From Gammaproteobacteria bacterium 13_2_20CM_66_19 (GTDB lineage: Bacteria > Pseudomonadota > Gammaproteobacteria > Steroidobacterales > Steroidobacteraceae), in contig MNCZ01000086.1 in assembly GCA_001914695.1 (NCBI GenBank), forward strand, positions 1 through 64,000: a stretch of 64,000 bases of DNA, in the 5' to 3' direction. Within the stretch, counting starts at the first letter, position 1; the number at the start of each line of letters is the position of its first letter. The notes under the pieces are model-generated. The model ran no database searches, had not been told where the DNA came from, and saw nothing but the letters and a program-made list of their open reading frames with translations. The position numbers and the translations under genes were made by a program. Below, piece by piece: positions 1-64,000 of this stretch.

Positions 1-360
1 TAGTTAGTAGTTATACGTGTTAGTTAGTAGTAAGTCGTTGAGTCGAGGCCCTATTCCTTTGCCCTGATTGACAGTCGAGCTTGACGCGGGCACGATCGGC
101 GCGCGTCGTAGGGGTACCACGACGAATAAGAAAAATACGACAAGGAGTGTCCGGGGGGCTGGGAGACCCGGTGGGATAACCTGGAACTCAATCGACGGCT
201 CCCGCCGACGAAGGTTCAACAGCGGCCTGTCACACGTGATGGGTTCCCCCCGGAGTTGGACGTAATGGCCCTGGCGGCACCGGCAATACCGAGGCGACCT
301 ACGTAGAACCTATCTCAAGTTCATTCAGGGACGGCATGTAGTGCCTGGAAAGGAGCGGAA

Positions 361-837
361 ATGAAATCTCTACTCACGCGGTTTGCGAGTATCGGCACGA
401 TCTTCTCATTGGTATTGGCGGGCTCGAGCGCCACGACGCCGGCTCTGACTCTTGGTCCGTCTGGTCCGTCCGCCTCTGTGCACGTCCATAAGGGCGCGAT
501 CTCCTTTATTAACACGACGATCGTCAAGGTCAGGGCCGTCTGCTCAGGTGGTGGGCTCGGTACCATCAATGCACGGGTCATCCAAACGGCCGACCAGTCC
601 AGCAATGGCCAGGCCACAGACGCAATGGGATCGGATACGGTGAAGTGCAACGGCCAGTCTCAAAACGTAGCCGTTACCATCTTCGGCATCACCTATAACA
701 TAGGCCAAGCGCAGGCCATCGTCATGCTTCTGGATGGGACCGGCGCGACTGTGGCCTCTAAAACTGCAACCATCGTGCTCGGATTCACCGTCATCGAAGG
801 CATGGAGGAAGAGCAAGGCGGCAACCCAGAAGAATAG
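361..837 (+). CDS. Putative secreted hypothetical protein (N-terminal signal peptide)
   Basis: 158-aa ORF with AAGGAG upstream of ATG; N-terminus MKSLLTRFASIGTIFSLVLAGSSATTPA looks like a Sec signal peptide; no family recognised. Confidence 0.6.
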   Translation: MKSLLTRFASIGTIFSLVLAGSSATTPALTLGPSGPSASVHVHKGAISFINTTIVKVRAVCSGGGLGTINARVIQTADQSSNGQATDAMGSDTVKCNGQSQNVAVTIFGITYNIGQAQAIVMLLDGTGATVASKTATIVLGFTVIEGMEEEQGGNPEE

Positions 838-1659
838 TCACTTCCGGCGCAAAGATCGGGCTCGTCCAGAAACACTCGGGCCGCCGGACACATCGAGTCC
901 CCTGGCCGTCGCTCGACGGCCGGGGGCTCGGTTCGCACTCGATCCGGGCATATTTCGCGCCCGTGCGCCACGCTGCCCACGGATCGCCCGTGCGAGACGG
1001 CCGGGTTTCCCGCGTGGGGGCTTCTTCGCCGGCGTCTTGTGCCGATACTCGCACAGGTCCCGGATGATGCAGGTGGGACAGGCGGGCTTGCGTGCAGTGC
1101 AGACGTAACGCCCGTGCAGGATGAGCCAATGGTGGGCGTCCTTGCGGAACTCGGGCGGGGTGTTGGCGACGAGCGAGTCCTCGACTTCGCGCGGCGTCTT
1201 TCCCGGCGCGAGCCCGGTGCGATTGGCAACACGGAAAATGTGTGTGTCGACCGCGATCTCGGTCTGGCCGAACACCATGTTGAGGATGATATTGGCGGTC
1301 TTGCGACCCACGCCGGGCAGCGCCTCGAGCGAGGCGCGGTCGCCGGGAAGGCGGCCGCCGTGGCGCTCGACCAGCTGTCGGCACAGGCCGATGAGGTTCT
1401 GCGACTTGGTGTTGTAGAGCCCGACGCTGCGGATGTAGGGCTTCAGGCCCTCGACCCCGAGCGCGAGGATCGCCTCCGGCGTGTTCGCTACGGGGAAGAG
1501 GATGCGCGTTGCGGCGTTGACGCTCTTGTCGGTGGTATGCGCCGACAGCATGACCGCGACCAGCAGCTCGAAGGGCGAGTGATGCTCGAGCTCGGTGGTG
1601 GGCGCGGGGTTCGCGGCCCTGAGGCGCCGATAGATGGCGGTGCGTGTCGCAGCGTGCAT
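838..1659 (-). CDS. nth: Endonuclease III with extended basic C-terminus
   Basis: HhH motif LPGVGRKTANIILN, VDTHIFRVANR, C-terminal 4Fe-4S motif CTARKPACPTCIIRDLC. Confidence 0.95.
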   Translation of the reverse strand: MHAATRTAIYRRLRAANPAPTTELEHHSPFELLVAVMLSAHTTDKSVNAATRILFPVANTPEAILALGVEGLKPYIRSVGLYNTKSQNLIGLCRQLVERHGGRLPGDRASLEALPGVGRKTANIILNMVFGQTEIAVDTHIFRVANRTGLAPGKTPREVEDSLVANTPPEFRKDAHHWLILHGRYVCTARKPACPTCIIRDLCEYRHKTPAKKPPRGKPGRLARAIRGQRGARARNMPGSSANRAPGRRATARGLDVSGGPSVSGRARSLRRK

Positions 1660-1682
1660 AGACGATCCGCGCTCGGCGGCGA

Positions 1683-2729
1683 TCAGCGGATGCGCAGCAC
1701 GATCTTACCGAGGATGTGCCCGGCTTCCACCCGCTCCTGCGCCTTGTCGGCTTGCGCGAGCGGGAACTCCGCTTCGATCGGCACCCGGAGTTTCGCCGCC
1801 TCGATGGCGCGGTTCAGCCGCTCGAACTCCTGCGGACCGGGAACCGCGTTGTAGCGGATCACGGCGGCGGTATCGTCGCGCGGCCTGGGATCGGGCTTGA
1901 CTCCGTAGGGGTACGCGATGCGGCCCCCCGCGCGCAGCGCCTCGACACATCGCTCGAGGGAGTCTCCGCCGGCGAAGGCGAGCACTGCGTCGACGCCCGC
2001 GGGGGCGACCGCGCGGGCAGCGGCGAGGACGTTCCCCTTGCGGCCGTCCACGACCGCGTCGGCCCCCAGCCCCTTGACGAACGTCAGGCCGTCCTCGCCC
2101 GAGGCGGTGGCGAGCACCTTGACGCCGCGGAGCTTCGCGAACTGCAGCGCGAGACTGCCGACGCCACCCGAGGCGCCATGAATGATGAGCGTGTCTCCGG
2201 CTTTGAGGCGCAGTGCATCATCGATCCCCTGGATCGCGGTCAGTCCGGTCGTCGCGACAGCCCCGGCCTGCTGCAGGGTGAGTCCTTGCGGAACGTGGCC
2301 AACGCGCTCCGCCGGCACAGCGACGTACTCGGCGTAGAAGCCGCCGTGGGGGTTATCCCAGCTGTAGGAATAGACCTGGTCGCCGACCTTGAAGCGCTTC
2401 ACCTTCTCACCCACGGCCGCCACCGTGCCGGCGCCGTCGGTGCCGAGCACCAGCGGAAACGCGGAATGCTTGATGGCTTGCGGATGGGTGCGCAAGTAGA
2501 CGTCCCAGCTCGCGACGCCGGCGGTGTCGATGGCGATTACGACTTCATCGGCCGCGGGCTTCGGCACCGGCAACGTGTGCAACGTGATCACCTCCGGGCC
2601 CCCGGTGCGATCGATGGCCGCCGCCTTCATGGTCTGCGGCAGGTCGGCGCCGAGCGCGGCGCCGGCGTTGAGAGCGAGGCTTGCGGCCTGCGCAAGGACC
2701 AGCGTCCCTGCGATTCGTAGTGTGGTCAT
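1683..2729 (-). CDS. MDR-superfamily NADPH:quinone oxidoreductase-like / zinc-type alcohol dehydrogenase-like protein, possible signal peptide
   Basis: MKAAAIDRTGGPEVITLHTLPVPKP, GTDGAGTVAAVGEKVKRFKVGDQV, IHGASGGVGSLALQFAK; ATG chosen at 2727-2729 (MTTLRIAGTLVLAQAASLALNAGAALGADLPQT...). Confidence 0.85.
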   Translation of the reverse strand: MTTLRIAGTLVLAQAASLALNAGAALGADLPQTMKAAAIDRTGGPEVITLHTLPVPKPAADEVVIAIDTAGVASWDVYLRTHPQAIKHSAFPLVLGTDGAGTVAAVGEKVKRFKVGDQVYSYSWDNPHGGFYAEYVAVPAERVGHVPQGLTLQQAGAVATTGLTAIQGIDDALRLKAGDTLIIHGASGGVGSLALQFAKLRGVKVLATASGEDGLTFVKGLGADAVVDGRKGNVLAAARAVAPAGVDAVLAFAGGDSLERCVEALRAGGRIAYPYGVKPDPRPRDDTAAVIRYNAVPGPQEFERLNRAIEAAKLRVPIEAEFPLAQADKAQERVEAGHILGKIVLRIR

Positions 2730-2793
2730 GAGGCTCCCTGGGAATCGTACCGAAGCCGAGAGCCCATGATAGCAAGCGGCGCGGCCGGTCCCG

Positions 2794-3336
2794 TCAGACT
2801 CCGTCGGCGGTCCGTTTGCGTTCTGCGACGAGCGCCGCCCGCTCGCGCTCCCGCGCCGCGATGCGTGCGTTATGCGCGCCGAAGCGCTCGCGGTTGCCGT
2901 GCGCCGCGGGAGGCTCGGGTGCCTCCGCGAGAGCGCTCCGCGGCACCATACTGATGCAGTCGACCGGGCAGGGCGCCACGCACAGCTCGCAGCCCGTGCA
3001 CAGCGCGAGGACGACGGTGTGCATCTGCTGGTGTGCGCCGACGATCGCATCGACCGGGCAGGGCGGCAGGCACTTGGCGCAGCCGATGCAGACTTCCTCA
3101 TCGATCTGCGCGACCAGCGGCGGGCCCTCGACCCCGTTGGCGGGATTCAGCGGCAGCGCCGGGCGCCCGAGAAGCGAGGCGAGCGCGGCGATAGTGGCCG
3201 CGCCGCCTGGCGGGCATTGGTTGATCTGGGCCCCGCCCGACAGGATCGCCTCCGCGTACGGGCGACAGCCGTTGTAGCCGCAGCGCGTGCACTGCGTCTG
3301 TGGCAGCAGGGCATCGATGTCGTCGGCGGTGACCAT
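2794..3336 (-). CDS. RnfB-like ferredoxin (electron transport complex subunit B family)
   Basis: [16 protein letters not shown]...INQCPPGG followed by two 4Fe-4S motifs [16 protein letters not shown] and [16 protein letters not shown]; no other rnf genes in window. Confidence 0.85.
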
Positions 3337-3380
3337 GGCCTGATGGGGTGCGCGGAAAAAGCCCCGTGGGCGCGGCGCCC

Positions 3381-5516
3381 TCAGCTGATCCTCATTCCCG
3401 GAGTCGCTCCGGCGTCGGGCGAGAGCAGGTAGAGGCCCGGCGTGTCCCCGCTCGCGGCGAGCACCATGCCCTCGGAGACTCCGAACTTCATCTTGCGCGG
3501 CGCGAGATTGGCCACCATGACCGTGAGGCGACCCTTGAGCGCCTCCGGATCGTAGGCCGACTTGATCCCCGCGAACACGGTGCGCGTCTCCGACCCGAGG
3601 TCGAGGGTCAGCTTGAGGAGCTTATCGGCGCCGTCGACGTGCTGGGCGTCGAGGATTCTCGCGACCCGCAGGTCAATCCTCTTGAACTCGTCGATGGAGA
3701 CGGCGGCGGCACCGGCGGTAACGCCACCTGGACCGGGTTGCGGCGGTGTCGCGGGTCGGTTTCCGGCGACGGGTTGCGCATCGCTCTCGAAGAGCGCGTC
3801 GAGCTGCTTCGGGTCCACGCGAGTGATCAAGGGCTTGAAAATACCGAATTCATGCCCCGCCGGCAGAAAACCCTCAACGCCCAGCCGCAGATCCAGGGAA
3901 TCCCATTGCAGAGGCTGGTCTCTGAGATACGCTTCGGCATCCGCCGCCAGCGCCGGAACGATGGGCTTCAGGAACAGCGTGAGTGCCTTGAACGCCGCAA
4001 TGGACGCGGCGCAGATCTTGCCGAGTTTCTGCCTGCTCTGCTCATTCGTAGCGGCGTCCTTCGCCAGCAGCCAGGGCTTGTAGGCGTCAATTTCAGCGTT
4101 GACGACATCTGCGACCTCCATGGTGAGTCGTATCGCCTTGCCGAGTTCGCGCTCCTCGAGCGCGGTCCTGACGAGCTTGCTCTGCTGAAGCGCGAACCTG
4201 AGGCAGCCGACTGCTTCGACCGGGACACCCGCAATTTGAGTCATCGCAAGCGGCGGCATGCGATTGCCGAAAAACTTGAGCAGGAACGGCGCGATTCGGC
4301 TGGCGATGTTCACGTACTTGCCGACCAGATCGCTGTTGACGCGTGCCACGAAGTCATCGGGGTTGAAGTCGAGGTCCTCGACGTTGGCGTTCAGCTTGGC
4401 GGCGATGTAATAGCGCAGCCACTCGGCGTTCATGCCGAGGTCGAGATAGCGCAGCGGGCTGATGCCGGTACCGCGCGATTTCGACATCTTCTCGCCCGAT
4501 ACGGTGATGAAGCCGTGAACGTACACGTGGTTGGGGACGCGGTAGGGCGCGCCGGCGAACTTCAGCATCGCGGGCCAGAAGAGCGTATGGAAGTAGATGA
4601 TGTCCTTGCCGATGAAGTGGATCTGCTCGGTGTCCGGAGCGGCGAGGAACGCCTCGAAGCTGCGCGGCTCGCCGTTGGCCCGCGCCTTGCCGAGCGCGAA
4701 GTAGCTCTTGAGCGCGGCGAGGTAGCCGATCGGCGCGTCGAGCCAAACGTAAAAGTACTTGCCCGGCGCGTCGGGGATCGGAATGCCGAAGTACGGCGCA
4801 TCGCGCGAGATGTCCCAGTCCCCGAGCGCCTGGTCGCCCTTGCCGGTGAGCCACTCGCGGGCCTTGTTGACCACCTGCGGCTGCAGCCGCCCCGCGGCTC
4901 CCAGCCATTCCTCGAGGAAGCGGACGCACTTCGGCTCGGACAGCTTGAAGAAGAAATGATCCGAGGTCTTCAGCACCGGCTTCGCCCCGGTGAGGGTCGA
5001 GTACGGGTTGATGAGCTGCGTCGGCGTATTGACGATGCTGCACACCTCGCACGCGTCCGCGTACTGCTCCTTCGCATGGCAGTTCGGGCACTCGCCCCTG
5101 ATGTACCGGTCCGGCAGGAACATGCCCTTCACCGGATCGAAGAACTGCTCGACCGGCTTCAGGTAGATGAGGCCCTCTCTCTTCAGCCGCTGGTAGACGT
5201 CCTGCGACAACTCGACGTTCTCGGGCGAGTCGGTCGAGTGCCAGTGATCGAAGCTCAAGTGAAAGCCCTCGAGATACCGGGGGCGGCCCGCGGCGATTCG
5301 CGCGATGAGCTGCTGCGGGCTGATTCCTTCCTCCTCCGCCTTGAGCATGATCGGCGCCCCGTGCGCGTCGTCGGCGCACACGAAGTGCAGCCGATTTCCC
5401 TGCATTCTCTGGAAGCGCACCCAGATGTCCGCCTGGATGTACTCCATGATGTGCCCGATGTGGAACGGGCCGTTGGAGTAGGGGAGCGCCGTGGTGACGA
5501 ATATCTTCCGGCTCAT
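3381..5516 (-). CDS. metG: Methionyl-tRNA synthetase
   Basis: [26 protein letters not shown], Zn-binding [27 protein letters not shown]-terminal tRNA-binding EMAP-like domain. Confidence 0.97.
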
Positions 5517-5576
5517 CCGCTCAAGTCTACAGGCTCTGCGCACGTCCTGCCGACTGCAGCGCTCACCGATACGGGC

Positions 5577-6638
5577 TCAGGCGGTACTCTTGAACTCCTC
5601 GAACTTCGCCTTGTTGATGGCCTTATTGTAGGCTTCCTGGCCCGTGATCTGGCGCTGGTCCACCAGCTGTTGGATCGCGCTGTCCATCGAGCGCATGCCG
5701 AACTGAGCACCCGACTGCATGGTGTTCTCGAGCTGATCGAGCTTGCCCTGGCGGATGAGGTTGGAGGCGGCCGGGGTGTTCACGAGGATCTCGAGCGCGG
5801 CGACCCGGCCCTGCTTGTCGGCGCGCTGCAGGAGCTGCTGCGACACCACCCCGCGGAGCGAAGTCGACAGCATGGTGCGCACGTGGGACTGCTTGTCGGA
5901 GGGAAATACGTTCACCATGCGGTCGACGGTCTGCGCCGCGCCGTTGGTGTGCAGCGTTCCCATGACCAGAATCCCCATCTCGGCGGCCGTGACCGCGATG
6001 CTCATGGTCTCGAGGTCGCGCAGCTCGCCGACCAGGATGACGTCCGGGTCCTCGCGCAGGGCCGAGTGCACCGCCGCCGCGAAGCTCGGACTGTGCACGC
6101 CGATCTCCCGCTGGCTGATGAGGCAGTTCTTCCTCTCGTGGACGAACTCAATCGGGTCTTCCACGGTGAGGATGTGACCCTTCACGCGGGTGTTGATGTC
6201 GTCGATCATGGCCGCGAGCGTCGTCGACTTGCCCGAGCCGGTCTTGCCGGTCACCAGGATCAGCCCGTTGTTGGCGCGGCACATCTGCCGCACCGCCTCG
6301 GGCATCTTGAGCTGATCGAGCGTGAGCGCCTTGGAGGGGATGGCGCGGAACACGGCGCCCATGCCATTCAGGTGTCGCATGACATTGACCCGGAAGCGCC
6401 CGCGACCCTCCAGCGTGTAGGCGAAATCGGCGCCGTCCTTGGTCTCGAAGCGCTCGAGCGCCGCCTTGGGCAGGATCTCGTAGAGCGCCTGTTTGACGAA
6501 CTCCGGCGCCAGCTTCTCGGGCTTGAGCGACGAGAGCTCGCCGAACAGGCGGATGCGCGGCGGATCGCCGGCGATGAAATGCAGGTCCGAGCCGCGCTTC
6601 TCGAGGACTTCGATGAGCAGGGGGTCGATCTGTGCCAC
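5577..6638 (-). CDS. PilT-family type IV pilus retraction ATPase
   Basis: Walker A GKTGSGKSTT, Asp box ILTVEDPIEFVH, His box GTLHTNGAAQTVDRMVNVF. Confidence 0.9.
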   Translation of the reverse strand: MAQIDPLLIEVLEKRGSDLHFIAGDPPRIRLFGELSSLKPEKLAPEFVKQALYEILPKAALERFETKDGADFAYTLEGRGRFRVNVMRHLNGMGAVFRAIPSKALTLDQLKMPEAVRQMCRANNGLILVTGKTGSGKSTTLAAMIDDINTRVKGHILTVEDPIEFVHERKNCLISQREIGVHSPSFAAAVHSALREDPDVILVGELRDLETMSIAVTAAEMGILVMGTLHTNGAAQTVDRMVNVFPSDKQSHVRTMLSTSLRGVVSQQLLQRADKQGRVAALEILVNTPAASNLIRQGKLDQLENTMQSGAQFGMRSMDSAIQQLVDQRQITGQEAYNKAINKAKFEEFKSTA

Positions 6639-6655
6639 GGGTGCGAAGCGATCCT

Positions 6656-7783
6656 TCAGTCCGCCGAATTCGTGGGCGGCACCGGCGGAGCCGGAGCCAG
6701 GTTGTCGAGCTTCGACAGCATGGTAGTGTCGGTGACGTACTTCTGGAAGGCACGCTTCTCGACGGCGTAGGTGTAGGCATCGTCGGGATCGACGGTGCGC
6801 GCCGCGATGGCCGCCAGCAGCGCCTGGTCGAGCAGCTGCATGCCGAGGTCACGGCCCATCTGCAGCTGGCTCGGGATCTGGTGGGTCTGCTCGGTCTGGA
6901 TGAGCTTGGCGATCGCCTTGGTCATCATCAGCAACTCGCAGATGGCCCGGCGGCCGTGTCCCTCGGGGGTCTTTACCAGCACCTGGGTCACGACTGCGAG
7001 CAGGCTCTGCGCGAGGAAGCTCTTGGTCTGCTCGCGCTCCTGCACCGGCAACGCGTCGATCACGCGATCGATCGTCTTGACCGCACTGGTGGTGTGCAGC
7101 GTGCCGAGCACCAGGTGCCCGGTCTCCGCCGCGGTCATCGCCATGGAGATGGTGTCGGCATCGCGCAACTCACCGACCAGGATGACGTCGGGGTCTTCGC
7201 GCATCGCGGCGCGCACGCCTTCGGCGAAGCTCGGGATGTGCGTGCCGAGCTCGCGCTGGATCACCTGGCTCTGCTTGCTCGCGTGCACGAACTCGATCGG
7301 GTCCTCGAGGCTGATGATGTTGAGCCGGCGCGTCTGGTTCAGGTGATCGATCATCGCCGCGAGCGTGGTCGATTTGCCGGTACCGGTGGAGCCGGTGACC
7401 AGCACCATGCCCTGGTGGAAGTCGCAGAGCTTGGTGACGATCGGCGGCAGCGCCAGCTTCTCAAGCGTCGGGACCTCGGAGGGGATGGAGCGGAAGGTGG
7501 CGCCGATGCCGGTGTCCTTGCGATAGACGTTGACCCGGAAGCGCCCCCCCTCGCCGGATACGTAGGAGAAGTCCAGGTCATTGCCCTTGGCGAAGTGCTC
7601 GTTCTGCGAGCGGGTGAGGATCTCGGATATGTAGCCGTCGAGCTCCGCCGCTCGCAGCTCGCGGAACTTGATCGGCAGCAGATCGCCGTGCATGCGCAGC
7701 ATGGGGGGCACGCCGACCGCCAGGTGCACGTCCGAGCACCCCTGCTGTGTGCCGAGCTTCAGAAACGCGTCGATGCGCGCCAA
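6656..7783 (-). CDS. PilT/PilU-family ATPase (second paralogue)
   Basis: Walker A GSTGTGKSTT, ISLEDPIEFVH, GTLHTTSAVKTIDRVIDALP. Confidence 0.9.
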   Translation of the reverse strand: MARIDAFLKLGTQQGCSDVHLAVGVPPMLRMHGDLLPIKFRELRAAELDGYISEILTRSQNEHFAKGNDLDFSYVSGEGGRFRVNVYRKDTGIGATFRSIPSEVPTLEKLALPPIVTKLCDFHQGMVLVTGSTGTGKSTTLAAMIDHLNQTRRLNIISLEDPIEFVHASKQSQVIQRELGTHIPSFAEGVRAAMREDPDVILVGELRDADTISMAMTAAETGHLVLGTLHTTSAVKTIDRVIDALPVQEREQTKSFLAQSLLAVVTQVLVKTPEGHGRRAICELLMMTKAIAKLIQTEQTHQIPSQLQMGRDLGMQLLDQALLAAIAARTVDPDDAYTYAVEKRAFQKYVTDTTMLSKLDNLAPAPPVPPTNSAD

Positions 7784-7962
7784 GCGAACGTTCCTCCGGG
7801 AGCTTCAGCCAAGCCCTGTTTAGCCGGAAAGGGACTTCAGGATCAACAGCTTGTGGCTGGAAATTTGACCGAACGCACGAACTTTGGCAAGGCGCACGGT
7901 GGACGTGACCTGGGGCCGGGCTCTGCGGCGGCGCATCGCGGGTCCCCGGCGGGGGGCTCGGC

Positions 7963-8883
<921 letters not shown>

Positions 8884-10539
8884 GGGCTGCGGCGGGCGGA
8901 CGCCCGCCTGCGTGGCCCGAGCTCGTTCATCGCGGCCGCCGCCATGCGCGATATGGTCTGATCGGGGCAGGAGACCTGCGCCTGCAGCTCGTTGCGTACC
9001 TGCTCGGCGCGGGACTCGTCGGCGACCCGGGACAGGGCCTGGATCGCCTCGATGCGGATCTCACGCTCGGGCCTGGCGATGAGCGGCAGCAGCGTGTCGA
9101 CCAGGCGGCTGTCGCCGAGCTTGCCGAGCGCCCGCACCACGATCGGCATGGCCTTGCCGTTCGCCGGGGTGTGGAGCATCTCCATCAGGCGCGGCAGTGC
9201 GCGCTTGCTGCCGATCTCCGCCAGCGCATCCACCGCCCGCTCGCTCACCCACCAGTCGGCATCGCGCGTGGCCTGGATGAGGGATTCGACCGCGCGCTCG
9301 TCCTTGGTCTGGTTGAGGATCTCGATGGCCGCGCGGCGGATGTCCTCGTCCTTGTCGCGCACCAGCTGCAGCACGGCGTCGATGACCTTCGGGCCGCCGA
9401 TCTTGCCGAGCGCGTCCGCGGCGCGGCTGCGCACCCACCAGTCGCTGTCCTTGAGCGCCTCGAGCAGATACTTGACGGACTTGGCGTTGCCGATCTCGTT
9501 GAGCACCTCGACCGCGGCGCGGCGCGCGTTCTCGTTCTCATCCTTCAGCACCTCGATGAGATAGCGCATCGTCTCCGGGTGGTTGGCCTTGATGACCACG
9601 TCGATGGCGCGGTTGAGGACGTCGATCTCCGGATCGCGCAGCAGCGCGGACACCCGCTCGATGTCGATGAGGCCGTTCATCCGCTGCATCGCCGAGAGAA
9701 CCGCCCCGCGGATCAGCTTGTTGGGGTCCTTGAGCAGGCCTTGCAGTGCGGTCTGGATGTCCGGGCTGTTGAAGCGCGCGAGCGTGTTGATGATGTGCAC
9801 GCGCGCGATCGGGTCCTTGCCCTGCAGACGCCCCACCAGCTCGGGGATCGCGGACTGGTCGGCGATCTCGCCGATGAGCCGAAAGAGTGCCGCCTTCTCG
9901 TTCGGCTCCTGGGTGTAGGCCGCGGCGAGCAGCTCCCGAACTCCGAAGCGCGACTTCTGGGCCGCAATCACCTCGAGCACCGTGGGCTTCGAGATCCCGG
10001 GTATCGACAACGCCTCGAGCAGCAGGTGCGGCGGGTAGTTGCGGCTGGTGGTGAGCGCCCAGGAGATGCCGGAGATGACCCGGGGACTGCCTTCCACCAG
10101 CCCGCGCATGAAGACCGGGAGGGTCTTCTGGCTCACGAGGCCCGCAAGCACTTCCACGAAGGCCATGGTGGCGGCCTTGTCCGCTTCAGGCAGCGCGGCG
10201 AATACGGACTCGATGGCGCCGGGACCGACGTCCTTCAGCCGCGCGATCGCCTTCTGGGTGGCCGCGCTGTTGGGATCATTCGATGACCGGATCTCTGTGA
10301 CGAGCCGGTCGGCACGCAAGTTCGTGAAAAAGCTCATTCAGCCTTTCCGTCGGACACCGCTCCGCACGCATCCAGCGCGCCTGCGCGACCAGACGATGCG
10401 AGGCTGCCGCGGATCTGTCCGGGCCGGCGCTGCGCTGTCGCGGTCGCGGATTATGCCACAGCCCTGACGGAGGCCAGGCCGGCCTACCGCATGCGAGCCA
10501 CCTTCCCAACCTCTACAATCCGCAGCTGGACTTCCAGCG

Positions 10540-11646
10540 GTGGACGAAATGAGTCCCAAAGCCTCGCCGGACGCCGTGCGCGCCGCCCTGGACGCGTACG
10601 TAGACCCGTATCTGCAGGACACTCTGGGCGCCGCGCAGGCGGTGCGCGAGGTGCGCGAGGACGGCGAGGGCTTCCGCGCGCGCATCGCGCTCGGTTTTCC
10701 GGTCGGCGGGTACCAGGCGGAGCTCGCCGCCGCGCTGGTCGGGCACCTCGCCGCGGCGGGGATAGCCGCCCCGCTCACCGTCGACCTGGAGTCCGACATT
10801 CGCGCCCACGCCGTGCAGCGCAGTCTCAAGCCGCTCGGCGAGATCCGCAATATCGTCGCGGTCGCCTCCGGCAAAGGAGGAGTCGGCAAGTCCACGGTCG
10901 CCGTGAATCTCGCGCTCGCGTGGCGCGCCCAGGGCGCGCGGGTCGGAGTGCTCGACGCCGACATCTACGGGCCCAGCCAGCCTCTCATGCTCGGCCTTGC
11001 CGGGCAGCGTCCGACCACGGCCGACGGCCAGCACCTGCGCCCGCTCGCGGCTCACGGCGTGACCGCCATGTCGATAGGTTTCCTGGTGGATGCCGAGCAG
11101 CCGATGGTGTGGCGCGGGCCCATGGTGACCCAGGCTCTCACGCAGCTGCTCGAGCAGACCGAGTGGGGGGCGCTGGATTACCTCGTCGTCGACATGCCTC
11201 CCGGCACCGGCGACATTCAGCTGACGCTCGCGCAGCGAGTGCCGGTCGCGGGAGCCGTCATCGTGACGACTCCCCAGGACATCGCGCTCGCCGATGCCCG
11301 CAAGGGGCTGAAGATGTTCGAGAAGGTTGCGGTGCCGGTGCTCGGCATCGTCGAGAACATGAGCGTGCACATCTGCTCGAGCTGCGGGCACAGCGAGCAC
11401 ATCTTCGGCTCCGGCGGCGGCGCGCGCATGGCCGGGGACTACGGCGTGAGGCTGCTCGGGGAGCTGCCGCTCGATGCGAGAATCCGTGAGGAGGCCGACG
11501 GCGGCACGCCGACGGTCGTTGCGGCCCCGGACGCGCCGCGAGCCCGGCCGTACTTCGAGATGGCCCGCCGCACGGCCGCCGCGCTCGCGCGGCGCGCGCG
11601 CGATCGCAGCGGCGGGTTTCCCAAGATCGTGGTCGAGGAGACCTGA
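10540..11646 (+). CDS. apbC: Mrp/ApbC family Fe-S cluster carrier ATPase
   Basis: VASGKGGVGKSTVAVNLALAW, GVLDADIYGPSQPLML, DYLVVDMPPGTGDIQLTL, CSSCG. Confidence 0.95.
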   Translation: MDEMSPKASPDAVRAALDAYVDPYLQDTLGAAQAVREVREDGEGFRARIALGFPVGGYQAELAAALVGHLAAAGIAAPLTVDLESDIRAHAVQRSLKPLGEIRNIVAVASGKGGVGKSTVAVNLALAWRAQGARVGVLDADIYGPSQPLMLGLAGQRPTTADGQHLRPLAAHGVTAMSIGFLVDAEQPMVWRGPMVTQALTQLLEQTEWGALDYLVVDMPPGTGDIQLTLAQRVPVAGAVIVTTPQDIALADARKGLKMFEKVAVPVLGIVENMSVHICSSCGHSEHIFGSGGGARMAGDYGVRLLGELPLDARIREEADGGTPTVVAAPDAPRARPYFEMARRTAAALARRARDRSGGFPKIVVEET

Positions 11647-11814
11647 AGCGGCCGATCGACTCCAGCTCACACTCGGCCGGCGCACTCAGCCGGTCACTCG
11701 CATACCCCAAGCGCGCTGGAATAGCGGTTCGTCTGGCGCCGGTCGACTGCCATAGTCTCTAGTCTCTTAGAGTTCATCAGCAGCAATTTGAACGCGCGGT
11801 CAGGCGAGCGTAAG

Positions 11815-11834
11815 ATGGCTATGCGGATAGCCAT
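11815..11834. promoter_or_regulatory. Inverted repeat upstream of the toxin-antitoxin genes (candidate autoregulatory operator)
   Basis: ATGGCTAT-GCGG-ATAGCCAT, perfect 8-bp arms with 4-bp spacer, 22 bp upstream of the proposed antitoxin ATG at 11857. Confidence 0.6.
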
Positions 11835-11856
11835 GTCACATCGTGGAGATGCCGTG

Positions 11857-12168
11857 ATGAAGGAGCGCGAGTATTCGGTGGCCGAGGCGCGCGACAACCT
11901 GCCTTCGCTCGTGCACGAGGCCGAGCGGGGCCGCCCGGTCCGTATCACCCGGCGCGGCAAGCGCGCGGCGGTGCTCATCTCCGAGGCTGAATTTCGCCGC
12001 TCGCATCGCGCGAGCGGGCGGGGCCTCGGCGATGCCATCCTCGCCTGGCGCTCGCGCTACGGTGGCGTGGAGTTGAGCGATCAGGAGGTCGGCGGCTGGC
12101 GGGCGCGCGGCAATGCGGGCATTCCGGACCTCTCCGACCGCGCCCCGCGTGATCGCCCTCGTTCATGA
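11857..12168 (+). CDS. Phd/YefM-family antitoxin
   Basis: MKEREYSVAEARDNLPSLVHEAERGRPVRITRRGKRAAVLISEAEF; GGAGA-like RBS; 4-bp ATGA overlap with the PIN-domain ORF. Confidence 0.88.
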   Translation: MKEREYSVAEARDNLPSLVHEAERGRPVRITRRGKRAAVLISEAEFRRSHRASGRGLGDAILAWRSRYGGVELSDQEVGGWRARGNAGIPDLSDRAPRDRPRS

Positions 12169-12578
12169 TCTTCCTCGTTGATACGAACACGTTTTGCGAG
12201 GCCGCGAAGGTCGAGCCGAACCGGCGGGTGCTCTCGCGCCTTGTGGCGCGGCAATTCGACTGGGCCACCAGCGCGACCGCGTGGGAGGAGTTCACCGCGG
12301 GGATCGGAGTTCTTCCTCGATCCGAGCGCCGGAGCAAGCTCCAGGCCTATCGCGACAGTCTTATCGACGGCGGAATCGAGGTGCTGCCGTTCGATCTTGC
12401 CGCCGCCGAGTGGATGGGGACCGAGCGGGCGCGGTTGCGCAAGAAGGGCGTCACGCCGGCGTACCGGGACGCCCAGATCGCAGCGGTCGCCGCGACGCGC
12501 AAGCTCATCGTCGTCACGCGCAATGTCCGTGATTTTCGCGCGTTCAGCGGGGTGCGCGTGCAAAACTGGTTCGGCTGA
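12165..12578 (+). CDS. PIN-domain toxin (VapC-like)
   Basis: [15 protein letters not shown]..., WEEFTAGI, conserved acidic residues, C-terminal [20 protein letters not shown]. Confidence 0.9.
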
Positions 12579-12613
12579 AGCATGGCAAGATCCGCGCCGC
12601 GGCAGGAGAAGCG

Positions 12614-13180
12614 ATGAGTATCAAGTCCGACAACTGGATCCGCCGCATGGCGCGCGAGCAGCGCATGATCGAGCCCTTCGAGGCGGGGCAGGTGCGCGAG
12701 GTGAACGGTCACCGGATCGTCTCCTACGGTACTTCCAGCTACGGTTACGACGTGCGCTGCGCGGACGAGTTCAAGATCTTCACCAACATCAACTCGACGA
12801 TCGTCGATCCGAAGAATTTCGACGCGAAGAGCTTCGTCGATTTCCGCGGCGATGTGTGCATCGTTCCGCCTAACTCCTTTGCGCTCGCGCGAACTGTCGA
12901 GTACTTCCGCATCCCGCGCAACGTACTCGTGGTGGCAGTTGGAAAAAGCTCATATGCGCGCTGCGGTATTGTGTGCAATGTAACGCCCTTGGAGCCGGAG
13001 TGGGAAGGCAACGTCACGCTCGAGTTTTCCAACACGACACCGCTGCCCGCCAAGATCTACGCCAACGAAGGCGTCGCGCAGATGTTGTTCTTCGAGTCCG
13101 ACGAGGTGTGCTCGACGTCCTACAAGGACCGCGGTGGCAAGTACCAGGGCCAGCGGGGGGTCACGCTGCCGAAGACCTAG
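12614..13180 (+). CDS. dcd: dCTP deaminase
   Basis: [79 protein letters not shown]. Confidence 0.97.
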
Positions 13181-13300
13181 GGCGATAAGCCCGCAGCGCG
13201 CCGCGCACGTTTGAGCGCTTCACATGGTGCGATAGGTTGTCGGCTCTGAACGGCCGTGTTCCCAGCGCTGAGGGAGCCGGATATCGAACCTATTTTTGCA

Positions 13301-13428
13301 GATAGTTGCGCCCGCGCGTAAGTGTTGCGCTCTGTGGGGTTGCAGTGCAGGTCTAGGGAAATCAAGGTCTTGTGGTCTCACCCGGGCTGGCAGCGTGACG
13401 CGAATACTTACACGCAGGCGGAACTATC
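13301..13428. repeat. Short element bounded by imperfect 26-bp inverted repeats (MITE-like or IS-end relic)
   Basis: GATAGTTGCGCCCGCGCGTAAGTGTT (13301-13326) vs reverse complement of 13403-13428 GATAGTTCCGCCTGCGTGTAAGTATT: 22 of 26 identical. Confidence 0.55.
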
Positions 13429-13509
13429 GCGCAAAGCAGGTCTCGCGCTGCCCGCGGCGGTCCGCCGCCGCCGGGCGACCCGCATCGCCGAACCGTTGCC
13501 GATTCGGGG

Positions 13510-14191
13510 CTACCGGGACTCGAACCGATAGTCGGCATGGAGCAGCTCTCCCCTCCAGGCCGCCCGCCATTCGTGCGCGTCGTACCAGCCAACCTCGCCG
13601 AAGGTGGGAATACGCATCCCCGCTCGCCGTTCGTAGCGGGCGAAGCGGCCTTCCCACGGCTCCGGCTGGTACGCGTTACCGATCCGCCGGTACCGTGACG
13701 GAGTATAGATGCCCGTTACCTCACCGCTGTCGTTGAAGCGGAACTCGAGCGACACCGTCAGCCCGCGGTCCGTGAGCGTCGCGAGCGCTGCGTGATCGCT
13801 GATGGCGCTCCAGTGCACACCGCAAGCGGGCAGCAGGGCGGTCGGATACCACGCCGCCTCGGCGAGGAATCGATGCAAAGCGGCAGCATTCAATTCCGCT
13901 ACGCCGGTATCGGCGGCGATCGGCAAGACCGACATCAGGCTCACCCGTCCAGAGCCCTCGCCGCCGAGGTATGCATCGAGAATGCGCAGGTGCAGGGCGA
14001 GCGGCGTGCGTACGGTCGCATTCCAGAGAAAGCCGGGCACCGTCGGTGCGACCTGGTGTTGGGCTGTGAAGGCGAGCCACCGCGCGCTGCGCGTGTCTGC
14101 GCTCCCGGCGGGCCCCGAACAGCCAAAGGACTGTCACCGCGCATGCGGCCAGCGCAACGACGAGCAAGGCGATCATCGGCCGCGCTGTCAC
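13510..14191 (-). pseudogene. DUF6544-like protein gene, apparently frameshifted/shortened
   Basis: N-terminal TM segment MTARPMIALLVVALAACAVTVLWLFGARRE in one frame; ARWLAFTAQHQVAPTVPGFLWNATVRTPLALHLRILDAYLGGEGSGRVSLMSVLPIA...AEAAWYPTALLPACGVHW in another, with an in-frame TGA upstream and no ATG. Confidence 0.6.
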
Positions 14192-14221
14192 ATGAACCCC
14201 CGCAGCAACCGCGCCGGGGCG

Positions 14222-14989
14222 TCACTCGCGCCTGAGGCTCCGGATCTCCATGGTCCACTGCACGTCATCGCCGCGCTTCTGCTCGACGCGTATCGGGATG
14301 TAGCCGCGCCCGGGCGCGCACCAGTAGCGGTTGACGTGGGGTGAGTTCGCGCGGTGGCTGCGGTAGATGACGGTCGGTACCTCGCCGAACGGAGTTTTGA
14401 GCGTCTCCTTGCCCTCGCGGACGTAGCTGTATTCGCGCACGCTGTTCTTGTCGAGCAGCTCGAAGCGCTCCGGAGTGTGTCCGCGCAGCAGCTCGACCAT
14501 CAGGGCCACCTGCACCGAGGCTTCGTCCTGGACCCCCGGCGTGAGCGGCAGATCGACCGGTGCGTCCTCGTAGACGCCCGTGACGCGGCGCTTCTCCCAG
14601 TCGTACTCGACGTCCACCTTGCGCCTCGTCGAGCCCGTGCCGTCGTCGCCCTTGTAGCTCAGGGGCTCGACGTTCGCGGCCGTTAGCTTCAGCACGCTCA
14701 CGGTTTTGGGGCGCTCCGAGAGCAGCCGGCCGAGGCCGCGCGGCTCGCTCCTCGAGCTGTACGTCCAGGTGTCGCCGGTTCTCTCGAGCTTGAGGCGCGA
14801 CTCCGCCACCGTCATGCCGTGCCAGATCCAGGTGTAGCTCGCCTCGAAGGGCTGGAGCTCGTCGGCGCCCGCGGTTGCGCTCATGAGCAGCGCCGAGAGC
14901 GCGGCGGCCAGCGCCAGTGCGCCGCGCGGTGCGCGGCGCGCGCGGTCGCACGTCTTGGGGCGGCTCTCGTCAACTGCGCGGTGTGGCAC
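14222..14989 (-). CDS. DUF3108 domain-containing exported protein
   Basis: Signal-like N-terminus, FEASYTWIWHGMTVAESRLKLERTGDTWTYSSRSEPRGLGRLLSER; adjacent to purN as is common in gammaproteobacteria. Confidence 0.85.
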   Translation of the reverse strand: MPHRAVDESRPKTCDRARRAPRGALALAAALSALLMSATAGADELQPFEASYTWIWHGMTVAESRLKLERTGDTWTYSSRSEPRGLGRLLSERPKTVSVLKLTAANVEPLSYKGDDGTGSTRRKVDVEYDWEKRRVTGVYEDAPVDLPLTPGVQDEASVQVALMVELLRGHTPERFELLDKNSVREYSYVREGKETLKTPFGEVPTVIYRSHRANSPHVNRYWCAPGRGYIPIRVEQKRGDDVQWTMEIRSLRRE

Positions 14990-15641
14990 GGAAGTCCTCC
15001 ACGATCGGCGTGTCCAGGCGCCGCCCGTCGAGCCAGGCGGCGCCGTCGCGCCACACGAGGCGCCGCTCCGCGAACCACCCGAGCACGCGCGGATAGATGA
15101 TGTGCTCGGTGGCCTGAACGCGCGCTGACAGCGTCGCTTCGGTGTCGCCGGGCATCACCGCCACCCGGGACTGCAGCACGACGGGCCCCGCATCGAGCTC
15201 AGCGGTGACGAAGTGCACGCTGGCGCCGTGCACGGTGTCGTGCGCCTCGAGCACGCGCCGGTGAGTGTGCAGGCCCCGGTATCCGGGCAGGAGCGAGGGG
15301 TGAATGTTGAACATTCTGCCGACATAACGCGCGACGAACGGCCCCGACAGAATGCGCATGAAGCCTGCCAGCGCGATCACGTCGCACCCGTGCGCCTCGA
15401 GAACCGCCGCGAGCGATACCTCGAGCGCCGCGCCGCCGGCGCTCTCCGCGGACTTCAGCACGGCGGTCTCCAGCCCCAGCTCGCGCGCGCCCGCGAGGCC
15501 CGGCGCGTCGGCCCGGTCGGAGATCACCACGGCGACCCGCGCGGCGATGTGGCCCGCGAGGCACTCGCGCGCGATCGCCATCAGGTTCGAGCCGCGGCCG
15601 GAGATGAGAATCGCTGCCTCGAGCGGCGCGCGCGTGCTCAT
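14970..15641 (-). CDS. purN: Phosphoribosylglycinamide formyltransferase
   Basis: [66 protein letters not shown]. Confidence 0.97.
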
Positions 15642-16669
15642 GCGTGGATAACGACGCCCCGCGCGCCGGCGCGCACCTCGCCGACGATCGTCGCGGTCTC
15701 GGCCCGTGCAGCGAGAAACTTCACCGCCGCCGCCGCATGCTCGGGCGGCACGATGACCACCATGCCGAGCCCACAGTTGAAGGTACGGTACATCTCGGCG
15801 GACTCGATGCTTCCCGCCTTCTGCAGCCAGTCGAACACCGGGTCGCGCTGCCAGTTGCGCCGCTCGAGCACGGCCTCCAGGCCTTCCGGCAGCACCCGCG
15901 GGATGTTGTCGGTCAGGCCCCCGCCGGTGATGTGCGCGAGCGCGTGCACCGGCATGGCACGTACGAGCGCGAGCAGAGCCTTCACGTAGATCCGCGTCGG
16001 CGCGAGCAGCCGGTCGAAGAGCTTGCTTCCGGCGAGCGTAGTCGTGGGCGTGGCGCCCGCGGCCGCCACGAGCTTGCGGATGAGAGAATAGCCGTTGGAA
16101 TGAGGCCCGGAGGAGGCGAGCCCGATGATCGCATCGCCGGCGCGCGTGCGCGTACCGTCGATGATCGCATCCTTCTCGACCACGCCGACGCAGAATCCGG
16201 CGAGATCGTAGTCATCGCCCGAGTACATGCCGGGCATCTCCGCCGTCTCGCCGCCCACGAGCGCCGCACCCGCCTGCACGCAGCCCTCGACGATTCCGCG
16301 CACCACCGCCTCGGCGACCGGCACGCGCAGCTTCCCGGTGGCGTAGTAGTCGAGGAAGAACAGCGGCTCGGCTCCCTGCACCACGACGTCGTTCGCGCAC
16401 ATCGCCACCAGGTCGATCCCGATGGTGTCGTGCCGGCCGCTTTCGATGGCGAGACGCAGCTTCGTGCCTACGCCGTCGGTGCTCGAGACCAGCACCGGCT
16501 GGCGGTAGCCGGACGGCAGCTCGACCAGGGCACCGAAGCCGCCGATGCCGGCGAGCACTTCGCGGCGCTGCGCACGCTGCACCAGCGGTTTGATTCGCTC
16601 GACCAGCTCATCGCCGGCGTCGATGTCGACGCCGGCATCGCGATAGGTGAGACGCGGGCCTTCTGTCAT
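15638..16669 (-). CDS. purM: Phosphoribosylformylglycinamidine cyclo-ligase
   Basis: [68 protein letters not shown] at 16667-16669. Confidence 0.97.
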
Positions 16670-16764
16670 GAGTCTTGAAGCGTTCGCGGCGGGCCGCCGT
16701 CTGTCACGGGCGCGTATGGTATTGTACCTGCCGCTTCGCGCTGTTGCGCGGATCGATCCAGACA

Positions 16765-17748
16765 ATGTCGCAATCGGGCCCAGCTTCAACCACCGCGAAG
16801 CACCGCGCGCGCGCGTTTCTCGTGAGCCTGTGCGCGCTCGCCGGCGCGCTGCCGTTGCCGTGTCTCGCGGGAAGGGTGGTGCGGGTTTACGAAGTCGCCG
16901 TCGAAGGCCAGTCCGCCGCCGCGGTGCAGGACGCCATGCGGCAGGCGCTGGTGCGCGCAACCGGCCGGCGCGAATCCGCCAACGACCCGGCGCTCGCGAG
17001 CGTGGTGGCCGAGGCGTCGCGCTACGTCAAGGGCTATGCGGTCGGGCCGCGCGGGGAATCGCAGGTGGTGTTCGACGGCGCTGCCGTCGATCAGGCGATC
17101 ACTGCGGCGGGGCGCGGCATCTGGGACCGCGAGCGGCCGTTCACGCTCGTGGTGCTCATCCCGCCGCGCCCGCGTGCCGCCGAGGATGCCGCGCGCGCCG
17201 AGCTCGAGCGCGTCGCGGCCGAGCGCGGTCTGCCGATCAGCCTGCTGCCGCTCGCGGTCGTCGGTACGGACGGTAACCTGCTCGCGCCGCCGGCGATACT
17301 CGAGTCCGCGCAACGCTACGGTGGCGATCAGGTCCTCATCGGTCGCGGCGATCCCAACGCTCCCGACACCGACCTCCAGTGGACGCTGTACACGCGCTCG
17401 GCGAGCGAGGGTTGGAATGGCCCGCTCGCCGCGGGTATCGATCACACGGTCGACCTGCTCTCGCCGCAGCAGGGCGGCTCGCTCGCGCAGGCGGAAGCGA
17501 CCACGAGGGTGCGAATCGAGGGGGTGGCGGGACTCGCCGACTACGCCGCCGTGCAGCGGCTGCTCGAGAGCGTTCCGGGCGTGCGCCGTGCCAACATCGC
17601 GGCGGCCGACGCCAACAGCGCCGCCTTCGATGTGACCGTACGCGGCGGCGCCGCCGGGCTCGTGGAGGCGCTGGCGGGCTCGACGCGGCTCACTCGTGTC
17701 AGCGCCGACGGGGCGCCGCCTGCGTACCGCTACCAGCCCCGCGGCTGA
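16765..17748 (+). CDS. DUF2066 domain-containing protein
   Basis: Signal-like N-terminus, [32 protein letters not shown]; located between purM and hda as is common in gammaproteobacteria. Confidence 0.8.
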
Positions 17749-17783
17749 AGATCGCGCGCGCCCTCCCGACACCGAAGCCGATC

Positions 17784-18335
17784 GTGCGTCACCTGCCGAA
17801 CCTGATCTGTCTGATCCGCCTGGCGCTGATCTGGCCGATCGTCGTCACGCTGCACGCCGGCCGCCACGTGCCCGCGCTCGTATTGTTCATGGCGGCGGCC
17901 GTATCGGACGGACTCGACGGCTATCTGGCCAAGCGCTTCAACTGGACATCCGAGCTCGGCAAGATCCTCGATCCGGCGGCCGACAAGCTGCTGCTGGTCA
18001 CGGTGTTCGTCGAGTGCGCGTGGCTCGGCCTCACTCCCTGGTGGCTGACGGCGGCCGTCGTCGCGCGGGATGTGCTGATCGGGCTCGGCGCGTTGACCTT
18101 TCGGCTCTGGTTCGGGCCGCTGCGCGGTCGGCCGACGCCGATCAGCAAGCTGAACACCGGTGCGCAGCTCGCTTACGTGATGCTGGTGCTGCTCAACGCC
18201 GCCACCGGGATGCCGCCACGCGAGCTGCTCGATGCCGGCGCGCTGCTCACGTTCGCGACCACTGCGGTGTCCGGGGTGCACTACGTGCTCACCTTCACGC
18301 GCCGCGCCTGGGTGCAGGCCGTGCGCCCCTCGTAG
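17784..18335 (+). CDS. CDP-alcohol phosphatidyltransferase family protein
   Basis: Motif DGLDGYLAKRFNWTSELGKILDPAADKLLLV; GTG start proposed. Confidence 0.88.
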   Translation: MRHLPNLICLIRLALIWPIVVTLHAGRHVPALVLFMAAAVSDGLDGYLAKRFNWTSELGKILDPAADKLLLVTVFVECAWLGLTPWWLTAAVVARDVLIGLGALTFRLWFGPLRGRPTPISKLNTGAQLAYVMLVLLNAATGMPPRELLDAGALLTFATTAVSGVHYVLTFTRRAWVQAVRPS

Positions 18336-18347
18336 ACACTCGCGCCG

Positions 18348-19977
<1,630 letters not shown>

Positions 19978-19981
19978 ATCG

Positions 19982-21772
19982 ATGCGGGTTCTGAACAGAG
20001 CGTCCGCGCTTGCGCTGCTCGCGGCGCCCGCGCTCCTCACCGCGGCCATGGTGCCGGCGGAGCCCCCCGAGGTCCCGGCACCGGCGCCTGCAGCGCAGCC
20101 CGCGCCGCCTCCCAGGGTTCTCTGGTTCCACCGGCACCCGCGCCGTGCGGAAGCGCCCTGGGTCGCGGCCGCCAACCCGCTCGCCGTCGATGCCGGGCTC
20201 GAGATCCTCGCCCGGGGAGGCAAGGCGGTCGACGCCGCGGTAGCGGTGCAGGCGATGCTCGGGCTCGTCGAGCCGCAGAGCTCCGGCATCGGCGGCGGCG
20301 CCTTCCTCCTCTACTACGATGCCGGGAGCCGCAAGCTGAGCGCGCTCGAGGGTCGCGAGCGCGCGCCCGCGGGCGCGCAGCCCGACATGTTCCTCGACGA
20401 GCACGGCAAGCCCTTGCCGTTCGTCGAGGCGGTGCGCAGCGGGCGCTCCACCGGCGTGCCCGGCGCGATCGCGATGCTGTACGCGGCGCACTCGAAGCTC
20501 GGCAAGCTGCGGTGGAAGGAGCTGTTCCAGCCGGCAATTCGCGCCGCGACGGCGGGCTTCAAGGTTCCCGCGCGCCTGGCGTCGTTTCTCGGCGAGGGAT
20601 CGCCGTTTCCGCCGACCAACGAAGTGCGCATGATGTTCGCGCGACCCGACGGCGAGACCGTCCAGGAAGGCGACCTGTTTCGCAATCCGAAGTACGCCCA
20701 CACACTCGAGCGGATTGCGCGCCAGGGTCCGCGCGCGCTCTACGAAGGCGAGATCGCCCGCGAGATCGTGGCCACCACGCATTTGCCGGCGCTGCCAGGC
20801 ACGATGACGCTCAAGGATCTCGCCAGCTATCGCGCGAGCTGGACCGAGCCGGTGTGCCGGCCGTACCGCGGCTACCCGGTGTGCGTGCCGCCGCCGCCCT
20901 CGAGCGGCGTGTCGCTTCTGCAGATGCTCTCCATACTCGACCGCACCGATATCGGCGGGCGCCGCCCGAGCGATCCTCAGGCCTGGTTCCTGTTCGCGCA
21001 GGCGAGCCGTCTCATGTACGCCGACCGTGACCGCTACGTCGCGGATCCGCGCTTCGTGCCCGTGCCGGTCGATCGCATGCTCGACCCCGCCTACGTGCGG
21101 CTGCGTGCCCAGCTGATCGGCCAGCACGCGGGCGCCGCGCCGCTCCCCGGCGACCTCGCCACGCCGCGCGGACGGGACGCGACCGCCGAGTCCGCGGGAA
21201 CCAGCCACTTCGTGATCGTGGATGCGGAGGGCAATGTCGTATCCATGACCACCACCATCGAATCGATCTTCGGCTCCGGGCGCACGGTCGAGGGCTTCGT
21301 GCTCAACAATCAGCTCACCGACTTCTCGTTCGTGCCGGCCGAGGGCGGCCGCCCGGTCGCCAACGCGGTGCGCGGCGGCAAGCGGCCGCGCTCCTCGATG
21401 GCTCCGGTCATCGTTCTCGATCACGCCGGCAACTTCGTGGCCGCGCTCGGCTCGCCCGGGGGGTCCGCGATTCTCGAATACAACGCCAAGGCGCTGGTCG
21501 GGCTGTTCGCCTGGAGGCTGTCGCTCAAGGAGGCGATCGAGCTGCCGAACCTGATCGCGCGCGGCGACGCCTACAGCGGCGAGACCGCCAAATTCTCCCC
21601 CGCGCTGCTCGCCGGGCTCCGCGACCGCGGCATCGAGCTCAAGCCCGGGCATGCCGAGAACTCGGGGCTCCATGGGGTACTGCGCCGCGCCGACGGGACT
21701 TACGAGGGCGCGGCCGACTCGCGCCGCGAGGGCGTGGCGCGCTCGCTGGCGCCACGCGTGCAGCGGCCTTAA
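19982..21772 (+). CDS. ggt: Gamma-glutamyltransferase
   Basis: AANPLAVDAGLEILARGGKAVDAAVAVQAMLGLVEPQSSGIGGGAFLLYYD, nucleophile Thr in ESAGTSHFVIVDAEGNVVSMTTTI, FVAALGSPGGSAI. Confidence 0.95.
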   Translation: MRVLNRASALALLAAPALLTAAMVPAEPPEVPAPAPAAQPAPPPRVLWFHRHPRRAEAPWVAAANPLAVDAGLEILARGGKAVDAAVAVQAMLGLVEPQSSGIGGGAFLLYYDAGSRKLSALEGRERAPAGAQPDMFLDEHGKPLPFVEAVRSGRSTGVPGAIAMLYAAHSKLGKLRWKELFQPAIRAATAGFKVPARLASFLGEGSPFPPTNEVRMMFARPDGETVQEGDLFRNPKYAHTLERIARQGPRALYEGEIAREIVATTHLPALPGTMTLKDLASYRASWTEPVCRPYRGYPVCVPPPPSSGVSLLQMLSILDRTDIGGRRPSDPQAWFLFAQASRLMYADRDRYVADPRFVPVPVDRMLDPAYVRLRAQLIGQHAGAAPLPGDLATPRGRDATAESAGTSHFVIVDAEGNVVSMTTTIESIFGSGRTVEGFVLNNQLTDFSFVPAEGGRPVANAVRGGKRPRSSMAPVIVLDHAGNFVAALGSPGGSAILEYNAKALVGLFAWRLSLKEAIELPNLIARGDAYSGETAKFSPALLAGLRDRGIELKPGHAENSGLHGVLRRADGTYEGAADSRREGVARSLAPRVQRP

Positions 21773-22407
21773 CGGCTCTTGGGCGGAAAGCCGAGGTCGT
21801 CCGCCCCGCTCCAGCGCGTCCAGTCGCCGATCACCCGATCGGGATAGTCGCGCCGGCCGGGGCTGCCGTTGTAGCGCGCCAGCGCCTTGCGCACGTCGTT
21901 GCGCTCGTGATCGAGATAGAAGCGCAGGATGGCGCAGCCCATGCGGATGTTGGGGGCGACGTGGATCAGGTCGTGGCGGCGCATGCCGAGCCGCTCGGGC
22001 CAGAACGGCATCACCTGCATGAGACCCACGGCGCCGCTGGGCGAGACCGCCCAGCGGTCGAAGCGGCTCTCGACGTCGATGAGCGCCATCACGAGGCCCG
22101 GCGGCAGACGCGCCTCACCGGCCCGGTGCGTCTCGCAGTAGACCTCCCTGAGGATGTCGAGCCGCTCGTTCTTTTCCTTCACGATGCGCCGCAGCCGCGG
22201 CTCCATCAGCGTGTACCACACCGCCGAGTCGTAATGATCGGTGAAGCACTCCGCCTCACCGATGGCCTTCGCGATCACCTCCCGCAGCTCTCGATCGAGC
22301 TGTTGATCCGCGTGCGCCGGATGCGGGAGGGCCGCGGCGAGGGCGGCAAGCGCGATCGCGGGCAGCGCTCGGCGGCGCGCCGCGCTCGAGGCGCGCTCAG
22401 CTCGCAA
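21769..22407 (-). CDS. SLT-type lytic transglycosylase
   Basis: [32 protein letters not shown]...[37 protein letters not shown] start proposed, overlapping proS stop. Confidence 0.88.
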
Positions 22408-24106
22408 GGCGCGCGCGCAGGAAGGAGAGCGTCTCGGGCTCCGGGAACTCGGTGCTGGCGCTGTCGCGCCGGTGGCGATATTCGAGCTTGCCCGCCTCGA
22501 GGCCCCGATCGGCCACCACCAGCCGGTGTGGGATGCCGAGCAGCTCCGCGTCGGCGAACTTGACGCCCGGGCGCGCGTCGCGGTCGTCGTACAGCACTTC
22601 GATCCCGGCGGCGGCGAGCTCGGCATACAGGCGGTCGCTGACCTCGCGAACCCGCGCGGATTTTTGCAGGTTCAGCGGCACCAGCACCACCTGGAAGGGC
22701 GCGATCGGAGCCGGCCAGATGATGCCGCGCTCATCGTGGCTCTGCTCGATGGCGGCGGCCACGACGCGCGTCACGCCGATCCCGTAGCAACCCATGTAGA
22801 GCGCGGTCTCGCGGCCTGCCTCATCGAGCACCACGGCCTTCATGGGCTCGCTGTACTTGCGGCCGAGCTGGAAGATGTGACCCACCTCGATGCCGCGCGC
22901 GATCTTCAGCCTCCCTTTGCCGGAGGGGCTGGGATCACCCTCGACCACGTTGCGCAGATCCGCGGCGACGGCCCCCTTCACGTCCCGCTCCCAGTTCACG
23001 CCCGTGAAGTGCATATCCTTCTCGTTGGCGCCGCACACGAAATCGGCGAGCGCCAGTGCGCTGTGATCCGCATACACGCGGCACTCGAGCCCGACCACGC
23101 CGACGTAGCCGGGCTCGGCGCCGGTCGCGCGCAGCACCCGCTCGGCGCTCGCCATGCGCAGCGGGCTCGCCACCCCGGCGAGCTTCTGCGCCTTGAAGGC
23201 GTTCAGCTCGTGATCTCCGCGCACCACCAGCGCCACCGCCTGCTCGCCGCTTCCCTCGACGATGAGCGTCTTGACGCAGCGCGCGGCGTCCACTTTGAGA
23301 AAGCGCGCCAGGTCCTCGATGGTGCGCGCGCCGGGAGTCGGCACCTTGCGCAGCGGCTGCTGCGGGGCGGGGCGCGGGCCCTGCGGCGCCAGCGCGACCG
23401 CGACCTCGAGGTTCGCCGCGTAGTCGTCGCCGTCGGAGAAGGCGATCACGTCCTCGCCCGATGCGGCGAGCACGTGGAATTCCTGCGACACGTCCCCGCC
23501 GATCGCGCCGGAGTCCGCGCGCACCGCGCGGAATGTGAGCCCGGTGCGCGTGAAGATGCGGGTGTAGGCCTCGTACATGGCGCGGTAGCCGGCCCGCAGC
23601 GACTCCTCGTCGAGATGAAAGGAGTACGCATCCTTCATGATGAATTCGCGGGCCCGCATGACGCCGAAGCGCGGGCGCACCTCGTCCCGGAACTTGGTCT
23701 GGATCTGGTAGAAGTTGACCGGCAGCTGCCGGTAGCTCTGCAGCTCGCGTCGCACGATGTCGGTGATCACTTCCTCGTGCGTGGGACCGGCGACGAAATC
23801 GCGCTCGTGCCGGTCCTTGATGCGCAGCAGCTCCGGCCCGTACTCCCTCCAGCGGCCCGACTCCTGCCACAGCTCCGCCGGCTGGATCACCGGCATCACG
23901 AGCTCGAACGCTCCCGCGCGGTTCATTTCCTCGCGGATGATGCACTCCACCTTCTGCAGCACCTTGAGGCCCATCGGCAGCCAGCTGTAGAGACCGGCAG
24001 CGAGGCGGCGGATGAGGCCGGCGCGCAGCATCAGCTGATGACTCACCACCTCCGCCTCGGCGGGAGTCTCCTTCATGGTGTTGAGCGGATACTGGGAGAG
24101 CCTCAT
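22397..24106 (-). CDS. proS: Prolyl-tRNA synthetase
   Basis: [84 protein letters not shown]. Confidence 0.97.
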
Positions 24107-24203
24107 CGGCCGTGGACCTGCTCTTGAAATGGCCTTCGCCGGCATCTTATCAGGAGCCCGCTGCCAACTACCTCGGGCCCGGATAACGGATAAGATTGCC
24201 GCC

Positions 24204-24986
24204 GTGGCAACCGAGTCCCAGGAACACTCACGCCCCCGAGCTAAGGGCATCTACCTGCTGCCCAACCTCCTGACCACCGGGTGTCTGTTCTCGGGCTTCT
24301 ACGCGGTCGTGGCGGCCATCGACAAGCACTTCGATCACGCCGGCCTGGCGGTATTTGTCGCGATGATCTTCGACACGCTCGACGGGCGCATCGCGCGTCT
24401 GACACGCACCGAGAGCTTCTTCGGCAAGGAGTACGACAGTCTCGCGGACATGGTGGCCTTCGGTCTCGCGCCTGCCATCGTCGCCTACCAGTGGGGCGTG
24501 GTGCGCATCGCGGAGTACGGCCACCTCTGGAAACAGTTCGGCTGGCTCGCCTGCTTCTTCTACGCCGTGGCCGCGGCGCTGCGCCTCGCGCGCTTCAACG
24601 CGCGCGCCGCCACCGCCGACAAGCGCTACTTCGAGGGGCTGCCGAGCCCGTCCGCGGCGGCGATAGTGGCGGCCTTCGTCTGGTACTTCAGCGCCTGGCA
24701 CGAGCCGAGACTCATCGGGCTGATCGCCGCCTTCGTCGTGACCGCGAGCGCCGGGGGGCTGATGGTGAGCCGCTTCGGTTATCCGAGCTTCAAGCAGTTC
24801 GATCTCGACCGGCGGATCAAATTCGTCTACATGCTGCTGGTGCCGCTGTTCTTCGTGCTGATCGCGATCGATCCGCCCACCATGCTGCTCTCGACGTTCG
24901 GCACTTACGCTCTGTCGGCGCCGCTCCTGTGGGTCGGGCGCCGCCTGCGGCGCGCGGTGCGCGGCGCGCCGGCGGCAGGCGCGTAG
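24204..24986 (+). CDS. pssA: CDP-diacylglycerol--serine O-phosphatidyltransferase
   Basis: [59 protein letters not shown] start proposed. Confidence 0.94.
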
Positions 24987-24994
24987 GGGGACGC

Positions 24995-25711
24995 ATGCCG
25001 GGGGAGCGCCGCTTGGAGTACCTGCGGGCGATCGGCATCGACCTGTGGGTGAGACGCGGCCGGGGCGCGGTCGAGGCTCCGCCGACGGGGGACATGGCAG
25101 CGCCGGCGGCGGAGATTGAGGCGCGCTGGGACGCGCTGCGCGCCGCGGTGCTCGAGTGCACCCGCTGCCCGCTGCACGCTACGCGCACCCAGGGGGTGCT
25201 CGGCGTGGGACCGAAGCGCGCCGACTGGCTGGTGATCGGCGAGGCGCCCGGGGCCGAAGAAGATCGCCGCGGCGAGCCCTTCGTCGGCGCCGCCGGGCAG
25301 CTGCTCGATGCCATGCTGCGAGCCATCGGGCTCGACCGCCGGACCAACGTCTACATCGCCAACGTGCTCAAGAGCCGGCCTCCGGGTAACCGCGACCCGA
25401 AACCCGAGGAGGTGGCGGCGTGCCTCCCGTACCTGGTGGAGCAGATCGCGCTGCTGCAGCCTAAGATCATGCTCGCGGTCGGGCGGATCGCCGCGCAGAA
25501 CCTGCTGGGCACCGACGTGCCGCTCGGGAGGCTGCGCGGGCGGGTGCATCGCTTCGGCGAGCTGAACACTCCACTCGTGGTGACGTATCATCCCGCCTAC
25601 CTGTTGCGTACGCCGGGCGACAAGCGCAAGGCATGGGAAGACCTGAAGTTCGCGCGCAGCGTGTACCAGCAACTGACGCAAGGCACTGCGACCGATGGCA
25701 ACCGCTCCTGA
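24995..25711 (+). CDS. Uracil-DNA glycosylase (family 4, Fe-S type)
   Basis: LGVGPKRADWLVIGEAPGAEEDRRGEPFVGAAGQLLDAML, NVLKSRPPGNRDPKPEE, VTYHPAYLLRTPGDKRKAWEDL; CTRC N-terminal Cys. Confidence 0.94.
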   Translation: MPGERRLEYLRAIGIDLWVRRGRGAVEAPPTGDMAAPAAEIEARWDALRAAVLECTRCPLHATRTQGVLGVGPKRADWLVIGEAPGAEEDRRGEPFVGAAGQLLDAMLRAIGLDRRTNVYIANVLKSRPPGNRDPKPEEVAACLPYLVEQIALLQPKIMLAVGRIAAQNLLGTDVPLGRLRGRVHRFGELNTPLVVTYHPAYLLRTPGDKRKAWEDLKFARSVYQQLTQGTATDGNRS

Positions 25712-26195
25712 GCTGCTCAAGGCCTCGCCCGAGGTCGTGATCCGCCCGATGCGGGCCGGCGACGTCGCGGACGTGGTGGCCATCGAGCGCGCCTCGTACC
25801 AGTTCCCCTGGAGCGAGGGGATCTTCCGCGACTGCCTGCGGGTGGGGTATGTCTGCCGCGTGCTGACGGTCGCCCGGCAGGTGATCGCCTACGGGGTCAT
25901 GAGCATCGGAGCGGGCGAGGCGCACATCCTGAATCTCTGCGTGAGCGAGGCGTATCGCTGCCGGGGCGTCGGCAAGCGCCTGCTCCGCTCCCTGATCGAG
26001 CGCGCGACCGCCGCCGGCATGGCCGAGGCCTTTCTCGAGGTGCGGCCCTCGAACACCGCGGCGATCCGGCTCTATCTCTCGATGGGCTTCGGGCAGGCCG
26101 GCACCCGGCGCGGCTACTACCAGGCGCTCAGCGGCCGCGAGGATGCGGCCGTGCTCAAGCTCGCCCTGCGCCCCTTCCAGGCCCCTTCGGCCTGA
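25695..26195 (+). CDS. rimI: Ribosomal protein S18-alanine N-acetyltransferase
   Basis: GNAT fold, ERASYQFPWSEGIFRDCL, HILNLCVSEAYRCRGVGKRLL, FLEVRPSNTAAIRLYLSMGF. Confidence 0.92.
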   Translation: MATAPELLKASPEVVIRPMRAGDVADVVAIERASYQFPWSEGIFRDCLRVGYVCRVLTVARQVIAYGVMSIGAGEAHILNLCVSEAYRCRGVGKRLLRSLIERATAAGMAEAFLEVRPSNTAAIRLYLSMGFGQAGTRRGYYQALSGREDAAVLKLALRPFQAPSA

Positions 26196-26208
26196 AGTCC
26201 CCTGACCC

Positions 26209-27798
26209 ATGAGCGGCCTGGCTGCCGAAATCGGCCGGCGACGGACCTTCGCGATCATCTCGCACCCAGACGCCGGCAAGACCACCCTCACCGAGAAGCT
26301 GCTGCTGTTCGGCGGCGCCATCCAGATGGCTGGCGCCGTCAAGGGCCGCAAGGCCGCGCGCCACGCGACCTCCGACTGGATGCGCCTCGAGCAGCAGCGG
26401 GGTATCTCCGTCACCTCCTCGGTGATGCAGTTTCCGTACCGCGAATGCATCGTGAACCTGCTCGACACCCCGGGCCACGAGGACTTCTCCGAGGACACGT
26501 ACCGCACGCTGACCGCGGTCGACTCGGCCCTCATGGTCATCGACTGCGCCAAGGGCGTCGAGGAGCGCACCATCAAGCTGATGGAGGTCTGCCGCTTGCG
26601 CGACACGCCGATCATGACCTTCATCAACAAGCTCGATCGGGACGGTCGCCCGCCCATCGAACTGCTGGACGAGATCGAGAGCGTGCTCCGGATCCACACC
26701 GCGCCCGTCACCTGGCCGATCGGCATGGGGCGTGAGCTGCACGGCATTTATCATCTTCTCGAGGATCGCTTCTACGTGTATGCCGCGGGCGTTCGCGGCC
26801 GGGTGGGAGAGAACCGCACCATCGATGCGCTCGAGAGCGAGGCGGCGCTGGAGTTCCTCGGCGATCGTGCCGCCGCGTTCCGCGAGGAGGTGGAGCTGGT
26901 GAGGGGAGCCACCCAGCGCTTCGACCCGCAGGCGTACCTCGCCGGGCGCCAGACGCCCGTGTTCTTCGGCTCGGCCATCAACAATTTCGGCGTCGAGGAG
27001 CTGCTCGCGGCTTTCACCGCGCACGCCCCGGGGCCGCTGTCGCGCACGGCGCGCGAGCGCACAGTAATGCCCCCCGAGGCGCAGCTCGCGGGCTTCGTCT
27101 TCAAGATCCAGGCGAACATGGACCCCGGCCACCGCGACCGCATCGCGTTCCTGCGGCTGTGCGCCGGCAAGTACGAACGGGGCATGCGGCTCTTTCACGT
27201 GCGCCTCGACAAGGAGGTGCGCGTCGCCGATGCGCTCACCTTCATGGCGGCCGAGCGCGCGCACGCCGAGGAGGCCTACGCGGGCGACATCATCGGCCTG
27301 CACAACCACGGCACGATCAACATCGGCGACACCTTCACCGAGGGCGAGCGGCTGGTATTCACCGGCGTCCCGAACTTCGCGCCCGAGATATTCCGCCGCG
27401 CGCGGCTCGTGGAGCCTCTCAAGATGAAGGCGCTGCAGAAGGGGCTGTCGCAGCTGTGCGAGGAGGGGGCGACGCAGCTCTTCAGGCCGCTGCGCAGCAA
27501 TGAGCTGATCCTCGGCGCCGTCGGCCCGCTGCAGTTCGAGGTCGTGGCGTTCCGGCTCGAGGACGAGTACGGGGTGCAGTGCGTCTTCGACCCGGTCGCC
27601 ATCCACACTGCGCGCTGGGTCGAGAGCACGGATGCGCGGCGCCTCGCGGAGTTCCGCGCCCGCGCGGAGCAGCACCTGGCGCTCGATCACAGCGGCGCCC
27701 TGGTGTATCTCGCCCCCTCGCGCGTGAATCTCGAGCTCACCGTCGAGCGCTTCCCCGACATCCGCTTCCACGAGACGCGCGAGCACGCCTCGGGCTGA
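26209..27798 (+). CDS. prfC: Peptide chain release factor 3
   Basis: [76 protein letters not shown]. Confidence 0.98.
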
Positions 27799-27884
27799 GG
27801 CCGCCGGTTCGGGGGATGGCGCTGGCAGCCGATTTGTGCGACATAGGCGCGCACCGCACACGCCGCATCGAAACGGGCCGACCC

Positions 27885-29870
27885 ATGAACGACGTCACCC
27901 CAGCACCCGCCCTCACCCAGCGCGAGGTGCTGCTGCACGCGCTCTACGAGGCCTCGGAGCTCGAGCACAACCTCATGTGCACCTACCTGTACGCCGCGGC
28001 TAGCCTGAAGGACGGGGAACGGGAGGGGCTTCGCGCAGAGGAGGCCGCGGCCGTGCGCCGCTGGCGCCAGGTGCTGATGGGCGTGGCGATCGAGGAGATG
28101 GGCCACCTCGCGGCGGTGTGGAACATCACCTCGGCGCTCGGTGGCGCGCCGCGCATCGGGCGGTCGAATTTCCCGCTCGATCCGGGGCTGCTGCCCGCGA
28201 GCGTGGTGGTCAAGCTCGCCCCGTTCAACGCCGACACGCTGCAGCACTTCGTGTTCCTCGAGCGGCCGCGCGGCTCCACCGAGCAAGACGGCGCGGGCTT
28301 CGCGTACGAGCGTAACTACGTTCGCGGCGGCACCGGGGGGGCGCGCCTCACTCCGATGGGCGTCAACTACGACACCGTTGGCGACTTCTATGAGGCCCTC
28401 GGGGAGGGGCTGCGCGCCCTGGTAGCGCACTGCGGCGAGGCGAACGCTTTCGACGGCGATCGGGCGTTGCAGCTCTCGCCGGAGGAAGTGAATCTGCCCG
28501 GTGCCCGGCAGGTCGTGTGCCTGAAGACCGCGCTCGCCGCGTTCGCGGCGATCGTCGAGCAGGGCGAGGGCGCACCGCGCGACTCGATCGGCTCGCACTA
28601 CCAGAAATTCCTGGGAATCCGCGCCGAGTTGCAGGCGCTGACCGAGCGCAACCCGGCGTTCGCGCCCGCGTTCCCCGCCGCTACTAATCCAGTCCTGCGC
28701 CGTCCGCCGCGCCCCGAGGGGCGCGTATGGCTCGAGAACCCGGACGCGGTGGCCACCGTGGATCTCGCCAACGCCTGCTACGGGCTGATGCTGCGCCTGC
28801 TGGCCTACGCCTATGCGGTGCGCGGCCCGAGTGCGGAAAAATCCCTCGCCGTGGATCTGGCGATCGGCCTCATGCAGGCGGTCATGCCGCTCGCCGAGCG
28901 GGCGGCGCGGCTGCCGGCCGGGCCGTCCAACCCGCAGTGCAACGCCGGCGTCTCGTTCATCACGCTGCGGGACTCCGCGGCGCTGCCGCCCGGACCGGCC
29001 GCGCGGCGGGTGTTCGTCGAGCGCATCAAGCAGCTGGCCGAAGGAGCCGCACCGCTCGCCGCGGGCGGCGATGCGCGCGCCGTGGCGGCCGCGCGGCAGC
29101 TGGCCTCGCTCGCCGCAAGCGCCGGCAAGGGCTTCGATCTCACGCCCGCCGCGCCCGCCGCGGCGGCGGCGGCAGCCCCTCAGCCGGCCGCTGCACCGGC
29201 TACGCCGGCGGCTGCACCGGCCTCGACTGTCAGCGGCGGCGTGGAGACGGTGCAGGGAGAGTGGCTAGAGCTGCAGTTCGAAGCGAGGCGCTGCATCCAT
29301 TCGCGCTTCTGCGTCACCGGGGCGCCGCAGGTCTTTCTCGCCAACGTGAAGGGACCCTGGATCCACCCCGACGCCATGCCGGTCGAGCGGCTGGTCGAAG
29401 TGGCGCACGCCTGCCCCTCGGGTGCGATCCGCTATCGGCGCAAGGACGGGGCGCCCGAGGAGCCCGTGCCGCCGGTGAATCTAGCCGGCGTGCGCGAGGC
29501 CGGTCCGTACGCGTTCCGCGGCCAGCTCGAGATCGACGGTGCGCCGGCGGGCTTTCGCGCCACGCTCTGCCGCTGCGGAGCGTCTACAACTAAACCCTTC
29601 TGCGACGGCTCGCATCGCGAGATCGGCTTCACGGCGACCGGTGAGCCGCCGAGCGGCAAGACCGACATGCTGCCCACGCGCGACGGGGTGCTGGCGATCG
29701 ATCCGCAGCCGAACGGGCCGCTGCGAGTGCGCGGCAACCTCGAGATCATGAGCGGCACGGGACGCGTGGTGGCGCGGGTAACGTCGGCGTACCTGTGCCG
29801 CTGCGGCGGCAGCGCCAACAAGCCCTTCTGCGACGGCACGCACTCGAAGATCGGCTTCAAGTCGACCTGA
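27885..29870 (+). CDS. Multi-domain iron protein: VioB/RebD-type ferritin-like domain + Fer4_19 domain + two CDGSH iron-sulfur domains
   Basis: N-terminal EASELEHNLMCTYLYAAASLKD...GVAIEEMGHLAAVWNI; RCIHSRFCVTGAPQVF...PWIHPDAM...CPSGAI; CDGSH motifs LCRCGASTTKPFCDGSH and LCRCGGSANKPFCDGTH. Confidence 0.9.
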   Translation: MNDVTPAPALTQREVLLHALYEASELEHNLMCTYLYAAASLKDGEREGLRAEEAAAVRRWRQVLMGVAIEEMGHLAAVWNITSALGGAPRIGRSNFPLDPGLLPASVVVKLAPFNADTLQHFVFLERPRGSTEQDGAGFAYERNYVRGGTGGARLTPMGVNYDTVGDFYEALGEGLRALVAHCGEANAFDGDRALQLSPEEVNLPGARQVVCLKTALAAFAAIVEQGEGAPRDSIGSHYQKFLGIRAELQALTERNPAFAPAFPAATNPVLRRPPRPEGRVWLENPDAVATVDLANACYGLMLRLLAYAYAVRGPSAEKSLAVDLAIGLMQAVMPLAERAARLPAGPSNPQCNAGVSFITLRDSAALPPGPAARRVFVERIKQLAEGAAPLAAGGDARAVAAARQLASLAASAGKGFDLTPAAPAAAAAAAPQPAAAPATPAAAPASTVSGGVETVQGEWLELQFEARRCIHSRFCVTGAPQVFLANVKGPWIHPDAMPVERLVEVAHACPSGAIRYRRKDGAPEEPVPPVNLAGVREAGPYAFRGQLEIDGAPAGFRATLCRCGASTTKPFCDGSHREIGFTATGEPPSGKTDMLPTRDGVLAIDPQPNGPLRVRGNLEIMSGTGRVVARVTSAYLCRCGGSANKPFCDGTHSKIGFKST

Positions 29871-30004
29871 GAGATTTGACAACCTAATCCAACGGCTTCA
29901 CCGCGCTCATCAGATCCCGGAGGGCTACCGCCGCGCGTACCGGGAAAAGTCGGTTTCAGAAACTGAAATTTCACGGTATGGGCATCGGCTGACCGCGGCG
30001 GCGC

Positions 30005-30448
30005 TCAGTTCTCGCCCGAAGACTTCCAGAAGATGGTCTTGCGGGTGGGAGGGATCACCTGGTTCACGTTCTGCCCACTCAAGCCGTTGCTCGCACCACC
30101 CGAGAGCTGCGCAGCACCGATGACTACGGTATCCACCTGGCCATTGACCGGTACCGTCGCGATCACCGGCGATGGTGGCAGGCCGCCGCCGGCGAACTGG
30201 CTGTCGCGCAGCCCGCCGCATGCGGCGCCGCTGGCGCTGATGCCGCCGGAGGCGTTGAGCAGGTTGACCCAGTAGCCGTAGGCGGCGCCCAGAGTCGTGC
30301 TGCAGGTGCCCACCGTCTGTGGCACCGGCCGGTTGGTGCTGAAGGCCGCCATGCCCGCGACTATGATGGCAGAGGTGACTGTCTGCTCGCCCAAGCCGTT
30401 CGCGCTCAGGTTCATGAACCAGCCACTCATGTTCGACGTCGGCAGCAC
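30005..30448 (-). pseudogene. C-terminal fragment of a PilY1-like type IV pilus biogenesis protein
   Basis: LPTSNMSGWFMNLSANGLGEQTVTSAIIVAGMAAFSTNRPVP...STTLGAAYGYWVNLLNASG...FAGGGLPPSPVIATVPVNG resembles the PilY1 beta-propeller C-terminus; only ~147 aa remain. Confidence 0.65.
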
Positions 30449-30590
30449 GGCGACGGTGCTGCAGCTGTCTTGTGTTAGGAGTTCGAGTTGGATTCTGTGA
30501 AACCGGGCGGCCGGAATGTGACGAGTTCCCGGCTTCCGAGGCGACTTCGCGCGCGCTCGGCCCGGGCGGCGCCGTGACGCCGTTCCGGTA

Positions 30591-32588
30591 TCAGCGCGAT
30601 ATGTTCACTGGCGCGGCCGCGGGCAGTGACAGGCGCGCTACCGCGCGGCGGAACTCTTCGATGCTCTCTTCACGCGCGCCGGCGTCGGCGCGTCCGTAGC
30701 GCAAGTGCGCGTAGCGCTCGAGCAGCTCGCGCACGGGCAGCGCGAGATCCGGGCGGCGCGCGCGCACCGTCTCCGCATAGCTCAACGGTCCCTGGTGCAG
30801 GGCGCGCGCTGGCGCGATGCGTGCGAGCTTGCGGCAGAGGCGCACATAGGCCCGCGACAGGGCATCGGGAGGGGCGGGGTGCGCGGCGCGGCCGATGTGC
30901 CAGGCGATGATCGCGAGCCAGAGGGTGAGCGCCAGCATGAAGGCCCAGCCGAGGTAGCGCACGTCGGGGGAGCGGACGCCTAGGCGCCCGAGCAGGTCGA
31001 GCTGCGCCGGATAATCGAACCTCACGACGTGGTCGCTCCACCAGGCGTTCGCCGCGTCCCACTGCTGCAGCAGGCGCGTCAGCCACTCGGAGCTGCGCAG
31101 CAGCCGCTCGCGGGTGGTGAGCGCATCGGGCAGGAGGTCGAGCAACCCGCGGCGCAGCCGCTCGGGCGCGACCACCGCGGTCGGGTCGATGCGGGCCCAG
31201 CCGCGCCCCTCGAGCCACACCTCCGCCCACGCGTGAGCGTCCGACTGGCGCACCACGAAGTAGCCGCCGACCGGATTCCACTCCCCGCCGAGATACCCCG
31301 TGACCACGTGCGCCGGGATGCCCGCGCCGCGCATCAGCGTGACGAAGGCGGACGCGTAGTGACCGCAGAAGCCGGTGCGCGTGTTGAAGAGGAAGTCGTC
31401 GATGGCGTCCGCGCCGAGCGGCTCGGGCGTCAGCGAGTATACGAAGCCGCCGCGGTGCAGGTATTCCAGGGTCGCGGTCACGAACTCGGCATCGGAGCCG
31501 GCGCGCTGCCTGAGCGTCTGCGCGAGAGCGAGCGCGGCGGGGTTGTCGCGCGAGCGGGCGGTGTCCTCGCGGCGGCTGGAGGCCGAGAGCGGCTCGAGCG
31601 AGCGCGTGCGCAGGTACGACACCGCATCGAAGCTGACCGGCTCGCTGACGGGCTCCGCGGCCACGAGCTGATTGTCGTACGTCAGGCTCACGTTGCTCGC
31701 GGGGGACTGCGCGGGCGTGTCGAGGGCGAGCCACCAGCGCTGGTGCGTGGGCTCGAGCGCCACGCGGTAGCGGTAGGGCCTCCCGAGGTATTGCAGACGC
31801 TCGCGCGGGTGGAAGGCGCCGGAGCTCCGCCGCCACGTGTGGCCATCGAAGTCGTGCAGTACCGGGCCGCGCCAGTAGCGCTCCTCGGGCGCCGGGGCGG
31901 CGGAGACGAACTGCACGCGGAAGGCGGGCTCGTAGTCCGCCACCAGCTTCACGATGCTGCCCGGACTCATGGTGTCGGAGAGCCCGGTCGTCGCCTCGGC
32001 GCCGCGCGGGATGGCCCAGAACGCGCCCGGCAGGCGCGGGAAGAAGAGGAACAGCAGCACGGCGAGCGGCATAGCGATGAGCAGCGCCCCGCCCGCAAGC
32101 CGCAGCGCCGCCCGCACCTCGAGACCCTCGGACGCGATGACGGCGAGCGCGCTGCAGGCGAGCCACGCCTCGAGCGCATAGAGCGGAGCGCGCGCGAGGC
32201 TCTGGCGGTCGAGACACGCGGCGAGCAACAGCGACAGCCCCGTTCCCACCATGACGAACTGATCGCGCCTGGCGCGCGTCTCGAGCAGCTTCAGTCCCGA
32301 CATCACCATGAGGAGCGCGGTGCCGGCGGCGAGGCCGTTGACGGTGTGAAACTCGAGCAGCACGACTGCCACCAGCGCGAGGGCGAGCAGCGCGCGCGCC
32401 ACCGTCCCGGGCAGCCTCAGCCCGGCGCGCTCGCTCGCCAGGCGCCAGGCGATGAGGAAGAGCGCCACCGCGCTCGCCCAGGGCGGCACGCGGTCGACGT
32501 TCAGCAGCACCCCGCCCGCGAAGGCCGCGCACGCCCACGCGAGCGGCGGGAGCCTCCGGTCGACCTCAGACGGGGCGGCTGCCGGCAT
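30591..32588 (-). CDS. TgpA-like membrane transglutaminase (DUF3488 + transglutaminase-like domain)
   Basis: Multiple TM helices, NTRTGFCGHYASAFVTLMRGAGIPAHVVTGYLGGEWNPVGGYFVVRQSDAHAWAEVWLEGRGWARIDPTA. Confidence 0.93.
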   Translation of the reverse strand: MPAAAPSEVDRRLPPLAWACAAFAGGVLLNVDRVPPWASAVALFLIAWRLASERAGLRLPGTVARALLALALVAVVLLEFHTVNGLAAGTALLMVMSGLKLLETRARRDQFVMVGTGLSLLLAACLDRQSLARAPLYALEAWLACSALAVIASEGLEVRAALRLAGGALLIAMPLAVLLFLFFPRLPGAFWAIPRGAEATTGLSDTMSPGSIVKLVADYEPAFRVQFVSAAPAPEERYWRGPVLHDFDGHTWRRSSGAFHPRERLQYLGRPYRYRVALEPTHQRWWLALDTPAQSPASNVSLTYDNQLVAAEPVSEPVSFDAVSYLRTRSLEPLSASSRREDTARSRDNPAALALAQTLRQRAGSDAEFVTATLEYLHRGGFVYSLTPEPLGADAIDDFLFNTRTGFCGHYASAFVTLMRGAGIPAHVVTGYLGGEWNPVGGYFVVRQSDAHAWAEVWLEGRGWARIDPTAVVAPERLRRGLLDLLPDALTTRERLLRSSEWLTRLLQQWDAANAWWSDHVVRFDYPAQLDLLGRLGVRSPDVRYLGWAFMLALTLWLAIIAWHIGRAAHPAPPDALSRAYVRLCRKLARIAPARALHQGPLSYAETVRARRPDLALPVRELLERYAHLRYGRADAGAREESIEEFRRAVARLSLPAAAPVNISR

Positions 32589-33567
32589 GGCCTTCGGTCC
32601 CAAACAGCGCGAGCGCGGCGAGGCAGCGATGGCGGTGCTCGGGACCGCGATCCGGCGGCAGCCACACCCCGGGAAGCGCGAGCCCGTAGCGCTCGCCGTG
32701 AGCTTCGGCGTCGACCACCCAGCGCGCGAGCTGCGAGAGCCGCACCTCGACGTCGGGGTCGGTGAGTCGCCCGAAGTCGAACACCCGCAGCTCCGAGCCC
32801 GCAGGGCTGTACTCCTTGACGAGCAGCGGCGCTTCGCGCGCGTAGGCCTTCCAGTCCACCTGACGCGGCGAGTCGCCATCGCGAAACGGCCGCAGCCCCT
32901 GCCACTCGTCCGCTTCCGAGCCGCCGCGCGAGCGCGCCCCGGGCCTCGCGGCGCTTTCGGCCGGCATGGGGAGTGATCCCGCGGGGCGCGGATAGACCAG
33001 CATCTCGACGGGCACGTGGAGCCACGTCCAGGCGCGGAACAGCCCGAAGGGGTGCGCGGTGGCAAGCCGCAGCCGCTCGATGCGCACGATGCCGCGCCTC
33101 AGCGCCGGCAGCGGCAGCTCGAGCCGCCGCGGCTCGGGGGAGGTGAGGTCCGCGGCGACCGCCGGCGACTCCGGGAGAGCCGCCTCCACACCGTAGCGCG
33201 CGAGCCCCGCCGGGTTGGCGAGCGTCACGTGGACGGCGCCGCGCGCGCGGGCGAACACGGCGGGCGCGCTCACCGTCAGCACGGCGATGCCGAGGAGGTT
33301 GCGGTGGCACTGCTGCATGGCGACCAACGCAAACGCTCCGAGCAGGAACGTGAGGAACAGCGCGAGGCTGTTGCCGTAGTTGAGTCCGGCGATCAGCATG
33401 AGGAAGAGCAGCGCCGCGAACGCCACACCCGTCCCGGTCGGAAGGATGTAGAGGCGGCGCCGCTCGAGAGCGACCGGCAGCAGATCCACGCCCTGGCGAC
33501 GGCGCATCCAGGCCGCCGCGCTCTCGCGCGCCAGCGCCAGCACCGGGGCGACGGGGTTCCAGCGCAT
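32566..33567 (-). CDS. DUF58 domain-containing protein
   Basis: Two N-terminal TM segments; GLRPFRDGDSPRQVDWKAYAREAPLLVKEYSP; between MoxR and TgpA. Confidence 0.9.
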   Translation of the reverse strand: MRWNPVAPVLALARESAAAWMRRRQGVDLLPVALERRRLYILPTGTGVAFAALLFLMLIAGLNYGNSLALFLTFLLGAFALVAMQQCHRNLLGIAVLTVSAPAVFARARGAVHVTLANPAGLARYGVEAALPESPAVAADLTSPEPRRLELPLPALRRGIVRIERLRLATAHPFGLFRAWTWLHVPVEMLVYPRPAGSLPMPAESAARPGARSRGGSEADEWQGLRPFRDGDSPRQVDWKAYAREAPLLVKEYSPAGSELRVFDFGRLTDPDVEVRLSQLARWVVDAEAHGERYGLALPGVWLPPDRGPEHRHRCLAALALFGTEGHAGSRPV

Positions 33568-33576
33568 CGCGCCCGT

Positions 33577-34530
33577 CTAAGTCGGCACGGGCACGGCGCG
33601 GATGACCTCGCGCGCGACCTCGTCGCCGTCGCCGCCGCCGGCCGGATCGCGCCGCTCGAGTCGGTGCGCAACCACCGCCGGCAGCACGGCCTGCAGGTCC
33701 TCGGGCAGCGCCGCCGGGCGCGCCGCGAGGTACGCCCACGCCTGCGCCGCGCGCAACAGGCCCTGACCGGCGCGCGGCGAGAGCCCGAGCTTCAGATCCG
33801 AGCGCTCGCGCGTGCGCGCGATCAGCGCCTGCGCGTAGTCGAGGAGCGGCTCGGCGACGTGAACGCCGCGCACGGCGCGCTGCACCCTGAGCACCGCCGC
33901 CGCGGACAGCGCCGGCGCGACGTGCGAGAGGAGCTCGCGCCGCTCTCCGCCGCGCAGCAGCTCCCGCTCGTGCGCGCTGTCGGGATAGCCGAGCGTCACC
34001 CGCATGAGAAAGCGGTCGAGCTGCGATTCGGGCAGGGCGAAGGTGCCGAGCTGCTCGTGGGGGTTCTGGGTGGCGACCACGAAGAAGGGCTCCGGCAAGG
34101 GGTAGGTGGTGCCGTCGGCGCTCACCTGGCGCTCCTCCATCGCCTCGAGCAGCGCGCTCTGGGTGCGGGGGCTGGCGCGGTTCACTTCGTCCGCGAGGAG
34201 CAACTGCGTGAAGACCGGGCCCTGGCGGAAGTTGAAGCGCTGGCTCGCGCGATCGAATATCGAGACGCCGATGATGTCCGCCGGCAGCAGGTCGCTCGTG
34301 AACTGCACGCGCTGCCAGAGGAGTCCCAACACGTGGGCGAGCGCGTGGGCGAGCGTCGTCTTGCCCACGCCCGGCACGTCCTCGATCAGGAGGTGCCCGC
34401 GTGCGAGCAGGCACGCGAGGCACAGGCGGATCTGGGCCGGCTTGCCGAGGATGACGGTCTCGAGCGTCTCGAGCGCGCGAGCGAGCGTCGCGGCATCCGC
34501 ATCGGCTTCATGGGCGCCGACGGCGTTCAT
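33577..34530 (-). CDS. MoxR-family AAA+ ATPase
   Basis: [95 protein letters not shown]. Confidence 0.95.
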
Positions 34531-37304
34531 GGCCCAAGGAGCCGTCGCACCCGCTCGAGTTGCGCACCGAGCGCGGCGATGGTGCGCTCGAGCTCCGTGG
34601 CGCGCTCGCGCTCGCCGGCCACCACCGCTGCCGGGGCATTGCGCACGAAATCCTCCTTGGCGAGCCGCGCGCGGATCTTCGCCAGCTCGAGCTGCGCGCG
34701 CGCAAGGAGTTTGCCGATCCGCTCGGCTTCAGCGGCCGCATCGATGAGCCCGGCGAGAGGCACGAGGACCGTGAGGGTGCCGACGAGCGCCGGGGCGGAG
34801 GGCGGCACGCGCTCGCCGGCGCCGAGGAGCGTGATGCTCTCGAGCCCCGCCAGGCGCTCGAGCGAGGCGCGATGGCGCGTGCTCAATGCCTCGTCCTCGG
34901 CGCTCGCGTCCTTGAGGAGTACCCTGATTCGCCGGGCGGGGCTGATGTTCATCTCGCCGCGAATCTGGCGCACGCCGAGTATGACCCCCTGGATCCAGGC
35001 GACCTCGCGCTCGGCCTCCTCGTCCGGGGGGAAATCCGCCGCGGCCGGATAGGGCTCAAGCATGACGGTCTCGCCGCTCGCCCCCGCAAGGGGCGCCACG
35101 CGCTGCCAGATTTCCTCGGTGATGAAGGGCATCAGCGGGTGGAGCGCCCGCTGCAGCGCCTCCAGCACCTGCGCGAGCGTGCGCCGAGTGCCGCCCTTGG
35201 CGGCCGCGGAGACCGTCTCGGCCTGCAGCAGCGGCTTGGTCAGCTCGAGGTACCAGTCGCAGAAGTCGTACCAGGTGAACTCGTAGAGCGCGTTGGCGGC
35301 GTAATCGAAGCGATAGTCGCGAAAGGCGCTCTCGACGGCCGCGAGCATGCGGCCGAAGCGGGCGCGGATCCACCGGTCGGCGACCGAGAGCTCCACGGAC
35401 TCGCCCGCGGGAGGCGCCGCCTCGCCGAGGGTCAGCGTCACGAAGCGCGCCGCGTTCCAGAGCTTGTTGCAGAAGTTGCGGTAGCCGCCGACGCGCGCGA
35501 GGTCGAAGCGGATGTCGCGGTTCGGGGAGGCGAGGGCGGCGAAGGTGAAGCGCAGCGCGTCCGTGCCGTGAGGGGCTATCCCATCGGGGTATTGCCTGCG
35601 GGTCGCCCGCTCGATCGCCGGCGCGAGCTGCGGCTGCATGAGGGCGGTGGTGCGCTTGGCGATGAGCTCGTGCAGCGTGATGCCGTCGACGATATCGAGC
35701 GGATCGATCACGTTGCCGCGCGACTTCGACATCTTGTCGCCGTGCTCATCGCGAATGAGGCCCGTGATGTACACGTCGCTAAAGGGCACCTCACCCATGA
35801 ACTTCAGCCCCATCATCATCATGCGGGCGACCCAGAAGAAGATGATGTCGAAGCCGGTGACCAGAACGCTCCCGGGATAGAAGCGCTCGAGCTCCGGGGT
35901 GGCCTCCGGCCAGCCGAGCGTCGAGAACGGCCAGAGCGCCGAGGAGAACCAGGTGTCGAGCACGTCCTCGTCCTGCCGCAGACGGAGGCCAGGCTCGAGG
36001 CGGTGCCTGGCGCGCACCTCGGCCTCGTCGCGGCCGACGTAGATGTTGCCGTCGGCGTCGTACCACGCCGGGATCCGGTGTCCCCACCACAGCTGGCGGC
36101 TCACGCACCAGTCCCTGATGTTGCGCATCCACTCGAAGTAGGTGCGCGCCCAGCTCTCGGGCACGAAGCGCGTGCGTCCCGCCTCGACGGCCGCGATCGC
36201 GGGAGCGGCGAGCGGCGCGATCTTCACGTACCACTGGTCGGTGAGGTAGGGCTCGAGGACCGCGCCGCTGCGATCGCCGCGCGGCACCACGAGCTTGTGC
36301 GGCTCGACGCGCTCGACGAGGCCCGCCGCCTCGAGCTCGGCGAGCACGCGCCGGCGCGCCTCGAAGCGCTCGAGTCCCCGGAAGCGCTCGGGCACGGTGT
36401 CGGCGAGCGTCGCGCGTGGAGTGAAGATGTTGATGAGCGGCAGGTGATGTCGCTGGCCGATCTCGTAGTCGTTGAAATCGTGGGCGGGAGTGATCTTGAG
36501 GCATCCGGAGCCGAAGGCCGGATCGACGTAGGCGTCGGCGATGACCGGGATCAGGCGTCCGGCGAGCGGCAGCCGCACCTGCTTACCCGTGAGGCGCCGG
36601 TAGCGCTCATCGTCGGGGTGCACGGCGACCGCGGCGTCGCCCAGCATGGTCTCGGGACGGGTGGTCGCGACCACGACGTGCCCGGAGCCGTCGTCGAGCG
36701 GGTAGCGCAGGTGCCAGAGCTGACCGTCCTCCTCCTGCGACTGCACCTCGAGGTCCGAGAGCGCGGTGAGCAGCACCGGATCCCAGTTGACCAGACGCTT
36801 GCCGCGGTAGATCAGGCCTTCCTCGTGCAGCCGCACGAAAACCTCGATCACGGCCCGGGAGAGGCCCGCATCCATGGTGAATCGGTCGCGCGACCAGTCG
36901 ACCGAGTCGCCGAGGCGGCGCATCTGGGCGTTGATCGTGCCGCCCGACTTCTCTTTCCATCGCCACACGCGCTCGATGAAGGCGTCGCGTGAGAGGTCGG
37001 TGCGCTTGATGCCCTGCGCGTTGAGCTGCCGCTCGACGACCATCTGCGTGGCGATGCCCGCGTGGTCGGTCCCCGGCTGCCACAGCACCGCGCGCCCGAG
37101 CATGCGGTGATAGCGGCTGAGAGCGTCCATCAGCGTGTGCTGGAACGCGTGCCCCATGTGCAGCGTTCCGGTCACGTTCGGCGGGGGGATCATGATGCAG
37201 TAGGGCGCACCAGCCCCACGCGGCGCGAACCAGCCGTGAGACTCCCAGCGCTCGTAGATGCGCCGCTCGATTGTCCGCGGCGCGTACACCTTGTCCATTA
37301 GCAC
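34527..37304 (-). CDS. valS: Valyl-tRNA synthetase
   Basis: [43 protein letters not shown]-terminal coiled-coil. Confidence 0.97.
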
Positions 37305-37397
37305 TCGGACTTCCTCGGGGAGGGTCGGCGGATTATAGCGGCTCGAGCGCCGCGCCCTCGGGGCGGGGCCGCGCCGCGATGCGGGTCGGCTGGCGTG

Positions 37398-38888
37398 TCA
37401 GCGCGCGGCGGCGCGCGTCAGGAGAAAGTCCGCGATCAGCGGTGTCGGCCGGCCGGTGCTGCCCTTGCTGGCTCCGGTCAGGTAGGCGGTGCCCGCGATG
37501 TCGAGGTGCGCCCACTTCAGTCCCTGGGTGAACTTGCCGAGGAAGGTCGCGGCGGTGATCGCGCCGCCGTCGCGCCCCCCGACATTGGCGAAGTCGGCGA
37601 AGTTGCTCTTGAGCGCCTCGGCGTATTCCTCGGTGAGCGGCAGTTGCCAGCAGCGATCGTCCGCGCGCACGCCGGCATCGAGGAGCTCGCGCACCAGCGG
37701 CTCGTCATTGCCCATGACACCGGAGTGGTGATGCCCGAGGGCGACCACGCACGCGCCGGTAAGGGTCGCGATGTCGACCACCGCCGCCGGCTCGAAGCGG
37801 CGCGCGTAGTTGAGGGCGTCGCAGAGAATGAGCCGCCCTTCGGCATCGGTGTTGAGTATCTCGACCGTCTGTCCGGAGGCGCTGGTGGCGATGTCGCCCG
37901 GCTTCACGGCCTTGCCGCCCGGCATGTTCTCGACCGCCGCGATGAGGCCCACCACATGCAGGCGGAGCTTCAGCTGCGATGCGAGAGTGAGCGCGGCGAG
38001 CACCGCCGCGGCGCCCGACATGTCGAACTTCATCTCATCCATGCCCGGCGGGTCCTTGAGGGAGATGCCGCCGGAATCGAACGTAACGCCCTTGCCGACC
38101 AGCACGACCGGCGGCTGCCCCGCGCCCGTCCCACGATACTCGAGCACGATGAAGCGCGGCGGCTGCCGGCTCCCCTGCGCGACCGCGAGCAGGCATCCCA
38201 TCTTCTCGCGCCGGATGGCCGCCTCATCGAGTACCCGCACGCGAAGCGATGCGGCGCGCCGGGCGCGCTCGCGGGCCTGCGCGGCGAGAAAGCTCGGTGT
38301 GCAGATGTTGGCGGGCAGGTTCGCGAGATCGCGCTGCACATCGGCGGCGGCGGCGATCGCGGCGCCGTGGGACAGGCCGCGCTCGGCGGCCGCGGCCCGG
38401 CGCACGGGGCCTGCGAGCACCCGCTTGAGCTCCGGCAGCGGCGGCTTCTTCCCGGTTTTGAGATCGTTGATCCGATAGAGCGCGGCGCCGGCGAGCTCCG
38501 CGACCGAGCGGCCGAAATAGTAGTCGTCGAGCTGCCTCGCGTCCGGGCGGTCGATCGCCACCGCGCAACTGCCGATCCGCGTGCGCGACAGCGCCGCCGC
38601 CGCCGCGGCCCACGCCTTGCGCCAGCTCCTGCGCGAAAAGCTCTTCTTGGACCCGAGCCCGGTGAGCAGCACGCGCGTGGCCTTGATGCCGGGCAGATCG
38701 CCGATGAGCAGCGTGTCGCCGGCGCGTCCGGCGAAGTCCCCGCGCGCGAGCAGCCGTTTCAGCGCGCCGCTTGAGGCCGCATCGACGCTGCGTGCCTCGC
38801 CGCTGAGCTCGCCTTCCTCGAATATGCCGAGGACCAGGCAGTCCACGCCGAGTGTTGCCAAGCCCTTCGTCCAGACCCCGAATTCCAT
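37398..38888 (-). CDS. pepA: Leucyl aminopeptidase
   Basis: VGKGVTFDSGGISLKDPPGMDEMKFDMSGAAAVLA, NTDAEGRLILCDALNYA. Confidence 0.97.
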   Translation of the reverse strand: MEFGVWTKGLATLGVDCLVLGIFEEGELSGEARSVDAASSGALKRLLARGDFAGRAGDTLLIGDLPGIKATRVLLTGLGSKKSFSRRSWRKAWAAAAAALSRTRIGSCAVAIDRPDARQLDDYYFGRSVAELAGAALYRINDLKTGKKPPLPELKRVLAGPVRRAAAAERGLSHGAAIAAAADVQRDLANLPANICTPSFLAAQARERARRAASLRVRVLDEAAIRREKMGCLLAVAQGSRQPPRFIVLEYRGTGAGQPPVVLVGKGVTFDSGGISLKDPPGMDEMKFDMSGAAAVLAALTLASQLKLRLHVVGLIAAVENMPGGKAVKPGDIATSASGQTVEILNTDAEGRLILCDALNYARRFEPAAVVDIATLTGACVVALGHHHSGVMGNDEPLVRELLDAGVRADDRCWQLPLTEEYAEALKSNFADFANVGGRDGGAITAATFLGKFTQGLKWAHLDIAGTAYLTGASKGSTGRPTPLIADFLLTRAAAR

Positions 38889-39048
38889 CCTTTTCCCTTC
38901 ACCGTTGAGGCGCGCGCGCGTTAATGCGTTAAGATTTGCATCGGTTGCGTCTTAGCCGCGCCTGGATCGCGCCCCAGCGCCTCGCTCCGCTTAAGTATTA
39001 ATTCGGACGCGCGATGCGCCGCTGCGGGCACAAGCGAGTGCAAGTGTA

Positions 39049-40140
39049 ATGGGGAACACCCTGGGTCGCTACGTTCTGCGCGAGGTGGCCACGGCCTGGC
39101 TGCTCGTGACCGGCGTACTGCTCGTCATCCTGCTGGTAAACCAGATGGTGGGAGTGCTCGAGCGGGCCGCCGCCAGCCAGTATCCCGAGGGCGTGGTGCT
39201 GGAGCTCATCGGCCTCGGGGCGCTGCAGAATCTCTCGATCCTGCTGCCCGTGGGGTTGCTGCTCGGGGTAGTGCTGGCCTTCGGCCGGCTGTATCACGAC
39301 AGCGAGATGGCCGCGGCGCTCGCCTGCGGCGCGGGTCCTGCGAACATCTACCTGCCGGTGGCGCTGCTCGCGGCCCTCGGCACCGCAGGCCTTGCCTGGC
39401 TCACGCTGGTGCTGGCGCCGAACGCTACGGCGCGCGCGCTCAACCTGCGCAGCGCCGCGCTGCGCGCCGGTCAGTTCGCGCCGATCGCGCCCGGTAAATT
39501 CCGCAACTTCGGCGGCGGCAATGCGGTCGTGTACGCGCAGGACGTCAATCCCGACGGCACGCTCGCCGAGGTGTTCGTGGAGCGCAATCGCGACGCGCTG
39601 GTCGAGGTGGCGCTCGCGGCCCGCGCCCGGCACGAGCTGAGCACCGACGGCCTGACGCACATCCTCACGCTCTACGACGGGGAGCGTTTCGAGGGCGTGC
39701 CCGGACAGCGCGAGTTCCGAATCATGCGTTTCGCCGAGCACGTGGTGCCGGTGAAGGTGCAACTCAGCGTCGACGCCACGCGGGCTCTCGAGGCTGAGCC
39801 CACCGCGAGCCTCATCGACTCGGGCGATCCCGACGCGCGCGCCGAGCTGCACTCGCGCATCGCCATGCCGCTGATGTGCGCGGTGCTGGCGCTGCTCGCG
39901 GTGCCGCTCTCGCGCCTCCGGCCCCGCCAGGGACGCTACGCGCGTGTCTGGGTCGCCGTGGTGATCTTCTTCCTCTACGTCAACCTCATCACCGTGGGGA
40001 AGGTGTGGATCGCGCGCGGCGCCATCCCGGAAATCCTCGGGCTGTGGTGGACGCACGCGGTGGTGGTGCTCGTTGCCCTCGGAGTGATCGTAGGTCCGGG
40101 CCTCGCCTACCGCCTGCGCTACCGGATTCGCGGCCTGTGA
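39049..40140 (+). CDS. lptF: LPS export permease LptF
   Basis: LGRYVLREVATAWLLVTGVLLVILLVNQMVGVLERAA, divergent from pepA, followed by lptG. Confidence 0.93.
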   Translation: MGNTLGRYVLREVATAWLLVTGVLLVILLVNQMVGVLERAAASQYPEGVVLELIGLGALQNLSILLPVGLLLGVVLAFGRLYHDSEMAAALACGAGPANIYLPVALLAALGTAGLAWLTLVLAPNATARALNLRSAALRAGQFAPIAPGKFRNFGGGNAVVYAQDVNPDGTLAEVFVERNRDALVEVALAARARHELSTDGLTHILTLYDGERFEGVPGQREFRIMRFAEHVVPVKVQLSVDATRALEAEPTASLIDSGDPDARAELHSRIAMPLMCAVLALLAVPLSRLRPRQGRYARVWVAVVIFFLYVNLITVGKVWIARGAIPEILGLWWTHAVVVLVALGVIVGPGLAYRLRYRIRGL

Positions 40141-40153
40141 GGGCGCGCGCAGC

Positions 40154-41221
40154 ATGAGCGTGCTCGACCGTTACATCGTGCGCGCGATCCTCGCCGCCGT
40201 GGCGCTGGTGATGCTGGTGCTGCTGGTGCTCGGCGCGCTCGCGACCTTCATGGACCAGCAGGACGATGTCGGCACCGGCAGCTACACCGCGCTCGGCGCC
40301 TTCTGGTACACGCTGCTCAACCTGCCGCAGCTCGCCTACGAGCTGCTGCCGATCACGGCGCTCATCGGGTCGCTGCTGGGCCTCGGCTCGCTGGCGCGCG
40401 GGAGCGAGCTGACCGTGGTGCGCGCCGCCGGCGTGTCGATTGCGCGCATCGCGGGAATCGCGCTGTTCGCGGGAGTCCTGCTCATCGGCCTCGAGCTGCT
40501 CCTCGGCGAGCTGCTCGCGCCGGTGCTGCAGCAGGCGGCGCGCGAGCAGAAGGCCTTCAGCAAGCTCGCCAACGTCAGCTTCGCGAGCGGCACCGGCGCT
40601 TGGGTGCGCGACGGCGACCTGATCCTCAACGTGGCCGGACAGAACAGTGAGAGTCAGTTCGGCAGCATGCAGGTTTTCGAGCTCTCGCCCCAGCATCGCC
40701 TGCTCGCGCTCGGGCACGCGCAGCGCGCCACCGCGGGCTCCAAGGGCAAGTGGCTGCTGAGCGGCTACAGCGAGACGCGCTTCGCGGACGACGCGGTCAC
40801 CAGCCGTCCGCCCGGGCCGCGCCTGCTCGCCTCGAACGTCACCGCCGGGTTCCTCGGTCTCGCGGTCGAAGATCCCAAACAGCTCACCAGCCGCGCCCTG
40901 TGGCGGCTGATCAGCTACTACCGCACCAACGCGCTCGATACGCGCGAGTACCTGTTCGCGTTCTGGTCACGCATCGCGCGCACTGTTGCGATCGCCTTCT
41001 CGGTGCTGCTCGCGATACCGTTCGTGCTCGGCCCGCTGCGCTCCGCCGGCGCGGGCGCGCGCATGATGATCGGGCTCGGCCTCGGAATCGCCTTCTTTCT
41101 GCTGCAGCGGCTGATCGAGAGCAGCACGGTAGTGTTCAAGCTCGACCCGGTGCTGCTCGCCTGGCTGCCGACCGTGCTGCTCGCGACCGTGACTCTGACG
41201 CTGCTGTCCCGCGCGCGCTGA
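40154..41221 (+). CDS. lptG: LPS export permease LptG
   Basis: LDRYIVRAILAAVALVMLVLLVLGALATFMDQQDDVGTGSYTALGAFWYTLLNLPQLAYELLPITALIGSLLGLGSLARGSELTVVRAAGVS. Confidence 0.94.
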   Translation: MSVLDRYIVRAILAAVALVMLVLLVLGALATFMDQQDDVGTGSYTALGAFWYTLLNLPQLAYELLPITALIGSLLGLGSLARGSELTVVRAAGVSIARIAGIALFAGVLLIGLELLLGELLAPVLQQAAREQKAFSKLANVSFASGTGAWVRDGDLILNVAGQNSESQFGSMQVFELSPQHRLLALGHAQRATAGSKGKWLLSGYSETRFADDAVTSRPPGPRLLASNVTAGFLGLAVEDPKQLTSRALWRLISYYRTNALDTREYLFAFWSRIARTVAIAFSVLLAIPFVLGPLRSAGAGARMMIGLGLGIAFFLLQRLIESSTVVFKLDPVLLAWLPTVLLATVTLTLLSRAR

Positions 41222-41372
41222 GCGCTCCCGGCGCTGCCCGACGAGCGCACTTAGCCTGGGACTTGGCTGTAAGGGCCCGATTTCGTTGGCGCACCGGACG
41301 CGTTGGGCATATACTGTTCGGCTCGTTGCGCGTTACGCTTGACGCGCGGCCACAATCCAACAGGGGAATCTC

Positions 41373-42143
41373 ATGAGAGTCTTTATCGCAGCATTGCTGC
41401 TGCTGCCTGCGGCTGCGCTCGCGAGCAGCCAGCTCGACGGCACGTGGAAGTCCAACGTCAACTCGATGAAAGTGACCGGCAAGCCGGACGTGTACCTGCT
41501 CGCCGACGGCGAGTACACCTGCTCGAGCTGCGATCCTGAGCTCAAAGTGAAGGCGGACGGGGCCGAGCACCAAGTCACCGGGCACTCCTACTACGACACG
41601 GCGATGGTGAAGATCACCAGCCCGACTTCGGACGAGGGCGTGCTCAAGCAGGGCGGCAAGGAGGCAATCAGGTTCACTGACACCGTGTCCGCCGACGGCA
41701 CGACGCTGACCAGCAAGTTCACCAACCATATTGGCGACAAGGTCGTTACCGGAGAAGTGGTCGAGAAGCGGCTCGCGAGCGGTGCGCCGGGCTCGCACCC
41801 CGTTTCCGGCTCGTGGCAACAGCAGCAGTTCAAGGGCAACGACGCCCTGCGAACCGTCGAGTACCAGATGACAACTGATCACTTCGTTATGCGCTGGAAT
41901 GGTACGGGCTACGACGCGAAGTTCGATGGCAAGGAATACCCGATCAAGGGTGATCCGGGACACACCGTCGTGACGGTGACGAGGATCGACCCCAACACGG
42001 TCGAAGAAATCGACCATCGTCAGGGCAAGGTCGTCGACGAGATTCGTCTTGCGGCGGCGAAGGACGGCAAGACAATCGAGGTGACCGACAAGGACCTGGC
42101 GCACGGGCAGACGACGACGTACACGCTCGAGAAGCAGCAGTAA
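41373..42143 (+). CDS. Secreted hypothetical protein with two similar beta-rich halves
   Basis: Signal peptide MRVFIAALLLLPAAALASS; AGGGGAAT-like leader upstream; no family recognised. Confidence 0.7.
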   Translation: MRVFIAALLLLPAAALASSQLDGTWKSNVNSMKVTGKPDVYLLADGEYTCSSCDPELKVKADGAEHQVTGHSYYDTAMVKITSPTSDEGVLKQGGKEAIRFTDTVSADGTTLTSKFTNHIGDKVVTGEVVEKRLASGAPGSHPVSGSWQQQQFKGNDALRTVEYQMTTDHFVMRWNGTGYDAKFDGKEYPIKGDPGHTVVTVTRIDPNTVEEIDHRQGKVVDEIRLAAAKDGKTIEVTDKDLAHGQTTTYTLEKQQ

Positions 42144-42156
42144 CGCGCTGCCACAT

Positions 42157-42190
42157 GCCGGAAGCCTGCCTCACAGGGCAGGCTTCCGGC
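42157..42190. terminator. Strong hairpin downstream of 41373-42143 gene
   Basis: GCCGGAAGCCTGCC-TCACAG-GGCAGGCTTCCGGC, perfect 14-bp arms with 6-nt loop; no U-tract. Confidence 0.65.
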
Positions 42191-42237
42191 GGACCTGTGC
42201 GTTAGTAAGAGGTCGGCGAGCGCCGCCGGCTCGGTTC

Positions 42238-42717
42238 TCAGTGCTCGTGCTGTTGAGTCGGGAACAGCCGGCAGTAGATGCAGTCGGCGCCGGTCGGGTT
42301 GTCGAGCATGAAGTGGCGCACCCAGTAGCCCTCGCCGCGGGAAGCGGCGTGCTCGAAGGTCTGGTTCTCGAGGTCGTGCCCGACCACTTCCAGCGCGCCC
42401 TCGGTCTCGAGGATCTCGGCCGCGCGCGCCGTCTCGATCATCCCCCGCGGGTGCACGGCGATCGCGGCCGCGCCGCCTTCGATGCGCTCGGCCAGCGCCT
42501 CGACGAAGGGCCGCTCGTCCTCCTCGCAGAGGAGCGTGCGGAAGTACTGGACGAACTTGCCGCGCGGCGAGGGCGCGGGATGCAGCCCCGCGCGTCCCGG
42601 CTCGCAGGACGCGGTCAACTCCACCCGGTCGGTCGGAAAGCCGTCGCCCACCAGCTTGGTGCGCACCCGGTCTGCGACCTCGTATTCGTTGAACACCGCG
42701 AGCAGCACAGCACTCAT
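42238..42717 (-). CDS. Hypothetical protein with C-terminal CxxC motif
   Basis: MSAVLLAVFNEYEVADRVRTKLVGDGFPTDRVELTAS... ending GADCIYCRLFPTQQHEH. Confidence 0.65.
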   Translation of the reverse strand: MSAVLLAVFNEYEVADRVRTKLVGDGFPTDRVELTASCEPGRAGLHPAPSPRGKFVQYFRTLLCEEDERPFVEALAERIEGGAAAIAVHPRGMIETARAAEILETEGALEVVGHDLENQTFEHAASRGEGYWVRHFMLDNPTGADCIYCRLFPTQQHEH

Positions 42718-42972
42718 GTCAGTCTCCTGTGCAAGTCCATCAAGTAAGTGGTGGACCGACTGGAAAAAATTCTACGCCCGCCGCGTTCGGTACCCCATGC
42801 GCTGATCCCCCCTCGAGCTGGGGTACACGCCCGACATATTGCGGTGCAAAAACCGGGCGGGGGAGGGTAATTCCACCGCCTGCGGCTTACGATCCGGAGC
42901 CACCGCGAGGGGCTGCGGCGCTGGTTTCGCGTGCCGGCAACGAGCGCGCTCCGCCACAGGGATCAACCCGCC

Positions 42973-43344
42973 ATGACGACTACGACGCTCGGGCCGCTGG
43001 CCCAGATCTCCCGCACGGTTCGTGACATCAAGCAGTCCGAGGCCTTCTACGGCACGGCGCTCGGTCTGCCGCACCTCTACAGCTTCGGCTCATTCGCTTT
43101 TTTCGATTGCGGCGGGACGCGGCTCTATCTGACCGCGCAGGAGCGGCCCGCCCCGGAGTCCATTCTTTATCTGCGTGTCGCGGACATCCGCTCGGCCTAC
43201 GAGGAGCTGCGCTCGCGCGGTGTGCAATTCAGTCAGGCGCCGCACATGATTCACCGCCATCCGGACGGAACCGAGGAGTGGCTGGCGCACTTCAATGATC
43301 CGGAGGGACGCCCGCTCGCGATCATGTCGGCGGTGAAGCCCTGA
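42973..43344 (+). CDS. VOC/glyoxalase-family protein
   Basis: ISRTVRDIKQSEAFYGTALGLPHLYSFGSFAFFDCGGTRLYL...WLAHFNDPEGRPLAIMS. Confidence 0.88.
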   Translation: MTTTTLGPLAQISRTVRDIKQSEAFYGTALGLPHLYSFGSFAFFDCGGTRLYLTAQERPAPESILYLRVADIRSAYEELRSRGVQFSQAPHMIHRHPDGTEEWLAHFNDPEGRPLAIMSAVKP

Positions 43345-43347
43345 CGG

Positions 43348-44463
43348 TCATTGCGGCGTCGCCGTGTCCTTGTCCGGTGTCGCTTTGTCGGATGCGCCGG
43401 CCTTGCCGGTTTTCCCGGGTGTAGCGGCTTTCCGCGGCGCGGCCGTCCTGGCGGCCTTCTTTTCCGGCTCGGGTGGCTTCTTGAGTAGCTCGTCCAGCGG
43501 CCGGAAGATGGCGCCGTACTTGTAGTCCGGGATCTCGAACTCCCAGCCGCCGAGGCGCGCGTTGAGCTTTCCAGCCTCGGCTTCGGTTTCCTTCGCGGTG
43601 GAACGCGCCCTCAGGCTCGCGAGGGAGCGCGTCCCGCCCTTGCGCCCCGCGACCTCGACCTCGAGGCCGTCGAACGTGCGATAGAGCGCGTGCGCCGCCT
43701 TCGGATCCGGGGAGCTCCCCGCCCTGGCGACATCATCGAGCGTGAGCGAGCTGAGCGCGCTCGCGATCGGGTTGGCAACCCCCGCCGAGCTCAGCTCGCG
43801 TCCCACAGGCCGAGGACTCACGCTGAAGTCGGTCTGCTCTTTCTTATCCCGGGTGAGGTTGAACGAGGGTCCCGTTGCAGGTTTCTCCTCGACCTGCCGC
43901 ACTCGATCGGGCGCGAGATCGATGAGCGAGCGATCGAGCCAGCCCTTGGGGTCGGCGTCGACGGTGAGGAGCGGCGCCGCCAGGAGCGACTGCGCCGCGC
44001 CGGCGACGCGCACGTAGCCGGATTTGGCGCTCGAGGATTTGCCGACGATGAGCGCCCAGGTTCGTGCGGGGCTCACGATCTCGACGCGTGTGCCGCTCGC
44101 CTGAGGCGAGCTCACGTCCTCGACGCCGAGCTTCGGGAAGTTCGCCGCGAGCCGCGTCTTCTCCTCGACGATATTCAGGGCGCCGAGGTCGAGCAGGAGC
44201 TTGCGCACCTTGCTGGCGTCGGCCGGCCACTCGCGCTCGCCGACGCTCCAGCCGGCGGCCTCCTTCTTCAGCGTGACGTGGGTGCCATCGCCCTTGCGGA
44301 GCGCGATCGCGGTCACGGCGTTGACGCTGCGCTCGAGATCCGCCAGCACCAGGTCGCCCGTGAGAGTGGCGCGCTCCAGGTGGCGCTGGGAGGCGATCCA
44401 CATGGCGAAGCCAATGATGGCCAGCCCGGCGACCAGCAGCACGCCGACGCGCCGCGCGCTCAT
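43348..44463 (-). CDS. DUF4340 domain-containing protein
   Basis: N-terminal TM, DGTHVTLKKEAAGWSVGEREWPADASKVRKLLLDLGALNIVEEKT; Lys/Ala/Pro-rich C-terminus; downstream of GldG-like gene. Confidence 0.88.
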   Translation of the reverse strand: MSARRVGVLLVAGLAIIGFAMWIASQRHLERATLTGDLVLADLERSVNAVTAIALRKGDGTHVTLKKEAAGWSVGEREWPADASKVRKLLLDLGALNIVEEKTRLAANFPKLGVEDVSSPQASGTRVEIVSPARTWALIVGKSSSAKSGYVRVAGAAQSLLAAPLLTVDADPKGWLDRSLIDLAPDRVRQVEEKPATGPSFNLTRDKKEQTDFSVSPRPVGRELSSAGVANPIASALSSLTLDDVARAGSSPDPKAAHALYRTFDGLEVEVAGRKGGTRSLASLRARSTAKETEAEAGKLNARLGGWEFEIPDYKYGAIFRPLDELLKKPPEPEKKAARTAAPRKAATPGKTGKAGASDKATPDKDTATPQ

Positions 44464-46379
44464 GGCGCACCCCGCACGGCTTCGGGCTCGCTCGCGGCGG
44501 GCGCGGGCCGCGCCCCGCGCCGCCCCCGACGCCAGGCCGCCACGAGCAGCGCGACCGCAGTGAACAGCAGGGGCGCCACGACGATGTTGACGAGCTTCAG
44601 CTCGGTGCCCAGCCGCTCGATGTCCGCGTCCAGCCCGGCGCGCACGGCGCGCAGCTCCTTGCGGATGCGCAGCTTCTCGGTCTGGAAGTGCTCGATCTCG
44701 CGCTCCTGCTCGGGAGTGATGATGAGCGAGGCCTGCTTGCCGCCCTTCGAGCGCAGCGCGGTGAGCTTGTCCTCCGTGTCGCGCAACTGCTGCTCGAGCT
44801 CCTGTTCCTTCACCCGGAAGCGATCCTGCGCGGCGCGCTGCAGTTTTTCGACGCGCTCGAAGGGGCGCCGGTACGAGGCTCGTCCGCGCACGCTGATGAG
44901 GTCGTTGCTGCCGGCGAGATTGTCGAGTGCGTTCTGCACCAGGTCGCCGTTGCTCGCCAGGGCGCGGATCAGACGCTGGCCGAAGAAATTCTGCTCGCGC
45001 ACCCACAGATAGTCGGACAGCAGGTCGGAGTCGGCAAACACCACGAGGCTGAGGGGCTTCTGCGACTCCTTCAGGGCCGCCTGCCCCGGCGGCAGCGTCA
45101 CGCCGGCCGGCGGACCCGCGGGGAAGGCACTGTGGACGTTGCCACTGACGCGCGCGGCAATGGTGTAGCGGCGGCCGGTCGGCTTGAAGCCGTCGCGCAG
45201 CGTCGCCGGGTCGAACAGCATGCGGAAGCGAGCGACCGGCAGCGGCTCGGCGTCGGTGCTCGACTGCAGCAGCGGCTCGAAGCGGACCTTCGCGTCCTTG
45301 AGCGGCTCGAGGTGGCCGGCGCTGGCGACGTTGACGTTCGAGAGTCCCGCCGTGATCACGTCGTCGGCCGTGAAGGCGTCCTTACCCAGGCCGAGAAAAC
45401 CCAGGTGCTCGACCGGCTCACCGGAACGCGTGCTCACGGTGAGTGCGTAACCGCGGTCGGCGATCACCTCACCGGGATCGAACTGCACGCCCCAGGCCTC
45501 GAGCAGCGACTTCAAGTGCGATGACTTGTCCGCCCCCATCGCCGCCATCGGATTGCGTCCCTCTTCGCCCGACTGATCGGCCTGGGCGAGCGGGTCGACG
45601 AACACCAGGAGATGTCCGCCGCGCAGCGCGTACTGGTCGATCGCGAACTGCGTCGCCGGCGACAGGTCCTTCGGGTGCACCAGCACCAGCACGCTCACGT
45701 CGGGATCGATCTTGGGCGCCGTCTGATCGAGCGGCCGGAGGTCGAAGAGCTGCTGCGCCTCGCTGTACACCGTCCAGGGCTGGCGCATCTGGCCGGTCTG
45801 CGGATCGAAGCCCGGGCCCATCGGCAGCGACGACAGCCAGGCCACCACCGGTTTCCTGGGGTTGGCGAGCTGATAAACGAGCTTGACGACGTCGTACTCG
45901 AGGAACTGCTCCTTGTGGTCATCGAACCACTCGATGGCTGCGCGGCCGTCGGTGGAGTTGGTGCCGGCCAGGCCGAAGTAGAACGGCGTCCCGGCGGGTC
46001 CGACCGGAGTGGCGCGCACACCGAACTCGGAGGCCCGGTCCTCCTCCTCGGAGAAGGGCTGCGGATCGATCGCGTGCAGCCGCAGCTTGCCGCCCGAGCG
46101 GGCGCTCAGCTCCTCGAGGAAATCGCGCACCCGCGCGCCGTAGGTCTTGAACTCCGGCAGCTGTCCTGCGGTCTTCTCCGAGAAGAAGAAGTACAGGTTA
46201 ATGGGCTCTTTTGTGCTGGCGAGGATGCGGTCGGTTCCGGGCGCGATGGTGTAGAGGCGGTTCTGCGTCAGATCCAGCCGCCAGCCGCGCAGCGCGTAGT
46301 TGAAGAGGATGGTGAGTCCGATGAACAGCAGCGCGAGCGCGAGGAGCGTACCGCCGCCGAGTGTCGAGCGTTTGTTCAT
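44460..46379 (-). CDS. GldG-family ABC transport auxiliary protein
   Basis: LDLTQNRLYTIAPGTDRILAS, VSVLVLVHPKDLSPATQFAIDQYALRGGHLLVFVDPLAQ, coiled coil and C-terminal TM. Confidence 0.9.
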   Translation of the reverse strand: MNKRSTLGGGTLLALALLFIGLTILFNYALRGWRLDLTQNRLYTIAPGTDRILASTKEPINLYFFFSEKTAGQLPEFKTYGARVRDFLEELSARSGGKLRLHAIDPQPFSEEEDRASEFGVRATPVGPAGTPFYFGLAGTNSTDGRAAIEWFDDHKEQFLEYDVVKLVYQLANPRKPVVAWLSSLPMGPGFDPQTGQMRQPWTVYSEAQQLFDLRPLDQTAPKIDPDVSVLVLVHPKDLSPATQFAIDQYALRGGHLLVFVDPLAQADQSGEEGRNPMAAMGADKSSHLKSLLEAWGVQFDPGEVIADRGYALTVSTRSGEPVEHLGFLGLGKDAFTADDVITAGLSNVNVASAGHLEPLKDAKVRFEPLLQSSTDAEPLPVARFRMLFDPATLRDGFKPTGRRYTIAARVSGNVHSAFPAGPPAGVTLPPGQAALKESQKPLSLVVFADSDLLSDYLWVREQNFFGQRLIRALASNGDLVQNALDNLAGSNDLISVRGRASYRRPFERVEKLQRAAQDRFRVKEQELEQQLRDTEDKLTALRSKGGKQASLIITPEQEREIEHFQTEKLRIRKELRAVRAGLDADIERLGTELKLVNIVVAPLLFTAVALLVAAWRRGRRGARPAPAASEPEAVRGAP

Positions 46380-46384
46380 GGGGT

Positions 46385-47119
46385 TCAGTCCGCCTTGCGC
46401 AGCTCGAGCGCGATCGCGGTCGCGAGCAGGAAGAACGCGATCAGCATCGCGAAGTACAGCAGGTCGCGTAAGTCGATGACGCCCTTCTGGATGGACTCGA
46501 AATGGGTGAGGAACGAGAGCGAGGCGACCGCGTCGATGAGCGGCTGTGGAGCCCAGCTGCGGAACACATCGAGCACGAGCGGAAAGCCCGCCAGCAGGAA
46601 CATGAAGCACGCCACCACGGCGAGGATGAACGCCACCACCTGATTGCGGGTCAGCGCCGACATGCACGAGCCGATGGCGAGAAAGCCCCCCGCGAGCATG
46701 ATGCTCCCGAGGTAGGCGGTGAGAATCGCGCCGTTGTCAGGGTGACCGAGGTAGTTGACCGTGATCCACAGCGGGAAGGTGAGCGCGACCGCCAGCGCGG
46801 TGAAGATCCAGGCGGCGAGGAACTTGCCGAGCACCGCCTCCGAGAGCTCCACCGGCTGGGTCATCAGGAGCTCGATGCTGCCGGACTTGCGCTCCTCGGA
46901 CCACAGCTTCATCGAGATCGCCGGGATAAGGAAAAGATACAGCCATGGATGGAAGGTGAAGAACGGATAGAGGTCGGCCTGGCCGCTCTCGTAGAGGTGT
47001 CCGAGATAGAACGTGAAGACGTTGGCGAGGAACAGGAAGATGACGATGAAAACGTACGCGAGCGGCGTCGCGAAGTAGCTCGCGAGCTCGCGGCGCATGA
47101 TGATGCCCACGTTGCGCAT
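46385..47119 (-). CDS. ABC-2 type permease (GldF-like)
   Basis: IMRRELASYFATPLAYVFIVIFLFLANVFTFYLG, SMKLWSEERKSGSIELLMTQPVELSEAVLGKFLAAW. Confidence 0.92.
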   Translation of the reverse strand: MRNVGIIMRRELASYFATPLAYVFIVIFLFLANVFTFYLGHLYESGQADLYPFFTFHPWLYLFLIPAISMKLWSEERKSGSIELLMTQPVELSEAVLGKFLAAWIFTALAVALTFPLWITVNYLGHPDNGAILTAYLGSIMLAGGFLAIGSCMSALTRNQVVAFILAVVACFMFLLAGFPLVLDVFRSWAPQPLIDAVASLSFLTHFESIQKGVIDLRDLLYFAMLIAFFLLATAIALELRKAD

Positions 47120-47133
47120 GATGCGGCGGGTCC

Positions 47134-48057
47134 TCAGGCGGTGATGGTCCGGAACACTTCGTCGAGGCGTCCCGACTCGAGGTGCAGCTCCTTGAGCTTG
47201 AGCCCCGCCCGCACGGCGAGCTCGGAGACTGCCGGCAGGATGGTGGCGCCGGCCCTGGGAAGCGCGGTGAGCCGCGCATCGCGCTCGCTCACCTCGACCT
47301 CGGCGACCGCCGCGAGCGCGGCCACCGCAGCGCGCGCTTCGGCGAGCTGCGCCGGCTGCTCGAGCTGCATGGACACCGCGTTGTGGTAGCGCGAGCGTGC
47401 GGCGAGCCCGGTCGGCGTGTCGTCGGCCACGATGCGGCCGCGCGAGATGATGATCGCGCGGGTGCACACCGCGTCGACCTCCTCGAGGATGTGGGTCGAG
47501 ATCACGATGATCTTGTCGCGCGCCATGTCGTTGATGAGCGTGCGCACCTCATGCTTCTGGTTCGGATCGAGCCCGTCGGTGGGCTCATCGAGAATCAGCA
47601 CCGGCGGGTCGTGCATGATGGCCTGCGCCAGCCCGACGCGGCGACGGAAGCCCTTCGAGAGCGTCTCGATCGTCTGATCGAGCACGCCGCCGAGCTGCAG
47701 GTGCTCGATGACGTGCCCGAGGCGCTGCGAGCGCCGTGCGCCGGTGAGCGAGCGCAGGTCGGCGATGAACTCGAGGAAGCGCCGCACCGTCATCTCGCCG
47801 TAGAGCGGCGCGCCCTCGGGGAGGTAGCCGAGGGCCGCCTTGGCCTTGAGGGGCTCGCTCTCGACGTCGTGGCCGCAGATGCTGGCGCGACCCGAGGTCG
47901 GTGTGACGAATCCGGCCAGCATGCGCATGGTGGTGGTCTTACCCGCGCCGTTGGGACCGAGGAACCCCAGCACCTCCCCGGGACCGACGTGGAAGCTGAC
48001 ATCGTCCACCGCGGTCAGCGAGTCGTAGCGTTTGGTCAGCTGCTCGGTCTTGATCAT
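47134..48057 (-). CDS. ABC transporter ATP-binding protein (GldA-like)
   Basis: LGFLGPNGAGKTTTMRMLAGFVTPTSG, LSKGFRRRVGLAQAIMHDPPVLILDEPTDGLDPNQ. Confidence 0.95.
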   Translation of the reverse strand: MIKTEQLTKRYDSLTAVDDVSFHVGPGEVLGFLGPNGAGKTTTMRMLAGFVTPTSGRASICGHDVESEPLKAKAALGYLPEGAPLYGEMTVRRFLEFIADLRSLTGARRSQRLGHVIEHLQLGGVLDQTIETLSKGFRRRVGLAQAIMHDPPVLILDEPTDGLDPNQKHEVRTLINDMARDKIIVISTHILEEVDAVCTRAIIISRGRIVADDTPTGLAARSRYHNAVSMQLEQPAQLAEARAAVAALAAVAEVEVSERDARLTALPRAGATILPAVSELAVRAGLKLKELHLESGRLDEVFRTITA

Positions 48058-48239
48058 GGGATGGCTCTAGAGACGTACGCTGGTTGAAAAGTTCCCGGCA
48101 CTGTCAAAGGGCGCGATTGTGGCTGCGGCACTGCGCCGAATTCAACTGGGGCTTAATTCATGTTAAATATCTGGCAGTTATATCTAATATCTGAAGTAAT
48201 ATCGATGGTGGCGCCGGTGACGCGCCCGAGCGGCCCCGG

Positions 48240-48848
48240 CTACCACGTGAGCCCGCGGCGCGAGCGCCAGTAGAGGATGCACAGCGCCCCGCCGAGCATC
48301 CCTCCCAGGTGCGCGAAGTGGGCCACGCCCGGCTGCGCGCCGGTCACGCCGAAGAGCAGCTCGAGCAGCGCATACCCCGTCACCAACAGCCACGCGGGCA
48401 CGGGGATCGGTATCGGCACGACGATGAGCTTCTGGCGCGGAAAGTACCAGGCGAAGGCGAGCAGCACCCCGAAAACCCCGCCCGAGGCGCCGATGACCGG
48501 CTCCGCGGAGCCGGCGGAACCCTGCACCGCGAGCTGCGTCAGCGCCGCGGCGAGCGCGCACAGGAGGTAGTAGATCACGAAGCGCCGGCCCCCCCAGCGC
48601 CGCTCGAGCGCGCTGCCGAACATGAAGAGCGCGAACATGTTGAAGAAGAGGTGTGCCCAGCCGCCGTGCGCCCACTGCGCGTGCAGGAACGCGTAAGTAA
48701 TGAGCTGCCACGGCTCGAACAGACCGCTATGGGGCGGCCAGAGCGCGAACAGCCCCGCCATCAGATTCGGGAGCAGCTGCTGCAGCAGCGACACCGCGAT
48801 GTTGATGAGGATCAGCGCCCGCGTGGCGGGCGGCGGCGAGGGGAACAT
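48240..48848 (-). CDS. Rhomboid-family intramembrane serine protease
   Basis: ITYAFLHAQWAHGGWAHLFFNMFALFMFGSALE, GASGGVFGVLLAFAW, VAHFAHLGGMLGGALC. Confidence 0.92.
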   Translation of the reverse strand: MFPSPPPATRALILINIAVSLLQQLLPNLMAGLFALWPPHSGLFEPWQLITYAFLHAQWAHGGWAHLFFNMFALFMFGSALERRWGGRRFVIYYLLCALAAALTQLAVQGSAGSAEPVIGASGGVFGVLLAFAWYFPRQKLIVVPIPIPVPAWLLVTGYALLELLFGVTGAQPGVAHFAHLGGMLGGALCILYWRSRRGLTW

Positions 48849-48868
48849 CGCACCATTTTACTTGCGTC

Positions 48869-49369
48869 TCAGAGGCGCCGCTGCAGCAAAACGAGATCGA
48901 GCCAGCGCTCGAACTTGTAGCCCACCTCGCGGAGCCTCGCCACCTGCTCGAAACCGAGACGCTCGTGAAAGCGGATCGAGGCGGCGTTGTCCGCATCGAC
49001 TCCGCCGATCATGACGTGCTTGCCGAGCGCGGCGGCCCGCGCCAGCAGCTCGGTCAGCAGGACCGTACCGACGCCGCGACCGCGGCACCCCAAGCGCACG
49101 TGCACCGAGTGCTCGACCGTGAAGCGGTAGCCCGGCCAGGCGCGGAAGTCGCCGAAGCTCGCGTACCCGAGCACGCCGCGCGCGTCGCGCGCCACCAGCA
49201 CCGGGTAGCCTTGGCTCGCGCGTGCGCGCCACCACTGCGTGCGCTCCGCGAGCGTCACCGGCACGTGGGAGAAGATTGCCGTCGAGGTGGCGAGCACGTC
49301 GTTGTAGATGGCGACGAGACCTTCGAGGTCGCCCTCGCGCGCCTCCCTGACCTGCACCGCCTCCGCCAC
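48869..49369 (-). CDS. GNAT-family N-acetyltransferase (phosphinothricin-acetyltransferase-like)
   Basis: VREAREGDLEGLVAIYNDVLATSTAIFSHVPVTLAERTQWW, FTVEHSVHVRLGCRGRGVGTVLLTELL; GTG start. Confidence 0.85.
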   Translation of the reverse strand: MAEAVQVREAREGDLEGLVAIYNDVLATSTAIFSHVPVTLAERTQWWRARASQGYPVLVARDARGVLGYASFGDFRAWPGYRFTVEHSVHVRLGCRGRGVGTVLLTELLARAAALGKHVMIGGVDADNAASIRFHERLGFEQVARLREVGYKFERWLDLVLLQRRL

Positions 49370-49388
49370 TGCTCCGGTCCGGAACGCT

Positions 49389-50789
49389 TCAGGCCGCGCG
49401 CAGGGATTCGCGCAGGAACTCGACGAGCGGCGGGCTCGCGCTGTGAGCGACGTTGAAGCGCAGCCACTGGTTGCAGCTCTCGGCCGCGGAGAACAGCGCG
49501 CCGCGCGCCAGCAGGATCGAGTGATCGCGCGCGCGGCGCGCGAGCCCATCGACCGGCACGGCATCGGGCACGCGGCCCCACAGGAAGATGCCTTCACCCG
49601 GAGCGCTGTCGAACTCGATGCCGGCGGACTCGAGCCCGGCGCGGGCATCCCGCCGCATGCGCGCCAGGCGCAGGCGCAGCTGCTCCACGTGCTTCTTGTA
49701 GCGCCCGCCGTCGAGCACCTCGGACACGAAGCACTCGAGCAGCGTCGAGCCCGAGAGCACGGTGAGCACCTTGCGCTCGATCAGTTGCATGACGAGCGCG
49801 CCCTCGGCGGCCACGTAGCCGACGCGCAGCGCGGGGCCTATGAGCTTGGTGTAGCTGCCCACGTAGATGACGTGGCGGAGACCATCGATCTGCGCGAGGC
49901 GCACCGCCGGCCCCTCGTGCAGGTCCCCGTACACATCGTCCTCCACCACGGCGAAGCCGTACTGCTCGGCGAGCGACAGAATGCGGTGGCAGTGGGCCGC
50001 ATCCGCGCTCGAGCCGGTGGGGTTGTGCAGCAGGGTCTGCATGAAGAAGGCGCGCGGCCGGTGCGCGCGGCAGGCCGCTTCGAGCGCCTCGAGGTCCGGC
50101 CCGTCGGCGTGCCGCGGCACGGGAATGAGGCGTACGTGATGGGCCCGCAGCTGCTCGAACAGCACGAAGTAGCCGGGGTCTTCCACGAGGACCGCATCGC
50201 CCGGAGCGAGCAGGATCCGCGCGAGCAGGTCGAAGGCCTGCGACGCCCCGTAGGTGGTCACGATGTTGGCGGGACCGGCCGCGATCCCGTTCTGCACCAG
50301 CCTCGAGGCGATCTGCTCGCGCAGCTCGGAGAGGCCCTGAGGCTCGCAGGGCAACCACGGCTGCGTGCGCCGCCCGCGCACGAGGCGCGCCAGCACGCCG
50401 CCGGGCGCCGCCTCCAGCAGCCAGTTCTCCGGCAGGAAGCCGGAGCCCGCCGGGATGACGTCCGCGCGCTGCGTCAGGCAGAGCTGCGCGAGCGCGAGCG
50501 CGTCCGAGCCGAGATCGGGCAGGGCCTCGATGGCGGCGAGCGGGGCCGAGGGGGGCCGGCGCATCACGAAGAACCCGCGGCCGGCGCGCGACTCGATCAC
50601 TCCGCGGGCGACCAGGCGGTCGTAGGCGTCGACCACGGTGAAGGGGCTCGCGCCGACCTGGCGCGCGAGCTTGCGGATCGAGGGCAGCCGCACGCCCGCC
50701 GGCAGCTGGCCGTGACGCACGAGCTGCGTCACGCGCTCGCAGATCTGGTCGACCAGCGGTACGGTGGAATCCCGGGCGAGCTCGAACAT
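49389..50789 (-). CDS. MocR-type (GntR HTH + PLP aminotransferase) regulator
   Basis: GntR HTH LPAGVRLPSIRKLARQVGASPFTVVDAYDRLVARGVIESRAGRGFFV; aminotransferase VGSYTKLIGPALRVGYVAA. Confidence 0.93.
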   Translation of the reverse strand: MFELARDSTVPLVDQICERVTQLVRHGQLPAGVRLPSIRKLARQVGASPFTVVDAYDRLVARGVIESRAGRGFFVMRRPPSAPLAAIEALPDLGSDALALAQLCLTQRADVIPAGSGFLPENWLLEAAPGGVLARLVRGRRTQPWLPCEPQGLSELREQIASRLVQNGIAAGPANIVTTYGASQAFDLLARILLAPGDAVLVEDPGYFVLFEQLRAHHVRLIPVPRHADGPDLEALEAACRAHRPRAFFMQTLLHNPTGSSADAAHCHRILSLAEQYGFAVVEDDVYGDLHEGPAVRLAQIDGLRHVIYVGSYTKLIGPALRVGYVAAEGALVMQLIERKVLTVLSGSTLLECFVSEVLDGGRYKKHVEQLRLRLARMRRDARAGLESAGIEFDSAPGEGIFLWGRVPDAVPVDGLARRARDHSILLARGALFSAAESCNQWLRFNVAHSASPPLVEFLRESLRAA

Positions 50790-50815
50790 CGGTGTCTCGT
50801 GGGGGCGGCGGCGCG

Positions 50816-51403
50816 CTACCTGACCATCATGACCGCGGTGGTGGCGAGCGCAAGAGCCATGGTGCCATTGAAGACTCGACGGCCGCGCGGCGCCGTGATG
50901 AGACTCCTGAGCGAGCTGCCGAACAGCGCCCACACCGCCATGCACGGCGCACCGATCCCCTCCGCGACCACGACCATGTAGACGCCGCTCGCCACCGGCC
51001 CGAGCTCGCGGGGGAGAAACAGGGTGGCTGCGGTCACGGTCATCACCCACGCCTTGGGGTTCAGAAACTGGAACATCGCCGCCTCAAGGAAGCTCACCGG
51101 GCGGCTGCCGGCGCGCGCCTCCGCGCCCTTGAGGCCGAGCAGCGTGAAGCCGAGATACACGAGGTACGCAGCGCCCACCCAGGCGAGCGCGCTCTGCAGC
51201 GCCGGCCAGCGATTGAAGAGCGCGGAGAGTCCGGCGCACACCGCGAGCAGCTGCACGGTGAATCCGCAGACGATCCCGAGAATGTGCGGCACCGTACGCC
51301 GAAAGCCGAAGTTCGCCCCCGACGCCGTCAGCATCACGTTGTTGGGCCCCGGCGTGATCGACATGACGAAGGTATAGGTAATGAAAGGCAGCGGATCGAC
51401 CAT
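50816..51403 (-). CDS. LysE/RhtB-family amino acid exporter
   Basis: MVDPLPFITYTFVMSITPGPNNVMLTASGANFGFRRTVPHILGIVCG, FLNPKAWVMTVTAATLFL. Confidence 0.93.
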   Translation of the reverse strand: MVDPLPFITYTFVMSITPGPNNVMLTASGANFGFRRTVPHILGIVCGFTVQLLAVCAGLSALFNRWPALQSALAWVGAAYLVYLGFTLLGLKGAEARAGSRPVSFLEAAMFQFLNPKAWVMTVTAATLFLPRELGPVASGVYMVVVAEGIGAPCMAVWALFGSSLRSLITAPRGRRVFNGTMALALATTAVMMVR

Positions 51404-51417
51404 GAGCGCGCATTCCA

Positions 51418-51441
51418 TCGAGACCTGGGAGTCTCGAGACT
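51418..51441. promoter_or_regulatory. Composite palindrome in the lysE/thiolase divergent intergenic region
   Basis: TCGAGAC-CTGGGA-GTCTCGA inverted repeat overlapping a perfect 12-bp palindrome AGTCTCGAGACT. Confidence 0.5.
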
Positions 51442-51545
51442 GCGCGATCGCAGGGGTGCAGGGGCAGATACAGCGTGACGCCGCATTGCGCGCACTGTGT
51501 CGGTTGTGGACCGGTACGGGGCGAGCGGGGCTATGATTGGGCGTC

Positions 51546-52751
51546 ATGGCTGACGCCTTTATCTGCGACGCGGTGCGCACCCCGATCGGCCGCTACGGCG
51601 GCGCGCTCGCCGCGGTGCGGACCGACGATCTCGCGGCGGTGCCCATCGTGGCGCTGCTCAGGCGCAACCCCTCGCTCGATCCGGCCGCGATCGAGGAGGT
51701 GCTGCTCGGGTGCGCCAACCAGGCGGGCGAGGACAATCGCAACGTCGCGCGCATGGCGTCGCTCCTCGCGGGGCTGCCGGTGTCGGTGCCGGGTGCGACG
51801 ATCAATCGCCTGTGCGGCTCGGGACTCGATGCGGTGGCGATGGCGGCACGGGTGATCCGCAGCGGCGAGGCCGAGATCATCGTGGCGGGCGGGGTGGAGT
51901 CGATGTCGCGCGCGCCCTTCGTGATCCCGAAGGCCGACGCCCCCTTCAGCCGCCACGCGGAGATTCATGACACGACCATCGGCTGGCGCTTCGTGAATCC
52001 GCGCATGCGCGAGCGCTTTGGGCTCGACTCGATGCCCGAGACCGGGGAGAACGTCGCCGCCGAGTTCCACATCGCGCGCGCCGACCAGGACCGCTTTGCG
52101 CTGCGCAGCCAGCAGCGCACCGCCGCCGCCTACGCGCGCGGCTTCTATGAGGCGGAGCTCGTGCCGGTCGAGATCCCGAGAGCTAAGGGCAAGCCCCTCG
52201 CCGTGACGCGCGACGAGCATCCCCGGCCCGAGACCACCCTCAAGCGGCTCGCGTCGCTCCCGACGCCGTTTCGCGCCAACGGGACCGTCACCGCCGGCAA
52301 CGCCTCCGGAGTGAACGACGGCGCGGCGGCGCTGCTGATCGCGTCCGAGAGCGCGGCCCGGCGCCTGAATCTGACACCGCGCGCGCGCATCGTCGCCGCG
52401 GCCACCGCGGGGGTGGAGCCGCGCATCATGGGGATGGGCCCCGTGCCGGCCACGCGCAAGGTGCTCGCCGTCGCGCGGCTCGGGCTCGAGGAGCTCGAGG
52501 TGATCGAGCTGAACGAAGCGTTCGCGAGCCAGGCGCTCGCGGTGCTGAGCGAGCTCGGGCTTGCCGCTGATGCGGATCACGTCAATCCGAACGGCGGCGC
52601 CATCGCGCTCGGCCATCCGCTCGGCATGTCGGGAGCGCGGCTCGCCACGACCGCCATGTGGCAGCTGGCCGCGGTGCGCGGCCGCTACGCGCTGTGCACC
52701 ATGTGCATCGGCGTGGGCCAGGGCATTGCGCTCATCCTCGAGCGGGTGTGA
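51546..52751 (+). CDS. pcaF: 3-oxoadipyl-CoA thiolase-like acetyl-CoA acyltransferase
   Basis: [84 protein letters not shown]; very close to PcaF/PaaJ. Confidence 0.9.
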
Positions 52752-52790
52752 GGCGGGGCGGACCGGTGTCGGCGGCCCGCACGTGCGTCG

Positions 52791-53759
52791 CTAGGGCGCC
52801 ACCGTCCACGGCAGGCGCTCGAGATCGAGATTCCCGCCGCTGACGATGAGTCCGATGCGCCGGCCGCGCAGCGCCGGGCGCTCGTCGAGGAGCGCCGCGT
52901 AGGGCACCGCGCCCGAGGGCTCCACGACGATCTTCATCACCTCGAAGAGCCGGCGCATCGCGCGCACGATCAGCGGGTCGGTGACCGTCGTGATGTCATC
53001 GACCAGATTCCGGATCACGGCGAAGGGCCGCTCGCCGAGCGTGGCGCGCAGGCCGTCGGCGATGGTGTCGGGCTTGACGCTCGCGATGATCCGGCCGGCC
53101 CGGAGCGAGCGCGCGGCATCGTCGGCGCCGGAAGGCTCGACGCCGATCACGCGCACCGCGGGCTTGAGTGCCCTCGCGGCGACCGCAGTGCCGCCGAGGA
53201 GTCCCCCGCCGCCCACGGGGCAGAGGATCACGTCGAGATCGGGGACCTGCGCCAGGAGCTCCACCGCCGCGGTGGCCTGGCCGGCCATCACGGCGAGGTC
53301 GTCGTAGGGATGAATGAGGGTTGCGCCGGTAGCAGCGAGCAGCTCGCGCGCGGCGCTCTCGCGCGCGGCGAGCGTTGCCTGGCAGTAAGTGATCTCGCCG
53401 CCGTAGCGGGCGACCGCGGCGCGCTTGGCCTGCGGGCTGTTATCGGGCATCACGATATAGGCGGGAACTCCGCGCAGCCGCGCGGCGCGCGCGAGCGCCG
53501 CCGCATGATTGCCCGAGGAATGGGTCGCGACGCCCGAGCGCGCCTGCTCGGGGGAGAGCGCAAACACGGCGTTGGTCGCGCCGCGCGCCTTGAATGAGCC
53601 GCTCTTCTGGAAGCTCTCGCACTTGAAGTAGAGGTGCGCGCCGGCCTCCGCATCGAGCGTCGAGCTGGTGAGCGTCGGCGTCACGCTCACCTTGCCGGCG
53701 ATGCGCTCGCGCGCCTCCTGGACGAGGCTCCAGGTGAGGCCTGTAGAGGTGTCCGGCAC
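52791..53759 (-). CDS. PLP-dependent threonine/serine dehydratase
   Basis: LYFKCESFQKSGSFKARGATNAVF, SSGNHAAALARAARLRGVPAYIVMP, CPVGGGGLLGGTAVA; GTG start. Confidence 0.93.
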   Translation of the reverse strand: MPDTSTGLTWSLVQEARERIAGKVSVTPTLTSSTLDAEAGAHLYFKCESFQKSGSFKARGATNAVFALSPEQARSGVATHSSGNHAAALARAARLRGVPAYIVMPDNSPQAKRAAVARYGGEITYCQATLAARESAARELLAATGATLIHPYDDLAVMAGQATAAVELLAQVPDLDVILCPVGGGGLLGGTAVAARALKPAVRVIGVEPSGADDAARSLRAGRIIASVKPDTIADGLRATLGERPFAVIRNLVDDITTVTDPLIVRAMRRLFEVMKIVVEPSGAVPYAALLDERPALRGRRIGLIVSGGNLDLERLPWTVAP

Positions 53760-53763
53760 CCCT

Positions 53764-55068
53764 TCAGTGTAGCGCGTGCGCGGTGCCCGCCGCGCCGCCG
53801 TGCGCAACGGTGTCGAGCCGCGCGAGCGCGGCGCTCACGTCCACCACCGGCGGATCGGAGATCGCGGCCGAGCGGTCGGTCGCGGCCCCGCCGAGGAGCG
53901 AGGCGATGAAGCCCGAGGTGAGCCGCGTGGGCGATGCCGACATCAGCAACGCAATCACGCCCGTCAGCTCGGCGGCGGCCACCGACGCCCCGGACTCGAA
54001 GTCGTACTGCGCTCCCGGCCGGAGCGTCAGTACGTGCTGCCCCGGAGCGCCGAATGCGCCAGCCGGCAGCGGCTGCTCGCTGGCGGCGGCGGCGAGCACG
54101 CCGGGGACCGCCGCGGGAAAGCCCTCGCCGGCTCCGCCGGTGGCGCCGACGAACGTAATGCCGCGAGCCATGCCCCTCTCGATGAGAGCGGTCAGCAGCG
54201 GATCGGAGGGGCCCGCCAGGCTCAGATTGACCAGCGGCGCGCCGGAGGCGAAGGCGGCCGCGAGCGCCCGGGCCAGCGTGAAGGTGTTGCAGGCGGCTGC
54301 GTCGCTGTCGGGCTCGAGCTGCCAGCAAGCCTCGAATACCTCGAGCTCCGCCTGCGGAGCGATGCCCACGATGCCGATGTGGTTGTTGGCGACGGCGGCA
54401 ATCAGGCCGGCCATCGCGGTTCCATGGCGCAGGAGCGGCGCCGCGGGCTCGCCCGCGCGCGGCGTCCCGAGCTTGCCTAAGAAAGAATGGGTGCCGCGGA
54501 TCCGTCCGGCGAGATCGGGATGCCGGGCGTCGACGCCGGTGTCGATGAGCGCGATGCGCACGCCCGCCCCCTGGGCGCGCGCGTGAGCACGGGCGATGCC
54601 GAGCGTCACGAGATTGCTCTGCAGGTCATAAAGCGGATCGTTGTAGGGCGCGGCCGGCGCGGCCGCTCCCGTGAGGGTGTGAAACTCGTTGAGCGGCTGC
54701 GCCAGCACGACGCGCGCATCCTTCGAGAGCGCGGCCAGCACCTCCGGCACCGCGCGGCCATCGGTGATCTCGTATACCACGCAGTGTATCGCGAGCGCCT
54801 TGATCGGCCAGCTCGCCACTTCACGAAGGGAGTAGGCGAGCGCCACGCGGTGTGCCTGCTGTTGCGCGCTCTGTCCGACGCGGTAACCGTCGCCGCCGTA
54901 GCGGCTGCCGGTGGTGCCCGCGGGACCCGGTGCGCTGTGCGGCTCGTTGGCGAAGGCGACGACGATCCGCGGCGGCTGCGCCGGCGCCCCGGCCGCAGGC
55001 TCCGCGGCGCGAGCGGCTCCCGCCACCAGCGCCAGGCAGATCACGATGGCGCGCACGATGGCGCGCAT
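53764..55068 (-). CDS. S8 family (subtilisin-like) serine peptidase, exported
   Basis: Signal peptide; catalytic IALIDTGVDARHPDL, LLRHGTAMAGLIAA, FESGASVAAAELTGVIALLM. Confidence 0.92.
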   Translation of the reverse strand: MRAIVRAIVICLALVAGAARAAEPAAGAPAQPPRIVVAFANEPHSAPGPAGTTGSRYGGDGYRVGQSAQQQAHRVALAYSLREVASWPIKALAIHCVVYEITDGRAVPEVLAALSKDARVVLAQPLNEFHTLTGAAAPAAPYNDPLYDLQSNLVTLGIARAHARAQGAGVRIALIDTGVDARHPDLAGRIRGTHSFLGKLGTPRAGEPAAPLLRHGTAMAGLIAAVANNHIGIVGIAPQAELEVFEACWQLEPDSDAAACNTFTLARALAAAFASGAPLVNLSLAGPSDPLLTALIERGMARGITFVGATGGAGEGFPAAVPGVLAAAASEQPLPAGAFGAPGQHVLTLRPGAQYDFESGASVAAAELTGVIALLMSASPTRLTSGFIASLLGGAATDRSAAISDPPVVDVSAALARLDTVAHGGAAGTAHALH

Positions 55069-55793
55069 CACGGTCTCCCGGTGCGCCGTCCCTGCGCGCT
55101 CTCGGACGGCTCGGCGCTGGCGAGCGGCTCGACCCACCGCACGCGCTGATCGGCGTGCAGCCGCGCGGCGAGCGCACGCATCTGCGAGCCCGCCGCTTCG
55201 GAGGAGGGGCTGCCGGCCGCGGCAGTGCTGACGGGCGCGATGCCGAATATGCCGGTCGCATCCGGTCCCTCGACCACGCGCGCTCCGGCCGAGCGCAGCA
55301 TCTGCTCCATTTCCCCGATCGGCAGCGAGCGCTCGAAGGCGACGTGCAGTACGCCGGGGGAGGCGTGACCGGGGGCCGTGTGCGTGGCATAACGCGGCTG
55401 TGCCCAGCGGTAGGCAGTCGTCGCGACCGCCGCGAGTCCGACGGCCAGCACGAGGCTTGCCGCCCACGCGAGCCGTGGCTCACGCCACACGGCGGCCGAC
55501 GCCGCAGAGGCGCGGGCCTGCGCGGAGGGGCCCACGCGCGGCTCTCGGGAGCCGTGACCGTCGATGCGGTCCATGAGCCTGCGGAAGGACGGTCCCGGCG
55601 CGTACGTCACGCGTTCGGGCTCGGTCAGCAGCTGGCACATGAGGCGCTGGCGGGCGAGCTCCTCGGTGCACGCGGCGCACTCGGAGAGATGTTCCTCCAC
55701 CTCGAGGCGCTCGCGCGGAGACAGCCGCCCGTTGGCGAGCCACGGCAACAGCAGCCAGGACTCCTCGTGCCGGCCAATGCGGTTCGGGATCAT
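55068..55793 (-). CDS. Zinc-finger (HC2-type) anti-sigma factor with periplasmic C-terminal domain
   Basis: LEVEEHLSECAACTEELARQRLMCQLL, single TM AWAASLVLAVGLAAVATTAYRW; ATGA overlap with sigma gene. Confidence 0.87.
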   Translation of the reverse strand: MIPNRIGRHEESWLLLPWLANGRLSPRERLEVEEHLSECAACTEELARQRLMCQLLTEPERVTYAPGPSFRRLMDRIDGHGSREPRVGPSAQARASAASAAVWREPRLAWAASLVLAVGLAAVATTAYRWAQPRYATHTAPGHASPGVLHVAFERSLPIGEMEQMLRSAGARVVEGPDATGIFGIAPVSTAAAGSPSSEAAGSQMRALAARLHADQRVRWVEPLASAEPSESAQGRRTGRP

Positions 55794-56446
55794 GACTCGC
55801 GACCCTCCCGCGCGGCCGGCCCGTCGGCGGGGCGCGCACCCTCCCGCTCCACGGCGCCGGCGAGCTGCGGCAGCAGTTTCTTCAGCTTCGCCCGCGCGTG
55901 AAACAGTCGAGTCTTCACCGTGTTCACCGGACAATCCATGATGGTCGCAATCTCTTGGCAGGAATATCCGAGCTCATAGCACAGCTCCACTGCGAGCCGC
56001 TGCTCGACGGGCAGCTGCGCGAGCGCTGACGTGAGCCAGTCGCGCAGCTCCTCGGCCCGATGCGGCTCCTCACTCGTAAGTGGCAGGAACTCCTCGTCCA
56101 GGTTCTGCGCCGCCCCACGTGAGGCGGCCCGCAGCGCATTGCGCGCCTTGCGGTACGCGATCCCCAGGATCCAGGTCGAGGGCTGGGAGTCGCCGCGGAA
56201 GTCGCGCGCCTTGCGCCACACCACCCAGAAGGTGTCGTTGATGACCTCCTCGGCCAGGTCGTAGCGGTGCGTGAGGCGTGTGAGGAAGCGCGCCATGCGG
56301 CGGTGATAGAGATGATAGAGCTCCTCGAATGCCCGGCGATCACCCTCCGCGACGCGCGCGACGAGATCCACCTCACGCGCCACCGAGGCTGCTCCCCGGT
56401 AAGTTGGTTCCGCTAGTCCCACGTCGTCGTAGCCCGTCGCCTTCAC
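55790..56446 (-). CDS. ECF-type RNA polymerase sigma factor
   Basis: VAEGDRRAFEELYHLYHRRMARFLTRLTHRYDLAEEVINDTFWVVWRKARDFRGDSQPSTWILGIAYRKARNALR, YSCQEIATIMDCPVNTVKTRLFHARAKLKKLL. Confidence 0.95.
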   Translation of the reverse strand: MKATGYDDVGLAEPTYRGAASVAREVDLVARVAEGDRRAFEELYHLYHRRMARFLTRLTHRYDLAEEVINDTFWVVWRKARDFRGDSQPSTWILGIAYRKARNALRAASRGAAQNLDEEFLPLTSEEPHRAEELRDWLTSALAQLPVEQRLAVELCYELGYSCQEIATIMDCPVNTVKTRLFHARAKLKKLLPQLAGAVEREGARPADGPAAREGRES

Positions 56447-56537
56447 TTCGTGCCTTTAACAACGGTAGGTGTCATCCGGCCCGGTTTTGGTTCAAAAAAC
56501 CCTGTGCGCGGGACTATCCGCCGTGGCGTCCGCGAGG

Positions 56538-57323
56538 TCAAAAGTGCCAGCTCACCGTTCCGGCAAAGTGGTGATCGGCGATGGGATAGGAGAAGAGCTC
56601 GCGCGCCTGCTTCTGGGTGAGGAAATAACCGAAGTCGAGCCGCCAGCGGCGCCGCTCGAGCGCGAGGCCCGCGTTGCCGTACCCGTAGCCGGTGGCCGCG
56701 AAGCGGCGTGGGCCCGAGCCGGTCGAGCGGTAATAGCCGGCACCCCCGGTCGCGAACACCCCGTGACCGATCAGCCATTGGCCGGTCGTGTCGGCGACCC
56801 AGGCGGGGCTGCGGGTGATGCGCGACTGGTACCAGTAGCGCGGCGCGTTCGGAATCACCGACAGCGACAAGGACCAGCGGTCCAGCCAGATCAGTGCTCC
56901 CGAGACCTCCTGGTAGTCGTCGGAGAGCTCCTGTGTCCGGCCCACGTAGTAGCGACTGCGGGCGCTCACGCTTGCGGCCCAGGCGCTGCCGAACTCGAGG
57001 CGATGCCCGAGGTAGAGCTCGAGGTCATACCCGGCATAGGGGTCGAGATCATGGGCGCGCGTGGACGCCCAGACGCCGCCGAAAGCTCCTCCGGGCGTGT
57101 CGGCGTGCAGATCCGCCTGCAGCGCCGCACTCCCGGAGCTCTGCGAGAGCCCGCGGTAGATGAAGTCGCTCGTGACGGCGAGATTGCCGCCCCACGAAAC
57201 CTGGGGCCAGGAAGCGGCGGTGGCCGATTGCGGCGCGCCGGCTGTGACGAGTGCACAGGCCATTAGCGCGCACCTCGACAACCAGCGCCCCGGTGCGAGC
57301 TTGGCGGCGTGCGAAGGAACCAC
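56538..57323 (-). CDS. TorF-family putative porin (TIGR02001-like)
   Basis: Signal peptide, [45 protein letters not shown], beta-barrel-like, C-terminal WHF. Confidence 0.88.
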
Positions 57324-57470
57324 GGATTACCCTGTCGGTCGTTAACAGAGTGTAGAGCCATCCCCGGGGAGGCGGTACCGTTGGTCCGGCGGGGTGACCG
57401 GCCGATTCCGCCACTCGGAGGGCGGCGTGCAAGCGGCCGCGGCCGCGCCGGACGTATACTTGAACCCCTT

Positions 57471-57950
57471 ATGGACCCATTACCGCCGGCTGAAAGCGCC
57501 GTGGTGCGGCGCATCGTGGCGGACCTGAAGGGACGCCCCGGACCGCTCCTCGAAGTATTGCATGCGATACAGGCGGCACTCGGCTTTGTACCCGAGGGAG
57601 CCGTTCCCCTGGTGGCCGAGGGCTTGAACCTCTCGCGCGCCGAGGTGCACGGCGTCGTCAGCTTCTACCACTACTTCCGCCACACGCGCCCCGGCGCTCA
57701 CCTGGTGAGCCTGTGTCAGGCCGAGTCGTGTCAGTCGATGGGTGCGCAGGCTCTCGCCGCGCACGCGCGGCGCCGCCTCGGGATCGATTTTCACCAGACG
57801 ACCGCCGACGGACGCTTCTCGCTCGAGCCGGTCTACTGTCTCGGCAACTGCGCCTGCTCCCCCGCGGTCATGATCGACGGGCGCCTTCATGGCCGCGTCA
57901 CGCCCGAGCGCTTCGACGCGCTGGTTGCCGACGGGGCGGCTGCGCCATGA
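57471..57950 (+). CDS. fdsG: NAD-dependent formate dehydrogenase gamma subunit
   Basis: NuoE-like: [73 protein letters not shown]. Confidence 0.94.
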
Positions 57951-59488
57951 CCACCACCGTCTACGTGCCCGGCGACGCTGGCGCGCTGTCGGTGGGCGCG
58001 GGCGAGGTCGCGAAGGCACTCACCGCCGAGGCGGCGCGCCGCCGAGCGCCAATAAAGCTGGTACGCAACGGCTCGCGGGGCGCCTACTGGCTCGAGCCGC
58101 TCGTCGAGGTCGCGACCGCTCGCGGCCGCCTCGCCTACGGTCCTGTCACCGCGGCCGACGTGGCCGCTCTCTTCGATGCCGACTTCCTCAACGGCGGCTC
58201 GCACGCGCTCTCGCTCGGCGCGGCCGATTCGATCCCGTGGCTGAAGGGTCAGCAGCGCCTCACCTTCGAGCGGGTGGGCATCGTCGACCCGGCGAGCGTT
58301 GCGGACTATGTGAAGCACGGCGGCTACCAGGGACTGACGAAGGCGCTTGCGATGGCGCCGGCGGCCATCGTGCAGGCGATCACGAGCTCGGGCCTGCGCG
58401 GTCGTGGCGGAGCGGCCTTCCCGACCGGCATCAAGTGGAAGACCGTGCTCGATCAGCCTGCGGGCCAGAAGTACATCACCTGCAACGCCGACGAGGGCGA
58501 CTCGGGCACCTTCTCCGACCGCATGCTGATGGAGGGGGATCCCTTCTCGCTCATCGAGGGCATGACCATCGCCGGCATCGCGGTCGGCGCCACCCAGGGC
58601 TACATTTATCTGCGCGCCGAGTACCCGCATTCCTTGCGGGCGCTCCGCACCGCCATCGCCGCGGCCCACCAGGCCGGCTACCTCGGCGGCGATGTCGCCG
58701 GCGCGGGTAAGCGCTTCGAGCTCGAGGTCCGCCTCGGCGCGGGCGCCTACATCTGCGGCGAAGAGACCTCGATGCTCGAGAGTCTCGAGGGCCGGCGCGG
58801 GGAAGTGCGGGTGCGGCCGCCGCTCCCGGCCATCAAGGGTTTGTTCGGGCAACCGACGGTCGTCAACAACGTCGTAACCCTCGCGACCGTTCCCTGGGTT
58901 CTCGCGCACGGCGCGGAGGCCTACGCGGGCTTTGGTGTGGGCAAGTCGCGCGGCACGCTGCCGATCCAGCTCGCGGGCAACATCCGCCGCGGGGGACTCG
59001 TGGAGCGCGCCTTCGGGCTTTCGCTCCGGGAACTCCTGTACGACTATGGCGGCGGCAGCGCCACGGGCAAGCCGATCCGCGCGGTTCAGGTCGGCGGGCC
59101 GCTCGGCGCCTATGTACCGTCATCTCAGTTCGATACCCTGGTCGACTACGAAGCGCTCGCCGGCATCGGCGCGATGCTCGGCCACGGCGGCCTCGTGGTG
59201 TTCGACGACGGCGTCGACATGGCGCGCATGGCGCGCTATGCGATGGAATTCTGCGCGATCGAGTCCTGCGGCAAGTGCACGCCGTGCCGCATCGGCTCGA
59301 CGCGCGGCGTGGAGGTCATCGATCGCATTCTCGAGGGCGTCGACGGCGAGCGGAACATCCGGCTGCTCGAGGAGCTCTGCGAGACCATGGTGCAGGGGTC
59401 GCTCTGCGGCCTCGGCGGCATGGCGCCGTTCCCGGTCCAGAGCGCCCTCAGGCATTTCAGAGAAGACTTTCGCGCGCGGGTGAAGTAA
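57947..59488 (+). CDS. fdsB: NAD-dependent formate dehydrogenase beta subunit (NuoF-like)
   Basis: [74 protein letters not shown]. Confidence 0.95.
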
Positions 59489-59508
59489 GGCACGAGCGAG
59501 GCTGAACG

Positions 59509-62373
59509 ATGTACGCAATAGACTACGAGGACTTTGGAACCCCGGCGCCGGTGAATGGCGCAGCCACCGTCACGGTGGAGGTGGACGGCCGCCCCGTCAC
59601 GGTGCCGGACGGGACCTCCGTGATGCGCGCCGCGGCGCTCGCGGGGGTGAAGGTGCCGAAGCTCTGCGCGACCGACACCTTGAAGGCGTTCGGCTCCTGC
59701 CGGCTGTGCCTGGTCGAGATCGAAGGACGCAAGGGCTATCCCGCCTCCTGCACCACCACCGTGGCCGCGGGCATGAAGATCCGCACCCAGTCGGACAAGC
59801 TCCTGCAGCTGCGCCGCGGGGTCATCGACCTTTACGTCTCGGACCATCCGCTCGAGTGCGCGAGCTGCCCGGCGCAGGGGCACTGCGAGCTCGAGGACAT
59901 GGCCGCGGCCGTCGGCATCACCGGGAGCTCCTACACGGGCGGGGCCATGCACCGCCCGATGCCGAAGGACGAGAGCAACCCCTATTTCGCGTTCGATCCG
60001 CAGCTGTGCATCGTGTGCTCGCGCTGCGTGCGCGCCTGCGACGAGATCCAGGGCACCTTCGCGCTCACGATCCAGGGGCGGGGCTTCGGCTCGAAGGTGG
60101 CGGCGAGCCAGGACCAGCCGTTCCTCGATTCCGAGTGCGTCTCCTGCGGGGCGTGCATCGAGTCCTGTCCCACCGGGGCGCTCACCGAGAAGTCGATCAT
60201 CGGGCTCGGCCAGCCCGAGCGCGCGCTCGACACCACCTGCGCGTACTGCGGCGTGGGCTGTGGCTTCAAGGCCGAGGTGCGCGGCGAGGGCGCGGACGTG
60301 GAAGTGGTGCGCATGACGCCGGATCGCGCCGGGAAGGCCAATCACGGACACGCCTGCATCAAGGGGCGCTTCGCCTGGGGCTATGCCACGCACTCCGACC
60401 GTGTGCTGAAACCCATGATCCGCGAGACCATCCGCGACGAATGGCGGGAAGTCTCCTGGGAGGAGGCGATCGGCTACGCGGCGAGCGAGATCCGCCGCGT
60501 TCAGACGAAGTACGGCCGCGACTCGGTGGGCGGCATCACCTCCTCGCGCTGCACGAACGAGGAGACCTTCCTGGTGCAGAAGCTGGTGCGCGCCGCCTTC
60601 GGCAACAACAACGTCGACACCTGCGCGCGCGTGTGCCACTCGCCCACGGGCTACGGGCTGAAGAACACTCTCGGGGAGTCCGCGGGCACCCAGGCGTTCG
60701 ATTCGGTCATGAATGCGGACGTCGTCATGATCATCGGCGCCAATCCGACCGACGGTCACCCGGTGTTCGCCTCGCAGTTGAAACGGCGCCTGCGCCAGGG
60801 CGCGAAGCTCATCATCGCCGACCCGCGCGAGATCGCCTTGGTACGCACGCCGCACATCGAGGCGGACGAGCACCTGCAGCTCAAGCCCGGCACCAACGTG
60901 GCGCTGCTGAATGCGCTCGCGCACGTGGTGGTGACCGAGGGTCTCGCCCGGGAAGCCTACGTCGCCGAACGCTGCGAGCCGGATTCCTACGCGAAGTGGA
61001 AGGCGTTCGTCGCCGAGCCGCGGAATTCCCCGGAGGAATCAGAGAGCATCACCGGCGTGCCGGCGGAGCGCGTGCGGCGCGCGGCGCGGCTCTACGCGCG
61101 CGCCGGCAACGGCGCCATTTACTATGGGCTCGGGGTCACCGAGCACAGTCAGGGCACGACCGCGGTCATGGGCATCGCCAACCTCGCCATGGCCACCGGC
61201 AATCTGGGCCGCGAGGGTGTGGGCGTCAGCCCGCTGCGCGGTCAGAACAACGTGCAGGGCTCCTGCGACATGGGCTCGTTCCCGCACGAGTTCAGCGCCT
61301 ACCGCCACGTGTCCGATCCCGTGGTGCGCGGCTCGTTCGAGGAGGTCTGGGGCGTCAAGCTGCAGGCGGAGCCGGGACTGCGCATTCCCAACATGTTCGA
61401 GGCGGCGCTCGATGGCACCTTCAAGGGCATGTACGTGCAGGGCGAGGACTTCGTGCAGTCTGACCCCAACACTCACCACGTGAGCGCCGCGATGGCCTCG
61501 CTCGAGATCTGCATCGTCCAGGATCTGTTCCTGAACGAGGTGGCGAAGTTCGCGCACGTGTTCCTGCCGGGCTCCTCCTTCCTCGAGAAGGACGGCACGT
61601 TCACCAACGCCGAGCGGCGCACCTCGCGCGTGCGCAAGATCATTGAGCCGCTCGCGGGCTATCAGGACTGGGAAATCACCTGCCTGCTCTCCGAGGCGCT
61701 CGGCTACCCGATGCGCTACGGCCATGCGGGCGAGATCCTCGAGGAGATCGCGCGGCTCACGCCGACCTTCGCCGGCATGAGCTTCGAGAAGATCGACCGC
61801 CTGGGGAGCGTCCAGTGGCCCTGCAACGATGCGGCTCCCGAGGGCACGCCCACCATGCACGTCGGTCAGTTCGTGCGCGGCAAGGGCAAGTTCTGGCCCA
61901 CCGAGTACGTGCCGACGAGCGAGCGCGTGACCAGCCGCTTCCCGCTGATCCTCACCACCGGCCGGATACTCACTCAGTACAACGTCGGGGCGCAGACGCG
62001 CCGCACGCGCAACGTCATCTGGCACGCCGAGGACGTGCTCGAGATCCATCCGCACGATGCCGAGATGCGTGGCATCAGCGACGGGGACTGGGTGGGGCTC
62101 ACGAGCCGCGCCGGCGAGACGGTGCTGCGCGCGAAGGTGTCCGAGAAGATCGCCCCAGGAGTGGTGTACACGACGTTCCACTTCCCGGAGACCAATGCCA
62201 ACGTGGTCACCACCGAGAACTCCGACTGGGCGACCAATTGCCCCGAGTACAAGGTGACCGCGGTGGAAGTGGTGCTGGTGAACCAGAAGGAAGCCTGGCA
62301 GAAGCGCGCCGAGGCCGAGCGCGCCGCGCCGCTTCCGGCGCGCAAGCGCAAGCCCGATCGCGCGCCCGCCTGA
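59509..62373 (+). CDS. fdsA: NAD-dependent formate dehydrogenase alpha (molybdopterin) subunit, Cys-type
   Basis: 2Fe-2S and 4Fe-4S ferredoxin motifs, TTCAYCGVGCGF, NVDTCARVCHSPTGYGLKNTLG, GANPTDGHPVFASQLKRRL. Confidence 0.96.
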   Translation: MYAIDYEDFGTPAPVNGAATVTVEVDGRPVTVPDGTSVMRAAALAGVKVPKLCATDTLKAFGSCRLCLVEIEGRKGYPASCTTTVAAGMKIRTQSDKLLQLRRGVIDLYVSDHPLECASCPAQGHCELEDMAAAVGITGSSYTGGAMHRPMPKDESNPYFAFDPQLCIVCSRCVRACDEIQGTFALTIQGRGFGSKVAASQDQPFLDSECVSCGACIESCPTGALTEKSIIGLGQPERALDTTCAYCGVGCGFKAEVRGEGADVEVVRMTPDRAGKANHGHACIKGRFAWGYATHSDRVLKPMIRETIRDEWREVSWEEAIGYAASEIRRVQTKYGRDSVGGITSSRCTNEETFLVQKLVRAAFGNNNVDTCARVCHSPTGYGLKNTLGESAGTQAFDSVMNADVVMIIGANPTDGHPVFASQLKRRLRQGAKLIIADPREIALVRTPHIEADEHLQLKPGTNVALLNALAHVVVTEGLAREAYVAERCEPDSYAKWKAFVAEPRNSPEESESITGVPAERVRRAARLYARAGNGAIYYGLGVTEHSQGTTAVMGIANLAMATGNLGREGVGVSPLRGQNNVQGSCDMGSFPHEFSAYRHVSDPVVRGSFEEVWGVKLQAEPGLRIPNMFEAALDGTFKGMYVQGEDFVQSDPNTHHVSAAMASLEICIVQDLFLNEVAKFAHVFLPGSSFLEKDGTFTNAERRTSRVRKIIEPLAGYQDWEITCLLSEALGYPMRYGHAGEILEEIARLTPTFAGMSFEKIDRLGSVQWPCNDAAPEGTPTMHVGQFVRGKGKFWPTEYVPTSERVTSRFPLILTTGRILTQYNVGAQTRRTRNVIWHAEDVLEIHPHDAEMRGISDGDWVGLTSRAGETVLRAKVSEKIAPGVVYTTFHFPETNANVVTTENSDWATNCPEYKVTAVEVVLVNQKEAWQKRAEAERAAPLPARKRKPDRAPA

Positions 62374-62380
62374 GCGGGGG

Positions 62381-63193
62381 ATGAACGCACAGCCCGCACC
62401 CGCGGCGGTCAGCGCCGAAGTCGAGATCGAGCGCTGGTCGGGCGGCGCGCTCGCCCACACCACCGACCTCGTGGCCGAGGAGGTGCCGGTCGCGCTCGTC
62501 TATCACGACGTGCCGCACGTCGTAATGCTCGCGACCCCGGCCGACCTCGAGGACTACGGCGTCGGGTTCACGCTGAGCGAGGGACTGGTGGCGCGCGCCG
62601 AGGAGATCCGCGGCGTGGAGGTCACCTACGGCGCGCTCTCCGCGGACGTCCACATCAGCGTGGCGTGGGAGCGTTTCACGCAGCTGCTGCAACGCCGCCG
62701 CAACCTCGCGGGCCGCACCGGCTGCGGCCTGTGCGGTGCGGAGAGCGCCGAGGATGCGATCCGCGAGTGCGGCCCGGTGCCGGACGGTGTGAGCGTCACG
62801 AGCGCGGCGCTCCACGCGGCGATTGCGGAGCTCTCCGGCCGCCAGCCGATCAATGCGCGCACCGGGAGCGTGCACGCGGCGGCCTGGGTGGTGCCGGGAG
62901 AGGGGATTAAAGTCGTGCGCGAGGATGTCGGCCGGCACAATGCGCTCGACAAGGCCATCGGTGCGCTCTCGCGAGAGCGCACCGATTTCGCCGCCGGCTA
63001 CATGCTCATCACCAGCCGCGCGAGCTACGAGATGGTGCAGAAGTGCGCCACCGTCGGGATCTCGCTGCTGGTCGCGCTCTCGGCGCCGACCGCGTTCGCC
63101 GTGCGCCTGGCGCAGCGCTCGGGGCTCACGCTCGTGGCCTTCGCGCGCGCCGACCAGCACGTGGTCTACGCCCATCCGCACCGAGTGAAATAG
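62381..63193 (+). CDS. fdhD: Formate dehydrogenase accessory sulfurtransferase FdhD
   Basis: GRTGCGLCGAES CxxC, NARTGSVHAAAWV, VREDVGRHNALDKAIGAL, ALSAPTAFAVRLAQRSGLTLVAFAR. Confidence 0.95.
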   Translation: MNAQPAPAAVSAEVEIERWSGGALAHTTDLVAEEVPVALVYHDVPHVVMLATPADLEDYGVGFTLSEGLVARAEEIRGVEVTYGALSADVHISVAWERFTQLLQRRRNLAGRTGCGLCGAESAEDAIRECGPVPDGVSVTSAALHAAIAELSGRQPINARTGSVHAAAWVVPGEGIKVVREDVGRHNALDKAIGALSRERTDFAAGYMLITSRASYEMVQKCATVGISLLVALSAPTAFAVRLAQRSGLTLVAFARADQHVVYAHPHRVK

Positions 63194-63208
63194 GCACCGA
63201 CCAAACCC

Positions 63209-63502
63209 ATGAACATCGATCTGCTCATCAAGATGACGAACGAGATCGGCGACTTCTTCGCCGGCACCGCGCAGCCCGAGGAGGCCGCGCGCGCCGTGGC
63301 CAATCACCTGAAGCGCTATTGGGAGCCGCGCATGCGCGCACAGATGCTCGCCTACTACGAGCAACGCCAGGGCGCCGGTCTCTCGGATCTCGCCCGCAGC
63401 GCGGTGGCGCTCCTTGCCGCGGGCGCGAGCGGCCCCGCAGCCGGCGCGCCGCTGCCGGCCGGGCCCGGATCGGGTGCGCCTCCGCAGGGCACCAAGGCAT
63501 GA
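63209..63502 (+). CDS. fdsD: Formate dehydrogenase subunit delta
   Basis: LIKMTNEIGDFFAGTAQPEEAARAVANHLKRYWEPRMRAQMLAYYEQ. Confidence 0.9.
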   Translation: MNIDLLIKMTNEIGDFFAGTAQPEEAARAVANHLKRYWEPRMRAQMLAYYEQRQGAGLSDLARSAVALLAAGASGPAAGAPLPAGPGSGAPPQGTKA

Positions 63503-64000
63503 GGCGACACGAGGCGGGCAGGGCGCTCATCTGCGGCTCGCTGGCCTTCGACACCATCATGGTGTTCGGCGACCGTTTCGCCAATCACATCCTCCCCGAC
63601 AGGATCCACATGCTGAACGTGTCGTTCCTGGTGCCCCAGCTGCGCCGGGAGTACGGCGGCTGCGCCGGCAACATCGCCTACAACCTGAGCCTCCTCGGTG
63701 ACGTCGGCTATCCCATGGCGACCGTGGGCCGCGACTTCGCTCCTTATAAAGAGTGGATGGCGCGCACCGGGGTGCCGGCCGACCACGTGCGCGTGATCGA
63801 GGACGAGCTCACGGCGCAGGCCTTCATCACCACCGATCTCGACGACAACCAGATCACGGCGTTCCACCCCGGCGCGATGCAGCACGCGCACCTGAACCGC
63901 GTGAGCGATGCGCAGCGCATCGCCCTCGGCATCGTCGCGCCCGACGGACGCGAAGGCATGATCCAGCACGCCGCGCAGTTCGCGGACGCGCGCATTCCGT
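63499..64000 (+). CDS. PfkB-family carbohydrate kinase, partial (runs off window)
   Basis: ATG overlapping fdsD stop; ALICGSLAFDTIMVFGDRFANHILPDRIHMLNVSFLVPQLRREYGGCAGNIAYNLSLLGD. Confidence 0.85.
   Translation, partial: MRRHEAGRALICGSLAFDTIMVFGDRFANHILPDRIHMLNVSFLVPQLRREYGGCAGNIAYNLSLLGDVGYPMATVGRDFAPYKEWMARTGVPADHVRVIEDELTAQAFITTDLDDNQITAFHPGAMQHAHLNRVSDAQRIALGIVAPDGREGMIQHAAQFADARIP

Follow-up and report, generated by a model that had tools for sequence, protein, structure and literature searches.

The window analysed here is a stretch of 64,000 nucleotides, and it contains an open reading frame that encodes 661 aa with no internal stop, in which a ferritin-like domain is joined to Fer4_19 and a pair of CDGSH domains (Table 1). 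The gene lies 3' of prfC on the same strand, as in the first-pass annotation, which saw no violacein or indolocarbazole genes nearby; its neighbours in the window are housekeeping genes. The open frame continues 5' into the last part of prfC; relatives favour the ATG at 27885, from which the amino terminus MND... is kept. The host genome is a 3.1 Mb metagenome-assembled genome (MAG), 82.6% complete, and the fusion gene is its sole PF12902 gene. The host is a soil gammaproteobacterium, which named relatives group with uncultured Steroidobacteraceae.

Table 1. Features of the fusion gene and its upstream region, in window coordinates.
Feature	Position	Strand	Evidence
Fusion ORF, 661 aa, ferritin-like + Fer4_19 + two CDGSH	27885..29870	+	Translation, Pfam, full-length relatives
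PF12902 ferritin-like domain, residues 21-246, invariant putative dinuclear ligands	27945..28622	+	Pfam, ligand columns, AlphaFold2, fold match 3hl1
Region between PF12902 domain and linker	28653..29138	+	NCBIfam VioB match at 210-349; helices at 286-416
Ala/Pro-rich linker, residues about 419-447, length variable	29139..29225	+	Translation, relatives, AlphaFold2
Fer4_19 domain, residues 457-520, C470-x-x-S473-x-x-C476...C510-P	29253..29444	+	Pfam, column counts, motif of PMC6237146
First CDGSH motif, C562-x-C564...C573-D-G-S-H577, predicted [2Fe-2S], 3Cys-1His	29568..29615	+	Pfam, ligand columns
Second CDGSH domain, residues 610-654, C638-x-C640...C649-D-G-T-H653	29712..29846	+	Pfam, ligand columns, PDB 3tbm
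Promoter- or operator-like element in prfC-ORF gap, GGGGATGGCGC-N8-GATTTGTGCGACATA (also given as GGATGGCGC-N8-GATTTGTGCGACATA)	27812..27845 (or 27814..27845)	+	Upstream alignment

All of the Pfam matches exceed their curated cut-offs, so the domain content first read from the sequence stands. PF12902 matches with E=8.6e-36 (124.3 bits against a cut-off of 22.3), Fer4_19 (PF06902) with E=3.4e-15 (56.3 bits against 24), and zf-CDGSH (PF09360) in two stretches with E=2.6e-29; the second CDGSH domain has a relative of known structure in 3tbm (E=6.8e-11). AlphaFold2 gives pLDDT values mostly of 85–98 across the PF12902 domain, two loops excepted, and high values for the helices that follow it. The linker is predicted to be disordered (pLDDT <50 at residues 426–441) and differs in length between relatives. 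The fusion is neither a chance reading frame nor an assembly artefact, since full-length relatives at 61–79% identity hold the same domain order across genera and phyla.

We aligned 26 highly divergent PF12902 domains from fused, split and stand-alone proteins. E27, E71, H74, E126 and H238 are kept in all of them and E228 in 25 of 26; Y34 and Y169 are invariant too. The resulting pattern, E / ExxH / E / E..H, is that of ferritin-like diiron proteins. A variable loop parts E228 from H238 in the window protein, and in three relatives with the ferritin-like domain alone the last two ligands form an unbroken E-x-x-H, the helix-4 motif of ferritin-like proteins. The only significant fold match is the stand-alone PF12902 protein CC_0557 of Caulobacter (PDB 3hl1; E=5.5e-7, TM-score 0.67 on the target), which has Glu or His at the same six ligand places, is 19% identical to the window protein and is without Fe-S domains; matches to Dps and ferritin are far weaker, with E >0.05 only. 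From these residues we infer a putative ferritin-type dinuclear metal site of four Glu and two His, most likely diiron. The first-pass annotation had suggested a possible diiron centre and named unconserved metal ligands as the finding that would undo it; the ligands are conserved, and the suggestion is now better supported. Our literature search found no activity of PF12902's own, even within VioB.

Among 46 sequences of the iron-sulfur part, C470, C476 and C510 of Fer4_19 are kept throughout, while the usual position of the second Cys is Ala in 33, Ser in 12 and Thr in one, and never Cys. The domain thus departs in all 46 from the canonical [4Fe-4S] mono-cluster ferredoxin motif CXXCXXC(X)nCP and agrees with the [3Fe-4S] motif CXX?XXC(X)nCP, in which the variable position is not Cys; ferredoxins of that type share the three-Cys motif and the Ala, Ser or Thr in place of the second Cys (PMC6237146). 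Electron-transfer [3Fe-4S] ferredoxins that work with cytochrome P450 monooxygenases carry the motif CXX[S/A]XXC...CP (PMC6237146). A [3Fe-4S]-type cluster is therefore a better prediction here than a standard [4Fe-4S] cluster, and the Pfam label 'divergent 4Fe-4S' is not to be read at face value. The three-Cys motif also makes it likely that these proteins, at least, are of the [3Fe-4S] type despite their annotation as 4Fe-4S. Pfam assigns the domain to Fer4_19 rather than to an ordinary ferredoxin family, and a sequence search of the PDB with Fer4_19 alone gave no significant match. All eight CDGSH ligands (three Cys and one His in each motif) are present in 46 of 46 sequences; two 3Cys-1His motifs per chain place the protein with the Class II CDGSH (NEET) proteins, and both domains are predicted to hold [2Fe-2S] clusters. 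The earlier count of three Fe-S centres beside a possible diiron centre was thus fair, with the correction that the Fer4_19 site has three Cys and not four. The same genome encodes a second Fe-S protein (contig G000:C46, locus L032, 6678-7367) in the order CDGSH-Fer4_19-CDGSH, as in the actinomycete fusion described below; no ferritin-like gene adjoins it.

The window protein resembles known proteins in part. With the VioB/RebD/StaD type (iminophenyl-pyruvate dimer synthase, TIGR04492) it has in common the PF12902-type domain and the adjoining helical region, positions 793–931 of the VioB profile matching window residues 210–349. VioB, in contrast, is about 1000 residues long and without Fe-S domains, so that the window protein matches only part of it and adds the Fe-S domains. 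The match scores 59.4 bits against the equivalog cut-off of 1250, so the first description as VioB/RebD-type is right at the level of the domain only. A violacein or indolocarbazole enzyme was rejected both on this score, far below the cut-off, and on gene context. The carboxy-terminal part has its counterpart in stand-alone Class II CDGSH proteins of Roseibium and Haloarcula (54% and 46% identity), which have the same Fer4_19-CDGSH-CDGSH order and to which the window protein adds the ferritin-like domain; the Roseibium gene comes after genes for ETF and an FAD protein. Searches of the literature for the full architecture returned only a 2018 phylogeny of CDGSH proteins, which lists Fer4_19 and Ferritin-like as CDGSH-associated domains and gives no function (PMC5859297). 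The protein was therefore rightly called uncharacterised as to activity, although the domain association was already in print.

The same architecture turns up in Pseudomonadota, Myxococcota and further genomes. When 84,980 species genomes were scanned with two short patterns, 228 relatives of the ferritin-like part were found. Of the best 80 of these, 60 carry the fusion under a strict definition that asks for the ferritin-like motif and both CDGSH motifs in a single ORF, and many of the remainder are masked or lie at contig ends. Hosts include Dyella, Rhodanobacter, Roseateles/Pelomonas, Sphingomonas, Hyphomonadaceae and Myxococcota. Within a set of 60 relatives, several genomes of the same genus have full-length matches at 67–79% identity and other good ones have none, which shows that the gene is patchy; PF12902 was found in 22 of 296 genomes of the order and in 18 of 398 in a spread sample of the phylum. 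A plasmid or viral origin was set aside, the viral contigs having CDGSH-only matches and a single plasmid copy occurring in Asticcacaulis. Two MAG contigs look like misbinned pieces or very recent transfers: one is binned as Actinobacteria and carries a gene 98% identical to that of the window, and the other, binned as Eremiobacteraeota, nests with Rhodanobacter and Dyella and has their SDR neighbour. In another genome of the same genus (contig G034:C77) the gene is split in two frames and the stretch between is missing, either by real decay or by assembly error.

The ferritin-like domain has also met these Fe-S domains in Actinomycetota. Four Streptomyces records have a PF12902 ORF followed by a CDGSH-Fer4_19-CDGSH ORF, the two overlapping by 4 nt in the two records examined, and Nonomuraea gerenzanensis has PF12902, CDGSH and a Fer4_19-like motif in one ORF of 581 aa; the Fer4_19 call rests on the motif in Nonomuraea, and in Streptomyces the score is just below the cut-off. 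In a tree of ferritin-like domains the actinomycete domains and stand-alone proteins form a clade (100/100) apart from the window's family, albeit with some long branches and unsure details. The order CDGSH-Fer4_19-CDGSH of the actinomycetes also differs from the Fer4_19-CDGSH-CDGSH of the window family. The simplest reading of these sequences is that the same partners became associated independently at least twice, and this speaks for a functional connection between the two parts.

Relatives of the ferritin-like domain that are free of Fe-S domains keep different company. A GMC oxidoreductase, LodA or flavin amine oxidase gene lies next to or near the PF12902 gene in eight of 17 sampled loci, whereas among 80 loci of the fused family tblastn gave one oxidase match, weak and about 6.5 kb away (Fisher p about 1e-6, a rough value, as the loci are related and the fused-locus contexts differ in length). 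PF12902 genes adjoin such oxidases in Rhizobium, Agrobacterium and Methylobacterium plasmids too, and in fungi they adjoin lodA/lodB (PMC4417212). Chance adjacency is unlikely, given that the genomes hold at most eight GMC genes and one LodA gene, LodA being single-copy in both genomes where PF12902 adjoins it. Some of the GMC neighbours resemble dehydrogenases that have a small subunit. Directly upstream of stand-alone PF12902 genes at two loci (L160, 4064-6007; L156, 2933-4939) are related proteins (39% identity) of 648–669 aa with no Pfam or NCBIfam match, which may be an undescribed, putative partner oxidase. Caulobacter vibrioides, alone among 14 control genomes in having PF12902, is likewise alone in having LodA.

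Neighbour clustering of 74 loci and Pfam counts over 116 neighbours gave no universal partner gene or dedicated reductase for the fused family, and a constant operon partner was rejected because neighbour clusters are lineage-restricted only. LysR and SDR genes accompany the fusion in Dyella and close kin, prfC in Steroidobacteraceae, and an acyltransferase and a sensor hybrid kinase in Roseateles, the kinase gene being directly downstream. The Sphingomonas neighbours are GST, NmrA-like and alpha/beta hydrolase genes, of which the last two kinds also flank the Nonomuraea fusion; in Asticcacaulis they are YciI and a DUF6596 protein, with a tryptophan halogenase-family gene several genes off.

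We tentatively propose, at somewhat less than even confidence, that the window protein is a self-contained redox enzyme. Its amino-terminal domain would hold a dinuclear, most likely diiron, centre and its carboxy-terminal part a [3Fe-4S]-type cluster and two CDGSH [2Fe-2S] clusters, and the flexible linker would allow the Fe-S part to dock on the ferritin-like part. Electrons, entering through a putative NAD(P)H-dependent reductase or flavoprotein, would pass along the Fe-S chain in cis to the diiron centre, which once reduced would react with H2O2 or O2, so that the net reaction would be the rubrerythrin-like conversion of peroxide (or O2) to water. The transfer in cis is the firmer part: it is probably correct, judging from Actinomycetota, in which these partners have independently been fused or coupled as genes. 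Reduction of peroxide or O2 specifically is a possibility to which we give less than an even chance. It is our first choice because rubrerythrins share the layout (PMC5114695, PMC11926857) and because H2O2 is the common product of most partner oxidases, putative as these are here. In the Fe-S-free relatives the adjoining oxidase may be the redox donor, through its peroxide or its electrons. H2O2 is also released by VioA and RebO, flavin oxidases that come before VioB and RebD. Rubrerythrin and the [FeFe] hydrogenase-rubrerythrin chimera (PMC11926857), in which a diiron centre fused to its own Fe/S supply reduces H2O2, embody the principle that we suggest, although the window protein belongs to another ferritin-like subfamily, has no rubredoxin or hydrogenase domain (and no rubrerythrin or rubredoxin match in Pfam), and has Fe-S clusters of other types. 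Several observations count against the proposal. Sphingomonas mali and S. pruni have the ferritin-like part alone (421–425 aa) in a similar gene cassette, so the Fe-S part is dispensable there; in S. asaccharolytica the equivalent cassette holds the full fusion. The fused family has neither a constant partner gene nor a dedicated reductase, the oxidase association comes from relatives that lack the Fe-S module, some of them beside dehydrogenase-like GMC genes, and the ferritin-like fold also serves non-redox chemistry.

Substrate oxidation is a close second choice. In an oxidative tailoring or catabolic enzyme the Fe-S-reduced diiron centre would activate O2 for the oxidation or coupling of an organic substrate; the protein would then resemble a small soluble diiron monooxygenase or oxidase whose ferredoxin is part of the same chain. 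Taken by itself we find this reading, of which the tailoring variant was already offered in the first-pass annotation, rather doubtful, even though the [3Fe-4S]-type motif is typical of monooxygenase partners, the ferritin-like domain type is common to VioB, and the SDR, NmrA-like, hydrolase and GST neighbours of some lineages, together with the Asticcacaulis halogenase-family gene, would suit it. A conserved biosynthetic cluster is lacking, contexts varying by lineage and being housekeeping in the window, and the VioB equivalog score is far from its cut-off; peroxide or O2 reduction fits the comparative data at least as well.

A role in iron or Fe-S handling, with the ferritin-like part oxidising or storing iron and the CDGSH domains carrying or transferring [2Fe-2S] clusters or releasing iron under oxidative stress, would draw on the weak likeness to Dps and ferritin and on the discussion of CDGSH proteins as electron and cluster transfer proteins (PMC5859297). 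It seems improbable, because the closest fold by far is 3hl1 rather than a storage cage, because isc, suf and iron-uptake genes are absent from the recurrent neighbour families, and because PF12902 relatives adjoin oxidases rather than iron genes. The ferritin-like fold also serves non-redox chemistry: tardigrade and Deinococcus ferritin-like proteins are dinuclear phosphatases (PMC11616004). That the window protein is such a hydrolase, for instance a metabolite phosphatase with a regulatory Fe-S part, is very unlikely. The phosphatases share the fold but belong to PF13668 and not PF12902, their site (Glu51, Glu90, His93, Glu132, Asp135, Asp162) differs from the four-Glu, two-His set, and it is hard to see what three fused Fe-S domains would do in such an enzyme. 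About as unlikely is a redox or iron sensor signalling through partner proteins, an early suggestion that has not fared well: several labile-type Fe-S sites on one chain and the Roseateles kinase would be in keeping with it, but Pfam finds no output or DNA-binding domain, the kinase is limited to one genus group, and no regulator is a constant neighbour.

A broader and more speculative reading, which we consider rather unlikely as a whole, is that PF12902 would be a general dinuclear-iron partner domain of peroxide- or O2-handling oxidases (GMC, LodA, amine oxidases and the VioA/VioB type), from which the fused family would have dropped its partner oxidase and become self-wired by one [3Fe-4S] and two [2Fe-2S] clusters. 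It would then be a novel class of diiron peroxidase, oxidase or oxygenase on one chain, with at least two origins. Each single domain was known before, as was the listing of Ferritin-like with CDGSH (PMC5859297). What is new here is the set of metal ligands, the motif of three Cys in Fer4_19, the finding that the same partners were joined independently, the company that Fe-S-free relatives keep with oxidases, and the wiring in cis that we infer. The re-joining and the oxidase neighbours lead to specific, testable predictions. A widespread chain that unites PF12902 with an apparent electron supply also offers a practical handle on PF12902 activity, since one could purify a single polypeptide and assay it in the presence of a reductant.

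As to prfC itself, it was rejected as a partner: its association is limited to Steroidobacteraceae, the fusion occurs elsewhere without it, and a conserved element separates the genes. That promoter- or operator-like element is kept in most of 11 Steroidobacteraceae-type loci and occurs once in the window genome. At one locus it is partly kept, yet prfC is not directly upstream. One close relative (L053, about 9900-9980) has a GGCGCAC tandem repeat in the stretch that separates this element from the start codon.
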